This document shows, piece after piece, positions 1-64,000 of a DNA stretch of 64,000 nucleotides. A program made the position numbers and the translations under genes. The notes below the pieces were generated by a model. It ran no database searches. It saw nothing but the letters and a program-made list of their open reading frames with translations, and was not told the origin of the DNA. Numbering within the stretch: the first letter of the stretch is position 1; each line of letters starts with the position of its first letter. Source of the DNA: Planoprotostelium fungivorum (lineage: Eukaryota > Evosea > Variosea > Cavosteliida > Cavosteliaceae); NCBI GenBank assembly GCA_003024175.1, contig MDYQ01000093.1, forward strand, positions 1 to 64,000, in the 5' to 3' direction.

Positions 1-225
1 GAGATGAAAGAAGAGAACAATTAAATTGTATACATCGAAAGAATAAAGGTTGTAATCTTCTCTTTCTTCTGTCCCACAGCGAGCTCTATAGAGGCCCACC
101 CTCGTGGTATATCTGGTGGATAGAGATACATGAATGTCTAACTTCTACGAAGGTTGGTTTACGCAGACATGATGGCAACGCCACGCACGCTCTGGACAAC
201 GAGGCATGCGATTGAAACAAACATG

Positions 226-231
226 TTTATT
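226..231 (-). promoter_or_regulatory. polyadenylation signal of the transgelin-like gene
   Basis: The minus strand reads AATAAA 15 nt after the stop codon at 246. This short spacing is typical of the compact 3' ends in this window. Confidence 0.6.
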
Positions 232-245
232 GGAATAGATTACAT

Positions 246-774
246 TTAGTGAAACTTTCTCTTGATAGCCAGGACATTGTTGACGACGGCGTTCATGTTC
301 CTGTCCAATGATTCAGCCGATGAACACAAACACCATTAGACTCACTTGGCCTCGAAGAGATCGACGGTCTGGAAGAGATCGTGGTTGGCTAATCCATGCT
401 TTCCACAAGCAGACAAGTAGTTGGCAATGTTCTCCATCTGAACAAATGGCATCTTGCCGGTGTTGACTTTTCCTACCGAGTTGGGGGAGAGCTTGTTGAT
501 GAACCTGAGGTACATCAGGAGACGAACGACATTCGATTCGAAGAGATGGAAGGTGTCTCACTGGCAGAGGACGGCTCCGCTCTTCAGGGTCTCGTGGAAT
601 CCGGCGCTGAAATCGGTGGGGACCTTCGAGTTGATGTAATCCTTGGCCTCCTTCTCCAGAGTGGGATCGTATGAAGCCTCACGCTTGGCCTTCAGCTCGG
701 CATCGAGACCTAATGTCTTCAGTTCACCTCTCGTCCTCGATCTCCTCACCGTATTCGGGACCGTGGTTCGCCAT
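246..774 (-). CDS. transgelin/calponin-like single CH-domain actin-binding protein
   Basis: A spliced product of 128 residues is seen in four exons (774-750, 709-562, 504-346, 300-246). The N-terminus MANHGPEYGLDAELKAK matches the start of transgelins. One calponin-homology domain fills about residues 25-120, with AVLCQFINKL, KMPFVQMENI and DLFQTVDLFEAKN as family hallmarks. Proteins of this type bind and bundle actin filaments in the cytoplasm. There is no calponin repeat after the CH domain and the protein is shorter than animal transgelin (about 200 residues). Introns are 40, 57 and 45 nt with GTGAG donors. The start is chosen because only splicing the first 25-nt exon gives the conserved N-terminus. 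It is divergent to the carotenoid oxygenase gene. Confidence 0.87.
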
Positions 775-1082
775 TGGATTTCTTGTTGGTGGTTGGCTGT
801 GTGGAAGAATATGCTATTGCTCCCCGTCACAGCGCAAAATAAGATATCTCCGTAACACCAGTGACTGGAAGTTAGGGAACACGAACACGTGGCAATGTCT
901 TGAGTCGATGAGAACGACATAGAAGGAGGAACGATAGAATATGGAGACGCTGTGATCGAGAGAGGAGGTGACAGAGGTGAACGGATGGATTTTATTTTTG
1001 GGACTCGGATGGCGTTGTAGATGATGGAGGGGGAATTTCGCGAGCTCGGCAGGCCACACAGACCTCGGGGACGGTGGCAACG
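775..1082. other. divergent intergenic region between transgelin-like and carotenoid oxygenase genes
   Basis: No gene was recognised here. The stretch must hold both promoters. It contains one copy of the intron-associated motif CGTTGTAG (1013-1020), which could mark a 5'UTR intron of the downstream gene. No clear TATA element was seen. Confidence 0.5.
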
Positions 1083-3634
1083 ATGGAAGAGAAGGTAGAA
1101 GGAGATGTTGCGAAACTCTTTCGTTCACTCGAAGAAACAGAGGTGATGTGACAGATCATCTTACATCCATCACACTTTGTCTGTCCACCGAGACTTCTCA
1201 CAGTGGAGAGGATCACGATCATATTGTCATCGATTGAACTGTGTGTAATCCTGACCGTTCTTCTCACGTATCTTTCAGATCGTGGAATTCGATCTCAAAG
1301 TGGACGGAAAGCTGCCAGAGTGGCTGTTCGGCACTCTCGTTCGAACGGGTCCAGGCAAATTCGAGGTGACATCGTCTGAGCTCCTGCATCTGAATCAAGT
1401 CTTCCACAGATAGGAGAATACAAGTACAATCACTGGTTCGATGGTCATGCCATGCTTCACCAGTTTGCATTCGGAGGAGGAAGGGCATCATACCGATCGA
1501 CCATGCTGCAGACGGACTCTTACCGAAAGGCCACGAAGGCCGGACGAAACGTTCTCTCTGAATTCGCCACTTTTGCCTCGCCTGACCCCTGTCAATCTCT
1601 CTTCTGGAGGTGATCCATCCATCATCATGATCATCACCATCACGTCTCTTCTTTTCACCGTGATGAGACGACTCAGGTTCTTCTCTTACTTCTCAACGGA
1701 TCACAACGCCACGGACAATTGCAACGTGAACATCTTACCCTTACCCTCTAAAGAGGACCCAGCCGTCTTGGTCGCCCTGACCGAGACACCCTACTCCATC
1801 GCAGTGGAGACGAACACCCTCCAGACCCTGCGAGGTGACTGAAACGTGCGAATGCGAGTTTCGAATGAGACGGAACACAGGAGCCGAATTGGGTCATAAC
1901 GTGCCGCATCAGACGCAGACCGCACACTTTCACGTCGATGAAGAAGGTAACATGTGGAACGTCTCTGTCTACTTTGGTAGGAGGTCCTATTACAGTGTGA
2001 CGAAGGTGAAGGGGATACGAAAATCGACGAAAATCGAATTTGCGTTGTAGATGAAGCCCACGAGGGAGGATGTCATGCCGGAGGGTAAGAAGGCTTCACA
2101 CTTTTTGAGCCGGAAGAATGATCCGGAGAAATTGAGGATTCCTGCCAAAGAGGTACGTGTACAACGAAATTGAAATCTCGCTGAAATTTCACGAGGTAGC
2201 AAAAGTGTACACGGATTCACCCTCGTACATGCACAGTTTTGCCGCCACGAAGAATTACGTCATCATTGTAGAATGGCCTTTGAAAGCCTCCATCATGTCT
2301 TTTGCCCTCGCATCCATCACGGGTCGATCTTTCATCGAAGTAGGAATTCGCTGATCTTTCCATCTACAACGCGCCACGCGTATTTCCTCACGAGCTGAAT
2401 CGTTGTAGAATTGGTTCTGGTCGGCAGAAGAGAAGACCGTCTTCACTGTAGTGTCTAAGGAAGATGGAAAGATCAAGGGAATTTACCGAGCCGAAGCTTG
2501 TTTCTCCTTCCACCACGTCAACGCGTTCGAAAACGAAAACGGAGAGGTGACGTTTTCATTTATTTCGGTCATCTACAACGTTGTAGATCGTCATCGACGT
2601 GAGCACGTACGAGAATTCGGACTTCATCGATTCGATGAGGCTCGAGAAGTTAAGGGACCCGGACCATTCATTTGAGCCCAGCCAATTGAGGAGATATTGT
2701 CTCCCCGTGGAGCAAGAACCTTTCCCGCCGTATCAGCGACTGTTAGATTACGAGGTGAATTTTCGACTTCAGTTTCGGTGCATCGATGATCATCGCATGC
2801 GTCATCGTGATGATGATCGTGGTCTTAAAGATGACGTTCTCGTGATCATTCATAGCGATGACGATCATCCTGATGATCGCGATCACGATCGTGATGATCA
2901 CCATCATGACGACCGTCTCATCGCGATCAGGTGTTGTTCGACCAATCTTTCGAGCTACCCAGAATCAACGAAAAGTACAACGCGAGTCCATATCAATACG
3001 CCTACGGTATCTCATCCAGCAGAGAAGGCTCCTACTGGGATCGAATCGTGAAGGTGGGAATGGTGGAATGTATTTCGATTGAGACGAGACAGGTGGACGT
3101 GGAGAATAGAGAGTCGTTAGATTGGAGTAGAAAGGGTTGTTATACGTCTGAACCCATATTTGTACCTAGACCGAACGAAGGAGAGAGTAAGGCTCATCAT
3201 CACATGAACACATTGCACACGATCATCGTCTAATCACATCACGTCACACGAGATGTATCATGATGTGCGTCAAGAAACAGACGACATCGATCACTATACA
3301 TCAACATCGTCTTACATCATTGCACGTCAACATCGTTGTGATGAACCGGAGACTGAGATGAATGTCACAGAAGAACAAGCGGAAGATGATGGAGTCATCT
3401 TGTCCCTGGTCTGTGATGTTCCGAACGAGAGGACCTTCATGTTGGTCATCGATGCTGCTACCTTCTTTCCCTTGGCAGAGGTGAGACAAAGACATCAACA
3501 CATATGTCGAAAGAAGATGTGAAGACAATGTGCTGACGATGGTCCTTCAGGTGGAGTCTCCTTCTTATGTGCCAGCTCCTCTCCACGGTGTCTTCTTAAG
3601 TAGGTCCGATGTTGGCGAGAGAGATCAGAAATAA
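1083..3634 (+). CDS. carotenoid cleavage oxygenase (BCO/RPE65 family)
   Basis: Non-haem iron oxygenase of the BCO1/BCO2/RPE65 family, which cleaves carotenoids or related polyenes. Exons 1083-1142, 1279-1365 and 1410 onward give MEEKVEGDVAKLFRSL, then LPEWLFGTLVRTGPGKFE and YNHWFDGHAMLHQFAF, the classic N-terminal signature. The four expected iron-ligand histidines are visible: QTAHFHVDEEGN, YMHSFAATKNYV, FSFHHVNAFEN and APLHGVFL. At least eight introns interrupt it; several share short motifs with introns of other genes (see findings). The likely protein is about 520 residues, normal for the family. The stop codon lies inside AATAAA. Substrate cannot be told from sequence; beta-carotene cleavage to retinal is one possibility. 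Confidence 0.92.
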
Positions 3635-3635
3635 A
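3630..3635 (+). promoter_or_regulatory. polyadenylation signal overlapping the stop codon of the carotenoid oxygenase
   Basis: AATAAA begins two bases before the TAA stop (3632-3634), so the stop is embedded in the signal. Confidence 0.55.
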
Positions 3636-3979
3636 ACACCTTCTCCATTGCATCCTCTGAAAATCCACCACGAGCCGATGAACTGATCACCTATAGACTC
3701 CCTATCTGACAACATCGGACATCACCACTCTTCTCGCATTCCTCGCCCACAGATCGACCTATCGTCTATACTGATCTCTGGCGCATGAAGAGCGTGGCTC
3801 GCGATGATCTCCTGTCAGCTGATGTTGTCTCCTGCAAGGGAAGAAAAAAAAAACAAAAGAAATCCTGTCTCGGAAGGAGAAAGGAAGAACATCATCTCGG
3901 CGGCCAACCGCCCATTGTCTTTGAATCTCTCAAAATCCTGAGGAGACTAAGCATAGCCACATCCGCTCCTCCACGACTG
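3635..3979. other. intergenic region and possible 5' extension of the Shk-like gene
   Basis: No separate gene is seen. An in-frame ATG at 3785 would extend the kinase protein by 65 very basic residues (KGRKKKQKK and similar, at an A-rich tract near 3845), but the PH domain begins just after the ATG at 3980, so I treat this as probable 5'UTR. Confidence 0.5.
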
Positions 3980-6501
3980 ATGATGACTTCTTCAGCCGAT
4001 GGGAGTGGACCGGACGAAGAGTTTCGGTGCGGGTATCTTAAGAAGAGAACGACAGGGGTGTCTGTGGCGGGGAATCGGTGGAGAGACAGATACTTTGTCT
4101 TCACGGCCAGCTTTCAGCTCTACTGGTTCAAAGATCAGAAGGATTACACGACCATCAAGAAGAAAGGAAAGGCCAAGAAGGACACGCTCACCATCGACCA
4201 GAACACTGTAATCCGCGATGACAAATTAGTGCCTCCGTGCACTGATGCACCCACACCATTTTGTTTTCAGGTGGTAGAGAAGGATGGAAGAGTCATCTCC
4301 CTCTGCGCCTCAGAAGAGAAGGACGCTCAAGAGTGGATCGAACTCCTGCAGGAGGCCATTCTGAGTCCACACGAATATACACCTGCCAAATATCGAATAG
4401 TGAAGTCACTCAAGAACAATCAATTTAGAATCCCACCGGGGGACCTTCAATTGCAGGAAGAAGGAGGAGAGATCGGCTCAGGTGAGGATCCTTATGGTAC
4501 CATACATATCGTGGATGGAATGGAATGTAAAATGCAGATGTATTTACGTTCCGTTGTACGATTTTTTCTGTGTCTAAAGTATTCGAGGTGCATCTGGGGT
4601 GGTGAAGAAGGGCGTCTGGCTGAAGACCACCGATGTAGCCGTCAAGATCTTGAAAGACCTCCCAGAATTTTTAGACGCCAGTGAAAGTATCGCATTCTAT
4701 CGAGAGATGGAAACATTAAGGTAGACATATCATCATCATCATGTCTTACGGTCTATCGTGCCCACCACCCCCGACAGTCCTCTGATCTCTCGCAGTAAAT
4801 TGAGACACGGAAGTATAGTGCAGATGTATGGATACTGCAAGAAGGACAACTTTGTCTGTCTTGTGACAGAGTACGTCTTGGGGGGTAATCTCATGGCTCT
4901 CTTGCATCAGAATTCGACGGGACTGCTCGACGATTGGTATCAGATCGACCTCGCCCTCAACATCTGCAGGTGAAGATCACCATGTCCATCTCATTCGTGA
5001 CATGATGAACAGAGGCATGGTCTATCTCCACTCGCAAGACGTCATCCATCGAGATCTAAAGCCCGCCAACATCCTAGTGGGTGATGTCTCACATCATGCA
5101 TGCTGATCCTTGTAGATTGAATCGCCCGAGGAAGGAAAATTAAAAGTCTGCGATTTCGGTCTCTCAACGGTTGTCAAGAAGGGCACCGTCAGCCACGAGC
5201 ACTCCCTAGGTTCTCCACAGTACGCTGCACCCGAACTCGGCCAAGAGAAGCACTCGAACAAAGTCGACGTCTTCAGCTTCGCCATCATGTGAGACATCAT
5301 CACCTTCTCATGATGATGAGACGTCTGTCTTTGGATAGAACGTTGACAAGGTTCAGACTGTGGGAGATCGCACACAGAGCGATACCGTGGCCCGAACTCA
5401 AACTCGGCTCAGAAATGGCCGAAAAGTGAGCGTCTACAACCAGCCACTCCTGACCTTCCCAGGTACCAGAAGGGTGAGCGTCCAGAGATCGTGAGCGGCA
5501 AGATGTGGAAGAGAATCATCGAAGAGTGCTGGGACCACAACCCGGAGAATCGTCCGACGTTCAAAGAAGTCTTTACAAAGATAGAAGCTCTGAAGCAGAC
5601 ACACAAGAGACCGACACCACACAAGCTACCCTCTAACATCAACTTGAGCGAAGCTCCCACGAGAAACGAGAAGCCGGACCGTGTGGCCAAGATGATCGAA
5701 CAGTTATTTAACAACCGAGTGGGTTTTATTTCGTTTTATTGTTTGTTGACGAGGACAGCCCTCCATCAGCTGGCAGGAGTTCTCTCAGGGGTTGGGAAAT
5801 GCATTGGGTCTCATTCCTGGGGACATCAAACAGATGTATAACGTCTTTGGTGAGTTTTTAGACACTGCGGCAACCTCTCACCTTCTATAGCCACGGACGG
5901 CTACGTGACGAAACAGATATGGGATACGTTCCTTCAGTGGTTTTCACCCATCAAACTTCCTTCGAGTTACGAGACGGACTCTGATGAGAACGAAGACGGT
6001 TACGACGTAGCCACCGTCTTTGGCATCTGCACTGCACCGTGAGATGATGATGATGATGAGCCGAAAACATTAAATCCTGATTTAGATATTTTCACGCCTT
6101 TTTGGGCTCGGCGGAGGCACAGAACCTCTTGAAAGATAAGACGTCAGGGACTTTCCTCATACGTTTCAGCACGACGAATCCAAAGCAGTACGCTCTGTCT
6201 GCCACGTACGGACCCAACGTTGGTGAGAGCCCATCATGTTTCATCACATGTTCCATCTGTTCATCACATGTTCCATCTCTTCATCAGAACATGGAGTCTG
6301 ATGAGACGTCCAGGTCATTGGAGAATCACTTGTGAACGAACTACGGGGTCACGTCCCGTGTTTCGAGTGGACACGAGAGAGTACGAGAGTCTCGATGAGC
6401 TGGTGAAGGTGCACTCGAGAGACGGAGAGACTCTAAAGACAAAGACGGGGGAGAGCTGCTTCTTGATCTATCCACTCGCCAAACCATCGAAAGAAGAATA
6501 G
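3980..6501 (+). CDS. Shk-type protein kinase: PH domain, kinase domain, SH2 domain
   Basis: This resembles the Dictyostelium Shk family, in which a TKL-like dual-specificity kinase precedes an SH2 domain. A PH domain occupies about residues 13-125 (FRCGYLKKRTTG to EWIELLQEAI). The kinase starts at about residue 165 (IGSGASGVVKKGVW) with VAVKIL, VIHRDLKPANIL, CDFGLS and SPQYAAPEL, all catalytic motifs intact. A linker (WQEFSQGLGNALGLIPGDIK) follows, then SH2 (YFHAFLGSAEAQNLL, GTFLIRFS with the pTyr-binding Arg, FRVDTREYESLDELV). About eleven exons; the intron at 4482-4587 interrupts the glycine loop. The N-terminal PH domain would add lipid binding. The 3' end faces ARPC3 86 bp away. Confidence 0.9.
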
Positions 6502-6587
6502 AAATCGAAAAGGGTCTCGCATGTCGTTGTAGATGAAGAATAAAAGGGTTGAACTGATTTTTATACTTTTACAGCAGGTGACGAGCT

Positions 6588-7307
6588 TTAGAGGTTCTTG
6601 TTCAAAAACTTCCTCTTGTTGAAACACATCCACCACTTGTCGGGAGCAGCGTCGCCGTTGGCGTAGACCTTCTGCAGGAGTCTCTGTCCAGTCTCTTGTC
6701 TGATCTGAGTCAAGTACTGACGGATGGTATCTGATGGACGATTAGAACATGAGCTGCGACGGAAGAGGTGGAGCTCACCAGTCTCGCCACGGTTGGCTGG
6801 GTTTGTGACGATACCTCCGAGGGCGAAGTTCTTGTCTCCCGGCAGTGCAAAGTTTTCGATGGCGAGAGCGAACAGCTGCTTCTCAGCATCTCCCTTCTTA
6901 AGGTTGGGCATCTTGAGGAGAGCCTGCGAGATGTAGAGGGTGACGTAGACCAACAGACGGTCGGCATTTCCCTTGACTTCAAAGTTCTTGAAGAAGACGT
7001 TGGCCTTGAAGGCGGTGAGGGCCTCATCGATGATGTCCTCTCCCTCTGCATTCGATCAGTTTCGATTCGGATGCAGTAATGATATTGGAGATATCGGATG
7101 ACGTGTTGGTGCGAGGGACTCACCCGATTGTGGGGGAGCGGGTCCCTTGGTCTTGGTCTTCAAGGGGAGGATGGCGAGGTTGCAGATGTTCTGCACCTGG
7201 AGTCCATTGAAGTTAGAGTGAGTGACCTGATACTATTCAGTGCCTCCATTTCTTCATCATGTGAACGTATCGTCTTTCAAAGTCGAACGTCTGAGACTCA
7301 CCGGCAT
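6588..7307 (-). CDS. ARPC3: Arp2/3 complex subunit 3 (p21-Arc)
   Basis: Actin-nucleating Arp2/3 complex subunit. The spliced product begins MPVTHSNFNGLQVQNICNLA, like MPAYHSS in animals, and continues with LPLKTKTKGPAPPQS, DIIDEALTAFKANVFFKNFE, LVYVTLYISQALLK, NFALPGDKNFALGG, YLTQIRQETGQRL and KWWMCFNKRKFLNKNL at the C-terminus. Length, about 175 residues, is normal. The first exon holds only the codons for Met-Pro before a GTGAG intron, which fixes the start at 7307. It should act at branched actin networks in pseudopods. Confidence 0.94.
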
Positions 7308-7724
7308 GTTGAATCTATCGAAACCGATATGAACCTGAAGTTCACGTAAGACATAGGGAAAGAAGAATGTATGTATGGATGCATTCGGAGGGGTCTTTGA
7401 GAGAATCACCTTTGTCTATAGACCTTCGGATGATGAAATGGTCAGGATGACGGCCCTACAATGGAAAAGATATCATACAAGCCTATCCATAAATGTCCTT
7501 TACAACGGATATGTCCTTTCATCGTCCACCCTTTCGTTGCAACAAGAGCAGCGCAGAGTCTGTCCTCTTTAAGGCTTCCTCCATATCACAACGACATAGA
7601 TCCAGCCCTTCTATGGAGGTGTGAGTCAGAATGAATGATTCAGAAATAAATGGAGCGGATATCACGTGTCAGGGAGGCTTGTGTGATCATCACAAAAAGA
7701 CAAGACGCATTTTCGACAGCCAAC
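7308..7724. other. divergent intergenic region between ARPC3 and acid phosphatase
   Basis: About 400 bp containing both promoters. No coding frame with sensible composition and no known element was seen. Confidence 0.5.
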
Positions 7725-9167
7725 ATGAGGGCATTCATCCTCTTTGTCTCTCTCCTTGGGGTTATCATGGCTGACACCAGCGATCTCCAACTCAAATTTG
7801 TGCAGAGTGAGTGGAGAGCTATCAGCTCCTTCTCATTCTTCCGACAGTCGTCACACGTCACGGTGCTCGAGCGGCCTTCGATGACATACCCAACAATGCA
7901 GCCGTATGGAACTGTCACCTCGATGAGCTGTCGATCAGTGCATCCGATCTGTCCTCGTCTGTACCTGGCGTTTTATATCGAAAGACATACATCAAAGGCA
8001 GAATGCATCTGCAAGGCGACTGCGCACAAGGTGATCATCATATCGTATAGAGGATGAGGTGTCAATATTGTTCGTCAGGTCAATTGACAGTGGCTGGTTG
8101 GAAAAATCACCTCACATTGGGCAAAGCCTTCCGAAAGAGATATGTCGATGAACTCCAATTCCTCCCCAACGATCTCAACACCTCCCTCATCTACGTCCGC
8201 TCTACAGGTACCATCAAAGATGTTCGACATCCGCTCATCCTCACAGATTCACCCCGCACCATTTCGTCCGTCCAAGCGAACCTCCTTGGACTATACCCCA
8301 CGTCTCATCGTCCTTCAAATCCCATCATCGACATCTACCGGGTAGAGACCATGATGGAAGACATCCTCCCCAGCACCGATTGCGGGACTCTGATGAACGC
8401 ATGCTACGACATCCAGAACAGCGACAAATGGAAGGCAAAAGAGGCTTCCATGTCTGACTTGGAGACAAAATTGAAGACGGCGTGGAACACGAGCACTCTA
8501 CCTTGGTGGATCGGAATCTGGGACAACCTGTATTCGAGGAAGTTCCACGGTATCGAATTTCCGCCTGGAATAGACAGAGACACTGCAGACCAGTTGGAAC
8601 AGTGGGCGCTGTGGCAACTGAAAGAACTGTACAGTCGAGACGTAGTCAAGTCTTTGGGGTGAGATGATCCGACACATCGCATCATCTTTCATCATCATAC
8701 ACATGGACGTGATGGAATAACATCGATCAGAGTGGGAAGATTCACTCGCGAGCTCATCGACGTCTTTGATCAAGTGATGGCATCACAGACTGGCGACCTC
8801 CGCTACATCCATTACTCGGCACATGATCTCACCGTCGCCCTCCTTCTTTCCACGTTTGAGAGTCTCAATTCGATCAAGAAATGGCCAAAGTATGCGTGCA
8901 GTCTCCAATTCGAATTATACCAGAACAAGACCGACGGAGGTGAGCACCATCCGAGATCATCTTCTCAAGGTGACGTGTGATGCAGGTTATCACGTGCAGA
9001 TGTTATACAACCGAGAGATCTTAGACATACCCGGCTGTGGTCCTCTCTGTCCCTACGAGAAGTTCAAGAGAATGGCCTCACTCTCCATCCCCGACGACTA
9101 CGCCTCACAGTGCAAGAGCCAAACGATACAGAACCCCACCGATATCGTCTCCAAATTCATGTGCTGA
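7725..9167 (+). CDS. secreted/lysosomal histidine acid phosphatase
   Basis: Histidine phosphatase superfamily, branch 2. The N-terminus MRAFILFVSLLGVIMA is a cleavable signal peptide. The phosphate-accepting motif VVTRHGARAAF lies at about residue 28; the usual Pro after RHGxR is replaced here by Ala. The second catalytic motif, IHYSAHDLTVALLL, supplies the HD pair near the C-terminus, and PGCGPLCPYEKFKRM is the usual tail. About 405 residues in six exons; junctions follow GT-AG. Probable role is hydrolysis of phosphomonoesters (or lysophosphatidic acid, as in ACP2/ACP6 relatives) in endolysosomes. Confidence 0.9.
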
Positions 9168-9242
9168 GATAAAGTTTCGACGTTTCTGCCGCTCTGCTCC
9201 ATACACAACCGCCTCGTCCGAGCTCCTGTCTGTGTCGTTGTC

Positions 9243-9934
9243 ATGGCGATACATACAACTTACTCTACTGTACTCGTTCATCCCAGAACACGGTTGATTT
9301 CGTATCTCCGGGCCCATTGGCTGTCAGACTGCAGTGTGGAACTTTTTACGTACAGATCTCCCGAACAATTGCACCCTTTCCGCACTGCATCACGCCATAC
9401 ACACCGCCAAGTCTTTGCACACATCAGATGTACAAGGAGAAGTGATGGAGAAGGAGTGTGAAGAGCAGGAGGTCAGCTCTTTCGGTGTGGACTTCTGAAG
9501 GAGTACCTCGATTTACTTCCTACGAATGCTGTTATTCGCAGGGAAATTCATATAACAGCTGCCAAACTCTATGCTATAAAGAGAAAGGTCGGTTGACAAC
9601 CAGTCATTCAGGACAACAACACAATTCTACTACCCCACAGCAGCTCATCGCATGACGGTAAAGAGGTGAGGGTCGTACGATCACTTGATCACCTCTGACG
9701 CTTCTGATCAGAGCGCGTGACGAGCCCCCCAAGTGGCTGAGCTATCACGCCCAATTATCTTTGCAGTGGAAGAATGCACCTACTATTCCTCGCTCAGACC
9801 CTTCTTTACCTTGCAATATATTAGAGCAGGTATCACAGACCTACGTGACTCCATCACGATCAGATAAGAAAATCAAACAGAGAGAGAGGTTGCAAACGAT
9901 AGCAGAGGAGCCAGAAGAGACGACGTGTACATAA
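9243..9934 (+). CDS. hypothetical protein, about 165 residues
   Basis: Not recognised. Conceptual splicing gives MAIHTTYST, then an exon reading LRTDLPNNCTLSALHHAIHT, an exon with LLPTNAVIRREIHITAAKLY followed by AIKRK, then RARDEPPKWLSYHAQ and LQWKNAPTIPRSDPSLPCN, ending EEPEETTCT at 9934. Composition and the run of compatible GT-AG junctions (donors near 9270, 9444, 9590, 9666) look coding, and the tail is basic then acidic. The start and the intron near 9590 are least certain. It may be a small nuclear or RNA-related protein, but nothing decides this. Confidence 0.5.
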
Positions 9935-10079
9935 ACTTTTATTTCGCCAGGATGTGATCATCATCTCATCGTCTTCGTTGGTATAGATACGTCGGTCTCA
10001 GGTCTTTGCAAGAACTATCCATACATCGATTGCGAGCGACAATACCTGTAAATGTCAGGGATTAAATTCGGCCTGTTCC

Positions 10080-10953
10080 TTACTTTTGTGTCATCAGGGA
10101 CACCACTTTTCGTGTGAACGGGTGGCCCACGATGTCCAACTTCTGAAAGACAGCCTTCGCCTCGAACAGCGACATCGACATCATCCCGCTCTCTTCCATA
10201 ACGGTGTCTAAAAAAGAGTTCAACTCGAGTGGAACCGTCCACGTCTGAATCTGCATGAGACGGCAGATGAATCACACAGACGATACAGATAATCATCACC
10301 TCTCCATCTCTCGATCGTTTCTTACTGACAATGGAATCTTCGTTCTGTTCGTAAAATTGGGACAAGAGGAGACCCAGATGAAGGAGAACAGAAGAGGACA
10401 GTTCCCGACCACCGGCACGTAATATGACCTCTCTCTTCTAAGTCTTCTTCCGGATTCGGTTCGATCACCTCCCAACGTGGTAATGTAATTCGAAGATCGT
10501 TCTGAATGAATGATTCCATCATGTTCTTCCACGCCGATGAAGCGATAGAACGCAGAGATCGTCTCGTGATATCACTGACACCTTCAGTGCCTCTAACTTC
10601 TCCCATTGCCTTCAATAATACACCACGTGCTGTGCCATATGAGATGAAGAGGATGAGTCTGACGACTCACCCGATTGTGTATCGTTCGTTCGATTCGCAG
10701 CGGTCGCTGAAGGGCGTGCGATTGCATCGGCATCCTCGTCCATCGAATCGATCCACAACGGTTGCATCATTTTTGACGGATCGATCGTGATGGGAGGTTG
10801 AACAAGTTCAGGGAAGAACATCTCAGACATGGATGGTAGGTCGAAATTGGGTGGTTGAGGTCTGGACCAAACAAAGGCTGCTTTGATGTTTTCGATTGGA
10901 TCTTCATAGTTTTGTGAAGGTGTGTGTACGAAATCGAAGGCCTGCTTGATCAT
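10080..10953 (-). CDS. hypothetical protein, about 230 residues
   Basis: Not recognised. The start MIKQAFDFVHTPSQNYEDPI at 10953 is followed by an acidic/Ser-rich part (SMDEDADAIARPSATAANR), then helical segments SLRSIASSAWKNMMESFIQ, VILRAGGRELSSSVLLHLGL, QFYEQNEDSIVSKKRSRDGE and a C-terminus SLFEAKAVFQKLDIVGHPFT to VSLMTQK. Four exons with introns of 40-90 nt. The predicted all-alpha C-terminal half with a basic patch could be part of a chromatin or kleisin-like complex, which is speculation. Confidence 0.6.
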
Positions 10954-11460
10954 GATCGTGCTTGAGGAGAAATGTGGTAAAATTTACAGTTCATCTACAG
11001 CGACAACATCACGACTAACATTGCAATGTTCGCGCGAGTTATAGACCTTCATTAACAGTTGTGTCATGATGTGAAGAGATAGGTCTTCGACTATCCAACG
11101 AGGAGATTGTGAGAAGCATCTGTCGTATAACAACGGATCTCAGAGGAAAAACAGGTGGAGAAACTGATCTTCGCTCTTGAGAGTGACAATACTCACTTGA
11201 GATACATCTGAATTACGACATCATCTTACCTTACCAGTCATCATATCATCACAAAGGGGATACCGGAGAATTATAAACTCTGAGATCGAGACCTCAGACG
11301 ATCAACTCCATCTCAGGCGTTTCTTTGAAGTCTTCCGTCCGTTGATCGGGCCTGTTGCCGTTCTTGTAAATCTTCCGTCAATGTTTGTTTGAGCCGGGGC
11401 TTGTCGGGGTACACAGGGACAAGGTCCGCTCAATCGACATAAACAACAAACAAGACAGAA
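10954..11460. other. divergent intergenic region
   Basis: About 500 bp between the orphan gene and the dioxygenase-like gene. A TATA-like stretch (AATTATAAAC) occurs near 11269. No gene or repeat recognised. Confidence 0.45.
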
Positions 11461-12544
11461 TGAAACAGCAGATCGTCTTAAGCATCCTCCTCTTTGCGCT
11501 CGTGAGCTCGCACCAGTTCAACCCAGACTTAGTCAACAAGAGAGGCTTCTGCGGCAAGAGAGCCGAAGACTCGTGCGAGCTTTTCGCAGATGTGACAGAA
11601 GGACCGTACTACATCCATTCCATCGTTCGTGACAACATCACGTGAGTGACGACACGACTTCGTCTCCTATCGATCACGACTCACCTTCCAACAGAGAGAC
11701 ACAGACCGGAGTGCCTCTTCGTCTAGAGATCGATGTGACCGACATCACCTCCTGCGATGCACTGACCAACGCGGCCGTCGAGATCTGGCACTGCAGCGCC
11801 CGCGGCATATACTCTGCCTTCAACTCGAACACGAACCCCTCTACTACCAACTCGACCTTCCTCAGAGGCATCTATCCCGTCAATGCCACGGGTGGCGTCA
11901 CCTTCTTCACCATCTTCCCCGGCTGGTACACAGGCCGTGTGACCCACATCCACGTGAAGGTGCACTACAACGGCACAGTCAACTCGACCGGCTACTACAC
12001 TGGAGGCAGCGTGGCCCACGTCGGGCAGCTCTTCTTCACAGATGCCCTTGTAGACGAGATCGCTCAGCTGGCACCATACACTTCGAACACCAACTCGATG
12101 ACTGACATCGATGACGACAACATCTACGAGGCATCGGGAGCTCACGCCATCTTACCGTATCAGCTGGTCGGTACGAACTTGTCCGAAGGCATCGTGGCAA
12201 GGATATCGATCGGTGTCAACACTTCTCTGTCCATCTCTAGCACGGCTGACGGTGGATCGGACTCTTCTCAGGGCGGCGGCAACAGTCTCTCATCTGCTGG
12301 AGGTCCAACTGGAGGTAATGGAGGAAGTCAAGGACCTACGGGAGGCAACGGAGGCACTGTGGGATCGTCTGGGGCGATCGGTGTGACGGCCGTGGATGCG
12401 ACTGTCACAGTGACGTCGAACTCCACCGTGAACGGTACGAACGCAAACAGCAACGCCAGTGGTGATACTTCGAACGCGAGGGACAAGTCTCTGGGCTGGA
12501 CTGCGGCAGTTGTGATCACCATGGCCTTTTACTTGGTTCTGTGA
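11461..12544 (+). CDS. secreted, probably GPI-anchored intradiol ring-cleavage dioxygenase-like protein
   Basis: Two exons joined across a short intron after 11641. A signal peptide (MKQQIVLSILLFALVSSHQF) precedes the intradiol dioxygenase core: DVTEGPYYIHS near residue 45, TNAAVEIWHCSARGIYS, and GWYTGRVTHIHVKVHYNG, which carries the Tyr and His residues that bind Fe(III) in catechol and protocatechuate dioxygenases. The core ends near residue 250; a Ser/Gly/Thr-rich stalk with many N-glycosylation sites and a hydrophobic end (AAVVITMAFYLVL) suggest a GPI anchor or membrane tether. Catechol cleavage outside the cell is inferred. The family is best known in bacteria and fungi, so transfer is possible. 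Confidence 0.88.
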
Positions 12545-12988
12545 AGATAAAGACGTACATAAGATGCATGATGAGAGTCCTTTTCGTATTCATGAACAGT
12601 GAACCAGCCTCGTTCATGCAACTATCTGATGACCGATAGTAACAAGTGATGCATAGGATGATCATCCATTGTTTTCATCACATGTGATAGTGCCTGAAGC
12701 TCACTCTTCACGACCGAAAAACATCGTCTTCACAGAGACAAGTTTAAAATACCTCGAGTCTTGTGTTTTATCATCGTGAAATACAGATTCGTTTCAGGAC
12801 ACAAACACAAATGCTAGAAGGTACCAATTTCCGTTCAATTCTTCAGAGTGTGTGAGGTTGAGAAGCTGTCACTTCAAAGAATATGAGTAGCTCTGTTGGT
12901 TCATTGAATATGACGGAAAAACTATGCCGACTACAACGAACGCACCCAACCAATTCGCCGTATTCAACAAAACAACAACACGAACAAC
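12545..12988. other. intergenic region upstream of the ubiquitin-like gene
   Basis: About 440 bp, AT-richer than its surroundings, without a supported gene. It holds the 3' end of the dioxygenase gene and presumably the promoter of the ubiquitin-like gene. Confidence 0.45.
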
Positions 12989-13299
12989 ATGGTAGCCGTC
13001 ATCATATCAGCCACCGGAGAGACTCTTCAAACGACACAAAGGACGTTATCAGAGATACAGTCTTACATTCAGGAGACGAAAGGCATTCCCGTGCACCATC
13101 AGGTATAGATCGACAGACGTCGCGAAGATAGCTGAACCATTGACAGGTGCTATCATTGCAAAGAGACGGTGTTCCACTGCGAAACGAAGACGTCACGAGT
13201 GAAGGACCATTATACTTGAGCATGTCTCTGAATGGAGGATGTGGAGTAGACTGTGGATGCTGTGGTCTTGACTGCGGTGTCTGCTGTAGCATTATATAA
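12989..13299 (+). CDS. ubiquitin-like protein with Gly-Gly followed by a cysteine-rich tail
   Basis: Two exons (12989-13102 and 13147-13299, 44-nt intron) encode 88 residues. Residues 1-70 align end to end with ubiquitin: an MVAVIISATGETLQ beta hairpin, an IQSYIQETKGIPVHHQ helix and loop (compare IQDKEGIPPDQQ), LSLQRDGVPLRNED, and the final strand LYLSMSLNGG, which ends in Gly-Gly like mature ubiquitin. It continues with CGVDCGCCGLDCGVCCSII, eight cysteines in 19 residues. The tail could be a cleaved cap, a palmitoylation or metal-binding site. No lysine matches K48/K63. Function unknown; it could be a conjugated modifier or a membrane-anchored Ubl of the UBL3 kind. Confidence 0.82.
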
Positions 13300-13481
13300 A
13301 TCATCGCATTACGTACAATCGTTGATGTTATATTCGCTACTAGCTATGGAATTCTATACTTTTGTGCAGATGCATCGTGCTCGCCACACCTGAATGGATG
13401 ATGAATTGCAATTGGATTCTTTCATTTTGTTCGTTGTTCACCGTAAAAAGATCGCGACATCACAACACATCACCCACCAAG

Positions 13482-14219
13482 ATGGGTTCATACTTCTCCT
13501 CTTACAATCACGAGCCCAACACTCCACAACAGGACAGAACCAACTACAAGGTTTGGGACATCAATTATTTAACGATTGTTAACATACAGATCATCAGACC
13601 CTTTTGGGCGATCAATTTCAAGACAACAATGGTGCAAATCATCAAAAAGACGTAGTTCTAAACGCTAGGTTCACTGCAATCTATTTCTCGGCTCATTGGT
13701 GTCCTCCCTGTCGTCAGTTCACGCCCCAGCTCGTCACCGCTTATCAAGGTATCCAGAGCCAGCAATCCAATTCAGATGGAACAAAACCATTCGAAGTGGG
13801 TTTGGATGATGTCATGTTTCATGGAAATTGATCATCGTACGATGGATGATTCACCGTCCAAAGGTCATCTTCTCTTCGAGAGATCGATCGCAAGATGCAT
13901 TCTCTGGATATTTCTCCAGCATGCCGTGGATGGCCATTCCATACTCCGACGAGAACCTCAGAACAGATCTGATGCAGAGGTGTGTTACGTCTTTGTCGTC
14001 TATTTCTCACGTCTTCCAGATTCAGCGTGAGAACGATTCCCACTCTGATCGTGTTGGGACGTGATGGAAGCATTATCACGCGAGATGCTCGTAATCAAGT
14101 GGCGAGCTTAGGACCAAAAGTGATTCGAATTGTCATGTAGTCGTGAGAGTGACCGTGTGCAGGCGTACTCTGTGTGGGAGGAATTGGAGAGCAAGAAGAA
14201 TGCATCGGTCAATGAATAA
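13482..14219 (+). CDS. nucleoredoxin/tryparedoxin-like thioredoxin-fold protein
   Basis: Five exons give about 160 residues. The fold shows NARFTAIYFSAHWCPPCRQF, where WCPPC is the active-site motif typical of nucleoredoxins and tryparedoxins, then VIFSSRDRSQDAFSGYFSSM, PWMAIPYSDENLRTDLMQRF, and the cis-Pro segment SVRTIPTLIVLGRDG. It reduces disulfides using thioredoxin- or trypanothione-like partners. The N-terminus MGSYFSSYN fits an N-myristoylation signal, so membrane attachment is possible. The start at 13482 gives that motif and follows a purine-rich leader. Confidence 0.9.
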
Positions 14220-14323
14220 TGTGCAAGCACACCATCGATTCTATTTATCAAAACTATATACCGTTATTCAAACATGGTTGACGTCTTCGACTTCGAGTCC
14301 GTCCTCTCTCTTTGCATGCATCT

Positions 14324-14937
14324 TCACGATGATGTTGGTGCCCCGCTGAGACCGTAATGTAACTTCCAGAATGACGATGCGGGTGGATAGTCACGAGGGG
14401 CCATTCTCATGAAACGATTCAATCTCTTTCTGTGTACAGAAATATCCCTCTTAATGGTCTCCCAATCTTTGGACAGATCGGCTGCTTGATAATAGCTCTT
14501 CTTATGCTGATCTTCTGGGGGCTTTGTGACGAGCACAATGAGCTGCCCCAACGTTAGAATCACATGATGCATTACGAACATTTCACCTGATCCCAAAGAA
14601 AAAGGAGGATTGTACAAAGGAACCGAAAGACTAAAATCAATGTCTTCACAGATAGAAGAGACTTTGGCATCGGATCTTCTGGTATGTCCACGGGAGGAAG
14701 AGGGGGTGCAAGGAAAAAGTTGTCGTTTGAAGCTTCGGAACTGACAGAAGCACTCGTTGATCTCTGTCTAGGTGATACAGAAGATGAGCGGTATCTCCTC
14801 CTGTTCAAAATGAGTATGGTTGATTCATAATCCCTCACTTTTTCGTGTCGTCGATTCTGAACGGCTGTCTTTCGTTTGCACCGATCAACGACACATCTAG
14901 ATAGTCGACCACCAGTAATGGGTCCATGCTGCTTGTC
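14324..14937 (-). CDS. hypothetical protein, about 175 residues
   Basis: Not recognised. Conceptual splicing gives MDPLLVVDYLDVSLIGANER, a Ser/Arg-rich linker (RRYRSSSVSPRQRSTSASVS), a proline-rich stretch (APPLPPVDIPEDPMP), then NPPFSLGSGEMFVMHHVILT, LIVLVTKPPEDQHKKSYYQA and a basic C-terminus KRLNRFMRMAPRDYPPASSF to GAPTSS. The middle intron (32 nt, GTCTC donor) is the weakest junction. Ser-Arg and Pro-rich composition suggests a regulatory or RNA-linked protein. Its 3' end faces the nucleoredoxin gene 104 bp away. Confidence 0.5.
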
Positions 14938-15360
14938 TGATCTGTTTTGTTTTGCGTTTTGGTTTTTCCTTCCACAAAACACGCGAATTCACCGGATTAA
15001 TCGCCAACCATTTTTCCGCCCCCGGCGGCGGGAAAGGAGGACCACCGGTACACCAGCTGGTGCAAAGAATTCAGTTAGAAGTCGCATTCTCAACAACAGG
15101 AGAGTGAGATGGTGCACGAAGAACGGATCGTACGACAGCATGAAGAGGTGTAGACGATGGTGTGCTTGTGCTGCACAAACGTACTCTTGCTGAGACGATG
15201 CTTGCCTTCCATTGAAGCATCCCATATCTATCTGATGATCGTTGGGGCTCCCACTCCCCGCCATTCATGGGTAATAATAATAGACAGCATACTGGGTCAC
15301 GTGACCATTCAACCTCGCTGTTCCCTCTTTTCGACAACGGCGGAGATCGCATTCAACACG
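14938..15360. other. divergent intergenic region
   Basis: About 420 bp between an orphan gene and the WD40 gene. A GC-rich patch with CCCCCGGCGGCGGG lies near 15020. Open frames here have no sensible composition. Confidence 0.45.
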
Positions 15361-17668
15361 ATGGACAACGGGTCTATCTCCCCCCGAAGTATATCGAATC
15401 GTGTCGATAGATCCCTCAGCTTCTCCGGGATCGAAGCGGGATTAGATGATCTAGAGGAACAAGCGAGGGCCAATCATGCGGCGGCGGCGCAGATACAAAG
15501 TGTTGAATATCAAGTCATTCACGAGAAATTTCTGGGCTTGATCTTGCAGTTCAAGGTGGCTGAATGATCATCGCGGGCATCCTCTTAAGATGAATTCAGG
15601 GATTACTAGATTCGGCAAACGAAGCGCAGAATTATCGGACCCGATCGGTTTTCAACGACGACGATAGGGTGACCTCTCTTTTCTCGATTCGATCTGATGT
15701 GTGATTCAGCAGTCGGTATTTAGTGATGGCTCTTCGGTTATTATGACCAGCCCAAAGAGTAGAAGGTGAACCGTGTTCGAAAATTTTCGTTGTCTGATCT
15801 CTCGATATAGAGGAACCGATGCGGACACCATGATGAGATCTCCATCCAGCAACAGTAGATCGTGGAATATCTCCACACTACGTAGCTCGGTTGTCAAAGA
15901 GATCTTTGGTGGCAGGTGACCCCATTGCATTTCATCATCACCTCACCCCCACAGGAAGAGACTAACAGACGTCACAATGGAAAACGAAGAATCTCTCTCC
16001 TCTTCTTTCTCGGACGCTTCCGGTGACCTTCGAATTGATTTTATTCAGAACATCATCTGATGGACGTCTGCAGCTGGCTACAGAGAGAGCGACGGACCTT
16101 TCGTTCTCATTCGAAGAGGTAGTCCCAGACACAAGGGACCCATATCATGCATGAGCGTCATCGGTGATACCATCTGGGTCGGATGTGGTGATGGAAATGT
16201 TCGCATGTGAGTCATGCGAAGGATGAAGCTTCCATAAATGACCGTCCACAGATGGAGTTTCATCACAAGTCAAGCTCAGAGTGATCTGAAAGCTCACGAT
16301 CAGGGAGTTACGAGCATTCAGGTGACGTGGATTGTGATACGAGTGATCGTATCTGAGACAACTGCAGTTGGTCGGCGAGAAGATTTGGACGGCGTCGATG
16401 GATGGGACGGTCAAAGTATGGTCACAACGTGGTAGTAAGGTGAGTCACAGATCATCATCACTGTGATCACCATCATACCGCACCATCATCATTCTAATCA
16501 CCATCACATCTTCACATCATCATCATCATGATCATCATAATCACCACAGACTCTTCAACTCACCTCATCAGGTTTCACTCGTCAAGCGTATCAACGTCTC
16601 ATCCGAATGCCACTGCATCTCTCTCTGCGAGGTGTCACCCGATCGAATGTGGGGCCCGCTCGTCTCGGGCGACATCAAAGTGTGGAGCTCTCGAAGTGGA
16701 AGTCTGAAAACGCAGGTGCGTGTGTCATCCTTCTACATCGACTGACGCAAACAGTTGAACGTGGGCAGAACTGCCGGCTGTGCTCTCATTTACGGTGATG
16801 AGCTGTGGGTGGGAACAGAGAGGGCCGTGGTCGTGGTCGACACGAAATCGTGCAAAGTGGGTGAATCATGAGATCATTAGACGATGATGATGACGATGAT
16901 GTTGTTGATGATGGATGAGATCGTCTGATCATGTGCAGGAGAAAGACAGACTCGACGGACACACTGATACGATCATGTCTCTCGCTACAGTCACCGCCTT
17001 CGAGATTTGGAGTGGCTCGCTGGATCAGACCATTCGATGTTGGTCAGTTCACACCCACGAATGCAGTCGGGTCATCGCGTGTAACTTTAGCGTCTTCTGT
17101 CTGCAACCCGTCAGACAAGCTGAGTGCGTGTGGGCAGGTGAGACGATTCATCTACTTCAATCCATCGATTTGCATCAGATCACATCATCGCATCATCGTA
17201 TCACTTGACATCACCACACCATATACATCACATCACACTTGATATGATACAACATCACAACACATCATCCGATGGAAGTGTTCCCATCAGCTGATGCGAT
17301 GATAGGTGGAAAAGATGGGAAAATCATCGTGTGGTCCAGCAAGAACGGAGACATCGAGCAAGAGTTTGCTCAACCTCACGCAGATGCCGTTTCCTCCTTC
17401 CTGGTGGATCCTAAGGGGCAGGTATGACGCCATCATTCATCATCATTCGTCATCATTCATCATCGTTCGTCATCCATTCACACGAGCAGATATGGTCGGG
17501 TTCATTTGATCGAAATGTTTGTATTTGGAGGAGGCGTCAGGCCGTGAGGTGAGATCGCATCACCATCATCATTGTGACGCTGACATCGTCTTTAGATCTC
17601 TCGCACCGGTGGCCGTTTCACGCGATTCAAGTTCGGACGTGGTTCAGCAACATCAGTCGAAGAGATAG
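15361..17668 (+). CDS. WD40-repeat protein with N-terminal coiled-coil-like segment
   Basis: About 13 exons. The N-terminal part (MDNGSISPRSISNRVDRSLS, then GLDDLEEQARANHAAAAQIQ) is Ser-rich and likely helical. From about residue 170 a beta-propeller follows: GDTIWVGCGDGNVRIWSF, IWTASMDGTVKVWSQR, VSGDIKVWSSRSGSLKTQ, LWVGTERAVVVVDTKS, IWSGSLDQTIRCWSVHTHEC, VWAGGKDGKIIVWSSKNGDI and IWSGSFDRNVCIWRRR. Six to seven repeats can be counted, enough for one propeller that scaffolds protein complexes. The end QQHQSKR at 17668 is polar. Several introns are CATCAT-rich. No specific ortholog recognised. Confidence 0.85.
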
Positions 17669-17859
17669 AAGAGGAGGAAGATGGAAGAGATGATGATGTT
17701 GGATGATGTACAGAGGACGGAAGGACTGTGGGAACTTTTGTTTGAGATAAAGAGTTTGCATCAATGGTGTGAAATTGCGAGTTTATTGGAAATGGACTCT
17801 GTCGTTTGTAGAGCACTCACCAACTCATCTGACGCATCACATCACATCATACAATCCTG

Positions 17860-20279
17860 ATGGAAGGTGATAGTCTATTTGACGTCAGATCCTCTAAATT
17901 CAACAGTTCGCATCGGTGTATTGACCATCAGCGATCGTGTCAGCCGGGGTCAGGCAGAAGACAAGAGCGGCCCTCTCATACAACAACTCCTCACCGAATA
18001 TTTCGAATCAAAGAACACACCTCTATCCTTCGTGACAGCGCTCGTCCCCGATGAACTCCCACAGATCAAAGAACAACTTCTCAGATGGTGCAATGAAGAC
18101 TCTCTTTCGGTCGTATTGACAACAGGTGACGTTCAGCCCTCTTACGTCTCACATCTTGAATGATATCCACATACTATACATCCATCTCACGTCATTCAGG
18201 CGGCACTGGCTTTGCACCTAGAGATGTGACTCCAGAAGCGACGAAACAAGTGATCCAGAGAGAGACCATGGGTTTGACCATCGCCATGATGAACGAATCT
18301 CTACGATGCACACCCCACGCTGCTCTGTCTCGACTTGTGACGGGCATCTGTAATTCGACTCTGATCGTCAACCTTCCTGGAAGTACAAAGGCAGTGAGAG
18401 AGAACCTGCAGGTACGTCATTCCAAATGATGAGACCTGCGATCGCTGATCGTGAGCAATCAGATCGTGATGCCTCTCTTACCACACTCTGTCGCTCTTAT
18501 TCGAGACAACAACACTTCACATTCGTTCGAGAAGAATCAGCAACCCAATACAAGCTCAGCTTCCACGCATTCACATTCACACGACCATTCACATTCACAC
18601 ACCCATTCACACTCCCACGGCTGTGGTGGCCACCACAATGACATCCCTAATCCGTCCAGGGTCTCTCACTGGCCCATGCTTCCCGTCCCAAAAGCTCTTG
18701 ACATCATCCTCTCTTCTATATCCCCACCTCAACATTCGAACCACACCGTTCCCATCGATCGGGTAGTAGGTGAAATCTCCGTGAAATTTCGCGACCACCT
18801 CATCTGACGGCAACAAGGTCACGTCTTGCGTGAAGACATCACGAGTACGATATCTCTACCACCTTACCCTGCCTCTGTGAAAGATGGATTCGCCGTTATT
18901 TCTTCAGATGGGCCTGGAGAATATCTGGTAGTCGACAGCGTTATGGCTGGTTGTAGTGCGGAAAATCCTCTTCAATCCGGACAAATTGCCCGCATCACGA
19001 CAGGTGCCGCTGTTCCAGCAGGAGCAGATGCAGTAGTCATGGTGGAGAGAACTTCCATCGTACAACTACAACCCGAGACCGTCAAGACCTACGACATCGT
19101 AACACCCGGTCAAGATATCAGACCCATCGGTAGTGACGTGGCTCGGGGACAAGTCGTCCTGAGAGAGGGTGTGTGTGAAATTCGGATGAAATTTCAACTC
19201 GTGGGCAGGGTCGGTTGTGGGTGTGAGTGATGTGGGGTTGCTTAGCACCGTGGGTGTGATGGAGGTACCCGTACATCGTTGGCCAACGGTGGCAGTCTTG
19301 TCGACCGGAGATGAATTGTCCGATCAATCTACAACGGAGCTACCTCAGTGAGATCTCATCCGATCTCATCACCTTCATCATGCGATCACCATGTCATGAT
19401 GATGAGTGATGTGGGACAATAAGACGTATCATGTCCTTGTCACAACGCACGATAGAAAGAGACATCATAAGCTCCATCTTTAAACAGTAGAGATTGTCGA
19501 CTCATCGTCCCCACAGGAATCGTATCTGGGATAGCAATCGACCAATGTTACGATCTGCCATCAGATCGATCCATCCCAGCATCGAAATCGTCGATCAAGG
19601 TATCGCAAAAGACACCAAGGAAGACATCATGACGAAGATGTCTCAGGGTTTGAGCCGCGCTGACGTGCTCATCACCAGCGGGTGAGTTGCGATGAGCCGC
19701 CACGACTGATGGAGCTGCAGTGGAGTATCCATGGGAGAGTTAGACCTCATAGAGCCCGTCATGAAGGAGCTGGGAGCTGATATCCACTTTGGTCGTATTT
19801 TGATGAAGCCCGGTAAACCATTCACCTTTGCTACCTTGCAGGGTGAGAGAATTTTTCATTGTAATGCGATGTTGATCACGTGAACAGTTGAGGGTAAGAA
19901 AAAGTGGATCTTCGCGTTGCCAGGTAACCCCGTGTCAGTCATGGTGACCTTCTACCTGCTCGTCCTACCCTCCCTGCGAAAAATGGCGGGAATCTCGAGT
20001 CCCAATCTGCAACGCATCCGAACGAAGGTGAGAGAATCGAATTCGCATGAAACTGATGCGAGGCAGTTGGGTCAAGATTTCAAGATGGACCCCGACAGGC
20101 CAGAATATCACCGCTGTCGATTGGAGTATGGAGAGGACGTGGAGTGTTTCTCTACCGGCAACCAATCTTCCTGCAGGCTCCTCAGCATGTATAACGCAGA
20201 CGCCCTCGTGCTGATACCACAAGGAGAAGGCGTGCAGAAGAAAGGGAGCAAGTTGGACGCGTTCATCATTCCAAAATAA
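17860..20279 (+). CDS. gephyrin/Cnx1-type molybdenum cofactor synthase (MogA-MoeA fusion)
   Basis: Catalyses the last two steps of molybdenum cofactor synthesis: adenylylation of molybdopterin (MogA/G domain) and molybdate insertion (MoeA/E domain). The start ATG at 17860 splices after seven bases to give [17 protein letters not shown]. The G domain shows [17 protein letters not shown] (molybdopterin/AMP site). A linker contains a run of alternating His ([20 protein letters not shown]). The E domain shows [55 protein letters not shown] and [13 protein letters not shown] and ends at FIIPK. Order G then E matches animal and fungal gephyrin, the reverse of plant Cnx1. The stop is embedded in AATAAA (20275-20280). 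At least nine introns. Confidence 0.94.
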
Positions 20280-21196
20280 ATCTGCTCTAGTTGTCTGAAA
20301 AACCTGTGAGAGTGAAACGAAGCGAGGTTTGATGTTTGTGAGATACGATCTGATTTCAATTTCCTCCGCAATCGTTAGCGGTCGTGTTCTATTTATATCC
20401 GGAGATATTTGTGTTGTAGTGCAGCTCATTGATATTGAGTGATTTGTTTCATCATTTCGTCTTTTGTATTGTTTAAACGGTGGACGATACTCAGCTCAGT
20501 GCTATGCTGATCTCATCCTTGCAAGAGGCACCTTCGCAAGCTCCAGTGTATGCCCTCCTGCCCGATAGAAAAATACACTTAGTCGGTACTCTGGGCGTTG
20601 CCAGAGATATCAGCGACTAACTGATATAGAACAGATACTACACTTGATCTAAGCTTATAAAGCCGAGAAGATGTTCTGGTCATCGGTACAGCTGCTAGCA
20701 CACATGAGCACAGTCAACGATTGGATTGTGGGTAGCCCTTATAGAAAATTTCGGAGTTGTTCCACAACAAACAGTTCACAGAGCTGAGACGTATTCAAAC
20801 TCTAATGTGATAATCCGAGGGTAGAGCATCCTCTGTATGGTCACGAGAGAGACTATCGCCACACATCACACCCCACCTATGAGAACATCAATGGAATTGA
20901 TTTCGCGCGTACGAAATTTGAAAAGATCGCAACGATCGCGAGCCAATCATCACATCTCTTCCATCGAGATCTCGTGCATCATAAACCCCTTCGAATCCTC
21001 TCCATTATCCCTGACGCCCATCTCATCTTCAGATCGTCTATTCCATATGTCTCAACTTGACGAACCAGCCTCAACCCAATCACCATCACGTTCACGTCCA
21101 ATCATCCAACATCATCACATCATCTTAGACGAACTCTTCCCTTTTATTCTGATTGCTGCAGTTCCGTGGACATCTTTAACGAGAAATAGAATCGAT
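20280..21196. other. convergent intergenic region holding dispersed repeat copy 1
   Basis: Between the gephyrin and RPS6 3' ends. The left part is 3' flank, the centre (about 20450-20770) is a repeat copy annotated separately. A long open frame on the plus strand from 20837 runs antisense into RPS6 and is not supported as a gene. Confidence 0.5.
20450..20770 (+). repeat. dispersed gene-fragment repeat, copy 1
   Basis: Nearly identical to 51960-52370 and 63455-63870 on the other strand. It contains a terminal-exon-like frame (TQLSAMLISSLQEAPSQAPV to RKIHLVGTLGVARDISD, stop at 20618-20620) plus about 130 bp of shared 3' flank that includes AAGCTTATAAAGCCGAGAAG and ends near GATTGTGGG. The splice acceptor TGTTGTAG seen in the other copies is altered here (GTATTGTTT), so this copy is probably a non-functional fragment. 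Confidence 0.8.
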
Positions 21197-22272
21197 TTAC
21201 TTCTTCGCAACGGCGGCCTTCTCAGCCTTCTTCTGCTGAGAAAGTCTCTGAGAGGAACGACGGGCCTCCTTGGCAGTCTGGGCCTCGAGCTTGCGCTTGG
21301 CAACCAGTTGGGCGTACTCGGCAGCGAGAGACTTTGTCTTCTCTCTTCTGGCGACCTTGTCTCTCTTCTCCTTGTTGCGGCGACGGAGAACCTCGGAGGT
21401 CACGAGACGCTGGATCTTGGGTGCCTTGGTTCTGGGCTTCTTTCCCTCCTTGGCGGGCAGCTCTCTGCGGACAACGTACTTGCGGACGTCGTCTTCCTTG
21501 GTCAGGTTCTAAAGAGGGTGAGTGAGGGAGGTGGAGGAGGGAAACTCACAAAGAGCTTGCGGATCTTGGAAGCTCTCTTGGGGCCGAGGCGTCTGGGGAC
21601 GTAGGTGTCGGTCAGACCGGGCAGCTCGTTGTCTCCCTTCTTGACGATGACAAGGTGGATGACAGAGAGATCGGATCCGACGATGCATCCGCGGACGGAC
21701 TTTCTCTTTCTCTCTCCATCACGTCTCTGACGGTAGCAAGTGGCTCCTGAGGAAAAATAAATCGGTTGGAATGATGTTTTCGAGAGGGGGTGAAGAGATG
21801 AGAAGGGATCGGGATGTGATTTGACAATCGATAAAGAGATAGGAATGAAGAAAACACACCCTCGCGGAGGAGGAGGCGGACACGGGTGTTGGTGAGAACT
21901 CCCTGCTTCATGGGGAAACCCTGCTTGTCGTTTCCACCGGCGATCTTGAAGACGTAGCCCTTGTATTCCTCTCCAAGAGAGTCTCCCTCGACTTCTTGGG
22001 CCATGCGCTTCTCGTAGAAGGGACGGCTGATGATCGACATCAGGACCCCATCGATTCAATCACTCCATATAATCATCTCTATCTTCACAACGATCGAACA
22101 CTCTATTCCAATGACTCACATTTTCTTCTCGTCATCGATTTCAAGAGCCTTCTGAGCCCCAGTAGGTGGGTATGAGATGTTCAACTGATGGACATGATCA
22201 GTTTACACGAATCACAAACATCGATGGATGGAGGTCTGTGAGGATGTTATAGAGGTAGATCACCTTCACCAT
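21197..22272 (-). CDS. RPS6: 40S ribosomal protein S6
   Basis: The first exon holds MVK, spliced to [20 protein letters not shown], then [30 protein letters not shown]-type segment [63 protein letters not shown] and a basic tail with [14 protein letters not shown] ending EKAAVAKK. Length about 245 residues, normal. The C-terminus [12 protein letters not shown] keeps an RRSS site like the S6K phosphorylation cluster of animal S6. Five exons. Confidence 0.96.
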
Positions 22273-22671
22273 GTTTGGATGGATGCAGCAATCAGTTCGT
22301 CCTTCAAACGTGAAAGAAGACACAGCCACCCGGTTTTTTCCCTCCCACCCCCTAGATATGATATCATTTTTCTTGTCATATTTTCAACATCACGGGGACA
22401 ATGCGATCGCATTGTGGAGAGAGGGGAACGTAGAATCGTATTGAGTGAGGAAGGTGTAGAGAGAGTTCGAGAGGAGAACAGAGTAAGATGGAGGTTACAT
22501 CATAAGGTGAGATGATTACCCAACAATTGAGCTTACTGAGTCTATCTAACACCAAATTGATTATTCACTATATGGATCTGTTTGACAGTGAGATCCTTCC
22601 ACATCACATGGTGTCTGAAAAAATCCGTTCATTCCATACAATCGTTTCAGAGCAATCACTTTATACAACAA
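22273..22671. other. intergenic region upstream of RPS6
   Basis: About 400 bp between the RPS6 start and the 3' end of the radical-SAM gene, both on the minus strand. Contains the RPS6 promoter; no TATA box, motif or gene recognised. Confidence 0.45.
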
Positions 22672-24060
22672 TTACGAGTGAATCGTCTCGAATCCATGTG
22701 GTTCCTCGAATCTTCTCAATCCGGCCTCCCTAGCCACCTTCATAATATAATCAATCTCCTCTCGTTTGACTCCTCGATTGATCTCTCCGTATCTCTCATG
22801 TGTTGTCCCATCTCTCTTCACATCTTCTTTCCCCACATTCGCTTGAGGAAAATACTGATACATGTCACATGGTCAATGTCCATCGTCTCTCACACCTGCT
22901 CCATGATATGGACGTACGTATCTGGATGCAACGCAGCCAACCACCTCCATATATGTCATCTCTCACACGCGGTGTCCTCATCAAATGTCTTCACATCGAT
23001 CTCATCTCACCTCATGATCTCCGCCCCTTCTTCTTCTCTTCCCGGCATCGCGAGGTGTCTGACGAGGAGTCCACTCTTGGCGATGCCTTCAGGAGAGAAC
23101 CTGAGAAAGCCCACTTGTCTGTGCATCTCCTTGATGGCTGCCTTGGCCGTCTCTGGATAATTCTCTGCCTTCAGAAATCTAGCAGATGATCTATTGCTCG
23201 TGTCAAGATGATGATGAGGATGCGACGACGTGATGATGATGTGCGGTGTCTCACTTATTGTCCCACAGTTTGAAATCAGGTAGATAGATGTCGACCAGTC
23301 CTTCCATCAGTCTCAAGCTCTCCGCACAGTCGTAAGCGCTGGTGTTATAGACGATGGGTAACTGTCGCTCCGTCATGCAGAGGAATACAGATGTCTCACC
23401 TCTAATCCCATCTCTCTCGCTTCTAATATGGCCAGGGCCACTTGTGGGGTGACATGTTCAGGCGTGACGAAATTAATGTTGTGACACGATGCTTCTTGCA
23501 GCTTCATCATCCATGTTGCCAGCTCTCGTGGCGTCATGTTGTATCCTCTCACCTGCAAATTCTTTAGAGGTCGAGATGATGGACTTCTCACCTTGTGGGA
23601 GATGTCCCAGTTCTGACAGAAGACACAGCGGAGGTTACAGCCACTAAAGAAGACGGTTCCAGAGCCGTTGGTCCCTTGTATACTCGCTTCTTCTCCAAAA
23701 TGGGGTGCCACGACATCGACCACAACTGCGTGATGGTCAGTGGTGATGTCGATGTCTGTGAGAGAACACCGTCTGATCCGATCATGCATTGTCCCTTCTT
23801 CTCGTGACGATTGACCCCACAGTTTCGAGGACACATTCGGCAGTCGAGAAGCGCGGCTTCAGCTTGTTCCTTCTTCTTCCGTGATTGACTCGAATTCAAA
23901 CGGAGATACCTGATAGACATCAGGGATAGCGATGCGTGCAGCTGACATGCCTGGGTAGATAATCTTCAACAAGAAAAGGGGGACCTAAGTGAAGAGATCG
24001 CTTGGGCGTATAGACATTGCATCTCTTTGTGACACGAAAGAGCTTGGTTGATAGCATCAT
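22672..24060 (-). CDS. PflX-like radical-SAM protein (COG1313 family), probable mitochondrial presequence
   Basis: Radical S-adenosylmethionine enzyme related to pyruvate-formate-lyase activases. The N-terminus MMLSTKLFRVTKRCNVYTPK, then RSLHLG, is basic, lacks acids and looks like a mitochondrial targeting peptide. IPDVYQKKEQAEAALLDCRM and CPRNCGVNRHEKKGQC follow (Cys cluster typical of PflX), then HFGEEASIQGT and FFSGCNLRCVFCQNWDIS, the CxxxCxxC cluster-binding site. Later segments NFVTPEHVTPQVALAILEAR, GLVDIYLPDFKLWDN and GFLRFSPEGIAKSG complete the barrel; it ends FEEPHGFETIHS. About 360 residues, eight exons. The substrate of this family is unknown. A shorter protein from ATG 23920 is possible but lacks a sensible splice frame. 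Confidence 0.87.
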
Positions 24061-24140
24061 GTTTGGGATGTGGCCAGATGCGAAATTGAATCCAGGTCTA
24101 CAAACACGTGACACAACAAAGTCGAGGACATCAGAAGATC

Positions 24141-24633
24141 ATGGTGACGCCACAGACCAATGCAACAAACACCCGTGTCATCAAAGAACCACTGCTTCTC
24201 ATATCACCCATCTTGTCGTGTGTCCTCGTCAGCATGAGTTCAACCTTTAGTGCAGATGTTCTGAGGAGATATACGTGGCTAAGACCTATACCTTCTATCG
24301 CACTCGGCGCTAATGTCTTATGGGGGTGAGTAGCTGTGAATGTTTCCTCTGACATCGAACAGAATACAGATATTATCAGGAAATAGAATTACAGAAGATG
24401 ATAGAGTAGGGAAAGCGGCCAGCTTGTGCCTTGGTGCCTGGGGTGTAAGTGTCACAATCATACGTCTATGTATGATGATCGACTCACGTGCTTCACAGGT
24501 GACACAATTACTTGCACCGAAAGTCACTTATCGAAAGAGATTGAGAGGTGGTCCACGTAACATAATGATCGGCGTTTTAAATTGGAGCCTGGCGGCGACC
24601 CATGGGAGAAGAAGAAAAGTCTACAGCCATTGA
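24141..24633 (+). CDS. small membrane protein, about 115 residues, uncharacterised
   Basis: Not recognised. Three exons: MVTPQTNATNTRVIKEPLLL through PIPSIALGANVLW; DDRVGKAASLCLGAWG; VTQLLAPKVTYRKRLRGGPR through HGRRRKVYSH. The junctions (GTGAG donor at 24331, GTAAGT donor near 24449) keep one frame. Two hydrophobic segments (LLLISPILSCVLVSM and ASLCLGAWGVTQLL) and a strongly basic C-terminus suggest a small membrane protein with a positively charged inside tail, perhaps mitochondrial. It is divergent to the radical-SAM gene, with starts 80 bp apart. Confidence 0.55.
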
Positions 24634-24879
24634 AACTGGACATTTCACCTCTCACAAGAAACAAGATCGTCAACACATGAACGTAGCTTGACATGCGCGT
24701 GTGGTGATCAGAATTATTAATCATGTAATAAATGCGATCACAACTCGCCTGCGGGGGGTTGGGTACGACGTTGGCCATAGTCCTTGCGGCGTTTTCGTAC
24801 GGTGGCAGAGAGGTCTATAGACACCTCTCTTAACGAGACAGACACATGATCTAGCGACCTCAGTCATATCACTTTTTAT

Positions 24880-25208
24880 TTACGGAAGCGAGTTGTATTC
24901 TTTACGGTGTTGCCACCACCTGTACACAGCATGGATGGCGTAAGCTGCGATTGCAATAGTAGCTCCTCCGGTGAGTGTAATGGCTCCAGCGAGATTTGTG
25001 CTGGCTGAGGCTTTTTCTTCGTCTGTTGACTGCTCGTTTGACTGCACCGCATTTTGGAGGAGTCCTGCAGAGACGTTGATGGTGTACCACCGACGTCTCG
25101 AAAACCGAGAGGCCAAGCGTTTGGTCCGAGCGTATACAATTACCTTTTATAGTAGAGTTTTGAGGTGGTAATGACCGGCGACGGGATAAATTGGACAAGA
25201 TCTGTCAT
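24880..25208 (-). CDS. small single-span membrane protein, about 95 residues
   Basis: Not recognised. Two exons give MTDLVQFIPSPVITTSKLYY and KRRRWYTINVSAGLLQNAVQ, a charged middle (EQSTDEEKASAS), a hydrophobic span LAGAITLTGGATIAIAAYAI and the end HAVYRWWQHRKEYNSLP. Topology would be N-terminus out or in the intermembrane space. The region 5' of it (25300-25620) has three similar units that look like upstream exons. Start choice is tentative. Confidence 0.5.
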
Positions 25209-25748
25209 GGGGTTAAAAAATGTAATCATGCACCAACATCTATAAAGACAGGCGTCTAGTTTTTGGAAGAGGCGTATATCAATTAATACCTTGTAGATGG
25301 CATGGAATGTTTTCCACTGCGATGTCCTACCCCTTAGCGAAACGAAAATACGGACTCAAAACCTGAAATGAACCTCAATAAAAACGAAGATGGAGCGACG
25401 TTGGGTCGTGCGGGTAGTCACATAGAGAAATGCTCGAAGGGTCCTCTTCAAATGGTGGAATACGGACACAAGACCTGGAATAGAGTCAGAATGAGAAAGA
25501 TATGAACCGACGTTGGCGTGGCGTCGTTACCTGTGGACGTTCGAGACGAAGTCTAAGAAGAGACGGCGCGATACGGACCGAAGACCTGAAGAAATAAGTC
25601 AGATTGAACATGGATCAATACGATGAAAACAGAACCGTTCTGTTTGTGTTGAACACATATTTGAAGTCGAAGACAACACGATCATGAGCCTGGCGTCATC
25701 ATCCAAGATGGACGATCTTTTATACATCACAATTTTAAGGTCGATACA
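25209..25748. other. non-coding stretch with three diverged tandem units
   Basis: 540 bp upstream of the small membrane protein gene on the minus strand. Apart from the three units annotated at 25300-25620 I see no gene. The right end is the 3' flank of the multi-pass receptor-like gene. Confidence 0.45.
25300..25620 (-). repeat. three imperfect tandem units resembling exon plus intron
   Basis: On the minus strand each unit starts after a polypyrimidine tract ending in CAG, with GTCTTCGGTCCGTAT (about 25589-25575), GTCTTGTGTCCGTATT (about 25468-25453) and GTTTTGAGTCCGTATT (about 25362-25347). Unit spacing is about 105-120 bp. The conserved part translates as V-[FL]-x-P-Y before a stop, so a coding role is doubtful; 5'UTR exons of the next gene or alternative terminal exons fit better. 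Confidence 0.6.
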
Positions 25749-27361
25749 TTATACAGTGGCTTGAAGTTCTGAGTCTTGAGGCGATAGAGTTGGCGACGGT
25801 GGAGCTACATCGGCCGATGATGGAACAGCGAGCTCTGCCGAGTTCGCCTTCAGCTCCACGTCCACCCGAGCCATAGTGTCACTTCTTCCGGTGCTCTTCG
25901 ATCCCGTCGATTGTAAGAGACCTATAGACAGTGAGTCTGTGTGTGCAAGGCAATCTCTGTGTGTTCGAATAAAATGAAATAAAACCCACGTAAGGAGAGC
26001 CAGTAACGGAAGCGACGGAGAGGCATGTGGATCTCCAAGATGATGAATGAGATGAGAAGTCGCATGATGTGCGTCCACCAGTCTCTCGCCAGTTGAGACT
26101 CTGCGGGATCTCTACCGGCAGCACGGGTCAACGAGTTCACGATGACGATCATGGCAAAGTTTGTGAATTGTAAGAAGAGAACAGCAATCAACTTGAATGT
26201 CATCTGAGATTCCATCAGCTGATGGACGATGACATCACGATGCCTCACGTTTCTGATCTTCGTGGCCATCAGAGGCGGCATGACTCGACAGAGCTTGATG
26301 CCATAGATGGTGAAGCCCACGCTGTAAGCCAACCACAGAGTGGCAAAGAAGGTATATTCGAAGGTGAAGAAGATACGCCATGCAGATGCATAATGGATGA
26401 TGTGGATTCCAATGATCTGTCGCTTATTATCAGATCATGTTCGGGCGGTGTCTGTGATAACTCACTCTGGCGGTGAATACCAAGGAGGACAAAGCCGTGA
26501 CGAAGATGAAGATGAGCTTGAAACGTCTCAAGAAGGCCAAGCTGATGAGAACTTCTTCGATGGTGAGCTCTCCGTGGTAGTTGCTGTTGACCTTCTTCAT
26601 CATGTCCCTCTGACGAAGTGCCTTCATCGTCTTTTGATATAGCTCAGCCCTACAGGATTTAGATGGTGGACGATAGAGGACGGACGCACCAGTGGATGAG
26701 CATGCCGGTGAAGAGGATGATGTAAAGAAAGTCTACGAAGCAATAGAATCCGTGATAGACACCGAATGGCATGATACCGTATGTACCCCACCAGTCCAGA
26801 GAACACTTCAGAAAGATGACTGTCCACGTCAGGAGATGGAATGTGATGTGAGAGGAACTCACAGAAGCAGATGATACCATTAATACCCAGGGAGAATTTG
26901 ACGACTCTTCTGGCGTTGGGGATACCATTAGCCGACAGAGTCGATCGATGTTTGAATTCTAGGAACAGCCTCCAAAAGATGAGGGACATCAGGATAAATC
27001 CCAAAGAGGCACAGACTACTCGAAAGGCTGCGACGCCGTTCTCTTGGTCTTGTAATTTACCTACAGACGTCAGCTCTGCAGAGTCCATCTTCATCTCTCA
27101 CTGTGTGTGCAGAGATGTGTCAGCTTGGTTCCGTTGAATACGGGCGACAACCACCTGTTTGTCTTTTAGAACTTCTTCGCATGCAGACGATATGACTCAC
27201 GCTCCGAAGCACCTGCATGTGCCGTCAGTCTGACACTTTCCTTGTCCCTGGCAGTCTGTGCATGGGATCGTCTGCAGCTGACCCAAAGTTGGTACCAACA
27301 AGAAGAAGAGGACGATGAAGATGCTGCTTGCCATACTGGTGATACTATAGAATAGAGCCAT
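25749..27361 (-). CDS. multi-pass membrane protein with N-terminal Cys-rich (EGF-like) segment
   Basis: The N-terminus (MALFYSITSMASSIFIVLFF, or the internal Met at 27334) is a signal peptide, followed by TIPCTDCQGQGKCQTDGTCR with CFGAW, a small disulfide-rich module. Then seven to eight membrane spans: VCASLGFILMSLIFWRLFLE, VKFSLGINGIICFC, GVYHGFYCFVDFLYIILFTG, LIFIFVTALSSLVFTARV, FATLWLAYSVGFTIYGIKL, IAVLFLQFTNFAMIVIV and MRLLISFIILEIHMPL. The cytosolic tail is Ser/acid-rich and ends DSELQATV. The arrangement suggests a seven-span receptor, but I do not recognise the family. The last intron (25922-25989) begins with the same 14 bases as an intron of the Shk gene. Confidence 0.75.
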
Positions 27362-27647
27362 AGAGTGTTTCAATCTCGCCCGCGGGACTGGAAGACAATC
27401 CACCGTTCGCTTACCGCGATTTCACGTTCGTTAACGTGCCGATGAGATGGGCCGACGTCCAGGGCCCGGATCTCATTTTATGAGTACGGCCCAGGGCCAC
27501 TGACATCGGTGTCTATCTCACACTCCCGACACGAACCACGCCTTCTAAACGCGTTCACGCACATCCATTACCGCAAGAGTTTCATCAATTCTGAAATATA
27601 TTTCGCGAGAACGCTTCCAGAGAATACCCTCTTAAGCCCAAGATCTT

Positions 27648-30600
27648 TCATTTCCGACTACTCTCAGAGAGTAACATGTTTAGAGTCTGTCCCAGGGATT
27701 GCAGAGCTGCAGTGAAGACTGCGTGGGCGATCTGTGGTGCTTCCGTCTGCATCTTTTCCAGGTTCAAACGAGAGAGCTCGAAGACGGTGACGGGACCTTC
27801 AGCTTCCACGGAGAGAAGAACTGGTGAATGCAGGAACATGGCGTTGATTCCGACCCACGTTCCTGTGGGCGGTGTGAGATGATGAGATCAGATGATTGAT
27901 GATGAAAATGATGTGATGAACGAGAGAACGTGAGGATAGATCACCTTGCAATATCTTGTATGATCTCTCCTTCTGGCCGTCTAAGTCGGTTCTATATAAT
28001 CCCATCTCGCCCGATTTGATATAATACATGGAGTCCGGGGAGTCACCCGGTTTCAACAGAGTCTCTCCTCTAAAGATCATCAGACATCATGCACTCCCAT
28101 CTCTTCGATGTGACTCACAAGACCAATGTCCTCTTTGTGAAATATCGATTAGCCACACTGGATGCCTGCTCCTTCGTGCAGCCACCTTGAGGCACCAGAT
28201 TGGCCAGGAGAACATGGAAACTGGGGACATAGTCTTCTAACGGCATCTTGTCGATCTCTTCTGTGAGTTGAGTTCCCAAGTGTTTGACCTGAGATGCATG
28301 AGATAAAGAGTGTGAGATGTCGCTGATGGATCACCTTGGACTTGATGAGAATATTCTCGCACCATTCGAGAGCGAGATCAAGATTCTCATAGACTCTCGG
28401 CATTCCATCTTCTGTAAAGACACCTGTACATCATCATCATCATCATCCGATCTCATCCCAAGATGCATCATCTTAAAATCATTCCTCTTCTCACCTCTTC
28501 GCTGGAAGGTTCTCAACAAAGACCCCGTCATACCCGTAAAGATGGTCGTGACGCTGTGATGTGTGCACATCTGCACCACCTTCTTAAACGAAGCGCAGGC
28601 CGAGGAATCGACTCCTGGTACTCTCGAGAAGTCGATCAATAAATAGCGGATCTACGCTGCGTTTCAATTTTGTCTTGGACATCGTCATCATCATCTACCT
28701 TCTTCGAACGTTTCCTCTTATCTAAACCTTCTAATATGATCTTCATCTTGTCATTGATGTTGCGGATGTTGAAAGAGCTCCTCCTCTTGAGGTTCTCCGA
28801 TACCTGAAGAGACGATGATGATGATGATGTGATGATGAAGCGGTATACCTCTGGTGAGTCCATTTCGATCGTGCCGAGCTCAGTAGAGTCATTATCGATA
28901 CCTGGAAGGACATCATTTTTCATTTCGACCGCATTTTATTTCGATTTAATGTCACGAGATTGGGACGGCTCTTACCTCTGTATTGGCTCCCCCGCCCAAA
29001 GCCAAACTTGGATATAGAAGAGGCAAACTTTGAGAGTCCGCCTTTTCTTTCCTCCTTCTTCTCTGTCTCTTCCTTGAGCTGCTTTTTGATGTAACCGTGT
29101 ACGTCCACGGCCGAACCAAAGAAAATGTAATTTTGGAGTTGTAGAACGAGCATTTTTCCCTGATAATGTTGCAATATTTTGCGTTGGAAGTAAGGTCGCT
29201 GAACTTTCGATTGGATTTGTTCGCCTATCAAGATGTTACGTTACGTATACACTATGATGAGTATGGATGAGATGATGTGTTCTCATGGATGACTCGATGA
29301 TCACCTGTGAAGGAGCCTTTTATGGGTTTGATTCTGGCGTATTGTATGGCAAAGAAAACTGCTGAGATTCCAATTGAAATGGGCAGACCAGTGTTATTAC
29401 CAAAGATGATGATCGTCGCAGCTGTTCATCATCAGACATGACGTCATGATATCGCAAGATGAGAATATTGTAATTCAAATAGAATAAGATCTATTCGATA
29501 TCGATTCATATAGATGAAAATCACCTGTCGAGACTAACAGTGCGTATTCGAATTTAGGCAAGGACCAGAAGGGTAACACGAACCATCCCCACAATAAATT
29601 GAAACCGTTAAACAATAAAACTGTTCCAAAGAAGAACTTTGGAATGACATCCGTCAATGGAAATTCAAACAAGAAGACCGCCAGGTAGAAGAGTACGAGG
29701 AAAATTCCGAGCAAACGATTGCATCCCTGCTTGAACCCAACCGTAGTGAGGGCGATCGTGATCGATCCCGCGAATCCCACTGAAATTTCACGTTACGTAC
29801 GATCGTCTACAACGCTCACCGCTGAGGCCAGACGCGATGCTGCCCACTCCTGCCACGTACATCTCCCTCTTGCCGTCCATCGTTCGATTGATCTCGAATT
29901 CTAAACCGTTGATGATGATTGAAGTATTCAAGATGACCAGTAGAGCCATGGCAATGGTGTTCGTCGCTTGTCTCGGTATGAGATTCTGATCTTCGATGAG
30001 AAATCGTACGTTTGACGCCACGATAGACATCTTCCTCCTTCGTGCACGTGTTTCGATGTAGAAGAGAGAGTGGATGAGATAATTCTTCACCCATTGGATG
30101 TTCGTGAAGCTGAAGTGAGTCCAGATGCTGTAGAACGGCACCGCTTCCGTCGATTGAAAGATGAACCCCATGTCCTGCAGTTTCGACACGTCAGTCTTCG
30201 TTGCCAGAGCTACGATCCAGAAGAGGGTGAGAGGGATGAAGAGGAACGCGGGCATGAATAAAATGTGCTTCTTGAATCTCTCCAATACGAACAGACCGGA
30301 AGCAAGAGCGAAACCGATGCAGGCCAATAAAACTTTACGGTTGGTGATGAGTGACACGAAATCTTGGAAGTCGTCTAACGGCATGTCACTCATCATGGTG
30401 ATGCTGGGGGAGGGTCAGGAGTGGCTCGTTGTAGTGGGGGACTCACGCTCCCTTGAGGAGGAAGATGGAGATGGCAGAGAGGAATCCAGCCATGACTGGA
30501 TAAGGGATGTATTGGATGCAAACGATGGCATTCGTGTAGGCCATGATGATGTAAGCTGTCCCAAATCAATCTCCCGCCGTCCCAATTCTGACCCACCCAG

Positions 30601-32110
30601 ACCGATGAGTATGCTCGTGAGACTGATACAGAAGAGGAGGGTGGGTAAGATGACATCATCCGAGATCGCATGATCGGCGATGTCTTCGGCGATGAGAGAT
30701 AAGAACATGACGTTGGCAACCATGATTCCTACCACCGATTGGACGACTGCACTGAGTGCAGTCGCTGCCGCTTGGTTGATGGCATGCGTCACCACCATGA
30801 TCTTGATGGCTATGGGAAAATATTGGGCTGAATGGGTCAGACGGACTCATCGACTTGGAATGAGGTGTCGATCACGGTGTGGATCATCGCGATGTGATCG
30901 GACTTGATGTCGATCGTGGTGTAGACGGCAGATGACAACGATGACAGATCATGTGTGTTGATGATGTTCGGATGAGCGTGGATGATGTGGTGGTGATGGA
31001 CTCACCCAGTTTAGAATGTGTCGTGATGATGGATGCGTAAGATAGAGTGGACGGCAACACGATGAGAAACAAGATGAGAGCGGTGAGTGCGTTCACTGCG
31101 ATCATTCTGAACCACTCCTGATCCATCACGTCAGTATGACGTCATCACACGTAATCTGAGACCTTGTAGATGTTCTGCAGGGGTACTCGTTTCTCTTCAG
31201 ATATTCCGACGCCTTTCAAATCGATCGATACATAAGTGGGAGCGATGGGCTCCGTTTCACTGTCGTGGCCTGATGTCCGATCTACAATCGGTGTCCCACT
31301 ACGCATGTCCATCAGTCACGGTTCATCACCACCATCATCTTTGTGAACAAAGACAAGAAGACTCACGAGTTGTCTGATGGCTCCTCCTCATTCTTCTTTG
31401 TCTGTTCTTCATCACTGGATGCACCTTCATCATCGCTCGGTGAAATGTGCTGAACTCGTAGCTCTAAATCGGCCAGTTCATTCAACACCTGGACATCACG
31501 TCACGAACAGATCGACATCAGACGATTAACCCCAATGTGATGGTGTTTAGATGAGAGAGTAATGATCACCTCGAATTTACGGTTACCACGCTTAGTCTCT
31601 GGCGACATGGCTAAGACGGGAGATGCAAACTCCCATTTCTCTTTCATCTGTCGCGTATGGTCTGCCAATAAAGAGGAGAAAGAAGACTGTTGCATGATTC
31701 GGTCAGAATAAGAACAGTGGAGATGAAGGTGCTCACACTTCGTAATTCAGAAAGTGGAGGAATGCGTGGTGGAGGTGGTAGAGCGGGAGGATTTGGAACT
31801 GCTTCCTCTGACATCGGTAGATCTTCATCTAACATCACATTTTGCATCAGATCCATCGAATGTCGGCTCATCAAGGTGGTGCCTTGCTCCTCTCTTTCCC
31901 TCTTTTTTTTGGCAATCTCGACAAAATGGCGATTCCATTGGGGTGAGCTAATGATTTATCAGTTTGCGTGTCACGCTCTATAATGAAGAAGTCGAAAGGT
32001 TTGAACCAAATCGTTTGGTCGATGTATCGAAATGATCATTAGGCTCACTGCGGTTGAGGGCTAGCCACACGTCTGTTCTTTGGGGCTGTCGGTGTTGTAG
32101 GATGGCTCAT
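27648..32110 (-). CDS. SulP/SLC26-type anion transporter with STAS and cyclic-nucleotide-binding-like domains
   Basis: Membrane anion transporter. The cytosolic N-terminus (MSHPTTPTAPKNRRVASPQP, then a Lys/Glu-rich helix and a proline-rich stretch EEAVPNPPALPPPPRIPP) leads into about 12 spans, for example ALILFLIVLPSTLSYASI, VVGIMVANVMFLSLIAED, AYIIMAYTNAIVCIQYIPYP and VGFAGSITIALTTVG. Then a STAS domain (LQNYIFFGSAVDVHGYIKKQ, YLLIDFSRVPGVDSSACASF) and a cNMP-binding-like domain (GETLLKPGDSPDSMYYIKSG, GTWVGINAMFLHSP) end at SESSRK. SulP-STAS-cNMP architecture is known in fungal proteins such as yeast YGR125W. The first exon (ATG 32110) joins across a roughly 100-nt intron. Substrate unknown. 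More than 12 exons. Confidence 0.88.
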
Positions 32111-32460
32111 CGCTTTGCATGCCCCGCTAACTGCTGTCTTTGCTCAAGATGATGTGAAGTTAAAACTCCGATGTTCTGGGACAAAAGTGCGAGAAAAGCA
32201 TTTTTTGATAAGATTAGAGGACAACAGCTCACGTCAGCAGACACAGCGGCTCACGAGATTCAGTGGAACAAAATCCAATGCATCACCACGCGAAACTGTT
32301 CAGTCCTATTTGATCTTTCAGATAGCTTTTTATTGTCGAAGATTCTACCTCGCTTTGAAGCAGGAATTGCCCTCTAATCTGGTACGTCTTAAGAAGTACA
32401 GCGATGCATCGTGGTGTTGTGACATTTTTATTCCGTTACAAACATTATTACAGTGGCTAT
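32111..32460. other. region between the SulP gene start and the homeodomain gene 3' end
   Basis: Holds the SulP promoter and the homeodomain 3' flank (minus-strand AATAAA near 32431). A 178-codon plus-strand open frame (32115-32651) spans it but runs antisense through the homeodomain exon; no domain is recognisable in it. Confidence 0.45.
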
Positions 32461-32804
32461 TCACATGCTCTGGCCGATCATTCGCTTCCGATCGGTGCGT
32501 TGGCGTCTGTTTTGGAACCATATCTGTATCGATCGGACTGTCGTCTTCATCTCTTCTGCCAGCTCCCTCCTCTTCTTCATCGTCGGATATGGCTGCTGCT
32601 TGTACTCTCTCATCAATTGATCTCTCTGCTCGTATGAGAAGATCGTCTTGACTGGATGACATCAGAACCGACAGAGGAATTGCACCCCTCACCTTGGGCA
32701 CGGCTGGGAGCGAAGAAGAAAGTCCTACCCATGCAGCGCTTACCGCCTGTACTGCATACATCGAAGGGTGATTCACTGCTCGTGATCAATTGCGTGATGT
32801 TCAT
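32461..32804 (-). CDS. small homeodomain transcription factor
   Basis: Two exons (32804-32693 and 32651-32461) separated by a 41-nt GTGAG intron encode 100 residues: MNITQLITSSESPFDVCSTG, a short linker, then a homeodomain at about residues 36-95. It reads RAQVKTIFSYEQRDQLMREY, KQQPYPTMKKRRELAEEMKT and TVRSIQIWFQNRRQRTDRKR. Helix 3 keeps Trp48, Phe49, Asn51 and Arg53, the DNA-contact core. Almost nothing lies outside the DNA-binding domain, so it may act through partners or as a competitor. Start at 32804 is the first in-frame ATG; an internal ATG (MGRTFFF) is a possible alternative. It acts in the nucleus. Confidence 0.86.
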
Positions 32805-33291
32805 GTTCGGTGTGGATAAAGTCTGAGGGCTACCGCGTCAGAATCAATCTTGACACACAGTTGCCGCCTTTTATCGATACGAGAGTCTGATGGGTCACTC
32901 GTTCCTGGGAATCCCCTCAGCTTCTCTATGATTTCGACAAAGTATGACAGTCGAAACGAATTAAGCTTATTGGGTGTGAGATATAGTCTGAATACAGAAT
33001 GGCTGTCACTCTCTGTCGGTACATCAGTTACCCCCGCTGAGCCTTATCAGACCCGGATGCCACACGCCCGACATCATCTGTGTGGTAGCGTGCCTCCATT
33101 TTATGTGTCCTCACATCGGACTGACAGAATAAACGCCTCTGAAGTCATCTCCAGACGTATAATACCATAGGCTGATTTCTCTTGTCGATATAACATGACA
33201 CACTCGTTTGGGTTAAAATTTTCTACACCGAAACCAACGTACCTACGTAGGTTCGTAAAAGGAAACAGAGACATACAGACATGAAAGACGT
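32805..33291. other. intergenic region upstream of the homeodomain gene
   Basis: About 490 bp between the homeodomain start and the 3' end of the LRR receptor kinase gene, both on the minus strand. Presumably the homeobox promoter. No gene, repeat or clear motif seen. Confidence 0.45.
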
Positions 33292-36200
33292 TCATTGGTT
33301 GGATTTCTTCAGGTCCGGTGAATAAGCGTATTCTGATTCCCCTTCGTGATCATAATTGACAACTTTCATCTCCAATTCGACCGTGCTACTTGTCCTCTTG
33401 CCTTTCACCACCGTATCGTTGTGATATTCGTGAGCCAGAATAATCGGCCTGGCACCGTCTGAAGAAGGCCCAGTCTGATACTGAGGCTCTTCCTTGACGG
33501 TTGGCTGTTCTGTCCTCCGATGAGTTCTCAGTCTTGTGCCGAATTCTTCGTGGTATCTCTTACAGATACCGTCGAAATCTGGACGATCTGCCGGTAGAAG
33601 TTCCCAGCAAGAGAGGACGATGTCCCACATGGCCGGGGGACAGTTGTCCGGCTGCGCCAGACGTAGACCGCGGGGGACCTGACGGATGTTAACATCGAAA
33701 GGGAGTCAGAGTCGCTCACCTGCTCGCTGACTTCTCGATTGGTGAGATCTCTGTAAGGAACTGGTGGAGTGTGAGGAGATCGTGATTTATTCTGTTTTAT
33801 TCCCTCACCTTGCGCGCCGGTGAAGATCTCCCAGATCTGAACGAGAAATAAATACAAATGATGAATCATCCAATGAACTCACGGTGACACCAAAGGCCCA
33901 AACGTCTGATTGTAACGAACTGACACGGTCTTCCATCATCTCGGGTGCCGCCCATCGGTATGGTATCGCGGTGCTCTTCGCGTTGTAGACGCTGTCCTCC
34001 TTACTCAAACCGAAATCGGATATCTAAAGTGGGTCATGTGTGTGATGATGATGAAGTGTGTCACTTTGACGTTCATGCCTCCATCTAACAGCAGATTGCG
34101 TGTGGCGAGATCGCTTCGTTATGTGAATAAAAGATTTGAATGGTAAACAATAAATAAAATGCTTCACCGGTGGATGATGTTCTTCGAAGAGAGGTAAAGC
34201 ATTCCGTTGACTGTGAACGGTAAATAAAAGAGAATAAAATATTTTTCTCACTCAGGTCTAACACCATGGCTAATAAGGCGTCGATCTGTGTATCCAATGT
34301 CTCTCTTCTCTTTCTCAGATAAGAGTCGAGCGACCCGTTCGCTGCAAATTCCAACACCTGAGGCGGTCAGAATACGGTTCAGACGAAGAGTGTCACCATG
34401 TTCAAGGTAGTGTCCTCCATCATGTAGACACCGAGGAGTCGAATGATGTTTGGATGATTCAATTTCCTATGACGAATCATGACGTCATCGTTCTTCATCA
34501 CTTCAACTCACTGCAGCAAGAGGATCTCTTCTTTGAATTGATTGTCTTCGAAGTCGGATTCATTCTTCACACCTTTCACGGCGACAACGGCTCCGTTCCT
34601 GCAAATTTGAACGAAAACAACAAAGGAGAGGCTCACCACTGACCGCGGTAGACTTCGCCGAAATTTCCCTGCCCGATTTTGTTCTCTAAGGTGACTCCTT
34701 GGATGAGAAGTCGGCTGAGAGAATCGATCATCCATTTCCTCTTGGCTCTTTGATAGTGTCAGTGATGACGGAATCATCGATGGTGCGATCACGGTGATCG
34801 ATGATGAGATGACGATCGTGATCGATGAGAGCACAATCGTGATCGATGATGAGATGATCATGATCATGATCATGATCTTTGAAAGACGTCCATGACTTCT
34901 CACTCGATTTTCTTCTTCCTCCTCAAGATGACCAACAAGTAAATCAGCAGGGCGACCAACAGAGCCGCAAAGATGATGCTACCTGCCACGACGCCTCCGA
35001 TCTGGCCCGATGATAATCCCGCCCTCGGTATCGGATATTCCTGTCACCCGTCGATCTACAACGCTCCCACATCACTCGACTCACGACGTTCGTGATTCCA
35101 CTGATGAGCTGTCTTCTCTCTGAAATCTGCAGGGCGGTGTAATTCGATGACCCTTGATTGATGCGTCCACTGATGGGCCCTCTAATGTCTAAATCGAACG
35201 TGGTACCTGATGATGTCATCGACGATGTTTCAGAGTTTGATGAAGTACCGGTGGTGACGTAAGATAATCGAGAGACGTCGACTTGTACCACGTCTGCGAT
35301 GGATTGGAGGAGGTTCTGTTTGATTCAAAGTTAAAATCGATGATGAACGCAATAATGATGGATGTGATGTGATGATGGATGTGATGTGATGTGATGATGG
35401 ATGTGATGTGATGATGGATGTGATGTGATGTGATGATGGATGTGATGATCACCTGATCACGTGGAGACGTAGTAGTTAATCTGATCCTCTGAGATATCAT
35501 GTCTGATGTCTTACAACTCATTCGACACTTGACGAACGTAACGTTATCGATGGGACATTCAAACTGATTTCCACTGCACCCCACATCAGCCTACCGAACG
35601 TCATGATATCTCACCTCATGTCACATGTGATATTATCAGCTCCTAATGTACCTATTCTACCGATAAGGGTTCCATCTGTCGCATCGTTGCCTGATAAGTC
35701 GACATGTTGCAAGTTGGGATGATTTGCGGTACTCAGATCTGGAATCGATCCACCTGTCGTCGTCGATTATTCTCAGAAGATTCGTGGAACATTCGATGAA
35801 TTATCATATGATGTGTATAAATATCTTCGATATGATGGTTGTAGATCCTCACGGATTTGATTGTTCGATACGTCGATCTGTCTTCCATCAGATGTGAACA
35901 CGATGTAACGATGAAATGGGTCACTCACCTGTGCCAATAATGGAGCATTCAAAGAGCCCAATCTGTCAGGTGTCAGGTGTCAGATGTAGGGTGTCAGATG
36001 TAGGGTGTCAGATGTAGGGTGTCAGATGATTCACCCTTGTAGATGATTGTCACTGGCGTTCAGATATGCCAGTTTCGGTGCGTTCATGTCGGGCACACTT
36101 CCGTTCAGGTTGTTACCACTGTATGGCGTCACGATGACGATGAGTGACGTCATCACACGTACCTGACGTCCAAGTGCGCGATAGAAGAGAATGAGCCCAT

Positions 36201-39200
36201 GAAGGATACATCTGTTGTCATTCAGATCGATTTCGACACTCGTAGAATGAAAACAATAAAATAGAATAAAAGACGATGTCATTCGTCTCACTTCCACTCA
36301 GTTGATTGTGTTGTAATGAAATATTGAATGGGTCATTACGAAATCGGTCGATCTACAACGATCAAATCTTGACGACATCATTCCAGCTCACCTGACCCGT
36401 CAGACGATTGTAAGACAGATCGATGTATCTCAGATTCGACATTCCATACATTCCATTGGGAATCTCTCCACTGATCTGGTTGCCACTGAGATGCAACGTG
36501 ACCAGACTCTGTGTGATGTCATTGATGTGATCGAATCAATCGATGTAATTACCGTCATGTTCTCGATGCTAACTCTTCCATCTCCATCCAGCGTACCCGT
36601 GATCAAATTTCCTGATACGGTGAGTTTCGATGGCTGGTTGTAGATCGACCCACTCGATACGTTCAGGTAGACGAGTGACTGCAGTGCGAACAGACCCGAA
36701 AAGTCGGTGAGAACTAACTTGTTGTTCGCGGCGGAGACATACGTCAGAGAAGACAACGTGCCAAAGGCTGCCATCACTTCACCGTGAAACATGTTGCTGT
36801 CGTTGTGTCACAATAGGAACGAGGGTATAGGGTCACTCGCTTGTCGATCTTGATGGTGGCTAATTTGTCCATACCCTTCATGACTGGTATGATACCTGTT
36901 TGAAGGTGAGATGGCGTGAGGAAACGGAGGAAAGATCACCTGACATCAGATTGGAAGAGAAATCAGCCTGAGAAATTCAGTGGGATGTGATCGTGATGAC
37001 ATCATGTGACGATGAGATCGTGTGATGAGATGATGGTGAGATCAGGTGAAGAGTGATGAGATGATGATGAGATGTCATGACGATATCTCACAGAAATCAA
37101 TTCGGTCAAGAAGGCCACTTGAGCCGGAACCGTGCCAGATATCAAATTATTACTCAGATTCACGTATTGTAGATTCACCAGGAATCGGATCTGATCTGTG
37201 ATCTGTCCGGTGAATCGATTGAGGGACAACTGTTTGTCTCATCAACTCCATGATGAGGTACACGATGAACGAAATCATCACGTCTAAAGTTTGAATGACG
37301 TTGGTCGCTCGATATTGCGTGGGAAGACGTCCAACGAAATCATTATTGCTCATCTTCACAGTGTTCAAGCATCTGAAGTGTTTTCAGTGTGAATCGATTT
37401 CTCGTGCAATTTCTCCTCACTCGAGATCGTAAAAAATGTCGGGCAAGACGGTACCTCCCAGGGAATTGTCCGACACGTCGACGTATGTTAGACCTGTCAT
37501 AGTTCGGAGGACATTGACGTCACCAGTGAATGCGTTGTCGTTCATCTTCAAGACCTTGAGGCTCTTCAGATTTGAGAAAGAAGGAGGAATGGGTCCGGAT
37601 AAATCGCAACGCGACACATCGACGTGGGACAGATTCGCTCCCATGGGAAACGTATCGGGTAATTGTCCGGAGAAGTTGTTGCCGGCGATGACGTAGATCT
37701 GTTACGCATCAGTTACGTACGATAGTAGATGAATACTTGTAGGGAGGGAAGGGCAGAAATATCGGGGAAATTTCCTCTGAATTTGTTTTCTGAGAGGTAG
37801 AGGAACATGAGTTGAGTGAAATTAGAGAGGTCATCGATGGAGCCTTCCAATTGATTGCTGTTCAACGTCAAGTCCAATAGAGAAGACAAACTGTATAGAT
37901 CTATCCAATGTCATTCTTCCATTCATTCTTACAATTCATCTGAATGCATGTGCATTCTATATGTGGTCATCATTGTTTCGTATACTTTCACGATGATGAT
38001 GTGTTACACTTGAAATCAATCGTGAAATATTTCTTTAGAATGAAATGAAGATGAAGAGAGGAGACATCACTTGATGGGATTGTGCCGTGGAGCTTATTCG
38101 AGTGGAGACGGAGTGCGAGTAAGTGTCGAAGGTCACCAATTTGAGATGGTATCTGACCGGTGAACGAATTGACACCTGTCCATCATCAGCGACATCCATG
38201 ATGATGATGATGTGATCGCGATGTGTCCATGCTACTCACTGAGATCCAATAGAGAGAGGTTCCAATGGCCGAGACGATTCGGTATCTCTATCGAGTCACG
38301 ATGAGTCACACCATCATCATGCGAACATAACTCACCTCCTTCGAGGACATTGCTGTATAGATTCAAATACCTGAGACCATTTTAATCTCCATCATCATGA
38401 ACACATTGCCTACTCTAGAGTTTCAAAATTCGTCTCGGTATTCCACGATGCAGGTATGGACCCACTGAATTGATTCTGGCTGAGGTCGATGTATTGGATG
38501 TCTATATGTATTTGAGTCTCCCATCATGTCTCCTTGCGATGGGACTCACTGGATAATGAGCCGATCGATGGAGGTAATGGACCGCTCATGCCGTTCGTGT
38601 TGAGGTCCAACTTCAAGAGAGAAGGATATTTGTCAAAGACATCAGGGATGGAACCGTTCAAGAGGTTGAAACTGAGGTCGATCTGTTGCAGCGATTTCGC
38701 ATTGGGAAAGGTGGGAACAGATCCAGTGAGAAAGTTTGCAGACAGCTGGATGGTGAGGAGCTGATCCGAATTGGAAGAAGGAATGAGACCTGATGTGATG
38801 TCAATCGGTGTGATTATAGATGGAATGATCTGAGGAGCCGTATCTGTATCACCTTCCAAACGGTTGTTGGTGAGATTGCACCCCAGGAAAAAGGATCCGA
38901 ATAGACTTGGAGGAATGTTGCCAGAAAGTTGATTGTTGGCTGCTGAGATGTAAGCAGGATTCGATCCTATGCCAGGTTGAGACCCAAGATCGACCGGTAA
39001 CTGACCGACTACATCATTTATCAGATCATGTCCTCCAGAATCACAGAGGACGATCAAATCACCCAGATTGTTATCATCCAGAAAAAGGCCGTAGAAGATG
39101 ATTCCAAATCTCGGTTCACATTGAACTCCATACCACTGACAGTGGTCAACTGTAGTGTTCCAATAGGTGTTGTTCTTCCATTGAACGCCTGCGATTCACG

Positions 39201-39335
39201 TCAGTGTGACAGATTGACCTTGTCCTACTCACCACCCGTCTGCATGTAGAAATCAACGAGCACATCACGAGCGCTCTTGTCCTGACCCCATGCGATGGTG
39301 ACAAAGAGGACGAGACAGATCAGAAACGTTCTCAT
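33292..39335 (-). CDS. LRR receptor with tyrosine-kinase-like cytoplasmic domain
   Basis: A signal peptide (MRTFLICLVLFVTIAWGQ) starts at 39335. The ectodomain has many plant-type leucine-rich repeats (for example LQQIDLSFNLLNGSIPDVFD, LLKLDLNTNGMSGPLPPSIG, YVNLSNNLISGTVPAQVAFL). One transmembrane span follows (GGVVAGSIIFAALLVALLIY). The kinase shows IGQGNFGEVYRG, VVAVKGVK, NIIHRDLATRNLLLDGGMNV, ISDFGLSKEDSVYN, IPYRWAAPEMMEDRVSSLQS and DVWAFGVT. HRDLATRN and RWAAPE are of tyrosine-kinase style, not the HRDLKxxN of serine/threonine kinases. The tail has several Tyr (EEPQYQTG, SEYAYSPDL). About 30 exons, with GATGATG-rich longer introns. It is head-to-head with the LRR gene at 39768. Confidence 0.87.
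35354..35450 (+). repeat. GATGGATGTGATGTGAT tandem repeat inside an intron
   Basis: Several tandem copies of a unit made of GATGTGATG blocks, within an intron of the LRR receptor kinase gene. Simple-sequence expansion; not a CRISPR (no spacers). Confidence 0.75.
35964..36027 (+). repeat. GTGTCAGATGTAG minisatellite inside an intron
   Basis: Four or more head-to-tail copies of a 13-nt unit (GTGTCAGATGTAG, first copies GGTGTCA variants) in an intron of the LRR receptor kinase gene. Confidence 0.8.
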
Positions 39336-39767
39336 CGTTCTGTGATCTACTTCGGCGGCTCTCTCAGCTGCTCCTTCACTTCGGAGCTCAAGTTGACAGC
39401 GAGATATTCCGTTCGACAGACACCTTATACATCTGTGTCTGCAGTGCCCACCCGCGTGGGCAACAGTGCGTGCCATATTATGGCAGTCGTTTCACAAGAA
39501 AGAGACTGTTTAGAGGGAAGACTGTACAGAGCAGTACGCGAACGATATTTTATAGAAAGGAGAGCAGACGTTTGCTCTCCTCTTCGCGTACGGGCCTCAA
39601 TGGGCGTACGCGACGTCTACAACACGATCCGATGGTATTATATTATATTCAATTATCGATCACGCGATGATTACACGTCCAAACTCCTGCAAATTGTGAT
39701 CCTGTTCGTAGACTCACCGTTTATCGTGGAATGTCTGTGAACGATCAGTGGTGATCGGTCATCGAGA
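39336..39767. other. bidirectional promoter region between two LRR receptor genes
   Basis: About 430 bp. Contains a perfect 8-bp inverted repeat (39559-39566 with 39573-39580) and a TTTTATAG stretch just left of it. The first exon(s) of the plus-strand LRR gene, including its signal peptide, must lie here but I could not resolve them. Confidence 0.5.
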
Positions 39768-41832
39768 TAGTGACACTTCCCACAGCAGCTCTTCAGAAGT
39801 TTTCCAACCTCCAACAGCTACGCATGATTAACGGAAGCATTTCCGGGACACTCGTAGGCATCAACAATTTGAACAGATTGACCTCTCTCAAACTCTCTGG
39901 TAATCGATTACAAGGCAATCTCACGGGCTCGGTGGATGCCCTGGCCAGACTTCAAGTTTTAGACTTATCCTACAATCAATTGACCTCAGGGATATTCACG
40001 CTCGTCACAAAATGCACCAACCTCACATCGCTTAATCTCGTGAGTTCATCTGCACCAGCACTTGATCGATTGATCGTATTCAGGCAAGCAATTTTCTGAC
40101 GGGACCGATCCCAGAAGAGATCACCGCCTTATCGCAGTTAAATTATCTCAATCTGGCGCACAACAACTTCATCGGTGAGGTCTCGGCTCATTCGGAGGCT
40201 GATCGTATCCCCTCAGGGTCTCTCACTTATGGTCTGTCGACTCTGTCCCTATTGACCATCTTAAACGTGGAGGACAACGATCTCAGCAACACTATACCCT
40301 CTGATCTAGGTAATAACCCTGCCTTGACCACCCTCGATGCATCGAATAATGCCTTCAGTGGATCCGTGAGTTCAACTTCTCCCCCTCGTCTGATATCCTT
40401 GGCTCACATCAATAGATTCTGAATGCAGCACTGAAGGGTACCAATCTGATCTCAGTGGATCTATCAAACAACCAGGTCAGTTGGACGTCGTCTCATTTCA
40501 TTGAATCGTTGTAGTTGTCCGGTAGCCTTCCTATCGGCGTCATCGGTGTGACTAATCTCTACTACCTCGATCTGGTCAGTCTCATATTTTCACTCTCTCT
40601 GACTTCTGCAGCGCAACAACCTCTTCACCAGCTTCATACCTATCAACTACAAGTTGCTCTCTAAACTACAAGTGCTGCATTTAGAAGGCAACAAGCTGAT
40701 GGGAAACCTCACTTCACTTCCTGTCTCTCTCGTGGACTGTGTCATCTCGCCTCAGAACACCGCCGCCATCGGTTTCGATTGTCAGGGTACTCTACCGGTG
40801 GCCTGTCAGTCACCGTCTCCGTGTTACAACGCGTATTACGAGCCTACTTCTTCTTCCACGTTCGTTCCGGCCACAACGCAGGACGCCAGCGTGCAAGATC
40901 ATCCGTTCTCGGTGCAGCTACCTCTCTTGGGAGCGTGTTCGGTGGGATGTCTGAGTGGCATCATCGTCGGCATCGTCTTTGTCATCATGGTGGTCGCGTT
41001 GATCATCTTCATCATCATCCGAGCCAGTCGCAACCGTGGCACACAGATTCGAAGTGAGTAAAAATGGAGAAAGGTGTCAGAGCTGAACGACACCAGGTTT
41101 CGGTACTGCACAGAGTGATCACTTCCGTCTGGGTTGGACGAAATTCGGAAACTTGCTAGGAGTTGACGTACGGAGTAAATTCAAGAAGAAGGGATTCAAA
41201 TACGAAGCGAAAGAGCAGACGGAAGATCAGACAGACTTCCACTTTAAAGAGAAGGAGGAAGAGAAGACTGAATTCAGCTTCGCTAAGCAACAGACGGAGC
41301 CCAAGAAGGGTCAAGGGAAAGGAAAGACGAAGGCCTTCGTACCTCTACCCAGCGTCAAACGCATCGAACTGAAGAAGAATGTAAGTCCATCTCATCGCAC
41401 CATGTTCATCAGACGACTTAGACTCTACAGAAGAAGGAAGTCGATATCCCTCTACAGATCATCAAAGCTGCCCCTCCAACACAAGTGGAAGAAGGAATCC
41501 GCGTCAACCCCATGGTCTACAGCGACGCCGACCGACCTCAACACAGCATCTTAGACGTCGTCACCTCGGAACCAGAAGCCTTTCGACCTTCTACTGCCGC
41601 CAAGTCATCCAAGGCCTTTGCTGAGGTGATGGCCGTCAGCAGCTTCGAACATCAAGAGAGGAGCGAGTTTGGATTGCCGCATGAGGTTCGATCCCCTGAA
41701 GAGTTGGTCTCTGAGAGCGTCGAGGCGTTCGATGAAGATGACATCGATGCACACATCGCGAAGGCAGCCGCCGAATCGAAGACGTCTCACCTGAGGCCCT
41801 TCACGGCGACGAGAAGAACACCGAATTATTGA
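39768..41832 (+). CDS. LRR transmembrane receptor with non-kinase cytoplasmic tail (5' end unresolved)
   Basis: Leucine-rich repeats run from the left edge (FSNLQQLRMINGSISGTLVG, LTSLKLSGNRLQGNLTGSVD, LQVLDLSYNQLTSGIFTLVT) to LSKLQVLHLEGNKLMGNLTS, capped by a Cys-containing module (FDCQGTLPVACQSPSPCYNA). A membrane span follows (SGIIVGIVFVIMVVALIIFI). The roughly 200-residue tail has a Lys/Glu-rich region (EDQTDFHFKEKEEEKTEFSF) and SVKRIELKKN, and ends ATRRTPNY at 41832. No kinase motifs. The start exon lies upstream and is not given here. It could be a co-receptor or decoy partner of the divergent LRR receptor kinase. Confidence 0.8.
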
Positions 41833-42076
41833 TGTAGATAAAATGCACGATGAAGATCATGTGTCATTGTGGTTGTGGATCATCTCGAGTGCAAACGATC
41901 GAACTCGAGTTGCGGCGGATAATACAGATGATTTAGACGTGCTGGGCGGTCACGAGTGTAGAAGGTGTTATCGTCCACTGATGATGCTCACATGATGTGT
42001 GTTTTGTGATTCGTTGTGGGAGGAGGAGGATGTCAAGTTCCACACATGCATGATGAAACGTCTTATTTCACAATGT

Positions 42077-43095
42077 TTATTGAGGTTGATCTGGCCTCAC
42101 AAAATCCTTGGTCAAATCCATGTCCGTCACGTGACTGTTTAGAATCCTAACCTTCTTGTTCTCTGCTCTCTTCCTCGACTTGGGAGGTGGCCTCTTGTTG
42201 ATCTTCTTCTCCTGCTGCGTCATGGATAGACCTGCCGTCTTCATTGTCTTCTCAAAGTCGATATCGTCGGGTAGTTTGATGCTGGACCACAAGTTTTTGA
42301 ATTCTTGATCGATGTGGAGGATCAGATCGAAGTTTTTTCGTGGGAACACAACGGTCTGCGGTTTCTTCTCTTCGTTGACTACGCGGATGATCTGACGGTT
42401 TTGGACGAGAGACTGAAAATCGTGAGTCGACATCACGTGATGTGGTGTCTATGATATGTGCATGATGAATGAGATCGACGATCCAGGTGTATCGTCACGA
42501 CACGATGAGGTGGAGGGGAAGAGTATAACCTCACGTTCAGATCAGCTTCTGCGCCTCTATATGATTCTCTCAATGCCTGCTCGATTAGACCGTCCGGATT
42601 TCTATCGATTTCCTTTTCCAAATCCAATTTGGAACGGATGTTATGTTCTGCCTGCACATCATGTCTTCAATCGCTGATGGGTGAAAGCATACGGAATGCA
42701 TCACCTTGTGATAGTACAATTTGTTGATGTCATCATAACGAACAAACTTGTTCGCTGCTAATTCGTCCCAGAATGGATCGTTCTCTGGCATCTCAAAACC
42801 TCTCTCGGCCTGTCTGATGGCCTCCGTGAGTTCGCGACGATTAAATCCTCTTTGTGCATCTCTCTTCAGCGTATCGCTCACTGCTTTCATAATCTAAGAT
42901 CTATCAATCTTGAACACTCATTCGCATACAGAGGATCCTCTATAAAATATAAACGCTCACACTTCCTCCCGCAGGCCTCGGGACTTTCATGTTTCGCATT
43001 GGAACACCCATCTGTACCCTCTGTGGCGGTGGTTGCACCTGTCTCTGCGGCAATAATGCCCTCAGCTGAGCTTGCTTGATGTCTTGATTCATCAT
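42077..43095 (-). CDS. transcription initiation factor TFIIE beta subunit
   Basis: RNA polymerase II general transcription factor subunit. MMNQDIKQAQLRALLPQRQV opens the protein; IMKAVSDTLKRDAQRGFNRR, DELAANKFVRYDDINKLYYH and EHNIRSKLDLEKEIDRNPDG form the tandem winged-helix region; LVQNRQIIRVVNEEKKPQTV and LHIDQEFKNLWSSIKLPDDI parallel the human segment ending in EEFQKLWRSV. A basic tail follows (PPPKSRKRAENKKVRILNSH), as in other TFIIE-beta proteins. Four exons, about 265 residues. The stop is embedded in AATAAA (42076-42081 on the minus strand). Confidence 0.85.
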
Positions 43096-43266
43096 CTCTC
43101 GACACAAATGCAATGGTCCCTCGTGTTCTCGCCCAAACTTTGGTGGACCAAATATTCGTGCAGGGGGGGAGGGAGGGAGGAAACCGAGTTTTATTGAAAT
43201 GAGAAGGCAGCGAAAGGCTTGAGAAGTGTTTTGGATCGCTCCTCGCGCACAGAGAACTGAATAACC

Positions 43267-43927
43267 ATGCCAGCCACCCCTAAAGCTACCCCCGCTGCCA
43301 CCGAGGCCTCCGCACAGGTGTGTGAGAATGAAAAGAATCAAAGTAGTCTTCAGATGATTGTGGATGATTCGAAAAAATGAAGAGATTGGATGTTGTTGGT
43401 ATAGATGTTTACTCGAAATATAGCCCACCAAGGTTGCTGCCCCCAAGGGAAAGAAGACCACCAAGGTTGCCCAAAAGAAGACCCTCAAGTTCACCATCGA
43501 CTGCTCTCAGCCCGTCGATGATGGAATCCTCGACCCCAGCTCCTTCGTGAGTGTCTACACTTCTCTTTTCATCTCACCCATCCGATTGTCCATATTTCCA
43601 TATCGAATCCATATCCATATCCCATTTCTCTCATCTTCTCTCGAGTCTTAACGATATCCTCAGGAGAAGTTCCTCCACGACAAGATCAAGGTCGCTGGTA
43701 AGGCCGGAAACCTTGGAGACGCCGTCAGCGTCAGCAGAGACAAGTCCAAGCTCACCGTCACTGCCACCACCGCCTTCTCTAAGAGATACCTCAAGTACCT
43801 GACAAAGAAGTACCTGAAGAAGCACCAGCTCCGTGATTGGCTGAGAGTCATCGCCAAGACCAAGGGCAGCTACGAGCTCAAGTACTTCAACATCCACGAC
43901 CAGGAGGAGCAGGAGGACGAGGAATAA
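43267..43927 (+). CDS. RPL22: 60S ribosomal protein L22
   Basis: [17 protein letters not shown] is a short Ala/Pro leader, then [80 protein letters not shown] and the acidic tail QEEQEDEE typical of eL22. Three exons. Only 171 bp separate its start from the TFIIE-beta start on the other strand. Confidence 0.96.
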
Positions 43928-44649
43928 GCATGGTAGCCTCTCGAGACCTTTTTCATCTATCGGTACTCAATAGATTTGGAGGGATGTTCAGTTCCGTAAA
44001 GATTTTTGCAATTTATCTTTCATTGTGATGGAATGGTTGATCGGAATGAGATGTCTTTTTGCGGATGCAGAAGCATCTGATCTGATTGACGGGATCTAGT
44101 GCCGGAGAGGCAGCGATTATTGTTTTATATCGAAGTCCACACGTCTTCAGTGGTGATGTCGGAGAGTGGACCAAATGTTGCCCTCTAATTCGTGCATCTA
44201 TTGAGGGCTGTCATTTTTGGGTGATTCTTGATGCTGTAGCGGTAGTTTCACGTAAATCCAGGTCATGAAGTCTCTGCTGTCCAGATCATCTACATCGCAT
44301 CATGAGAATCGTTTCACAAATCTTCTCGAGAGGATCTCGGAAAGTCTTGTATACAACAATATCGTCAGCGAATTGTAACGACGGTCGTTCAACGAATTCG
44401 ATCAATGATGCACGGGTTATCTTTGTCCATAGAAAGATCCTTCTGTGTGTGAGTCTTGAATTGCACGATCTAGCCATCACGAGTGCTGCAGCTCCAATCG
44501 ATTGGTTTCACCCTTATCATATCCAAAGGTATCACACAACTAATACCACAGATTCAAACAAGCCCATCTGTCCACGGTCACTCCTGGTGCGATGGTAAGG
44601 TGACCCTGGACAGATACACATGGGCCCTCTTATTTCACACATCTCTACA
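43928..44649. other. convergent intergenic region between RPL22 and the pseudokinase gene
   Basis: About 720 bp. It carries overlapping open frames on both strands (plus 44302-44598, minus 44286-44480) with no convincing splice or domain support. I do not call a gene here. Confidence 0.4.
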
Positions 44650-46982
44650 CTATTTATTCGTCGAAGCTTCTCCGTCGTTGATTCTGGTGTTCCTGACCCA
44701 CGATATACCCAGATTGTAACCTTCAAAGTATGGAATGCTGTACACTCTGCACTCTTGCAAGAGAACGAGGCTGATCTTCTGAAATTCTCCTTCGTTTTGC
44801 ATGTCCAGCAGAGACGAAGAGGACTTTAAGAAGTGGATCATCTGGATGTTCTCCTTCGCGGGATTGAAGATGAAGAGCATGCCGTGCCAATAGCTCTTCT
44901 CCTTCAGATCTGGGACCACGTGTCTGTGGATCGCTCGACGAACCTGATGGAAGATGAGATGACGGACGGTGATGACGATGTCACCTCTCGATCTGATTTG
45001 GGGGGTATGGTGATGCTGTGGACGACGGCGTAGTTGGCTCCCGGCTTCACGCACCAATCGTTGACTTCCATCAGAGTCCGTTCACAGCGCGTGTCGCTCT
45101 TCTCTTCCAGCATCTGGTAGAACTCGAAACCCAGAGTCTTCGCCATGTAGTCTGCCTCCTTCACATCTTCTAGCTTGTCGTACATCATATAGTTCTTGTA
45201 GAGGCCGTAACTCGAATGCATCGTCAGACCTCCCGCCGTTCCCCTCTTCTGCATGAGCTTCATGAGAGGTGCGTTGAGTTTGATGATCTTCTGCTGGACT
45301 GGGATGATGGTGAGTCATCATTGCGATGACGAGATGAGATCACCTGACACGGTGCAGAAGGAGCGGATGTATCGGACTTTGAGCTGTGGATCGTCCGTCG
45401 AGAAGTCGGGAGAGTGGAAGTGAACTGATTGGAGGTCTCTCTGAAAGGCTAAATCGAGCCCGGTGAATTTGGCCGAAGTCTGCCTAGAGAAAAAATCGGC
45501 ACGTTGTAGATCGATAGATCCTCACTTGTCGGGGAAGAAATAAGGCCTCATCTCTTCTAATTTCGTTCGTATCTCGTGAAAGGTGGGTCTCTTCTCTGGA
45601 TCGATGAGCATGCAGTCTTCCATGAGCTTCAAGAGGAAGGGTGGTCCGAACTTGGGTGGATGCAGTGTCCTCCGCGTGGCCTTGTCTATACCGTAATACT
45701 CTTTCATCTCCGGGCTCAGTTGAAACTCTTCCGTCTGGCAGGCTGTATGGGCCAGACGCCGGGTGACGCACTCCCAGACAACGACGGCGAACATGAAGGC
45801 ATCACTCTTCGTTGTGAAGTCCACGTTCCACTCCCAAGGATAGACGACGTTGTTCGGCTTCGATGATGATGAGTCTAATGTGAGGAGTCGAATACTCACA
45901 TCGCTCTCGTATTCGACGATGTTGCCAAAGTTGGTCACGCGGACCTTGTTGAAGTTGTCGCCGATCAAGATGGACTCAGCGGTGAGACGTTGATGGAGGA
46001 CTGGGGGGTTCTGTGAGTGGAGGTAGCTCATGGCTTGAGCGACCGATATCAACATGTTCAAGATCTGTTCGTGCGTGATACGGAGGCCTCGATCTTCCAT
46101 GAGTTGACGGAGGGAACCACCATCGACGGCTTCGAAGAGGAGACAGCATGGTCCGATGGTGTAACCGACGAAGAGAAGTATGTTGGAATGGCGAAGGTGT
46201 CTGAGGTTTCTGGCCTCTCGGGCGAACTCTTCGTGTTGGTCGCTGGGCCAGTTGAATTGTTTGATGAGAAGAGGAACCTTCCATGATGTCGCTCTGCGGA
46301 AGGTTACTACCGAACCGAAGATGGATCGAAAGCACTCCACTCACTTGCTCGTTACATAGTTTTGATATTGGCAGAAAGCAGTTGTGATGTGAACGTCCTT
46401 AAATTGGACCTCTAAGCTGTTCGATTCATCCTCGAGTCTCTCCTTGTTTAAGAAGTTGGCCGTGGCCAACTCCACTTGTCTTTCCTCATCGTCTTCACTA
46501 TCGGAGGACTCATCTTCTGAGGACGTTCCGCTCTTCTCGCTCGGGTTGGGAAGATACGTCGTTCCATTTTCCTCTAATGTATAAGACTCGGGTAATCCAG
46601 TGATGGTGATGGAGGGCACCCCATTCTCTATGTAACCATTCCCGTATGCATCAATCGCTTCGGAAGGTCCTGAGATCTTCTTCGATTTCTTCTTCTCTTC
46701 CTCTTCGGATTCGGAGTCACTATCTTCTGAAGAGCTGCATCCTGCTCCCGGATTCTCAGCATAATCTTCGATGGCTGTGTTCTTCTTCTCGTCCTCTTTC
46801 CTGGGTGACTGAGGTACCACGTCTAGATATGCCTCAATCATCTTCCTATTGTTGGGGTTCGAGTAATGGCCTCTCCTTGTGTCAGGTTTGTGGCACTTAG
46901 CAACCGATGTTTCTGTGGTCACGCTCAATCTGTATAATCTAGCAGATCTGAGATGAATTTTGGCCCAGATCCATATGAACAC
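44650..46982 (-). CDS. pseudokinase of TKL-like type with acidic N-terminus and long C-terminal region
   Basis: The N-terminal region is acidic and Ser-rich (CSSSEDSDSESEEEEKKKSK, GTSSEDESSDSEDDEE). A kinase-like domain follows: WKVPLLIKQFNWPSDQHEEF (lysine present), NLRHLRHSNILLFVGYTIGP, LISVAQAMSYLHSQN, then PPVLHQRLTAESILIGDNFN and KVRVTNFGNIVEYES. The HRD motif is HQR and DFG is NFG, so phosphotransfer is unlikely. EIRTKLEEMRPYFFPDK ends the domain. The C-terminal 300 residues (LNAPLMKLMQKRGTAGGLTM, VNDWCVKPGANYAVVHSITI, YWHGMLFIFNPAKEN) are not recognised. First Met could be 46982 or 46841. Confidence 0.8.
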
Positions 46983-47556
46983 ACCGGTTGCCCTGGTGAC
47001 ACAACTGATGTCTGCATTACATTTCGGCGATTTCCACGAAAACGCCGAAAAAAAACTCCTCCTTTAAAAAGGTGGAGAAAGTGTGATTCATCTTGCATTG
47101 GCAACGTCCTATGCGCCTTGTCCTGGGGGAAGGTTGCGGCCTATCGTTTTGACTGAGAAGCCTCCTTTCGGTGGATTGTAACCCCGTCCCCTCGTATTAT
47201 CCAATGGTGGATCACAACGCCCCGCTTGGTCCCGCTTCGTTTTATTTCGTTACAAATTTGTGTAGAGTCCATTGGAGGTTGGTTGAAGAATGATTTACCT
47301 TGGATCGCCCTATTGCTGAATCGCGTGGAGGGTGAAGATAGGCAGGGACTTCTCATGAATAGGCTCTGGGAATATAGAGTGAACTACAACGAAGCCTCCT
47401 CCTTCGTTTTCCTGGAAATTAGGTGAGCCGCAAATCCAAACAGTCAAATTTTAAGAAAACAGCATGATGGAAGTCTGCAGCCTCTCACCTCACCTTCCCT
47501 CTCGGAAGAGATCAAGACAAGATACATGTATCACACATAAGACACCAACGAAGAGG
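46983..47556. other. intergenic region, possibly with 5' exons of the next gene
   Basis: A 66-codon plus-strand frame (47226-47426; NDLPWIALLLNRVEGEDRQG) looks protein-like and ends at a GTGAG donor, but no acceptor keeps frame with the downstream gene, so I do not join them. Otherwise promoter sequence for the pseudokinase gene. Confidence 0.4.
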
Positions 47557-48132
47557 ATGATGGAAGACAGAGTTTGCCCTACAGTCATTCGTCTACGCGA
47601 GAGGATACCTGAAGGTATTCGTGAGTATTGATCTATTATGATGTATCTAATGAACATTTAGCTGAGTGTTGGACATTAGACAACATCACGTACGGATGGG
47701 CCAATCAAGTTCTCTTCTACCAAGGATGCTGCCACTATCGGTGCAAGATAGATGAGTTGTCAGACAAATGTGAACGATTTCTGTGAGTCACGTTTAATGT
47801 GTTCAAAAAACGACTGACAGACGACTCAGCAATATCCACGCCGGTGACCTACCACGGCCGAGTGTGCAGGTCTTCGCCGTCGAGATGTATCCCATCATTA
47901 AAACTCTTCCTGCCTCCCGGCACCTGTGGAACTCATCACACTTGGAATCCATCAGCAGGGTGAGAACGATCATCTTGTTCCCACCTGAGCTCATGTGGTG
48001 AAGGGTTTATGGAACGTCATTTTCAATCGGTCGACGTTCTCGATCTTCGATCAGGAGAAGACTCTTCTCTTCTCTCTGTGGAGTAGAGAGTGGATCAAGT
48101 TCATGGAGGAGAATCCATACGTCGGCCTCTGA
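47557..48132 (+). CDS. hypothetical protein, about 140 residues
   Basis: Not recognised. Four exons give MMEDRVCPTVIRLRERIPEA, ECWTLDNITYGWANQVLFYQ, GCCHYRCKIDELSDKCERFL, NIHAGDLPRPSVQVFAVEMY, RGLWNVIFNRSTFSIFDQEK and SREWIKFMEENPYVGL. Aromatic and Cys-rich, without a signal peptide. It may begin further upstream. The last intron (after 47958) is about 44 nt. Confidence 0.55.
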
Positions 48133-48498
48133 TTCACTTGTTGCCGAAGATGAGCCGGAAGACACTCAACTCTCATCGTGATGAGGTTGGTGAGCGAAAT
48201 GTGTAACATAAAAACATATTGATTTTATTTACCCTGGGACTTGGTTTTACGTTACTGATCATGAGTGTTGCCACAAGGTATTCCTTATTCGCTGTATGTT
48301 GACTACCCTTTCTCCCTTCTCGCTGATCATGTTGAACAATTCACCAATTTAGGGGAGAAGTGCGACCCACAGAACATGTAGGGCACCTCAAAAGAGTCAT
48401 TCTTTGACGCTCCACCCCAGAGATGTTGTCATTTCACTCTCGTTGCACGGTATAAAATTCCCGCCTTCGCCCCTCGTTTTCAATAATTTTGAATCAGC
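48133..48498. other. intergenic region upstream of the RNase H2C gene
   Basis: About 365 bp containing the 3' flank of the orphan gene and the RNase H2C promoter with a TATA element (annotated). No gene seen. Confidence 0.5.
48451..48458 (+). promoter_or_regulatory. TATA box of the RNase H2C gene
   Basis: TATAAAAT lies 41 nt upstream of the ATG at 48499, implying a very short 5'UTR. It is the clearest TATA element in the window. Confidence 0.55.
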
Positions 48499-49166
48499 AT
48501 GATCAAGACACGAGCTGGAACAACTGACGAGGACTCTGAGTTAGACTCTACAGTATTACATCACCTCCCATTCGCCTTTACAGATCACGAAGGAACAAAA
48601 GATGTTCGCGTTAGCACCTACTTCCTTCAACAAGATGGTAATTGTCTCCCGTCCATATTGACTCTGACGATTCATCAGTGGAGGGTAAACCGGGGATCAA
48701 GAGCGCAGCATTTCGAGGTGTTGAATTGATGGGAAGAAGCATTGCGGTCCCCGACGATTATCAAGGTGAGATCGAACGAACGTTCTTTTCGATGGCATCT
48801 CAAGATTGAGATGTGAAGGTCTCGTGATAAGAGACGATACGGGAGAAGAGACAGAAGAGAAAGAGCCAATTTGGCAGATCCAAAATCGTTTCACGAGCTT
48901 CACAGAATGGCGTAGAGAGGTGATTCACAGTCATGCCTCTGTTCCTCACGCTTCACAGACCGAGCCTGATGCACACAATTCATCCGTGGGGAAGATGCTT
49001 CAATGGATGGACTTCTTACCAAATGTGAGAATAGTCGACGTGATGTGGCGAGGTCTCATGTGTCAATCAGGTCCATTCTAAGGAGATTACGGAAGAACAG
49101 ATCGTAGCACGCATGGCAATGAACAAAGAACAACTCAAACAGCAAGAGACGACGACAGAATCATGA
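48499..49166 (+). CDS. RNASEH2C: ribonuclease H2 subunit C
   Basis: Non-catalytic subunit of the RNase H2 complex that removes ribonucleotides from DNA. Four exons give about 155 residues: ELDSTVLHHLPFAFTDHEGT, VSTYFLQQDG, IKSAAFRGVELMGRSIAVPD, DYQGLVIRDDTGEETEEKEP and IWQIQNRFTSFTEWRREVIH, then LQWMDFLPNVHSKEITEEQI. The pattern LHxLPC-like start, FRGxxLxGxxVxxPxxYxG and a final WxxE segment fit the RNASEH2C/RNH203 family. Sequence conservation in the family is low, so the call rests on these blocks and length. Confidence 0.8.
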
Positions 49167-49374
49167 TGAAGATCTCTCCCAGGATGGTATCGTGATTGCA
49201 AGAACGTGTACGAATAGACATTCATCTTTCTTCCGAATCGCATCATCACCTCTCCTTCACTCTCCTCCATCATGGACATCGGTCTGTCGCCTCCACTCGT
49301 TGCTGATCCATATCATCTCACAAATCCCCACCACGCATGCAATTCTCTCATGATGCACACGACAGACTTTATTC

Positions 49375-51426
49375 TCACAGAGGATTCGGTATGGGCTTCG
49401 GTCTCGGCAGCTCGATCTGCCCCGGCTCTCTGTAATGCGTGAACTCCTCGTAAGAGTCCAATATCTTGTAGTCCGTTGGAACGTGCCAGAAGGGATTATC
49501 GTTGAAGTAATTCTCGGTCGAAATCTTATTGATGAGAATGGCCAATTTCATGCCCAGACCGATCAGGAGACCCCCAACGAGGGCCACACCGATGGTGATG
49601 AACGTTCCCGCCACCTGTCTCGTTTGAATTTCAAATTTACAAAATCCGACTCACTTGGTAGGCCGCCTGCGCCCCTCCCCTGGGATAATAGGCCTCGTAT
49701 TCTCCGAGGTATTTCCCTTGGTTGTTGTGAGCTCCGATGGCAATGAAGATGGAGATGAAAGCGCTGATGAAACCGGGAATACCGTGAAGGTTCACGATAC
49801 CAGCGACATCTTGTATTCTGTGGTTGGCAAGCCAAGGTGTCAGGTAGACGTAGCCTAACACGGAGATGATGCCGACGACGAAACCACAAGCCATGGCACC
49901 TGTGTGATGATGAGATGATGGGCGATCTCGTGCGACGGGTGATCGCATCGGGATGGTGACGATGTGATCGCACATTCGTCAGATCGCGATCACACGATCG
50001 CATGATCTCGATGTCACGATCTCGTGATGAAAGCTGATGAAAGATGGACGATGAAAGATGATCACCTCCCGGAGTGATGTAGAGATGGGCTGCGACGCCC
50101 ATAGCGACACCACCGGCCAGTGTTGAGTTCTGAACGTGCATGGCATCAAACTTCCAGCGAGTACGGTTGGCCAATCGGCTGACGGCGATGGCAGAGATGA
50201 CCGAAGAAGTGATGGACAGGAAAGTGTTCATCTGAGCTCTCAACTCTCCCAACCCTGATCACCATCAGTACAATGATGATGACGATGATGATGATGATGA
50301 TGACGTTCACTTGAAGATGATGAGTATGAGATAGAGAGATGAGAGATGAAATGTTTCTCCACCTCTAGGAGCGAGTGCGGCATTGAAAGAGGGCCACATG
50401 ATGAAGAGAAAGAGGGACCCCGCCAAGGAGAAGATGTCGTTGTTGTAAGCGGCCGTGTTGTCCTTGTGATCCACCGTGGCATCATTGCTGACGAAAATCG
50501 TCACGACGAGCCCCAGAGTGGCTCCGAAGAGGTGAATCGTCATACCTCCTCCGATGTCTGATCACCATCATCATCGTGATCGCGATGTTGACGACGCTCA
50601 CCTATGACTTCTAACTTCTCTATGATGATGTAGATGTTCAGCCAATAGAATATGGGCTCGATGATGGCCAAGATGAGCACCTGCAGTGGAGTGATCTTGC
50701 CCAATAGAGCTCCTAATGAGATGAGAACGGCTGCCGATGCGAACAGGCCGTTGGTCAGGTAAGTGATGTCCAAGTCCACCTACGGGTGTCAGAAACGTCG
50801 ACGATGAGATCGGGCGAGGGTTCTGTCGACATTTTTACCTGATTCGTAAAGCTGTTGTTCGTCGCGATGGTCTCTACGAAAGCTTGTAGTATGACGGACC
50901 ACTGAGTAACGAATGCTCCGATTAAGAAGGTGTAGCCGATGGCAGAATAAGCGTAACGTCTGAGATGATGTCATTGTGATGATGATGTGGAGGTCGCACC
51001 GAACAAAAGTCATTAGAAAACCGAAACCGAAGAAGACCATGATGCTGATGTCTCGAAAGTAACCGTATTCTCGATGGACCTGAACGAGTCGATGTGAGAT
51101 GGTGGAGGATGTGAGAAAGAGCTCACCTCGATCTGCCCTTCTGGAACTTGTGCGTAAGTGAACCAGATACCAAAGATGACGATGAAAAACGTCTCGAAGA
51201 CAAAGATGAGGATTTCAAAGATCTGCGATCGATCAATCGTCCGATCACGAAATGTGAAGACCGATGGAAATGACGGTATCACCTTAGCTTCTCTTATGGA
51301 CATATCCTTCTGCTCGGCTCTGGGAATGATACCCGTGGCCGGATTGGCGCCATGATCTGTTGCATGTTCTGGACCCGGAAAGAATTTCGGGTCTTTGAAA
51401 TTGGGTTTGAGCTCTGTCGTCGCCAT
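49375..51426 (-). CDS. Rh-type ammonia/CO2 channel (AMT/Rh superfamily)
   Basis: Spans and loops match Rh glycoproteins rather than AMT/MEP: DIGGGMTIHLFGATLGLVVT holds the first pore His, FLFIMWPSFNAALAPRGG, FDAMHVQNSTLAGGVAMGVA, SVLGYVYLTPWLANHRIQDV and GIVNLHGIPGFISAFIS with the second pore His. The N-terminus MATTELKPNFKDPKFFPG is cytosolic; an in-frame ATG at 51447 would add seven residues. The C-terminus ends PRPKPIPNPL. About 500 residues, nine exons. Dictyostelium Rh proteins sit on contractile vacuole and endosomes, so a similar place is plausible. Confidence 0.93.
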
Positions 51427-52451
51427 ATCTGCTCCATCGATCAACATGATATGGATCACCCCACAAGATGTGGGCGCGTGTCGATGGTAACACAAGCACT
51501 CACGCAGTGGATGAACAGAGTGCGATAGTGTTGTTCGTGATGTTTGATGTTTCTCGAGAAAGTGGGGTCTGTAGGATGTAGAGTTGGTGGAAAACACGAA
51601 TTACAAACCCTCCGTTTTTTTCGCCTCAGGCGGTTCACCACAAAGGCTTCTCTTTGATGAAGATCTTGAGTTATCATCGGAAATTCTCAATCTTGTGACT
51701 TCTGCTGCGAATGATTGTCCTCACGCTTTATTCTTATTTATTCTGTTTCACCAAGTGCGATCTCAGCGAGATGCTGCACGACTTTTCGTGAAGATGTGAG
51801 ATCAGAGATGAAGGACGTTTCTCTGCCGATGAGAATCACGTGTATGCATTTCAGAATCATAGAACTTAAGAGGGATTCCTCCGTGATTGGACCTTTGAAC
51901 ATGTTTACATCACCTCAACTCAGCGGTGAAGATTCGTGTTGTGCAGTTTCCGTTGAGGAACAATTCCGAATTTTTTTTCTGATCATTCCCACAATCTGAT
52001 AGATCGTACTCCTAGATTCTTAGCACAGCTGTACCAATGACCAGAACATCTTCTCGGCTTTATAAGCTTAGATCAAGTGTAGTATCTGTTCTATATCAGT
52101 TAGTCGCTGATATCTCTGGCAACGCCCAGAGTACCGACTAAGTGTATTTTTCTGTCGGGCAGGAGGGCAAACACTGGAGCTTGCGAAGGTGTCTCTTGCA
52201 AAGATGAGATCAGCATAGCACTGAGCTGAGTATCGTCCACCGTTTCTACAACACAAAAGACGAAATGAATCAATTGAGAGGAGCAAACTATTGATCTACG
52301 ATCATCTTTCACCATCGTAGCACCCTGCAGCGAGGGATAGAGTTGATGTGACGACTGTTGATTTTACTCATCGGCAAGTTCTGATGTTCGAACATATCGG
52401 ATATAGACACGATGACGATCATGAGAAAACAGTGCGATGACAACTCTTTCT
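51427..52451. other. intergenic region with dispersed repeat copy 2
   Basis: Between the Rh gene start and the 3' end of the lipid-transfer gene. Left part: Rh promoter and a plus-strand frame (51584-51799; DEDLELSSEILNLVTSAAND) that has no ATG and no clear partner exon. Right part: repeat copy 2 (about 51960-52370). Confidence 0.45.
51960..52370 (-). repeat. dispersed gene-fragment repeat, copy 2 (most complete)
   Basis: Minus strand. A short exon (TLSLAAGCYD, ending at a GTGAAAG donor near 52316) and a terminal exon after a TGTGTTGTAG acceptor read ETVDDTQLSAMLISSLQETP, SQAPVFALLPDRKIHLVGTL, GVARDISD and stop at 52100. The 3' flank with AAGCTTATAAAGCCGAGAAG matches copies 1 and 3 almost base for base. 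It lies directly downstream of, and on the same strand as, the lipid-transfer gene, so it may be an intact small gene or a terminal part of a longer transcript. Confidence 0.8.
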
Positions 52452-53392
52452 TTAAGGTAGATTTTGCAAATCGTATTCGGTGAAGTACTTGAATGAAATA
52501 TCGCACACCAGCTGCAGATCCCCCACCAGAACGTCATAACTTCCTCCCTCGTTCAGAACGTCCTCTTTAGCACCGATGGTCATCAGAAAATCATTCCTCG
52601 ATGGAAGGGTGTATGTAGCGACTCCCACGGCCTTTCTGGCTGGCCACGAATGGAACGGTGCCAGCTTCTCTTCGTACGACTGCATGGTGTGTGGGTGATA
52701 ACGATGATAGGATCATGTGATCTTCACCTGTTGGACGACATCACGAAAAGCGATGTTGGGCTCCTTCTTGAGTCTCTCCATGAATGCGGCGACAAAGTCC
52801 AAAGCACGAACTAATCGAAGGATGGTACGACTACCGATATCAGGTGGATGAGACGCAGATGATCTCACCTGGCGTTACTTCGAATGTACGTCTCAGTGAT
52901 ATGATTATTGACCTGTGATTGGTGAATACCATAGAAGGTTGACATTCGTTCTCACCTCATACACGATGATCTGATGGACCGAGTTGATCTCTTTCGTCTT
53001 CTCTTGCTTGCTTCCTTTCCCGTACATACCATCTAACATGTTGGTCTTACCTTCGACATCGATCTGCGCGGTGTGAGATGGATATGCTGGATTCACTGTG
53101 TGTCACGAACACAAACGTTGACAATATGAAGATAGAAGGACAATTTGTCGCAATCTCTGTCGTGAGACAAAGGCACAGTTTAGTGTCGAGATCATTCGAG
53201 AGTGGACATCTCTGTAAATCTGATACTCACCTTAACAAAGTAGAAAACGGGCCCCAATTGATCGAACAGCTTGCTCAGGACTCGGAAGGCTTGCAGAAAC
53301 TCCTCCAGGGGTACATCATTGCCATCTTTCGTCTTCTGTCCCAATCGTCGAAAGACCTCTGTCAGCTCTCCCCAGGTGAATGTGTTCGACAT
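52452..53392 (-). CDS. GLTP-fold lipid transfer protein, ceramide-1-phosphate (CPTP/ACD11) type
   Basis: MSNTFTWGELTEVFRRLGQK opens the GLTP domain. LGPVFYFVKVDIEGKTNMLD carries Asp-x3-Lys, as in CPTP and ACD11 (phosphate-binding Lys), where glycolipid-transfer proteins have Asp-x3-Asn. TETYIRSNAR, RALDFVAAFMERLKKEPNIA, and APFHSWPARKAVGVATYTLP (with the conserved His) follow; it ends YFTEYDLQNLP. About 210 residues, five exons, the usual length. It should shuttle ceramide-1-phosphate between membranes in the cytosol. One intron near 52860 did not splice cleanly by eye. Confidence 0.84.
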
Positions 53393-53604
53393 GATGTTTT
53401 TGTGTGGATTGTGGAGTCATGCAGTAAATGCGGCTGCCGGAGGTGAGGCCGTTGTAGTGGTCCTACAATCCCGCCAACGCCCTGCATTGCTGCACTGGTT
53501 CGGCGGTCTCAACGTACTAAAGAGGTGGAGAGTGAGTGGAATAATTCGAAATTCTTTTCACATCCCATTTGGAGAAGACACAGTTTTCTGATATCAGTAG
53601 AGCC

Positions 53605-56323
<2,719 letters not shown>

Positions 56324-56441
56324 ATAATGGGGAAGATGTGTGGATGAACTGCGAAAAAGTTTTCTAAAGTCTGTCGGTTCGAGAGGAGGAATAAACGAAT
56401 GTATGATGTGAATGATCCTCTTTTTTTCCGGTTCTTTATCG

Positions 56442-56777
56442 TTACGAACCGCATGGGCGTTCGCAGCAGCATCCGCAGCATGCGAAGAGCCAGAATGGAG
56501 TCCATAGACCTGCACTGACAAAGCACAGAAGACAGTGGCATCCGTGGTTGACATCGAGGTTCTCGTGGTGGTGCACGTGAATCGTGGGTCCAGCGTGGTG
56601 GTGATGGTGGTGATCTTCGTGAAGAAGCATCGTCGAAGGAGTGGGCTGTTGAAACGCGTGAGGAGGGGGAGCCGATGGAGCATATGGCTGGGGTTGTCCA
56701 TATGGTTGAGGCTGTCCATACATCTGAGGTTGTCCGTACTCCGTGGTCACTCCCGGTTGTCCATAGTTGGGGTTCAT
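56442..56777 (-). CDS. small protein with YGQP repeats, His run and Cys-rich C-terminus (BRI3-like)
   Basis: One exon, 111 residues. MNPNYGQPGVTTEYGQPQMY and following YGQPQPYGQPQPYAPSAPPP form a Tyr/Gly/Gln/Pro-rich region, then a HEDHHHHHHAG run and HVHHHEN, and finally NHGCHCLLCFVSAGLWTPFW and LFACCGCCCERPCGS, a hydrophobic segment packed with Cys. The layout (Pro/Gln-rich front, Cys-rich hydrophobic back) is like brain protein I3 and related endolysosomal or plasma-membrane small proteins; direct homology is not certain. Palmitoylation or metal binding by the Cys and His is inferred. Confidence 0.8.
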   Translation of the reverse strand: MNPNYGQPGVTTEYGQPQMYGQPQPYGQPQPYAPSAPPPHAFQQPTPSTMLLHEDHHHHHHAGPTIHVHHHENLDVNHGCHCLLCFVSAGLWTPFWLFACCGCCCERPCGS

Positions 56778-57037
56778 GTTCGATGCAGTTGTGGAGTTGA
56801 GATCGGAACTGTTTGCTTCCTCCGGTTTTCACTGCAAAACGCAAACGAAAAGAATAAATTGACAAATAAAAGGGTCGATTCATTTCCTTTACATGGACTA
56901 TACAAACTAGACATATCAAGAGAGGGATGGCATAACAGACAGAGGGACCGCCGTTCCCAGCCCAGAAGCTCCTGCAAAGTTGACCATATCGTCCACGGTG
57001 AGATGATGTGCCAGTGATTCCTCTACACATCATCAGC

Positions 57038-58136
57038 TCAGACGACAGACATCACATCATCATCACCATTCAATTCGTCTCTCTTACGATTGCGCACTCC
57101 ATTGGACTTGTATTTGATGGTGAGGAGAAGGTTGTCGTTCTCTGGTTCACCGTCACTCTCTTCTTCAGCAGGCTTGTTCTCTTCGATTGTAGACGTCTCT
57201 GGTAAGAGCTCTGGACCATGAGTCGAGTTGACCTGCATCGTGATGATCAGCAGATGATGATGGATGGTGGATGGACAAGGGTGATTATCAAGAGTTGGAC
57301 TCACATCAAAACTGAGACCGACTTCTCTGAGCCGTTGTGGGTGAATGGTACTGCCCATCGCTTTCAGGATGGGTTTTCGAAGAGGGTGCTTATCGGGTAA
57401 CGTCTTTAGATATTCGATGATGTTTCTTCCAACGTGTTCGTACGTCTTTGCGTCTTCGTGTCTGGGAAAACGAGCGTCTGTGTGATTTCAATAAACGAAA
57501 GCCAAGATGACTAGAATGATTCTCACGATGGTAAGATGATTCAGTGTAAGCTTCTAACATGAGGGTTCCTTCCATTCTTCCCCCAGCCCATTCATCGATC
57601 TTCTTGTCGAATGTCTTGAGTTTGGCGTACTTGTTCGCGTGCCGTGAGAATGGAGTCGGAGATCTCCCCTTATTGAGATTGATGTTCTCTTTCAGGTCGA
57701 GTCTGCCTCCTGACCTCTCCTTCTGCTTTTGATGCATCGGACAGAGCCTCCTCTGTTTGATCAATCTCTCGCAACCGAGGGCCAAACAGGTGTTGAGTTG
57801 CTGATCCCCATTCTTCCTCTTCTTCGGCGCGTGTTCGGTTGGAAAATGTTCGAGGTAATCAGAAGTCACGTCAGCGGTGTCTAAGCTAGGATTTGATACG
57901 TCGCTGCGAAGAATCTCCTCTTCCTCTTCTTCATATTCGAGTTCGCCATCTGCAGGACTTCTGAATTCGTCCTCCGTAACCATCTGACCGATGGTAGGGA
58001 AGGGAACAATCATAGTGGTATCAGAATGCTCTGAGGCGTCGAAATGGTGAGGATGATGGCCAACTATGTGGTGGAGAGAACCCAATTGGCCAGCAAAATG
58101 AACATGCTCGTAGTTGCCCTTATCCTCTAGTTCCAT
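57038..58136 (-). CDS. putative nuclear protein with CX4CX11CX2H zinc-like motif
   Basis: Starts MELEDKGNYEHVHFAGQLGS. A His-rich patch (HHIVGHHPHHFDASEHSD) and an acidic stretch (GELEYEEEEEEILRSD) precede KKRKNGDQQLNTCLALGCER and LIKQRRLCPMHQKQKERSGG, where two Cys, one Cys and one His could bind zinc, flanked by basic residues. Later RHANKYAKLKTFDKKIDEWA and HVGRNIIEYLKTLPDKHPLR look helical. It ends GDDDVMSVV. About 340 residues, four exons. The basic and acidic blocks suggest transcription or chromatin, but I do not recognise a family. Confidence 0.7.
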
Positions 58137-58576
58137 TTTCTAAAAGAGTCAGGACCAGTCAAGACGCATGCGGACACAACATCGCAAACAAAACATGTGA
58201 TGGGGTCACCTCTGTCCTCGTTTGTTCTCGTATTTGCCGACACGAATAGACGTAATTCGAAAAATCCTCCTTTTGTAACTCTATCACTACAACTAAGTCA
58301 TATCTACGTCTTCAAACCGCTGGATCAGGGCACCACAAACACATCCACCACGTCTATATCCACCTCTATATCGCATCGCCCGCGATCGATCGCAGTTCTA
58401 AACGGCAAGAATAAAGTTCATTTTCGCATCTTTTAAATCTCTCGCGATCCCCCAAACTGTGGAAGAAGCGTCCAGAGCTTCCAGCGGCCGGAGCTTGCAC
58501 TGAGAGAGCTTCATATTCATATCTTTCTTACCACACAACCAACAACCCCTGTACCGACAACAACATCCACACGATC
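58137..58576. other. divergent intergenic region
   Basis: About 440 bp between the zinc-motif protein and the secreted-repeat protein. A TTTTAAATCT stretch near 58431 and a C/A-rich leader just before the ATG (ACAACCAACAACCCC) are visible. No gene seen. Confidence 0.45.
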
Positions 58577-59204
58577 ATGAAAGTACTCTTACTCACCATG
58601 GGCCTCGCCTTCTGCTTAGTCTCAGCCGGCAGCTTCAAAGCCGAAGGACCTGAGGGTGCCGTTTCTTACAAATCAGACGAGGTCTCTCGCATCCTGGCCA
58701 TCGCCAGCATCTTGAAGGGAGCTCAAAACGATGCTGATGATCGTGGACTTCTGTCTGACATCAACATCATCGGAAATTTCATCGGAGGAAAGAAGAACAG
58801 AATCGACGCCATCAACGACTTCGGTGGAGACTTCTCCGGTGGGAACGCGTACGTACGTTACGTCGGTACTTACGGTGACAGGTTACGGACAGAAGAAGAG
58901 ATCTTTCGACGACATCTTCGGCAGAACCGGAACCGATTTCTCTGACTTCTCTCTCGTCGACATCGTCTACGGACTCGTCACCCCCCACACCTACAGACAA
59001 TCTTCCCCCTTCGGTGAGACATCTTCACGATCACCTCATCATCGACTCACATGATGCATAGATAACCTGAAGAGATACGCCGTCGCCACTCAGGACTTCT
59101 CTCTCTTGAGAGATCTCAACGTCATCGGTAACTTCATCGGAGGAAAGGAGAACAGAATCGACGCCATCAACGGATACAAGGGCATCGGCTCCGGAGCTTT
59201 CTGA
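58577..59204 (+). CDS. secreted protein with internal duplication (IIGNFIGGK repeat)
   Basis: A signal peptide MKVLLLTMGLAFCLVSAG precedes a mature part of about 140 residues. It contains LLSDINIIGNFIGGKKNRID AIND at about residue 55 and LLRDLNVIGNFIGGKENRID AING near the end, two copies of one 24-residue motif separated by about 60 residues (KKRSFDDIFGRTGTDFSDFS, DIVYGLVTPHTYRQ). It ends YKGIGSGAF. No cysteines apart from the signal peptide. Three exons with 43-nt and 43-nt-class introns. Not recognised; a secreted effector, adhesive or antimicrobial role is possible but unsupported. Confidence 0.85.
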
Positions 59205-59248
59205 ACATCACAATAGATTACACACGACAATTCATCTTCAGAGTGTCT

Positions 59249-60935
59249 TTATTCTTCACGTTGAACGTCCGAATGATAGTGGAGGAGACTGTTTATGGCA
59301 CGAATGATTTGAGAGGGTTGACGGAAGGGTACGTAATGATCCGTACCATCGGGCAATCGTATGAGTTGGACATTTCCTTCCGTCATTGACGTGACGTGCC
59401 GCAATTTCTGATGTCCTCCTCCTGCTTCATCCATCAACGTTACGACCAGCATCACTGTCTCACCCTTCCAATAGTCATCGGAGGCCAAGAAAACGACATC
59501 AGCTTTACTCTTCTTCTTCTCTGACTCCAATGTCTTCATTCTGTCGAGGCTGTGATTGAGAGCGCACAGCTCGCGGTAGGCAGTGTTGGGGAAGTGGCTG
59601 CTCGATGTGGTGGAGATGATCGATTCGGTTGTGACCTGATGGAGGTGAGATTGATGACGTCATATGACGTATCACCGATTGGGGTGGAAATCCAGCCTCG
59701 AAGGGTAGCACGGAAGCGAGAAGACGAGACACACCGAAAGGTGATAAGAATCTAAATTATCATGATCATGGTTGGTGTTGATGATGATCATATCATCATG
59801 ATTGGTATGATGATGATGATGATCATGATCATCGATGACGACGAGATGGTGCACCTCAATAGATTGAAAGCGATCTTCCCGGCTCGTATTCCATCCTCCA
59901 AATTCCTAGAATCGTAATCCTCCGAGGTCATCGTGTCGATCATGATCAATCCCTTGATGTCTCCGGGGTGATACAGATCGTAAGCTTGTCCAACCAATCC
60001 ACCTTTCTTTGTCATTCAGATCTTCTCCATCTCTCACACCGTAAGACCAACCGACATAGATGTACGGTGGTGGTATTCCAGCAGAGTTCAACAGGTGATG
60101 CAATTCGTTCACGTGATTCTTGCTGTGATGGAGTGAGAGTTCACACATCGATGATGTGATGTCGATTTGACATCGATGTGATGTCGATTTACGATGGAAG
60201 ATCACATCACGATGTCTCACATGTGTCTGGGTGTGCCGCTCGTGTGGCTCCATCCGTATCCAACTCTGTCATAAGTACAGATTCGATGTGATGACACGTT
60301 CATCATCATCGATAAGGTGAACATCCACGATGTCGATGAGAAGGGCATACCACTATCCATGATGATCGTCTCTTCACCTTGATGACTCCCATGCGTGCAG
60401 TTCAGATGCATGCGAACGGTGTACTGTCGATCGTTGATATCCCGTGTAAATGTTTGTCATCAGCATCTCACCGGTGGAGAGGGTGGAGGAGGCTCGACGG
60501 TGAAGTGATAGAGGATGCCAGGAGGTGGATGCAGCGTGATGTCGTTGGTCTCCTCGTAATATTGGTATGACATCAGGACGAAGAGGATGACGGTTAGATG
60601 GCACGTGAATCGAGTGCAACTGGAGAAAATGAGGTCCATGGAGAGCCGTGAGCCGTGATCTCACGAGATGGAAGAGCGTTGGAGGAGATTGATCGGATGA
60701 TGTCCGTGAGATTGATAGATGATGTAGGCATTGATGGCTGCGATGGGAATGGAGAGAAAGAGTAAGGTCTTCCACCTGAATGCGTCTCAGATGGTTTAGA
60801 AGATGGAGATTACCTCTCGTGAGCGCTCTGAAGGCTCTCGTCGAGAGAGAGGCTCCAATTCGTACCCGAATATGTTATGCAAACAGATGCTATAATTCCA
60901 AACAGAACACCTGGATGGTATTTGAGCTCGTCCAT
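59249..60935 (-). CDS. membrane-anchored alpha/beta hydrolase
   Basis: The N-terminus MDELKYHPGVLFGIIASVCI and two more spans (KTLLFLSIPIAAINAYIIYQ, FTCHLTVILFVLMSYQYYEE) anchor it. The hydrolase core reads HQGEETIIMDSGMPFSSTSW, RICTYDRVGYGWSHTS, PPYIYVGWSYGGLVGQAYDL with the nucleophile Ser in GWSYG, GLIMIDTMTSEDYDSR, a DEAGGGHQKLRHVTS region and TDHYVPFRQPSQIIRAINS with the catalytic His. About 450 residues, ten exons. Probably a lipid or ester hydrolase at an internal membrane; substrate unknown. Its 3' end is 44 bp from the secreted-repeat gene. Confidence 0.85.
59758..59835 (+). repeat. GATGATCATGATC-rich low-complexity intron
   Basis: An intron of the alpha/beta hydrolase gene composed almost wholly of TGATGATCATGATCATC-like words. 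Similar sequence fills long introns elsewhere (2780-2925, 34785-34875, 49900-50060). Confidence 0.6.
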
Positions 60936-61234
60936 TATTCTCTTCGTGTTTATGCATCACCTGTAGGAACTGCATACACTCTCGGTACATTCACACCACA
61001 GTATCGCCGAGAGACGTGATGCATTACGACACCCACCAAGGATGCGAACATCAACGTCCTCCAGATCATCTCGAAGGGATGTTCATGTTGGGATTCAAGT
61101 TGTGCAGCTTTGGAGTCAGACATTATTCGTGGTGCTCATTGGTTGCTGCAACACCGACCTGTCAAGTCCCTGCAGGACAAAAAAATGCGATTTCGCGTTC
61201 ACATTTTCTCGAGGACAGGAAGAAGAGGAGCAGC

Positions 61235-62161
61235 ATGAGCAAAGACACTCGCAAGGCGAACGCTAAGAGGATCATCGGCCTGGTCACGGTCCTTCTGTCC
61301 ACCATCATTCTCGCTCTGATGCTTGCCGCATTCTTTACACCTTGGTACGGCTACAGTTCGAATAACACTGAAGAGATGTTTGGAGGCACGGTGAGATCTC
61401 CAATGATCCGTCAGATCTTGCATCCATTTTGTTCCCAAGATGATTCTGATGTTCTCACAGCGACCGGCGAACGGTGGCGCTCAGACCACTTGGGATGACG
61501 TAGGCGAGCCTCACTTGTGGAATCTGTACCTGATTACGCTGGTCATCCAGTGCTTCTCCATTTTGATCGCAGCGATGAATCTAATCTTTGTCGTGAGCGC
61601 CGTATTTCTCTCCAAGGTGATACACTCTTTCATCGTGATTGAATCATCTCAATCGACACAGGTCAGCTTCAGACTCAATCTCATGATGAAGGTCGTGCGT
61701 CCCAAATTAAGAAGAGGATCTGCCGTTCTCCTCTTCCTTCTATCTGCCCTTCTGATCCTAGAGGTTTGTTCTCATCATTTGTCCTCTTGATGATTCATTC
61801 ACACCTCCAACGAGTGATCCTCCTCCCCAGGTGTCCTATTATACAGCCAAGCACCAACCCATGTACGCCGTAGACAATCGAATGACCTGTCCGATCAACG
61901 AGAAGACAGGTGGTGACCCCAGCAACAATCCAAATGCAGTGTGTTACAAATTCAACGTGAGACGATCATCTTCGTCATCATCGTATGATATGACGACACA
62001 ACATGAGATGTTGAAATGTAAGATAGAACGGAGACGCCTGGGGGCCCAGAGCTGGATGGAAATGCATCGTATCAGCCACGGTGATCACCATCGTGCAATT
62101 CTTACTGGGAGTTTATTGGGTTCTTGTGGCCAGTAAGACGGCAAAATACGTGCCCATTTAA
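61235..62161 (+). CDS. four-span membrane protein, uncharacterised
   Basis: MSKDTRKANAKRIIGLVTVL opens a cytosolic basic tail and span 1 (LVTVLLSTIILALMLAAFF). A first outer loop (TPWYGYSSNNTEEMFGGT, DDVGEPHLWN) leads to span 2 (LITLVIQCFSILIAAMNLIF), a short basic inner loop (MMKVVRPKLRRGS), span 3 (AVLLFLLSALLILEVSYYT), a second outer loop with two Cys (MTCPINEKTGGDP, NAVCYKFN) and span 4 (VITIVQFLLGVYWVLVASK), ending AKYVPI. Topology is tetraspanin/claudin-like, but no family signature such as CCG is present. Six exons. Confidence 0.8.
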
Positions 62162-62378
62162 GATGATCGATAAAGGGAGATATTGTACAGTCCCACATCT
62201 GATCTCAAGTATGGATGTCACGTGAGACTCTGTTACGACTCTATACCCTCCTCTCTGTATCATATGTTAGTAGATGATCTATAGAGGATGATCGTGACGG
62301 GTCATGACCAAAACGTGCACCGAAATTTCTGGGGTTTGACCTTTATTTAATTTACACACGGAACAGCAACATCACGAC

Positions 62379-63352
62379 ATGAACTCGAACGGGATCTTAT
62401 CCAACACAATCGACATCACCGTCGTTATCCTTCGGTTTCTCTTGAATGAGAATCCACATCACAAGAGTGAATCATTGAGGGAGGGACACTATGTACGGAT
62501 CAGAAGCACTTGCCGGCTATGGAGAGACATAGCTGATTCTACGTTTCGGTTTCACACAGATACGTTGGCTTTCCTTCGTGCTGTTCGATCAGGGAGTCCA
62601 CGAGCCACACTCTTCATGTTATCGAGATCTCATCCACCGGAGGAGATCCTATGCTATGCCGCACAGGAAGGAAATGCAGACGTGGTTCGAGTTCTGTTGA
62701 ATGATAAGAGTGGGCTGATGATGATATCATCACGATGTTGAGTACATCAGGAATCGATCCAACCGCTTACGATCAGTGGCCCATCAATATCGCCGCCAGC
62801 AAAGGTGAAGATGCTTCCACCTCTTCTCCACACCAACCATCTTCACAGGCCACACGGAAGTCGTTCGGCTCTTGTTATCCGATTCGAGGGTCAATCCTTC
62901 ATGCGAAGAACACATCGCCCTTCTAAGCGCGGTAAGAGGTGGACATCCAGAGATCGTTAGGCTGCTCCTCCAAGACGAGAGAGTGAATCCGAGTGTAAAT
63001 AACAATAGAGCCTTGCAGCTCGCAGCAGAGACGGGGAACAGAGAGATAGTCCAAATTCTATTATCTGATCCACGTGAGTGATTACGTCCCATCATCATTA
63101 GATCTCTTTATATATCTTGGAAATTCCATACGTCTGTCATCATCTAACGTCTCATGTTCATGATCATCAGAAAATCTGAATGAATCAGGTGTGGATCCCA
63201 CAGCCTTGGACAATTTGGCCATTCTCCGGGCCGTCGAGCTCGGGCACAACCAAATCGTCGACTTATTGATGTCAGACAAGAGGGTGTTGCTGCATCGACA
63301 ACCGCAGATCTTGATGGAGATCATGGGTGGCCTCATCTCAATCGCCCGATGA
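62379..63352 (+). CDS. ankyrin-repeat protein with F-box-like N-terminus
   Basis: MNSNGILSNTIDITVVILRF then VRIRSTCRLWRDIADSTFRF resembles an F-box/F-box-like start. Ankyrin-type repeats follow: EEILCYAAQEGNADVVRVLL, GIDPTAYDQWPINIAASKGH, VVRLLLSDSRVNPSCEEHIA, LLSAVRGGHPEIVRLLLQDE, RALQLAAETGNREIVQILLS, and ILRAVELGHNQIVDLLMSDK. It ends GGLISIAR. About 245 residues, four exons. Such proteins are a large, fast-expanding family in amoebae and usually act as E3 substrate adaptors or scaffolds. Dispersed repeat copy 3 lies just downstream. Confidence 0.8.
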
Positions 63353-63454
63353 ATATATGTCTATTGAGATCATCATCGTCAGATCTTCCTCATCACGCTC
63401 TCTTATCAAACATAACATAGAGAGTCAGTCGTTCTTGATGTAACTTTGCCTGAA

Positions 63455-63870
63455 GAATAATCTCGGAACTTTCCGCCATCCACTCCCACAATCCAATCGA
63501 TTGTACTGCTAGATCGTGTCCTCACGTGTACCAATGACCAGAACATCTTCTCGGCTTTATAAGCTTAGATCAAGTGTAGTATCTGTTCTATATCAGTTAG
63601 TCGCTGATATCTCTGGCAACGCCCAGAGTACCGACTAAGTGTATTTTTCTATCGGGCAGGAGGGCAAACACTGGAGCTTGCGAAGGTGCCTCTTGCAAGG
63701 ATGAGATCAGCATAGCACTGAGCTGAGTATCGTCCACCGTTTCTACAACACAAAAGATCAAATGATAAATCAATTGCGAAGAGCAATCTGAGATCTTCAA
63801 TCACCATGCTCTGCACTGGAGCGTAGACTTGATATTAAGTACTTGAAAGAAGTATCACACCAACTGCATC
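63455..63870 (-). repeat. dispersed gene-fragment repeat, copy 3
   Basis: Minus strand. It repeats the TGTGTTGTAG acceptor and the terminal exon ETVDDTQLSAMLISSLQEAP to ARDISD (stop at 63597) and the 3' flank with AAGCTTATAAAGCCGAGAAG. Its upstream side (about 63836-63868) also carries a short remnant similar to the last exon of the lipid-transfer gene (TTTCAAGTACTT region of 52470-52505), so the duplicated unit once included that gene's 3' end. Confidence 0.75.
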
Positions 63871-64000
63871 ACCGCTCAGCTCTCGACTGTAGCCAGTCCA
63901 TCACACCCAGACATGTGTGGTGGCTTCGGGGGCGATTCAAAACTTTGCCACATTCTGCTCATGAAAATAGAATCAATTCGGTTGAGAGGTGGACTATGTC

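Follow-up and report, generated by a model that had tools for sequence, protein, structure and literature searches.

Ubiquitin and other ubiquitin-like (Ubl) precursors carry an extension after their Gly-Gly (GG), and proteases of the UCH family remove short C-terminal adducts from ubiquitin; Arg74 (and, in ubiquitin, Arg72) is used in E1/E2 recognition. A different kind of C-terminus is seen in the CaaX-box small GTPases of the Rho/Rac type, which have cysteines near the CaaX and often leucine as its X, isoleucine at this place being less classical for geranylgeranylation than leucine. In the passages of the literature that bear on the UBL3/MUB proteins, MUBs are described as prenylated through a CaaX box and as being without a C-terminal GlyGly (PMC4996978), while UBL3 is stated to have no glycines in its C-terminal region and its CAAX is called unique among ubiquitin-like proteins (PMC10511055). 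The latter source also reports CCaaX and CxCaaX in animal, plant and fungal UBL3, and the authors of another have suggested that UBL3 modifies its targets through a disulfide bond made by its C-terminal Cys (PMC6158211).

Our analysis of a 64,000-nucleotide stretch of the Planoprotostelium fungivorum genome (the window) uncovered a gene belonging to a family that, judged from its sequences, has a predicted MUB-like anchoring and yet lies outside UBL3/MUB both by its domain and by its GG. Its features are as follows:

12989-13299, + strand: ubiquitin-like gene, ATG at 12989, stop codon TAA at 13297-13299, one 44-nt intron
12989..13102, + strand: exon 1, residues 1-38 (open reading frame and splice enumeration)
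13103..13146, + strand: GT-AG intron, 44 nt, phase 0, after ..HHQ (CAG/GTATAG ... TTGACAG/)
13147..13299, + strand: exon 2, residues 39-88 and the stop TAA (open reading frame and splice enumeration)
13234..13239, + strand: codons of the GG (residues 68-69), which aligns with ubiquitin G75-G76 and is present in 12 of 12 family members
13240..13296, + strand: 19-residue tail with seven Cys (tail composition)
13240..13266, + strand: C-x3-C-x2-C-G block within the tail, shared by 10 of 12 members
13285..13296, + strand: CaaX box C-S-I-I, matching the C-x-I-[L/I] found at the end of all 12 members

The 88-residue spliced protein of the preliminary description stands, as does its remark that the gene is easily missed: eleven spliced frames reach the same stop, and this model is the longest of them when GT/GC donors from about 60 bases past the ATG and AG acceptors up to 13229 are enumerated. 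The first 69 residues of the protein form a domain with SLNGG at its end; the other 19 are the tail, CGVDCGCCGLDCGVCCSII, whose cysteines number seven and not the eight counted earlier, and whose predicted CaaX prenylation box was overlooked. The 30 bases immediately upstream of the ATG are 73-93% A+C in 11 of the 12 family genes (83% in the window gene); the exception, the gene on contig C16, has 47%, and the window as a whole 50%. As to the neighbors, an open frame at 11633-12544 on the + strand matches intradiol dioxygenase (PF00775, E 8.8e-7); the product, rich in Ser, Gly and Thr towards its C-terminus and with a hydrophobic end, might be secreted or surface-anchored, and the true start may lie upstream in another exon. 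Directly 3′ of the ubiquitin-like gene, 13583-13831 on the + strand holds an exon of the thioredoxin type (PF13905/PF00085) that contains a WCPPC motif.

A search for a paralogous family, one of the checks proposed beforehand, was successful: the same genome (36.9 Mb, 471 contigs) encodes, besides the window protein, 11 paralogues with GG, a Cys tail and CaaX. They bring the family to at least 12 genes, on contigs C27 (the window), C441, C235, C211 (two genes), C81, C24, C18, C1, C155, C176 and C16. The window protein as query recovered five further loci and the C441 paralogue raised the total to 12, whereas queries with three more paralogues found no additional family genes in the genome; the number is a lower bound because the genome search scores only the best candidates. 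Gene models were built by splice enumeration and then checked against the DNA. The window protein is 35-41% identical to the other paralogues (best match E 1.7e-11), and the family proteins span 82-89 residues, with domains of 63-70 residues that are 6-13 shorter than ubiquitin. A candidate thirteenth member at C234:55897 matched over 33 residues and was dropped because the tail is missing, none of the spliced models listed for it having a GG-Cys-CaaX end. By tblastn, no relatives were detected in the viral collection with two single-protein queries or in the bacterial/archaeal collection with one query.

The tail is cysteine-rich and nearly fixed in length. In every one of the 12, L-x-G-G leads into the tail, and the C-terminus reads C-x-I-[L/I], a CaaX-box pattern that arises at frequencies of 0.0007-0.008 in shuffles of the individual tails. 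Tail length is 19 residues in nine of the 12 (16-21 over the whole family), the cysteines number 3-8, and 10 members, the window protein included, have a further Cys N-terminal to the CaaX Cys, either adjacent to it or with one residue in between (CCaaX or CxCaaX). The maximum of eight tail Cys is shared by the genes on C155 (L006) and C1 (L020), close members with dN 0.07 and dS 0.72. Of the two options offered earlier for the tail, a removable cap or an anchor, these observations disfavor the simple cap, since in a cap clipped at once the CaaX would be useless and hence not invariant; with the CaaX kept in 12/12 tails, a lipid anchor like that of UBL3 is to be preferred. A mere anchor would not need an invariant GG, and the invariance of the GG leaves room for a lipid-tethered modifier released by cleavage behind it.

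The regularity of the Cys block also lends itself to a different interpretation, which we regard as unlikely: the C-x3-C-x2-C-G, together with further cysteines, could bind a metal or an iron-sulfur cluster beside the ubiquitin fold, with the CaaX possibly adding membrane attachment. The pattern GGCx3Cx2CG recurs in 10/12 members, and the 19-residue tail is kept in nine of the 12 even though the domain varies from 63 to 70 residues. On the other hand, C176 and C16 are without the block, C16 has just three tail Cys, and the tail is short and, in many members, Gly-rich.

The claim that the domain is ubiquitin-like fares differently for the window protein and for the family. By itself, the window protein is only weakly ubiquitin-like: its domain has 69 residues against 76 in ubiquitin, the largest gap falling just before the last strand; a Pfam search with it gave no ubiquitin match, and its matches to single-domain PDB chains begin at E 0.0098, whereas polyubiquitin chains reach very small E-values because their repeats are added up. 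Against a ubiquitin/NEDD8 profile the domain scores 9.6 bits, the best of 300 shuffles reaching 4.7. That the similarity goes beyond chance follows from the 11 paralogues with GG-Cys-CaaX, six of which share the intron position and phase. The family profile, in contrast, matches ubiquitin/NEDD8. Single-domain ubiquitin and NEDD8 chains were matched by a six-member profile at E-values between about 5e-7 and 8e-6 (within the best 60 of the 390 PDB matches listed), lower values being sums over polyubiquitin repeats. A tail-free 12-member profile yielded E 1e-7 for ubiquitin and for NEDD8, whereas an Arabidopsis MUB3 fragment scored 2 bits and human UBL3 gave no reported match. Profile-profile comparison with hhalign, using reference profiles of two sequences each, gave 97.6% (E 4.1e-12) for the family versus ubiquitin/NEDD8, with the GG on G75-G76, versus 1.0% (E 0.053) for the family and UBL3/MUB; the control comparison of UBL3/MUB with ubiquitin/NEDD8 reached 93.5%, and the method is therefore able to detect that link. 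The 12-member profile places residues 68-69 of the window protein on ubiquitin G75-G76, so that its GG indeed lies where ubiquitin ends. At E up to 0.1, PF00240 matched eight of the 12 members, the window protein not being among them, whereas PF13881 matched none and is absent from the nine families matched by any member. In shuffling tests against the ubiquitin/NEDD8 profile, the score of the C18 member was reached by one of 300 shuffles and those of the other 11 by none of 300. Thus, on profile evidence, the family domain is of the ubiquitin/NEDD8 type and not of the UBL3/MUB type.

This assignment bears on whether the tail cysteines act as proposed for UBL3, in which case they would form reversible disulfide bonds with targets and sort them, the prenyl group being carried by the CaaX Cys. 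The CCaaX/CxCaaX arrangement in 10/12 members and the above-mentioned proposal for UBL3 (PMC6158211, in the passage at issue) speak for such a role; with a domain unrelated to UBL3/MUB by profile, we consider it improbable. The alignment with ubiquitin likewise brings in the option of a prenylated precursor stored at the membrane, from which a deubiquitinase-type protease would cut after the GG and free a conjugatable modifier. It draws on the Leu-x-Gly-Gly that persists in 12/12 despite the 35-41% identity of the paralogues to the window protein, on the placement of the GG over G75-G76, and on UCH protease family matches on three contigs of the genome. Yet the positions of R72 and R74 in ubiquitin are occupied by residues other than Arg in all 12, with H, N, K or Y directly before the GG. 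Unless there are enzymes dedicated to these proteins, this makes conjugation less plausible; moreover, a protein cleaved at once would gain nothing from prenylation. We therefore regard such a precursor as rather unlikely.

One intron position, in phase 0 and directly after the conserved Gln of a G-x-P-x-x-x-Q stretch, is common to seven of the 12 genes (window, C81, C24, C18, C1, C155 and C176); a second, also in phase 0, follows TGE in C235 and both C211 genes; and two members, C441 (L003) and C16 (L007), are intronless. The family introns measure 41-49 nt. The C441 gene, though intronless, is 81-82% identical to the intron-bearing C235 and C211a genes and, for this reason, may be a retrocopy or the product of intron loss.

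We computed dN/dS for seven pairs, two of which are saturated (dS >2). The five close pairs gave 0.13, 0.19, 0.14, 0.07 and 0.10, ratios that are rough given dS values of 0.7-1.6. Within the GG-plus-tail segment, the raw number of synonymous codon changes equals or exceeds that of amino-acid changes in four of these five pairs, the exception being C441/C211a (5 synonymous versus 7 amino-acid changes). Purifying selection thus acts in the close family pairs tested, and the genes look functional. The window gene has no close partner and so falls outside this result; its divergence (35-41% identity) and the weak ubiquitin similarity of its product alone might be taken to mean that it is a chance open reading frame or a decayed copy. 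This we hold to be very improbable: the frame is open, the splice sites lie at the family position, the GG, Cys block and CaaX are retained, and the best paralogue match is as strong as E 1.7e-11.

Genes for the predicted prenylation are present in the genome. Protein prenyltransferase beta matches on three contigs read as three genes: the C327 segment is nearest to farnesyltransferase, that on C53 to GGTase-II, and the one on C15 is, by elimination, a putative GGTase-I, although the segment tested scores GGTase-II higher (1.1e-17 versus 4.6e-13 for GGTase-I). RCE1-like and ICMT-like matches were found at one locus and on three contigs, respectively. As such genes, like those for the UCH proteases, are ordinary in eukaryotes, their presence establishes no more than that the steps proposed could take place. 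An exon-wise search of the genome, of a kind that can miss genes, detected no UBL3/MUB gene: the best PF13881 match scores 21.8 bits, below the cut-off of 23, and a UBL3 query gave a best E of 0.176. The hit of that query, C7:126487, has no ubiquitin-like fold with a CaaX in any of six frames and was judged to be due to chance. Among the sub-cut-off PF13881 matches, that on C461 lies in a longer open frame with a hydrophobic end and no CaaX, C1:49485 falls within an apparent ubiquitin-S27a fusion gene, and the frame on C466 continues past the stretch read. The putative ubiquitin-S27a fusion gene on C1 has an intron inside ubiquitin, and arrays of tandem ubiquitin units, equal in PF00240 score, lie on C33, C90, C116, C180 and C321.

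Taken together, we propose as the likely interpretation that the window gene codes for a membrane-anchored ubiquitin-fold protein that is predicted to be geranylgeranylated and probably also palmitoylated. A geranylgeranyltransferase would lipidate the CaaX cysteine, an RCE1-type protease would take off the last three residues, an ICMT would methylate the resulting end, and the neighboring tail cysteines could be palmitoylated. At the membrane, the domain might serve, as in UBL3/MUB, as a docking surface for partners from the ubiquitin pathway or elsewhere, and the GG would mainly be a hinge or packing element between the domain and a structured or acylated Cys block. The CxI[L/I] end in 12/12, the Cys near the CaaX in 10/12, the prenylation genes, the low dN/dS in the close pairs and the ubiquitin/NEDD8 homology of the domain speak for this proposal. 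Against it count the strict C-x3-C-x2-C spacing, which exceeds the needs of palmitoylation; the polar residue at CaaX position a1 in all 12 members (S, N, D, E, Q or T), together with I as X in four of the 12; and the ordinariness of the prenylation genes, which do not single out this family.

The resulting proteins resemble UBL3/MUB (PF13881) in being small ubiquitin-fold proteins with a CaaX end and a Cys just before it, as relevant parts of PMC10511055 have it. They differ in having GG in 12/12, where MUBs are without GlyGly (PMC4996978, in the portion concerned), in their profile relationships (no PF13881 match in 12 members; 1.0% in hhalign), and in size, the 117 residues of human UBL3 contrasting with 82-89 and a 16-21-residue tail directly after the GG. 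With the precursors of ubiquitin and NEDD8 they share the homology of the domain, the place of the GG and an extension beyond it; however, here the extension is a conserved Cys-containing CaaX tail, the two places before the GG are without Arg, and the domain is 6-13 residues shorter than ubiquitin. With small GTPases of the Rho/Rac kind they have in common, by description, Cys close to a C-terminal CaaX whose X is often L, but they possess a ubiquitin-type domain and no GTPase domain. Among the titles listed in searches of open-access literature, none describes a ubiquitin-like protein with both GG and CaaX, and the family is, as far as such titles go, apparently undescribed; it may stand in databases under a generic name.

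The family combines GG and CaaX with a domain of the ubiquitin/NEDD8 type and has many members, while the exon-wise search, which can miss genes, detected no UBL3/MUB gene beside them; this suggests that a lipid-anchored ubiquitin fold arose here separately from MUB. A further scenario, which we view as doubtful, is that of a prenyl-tethered modifier system, in which about a dozen paralogues would reside on membranes and be freed by cleavage after the GG on demand. If true, the lipid tail would be a reversible address and the GG end would become conjugatable only on demand, unlike in UBL3/MUB, which have the anchor and no GG, and in ubiquitin/NEDD8, which have the GG and no anchor. The family also lets one ask sharply whether the conserved GG is a cleavage site or only a hinge.
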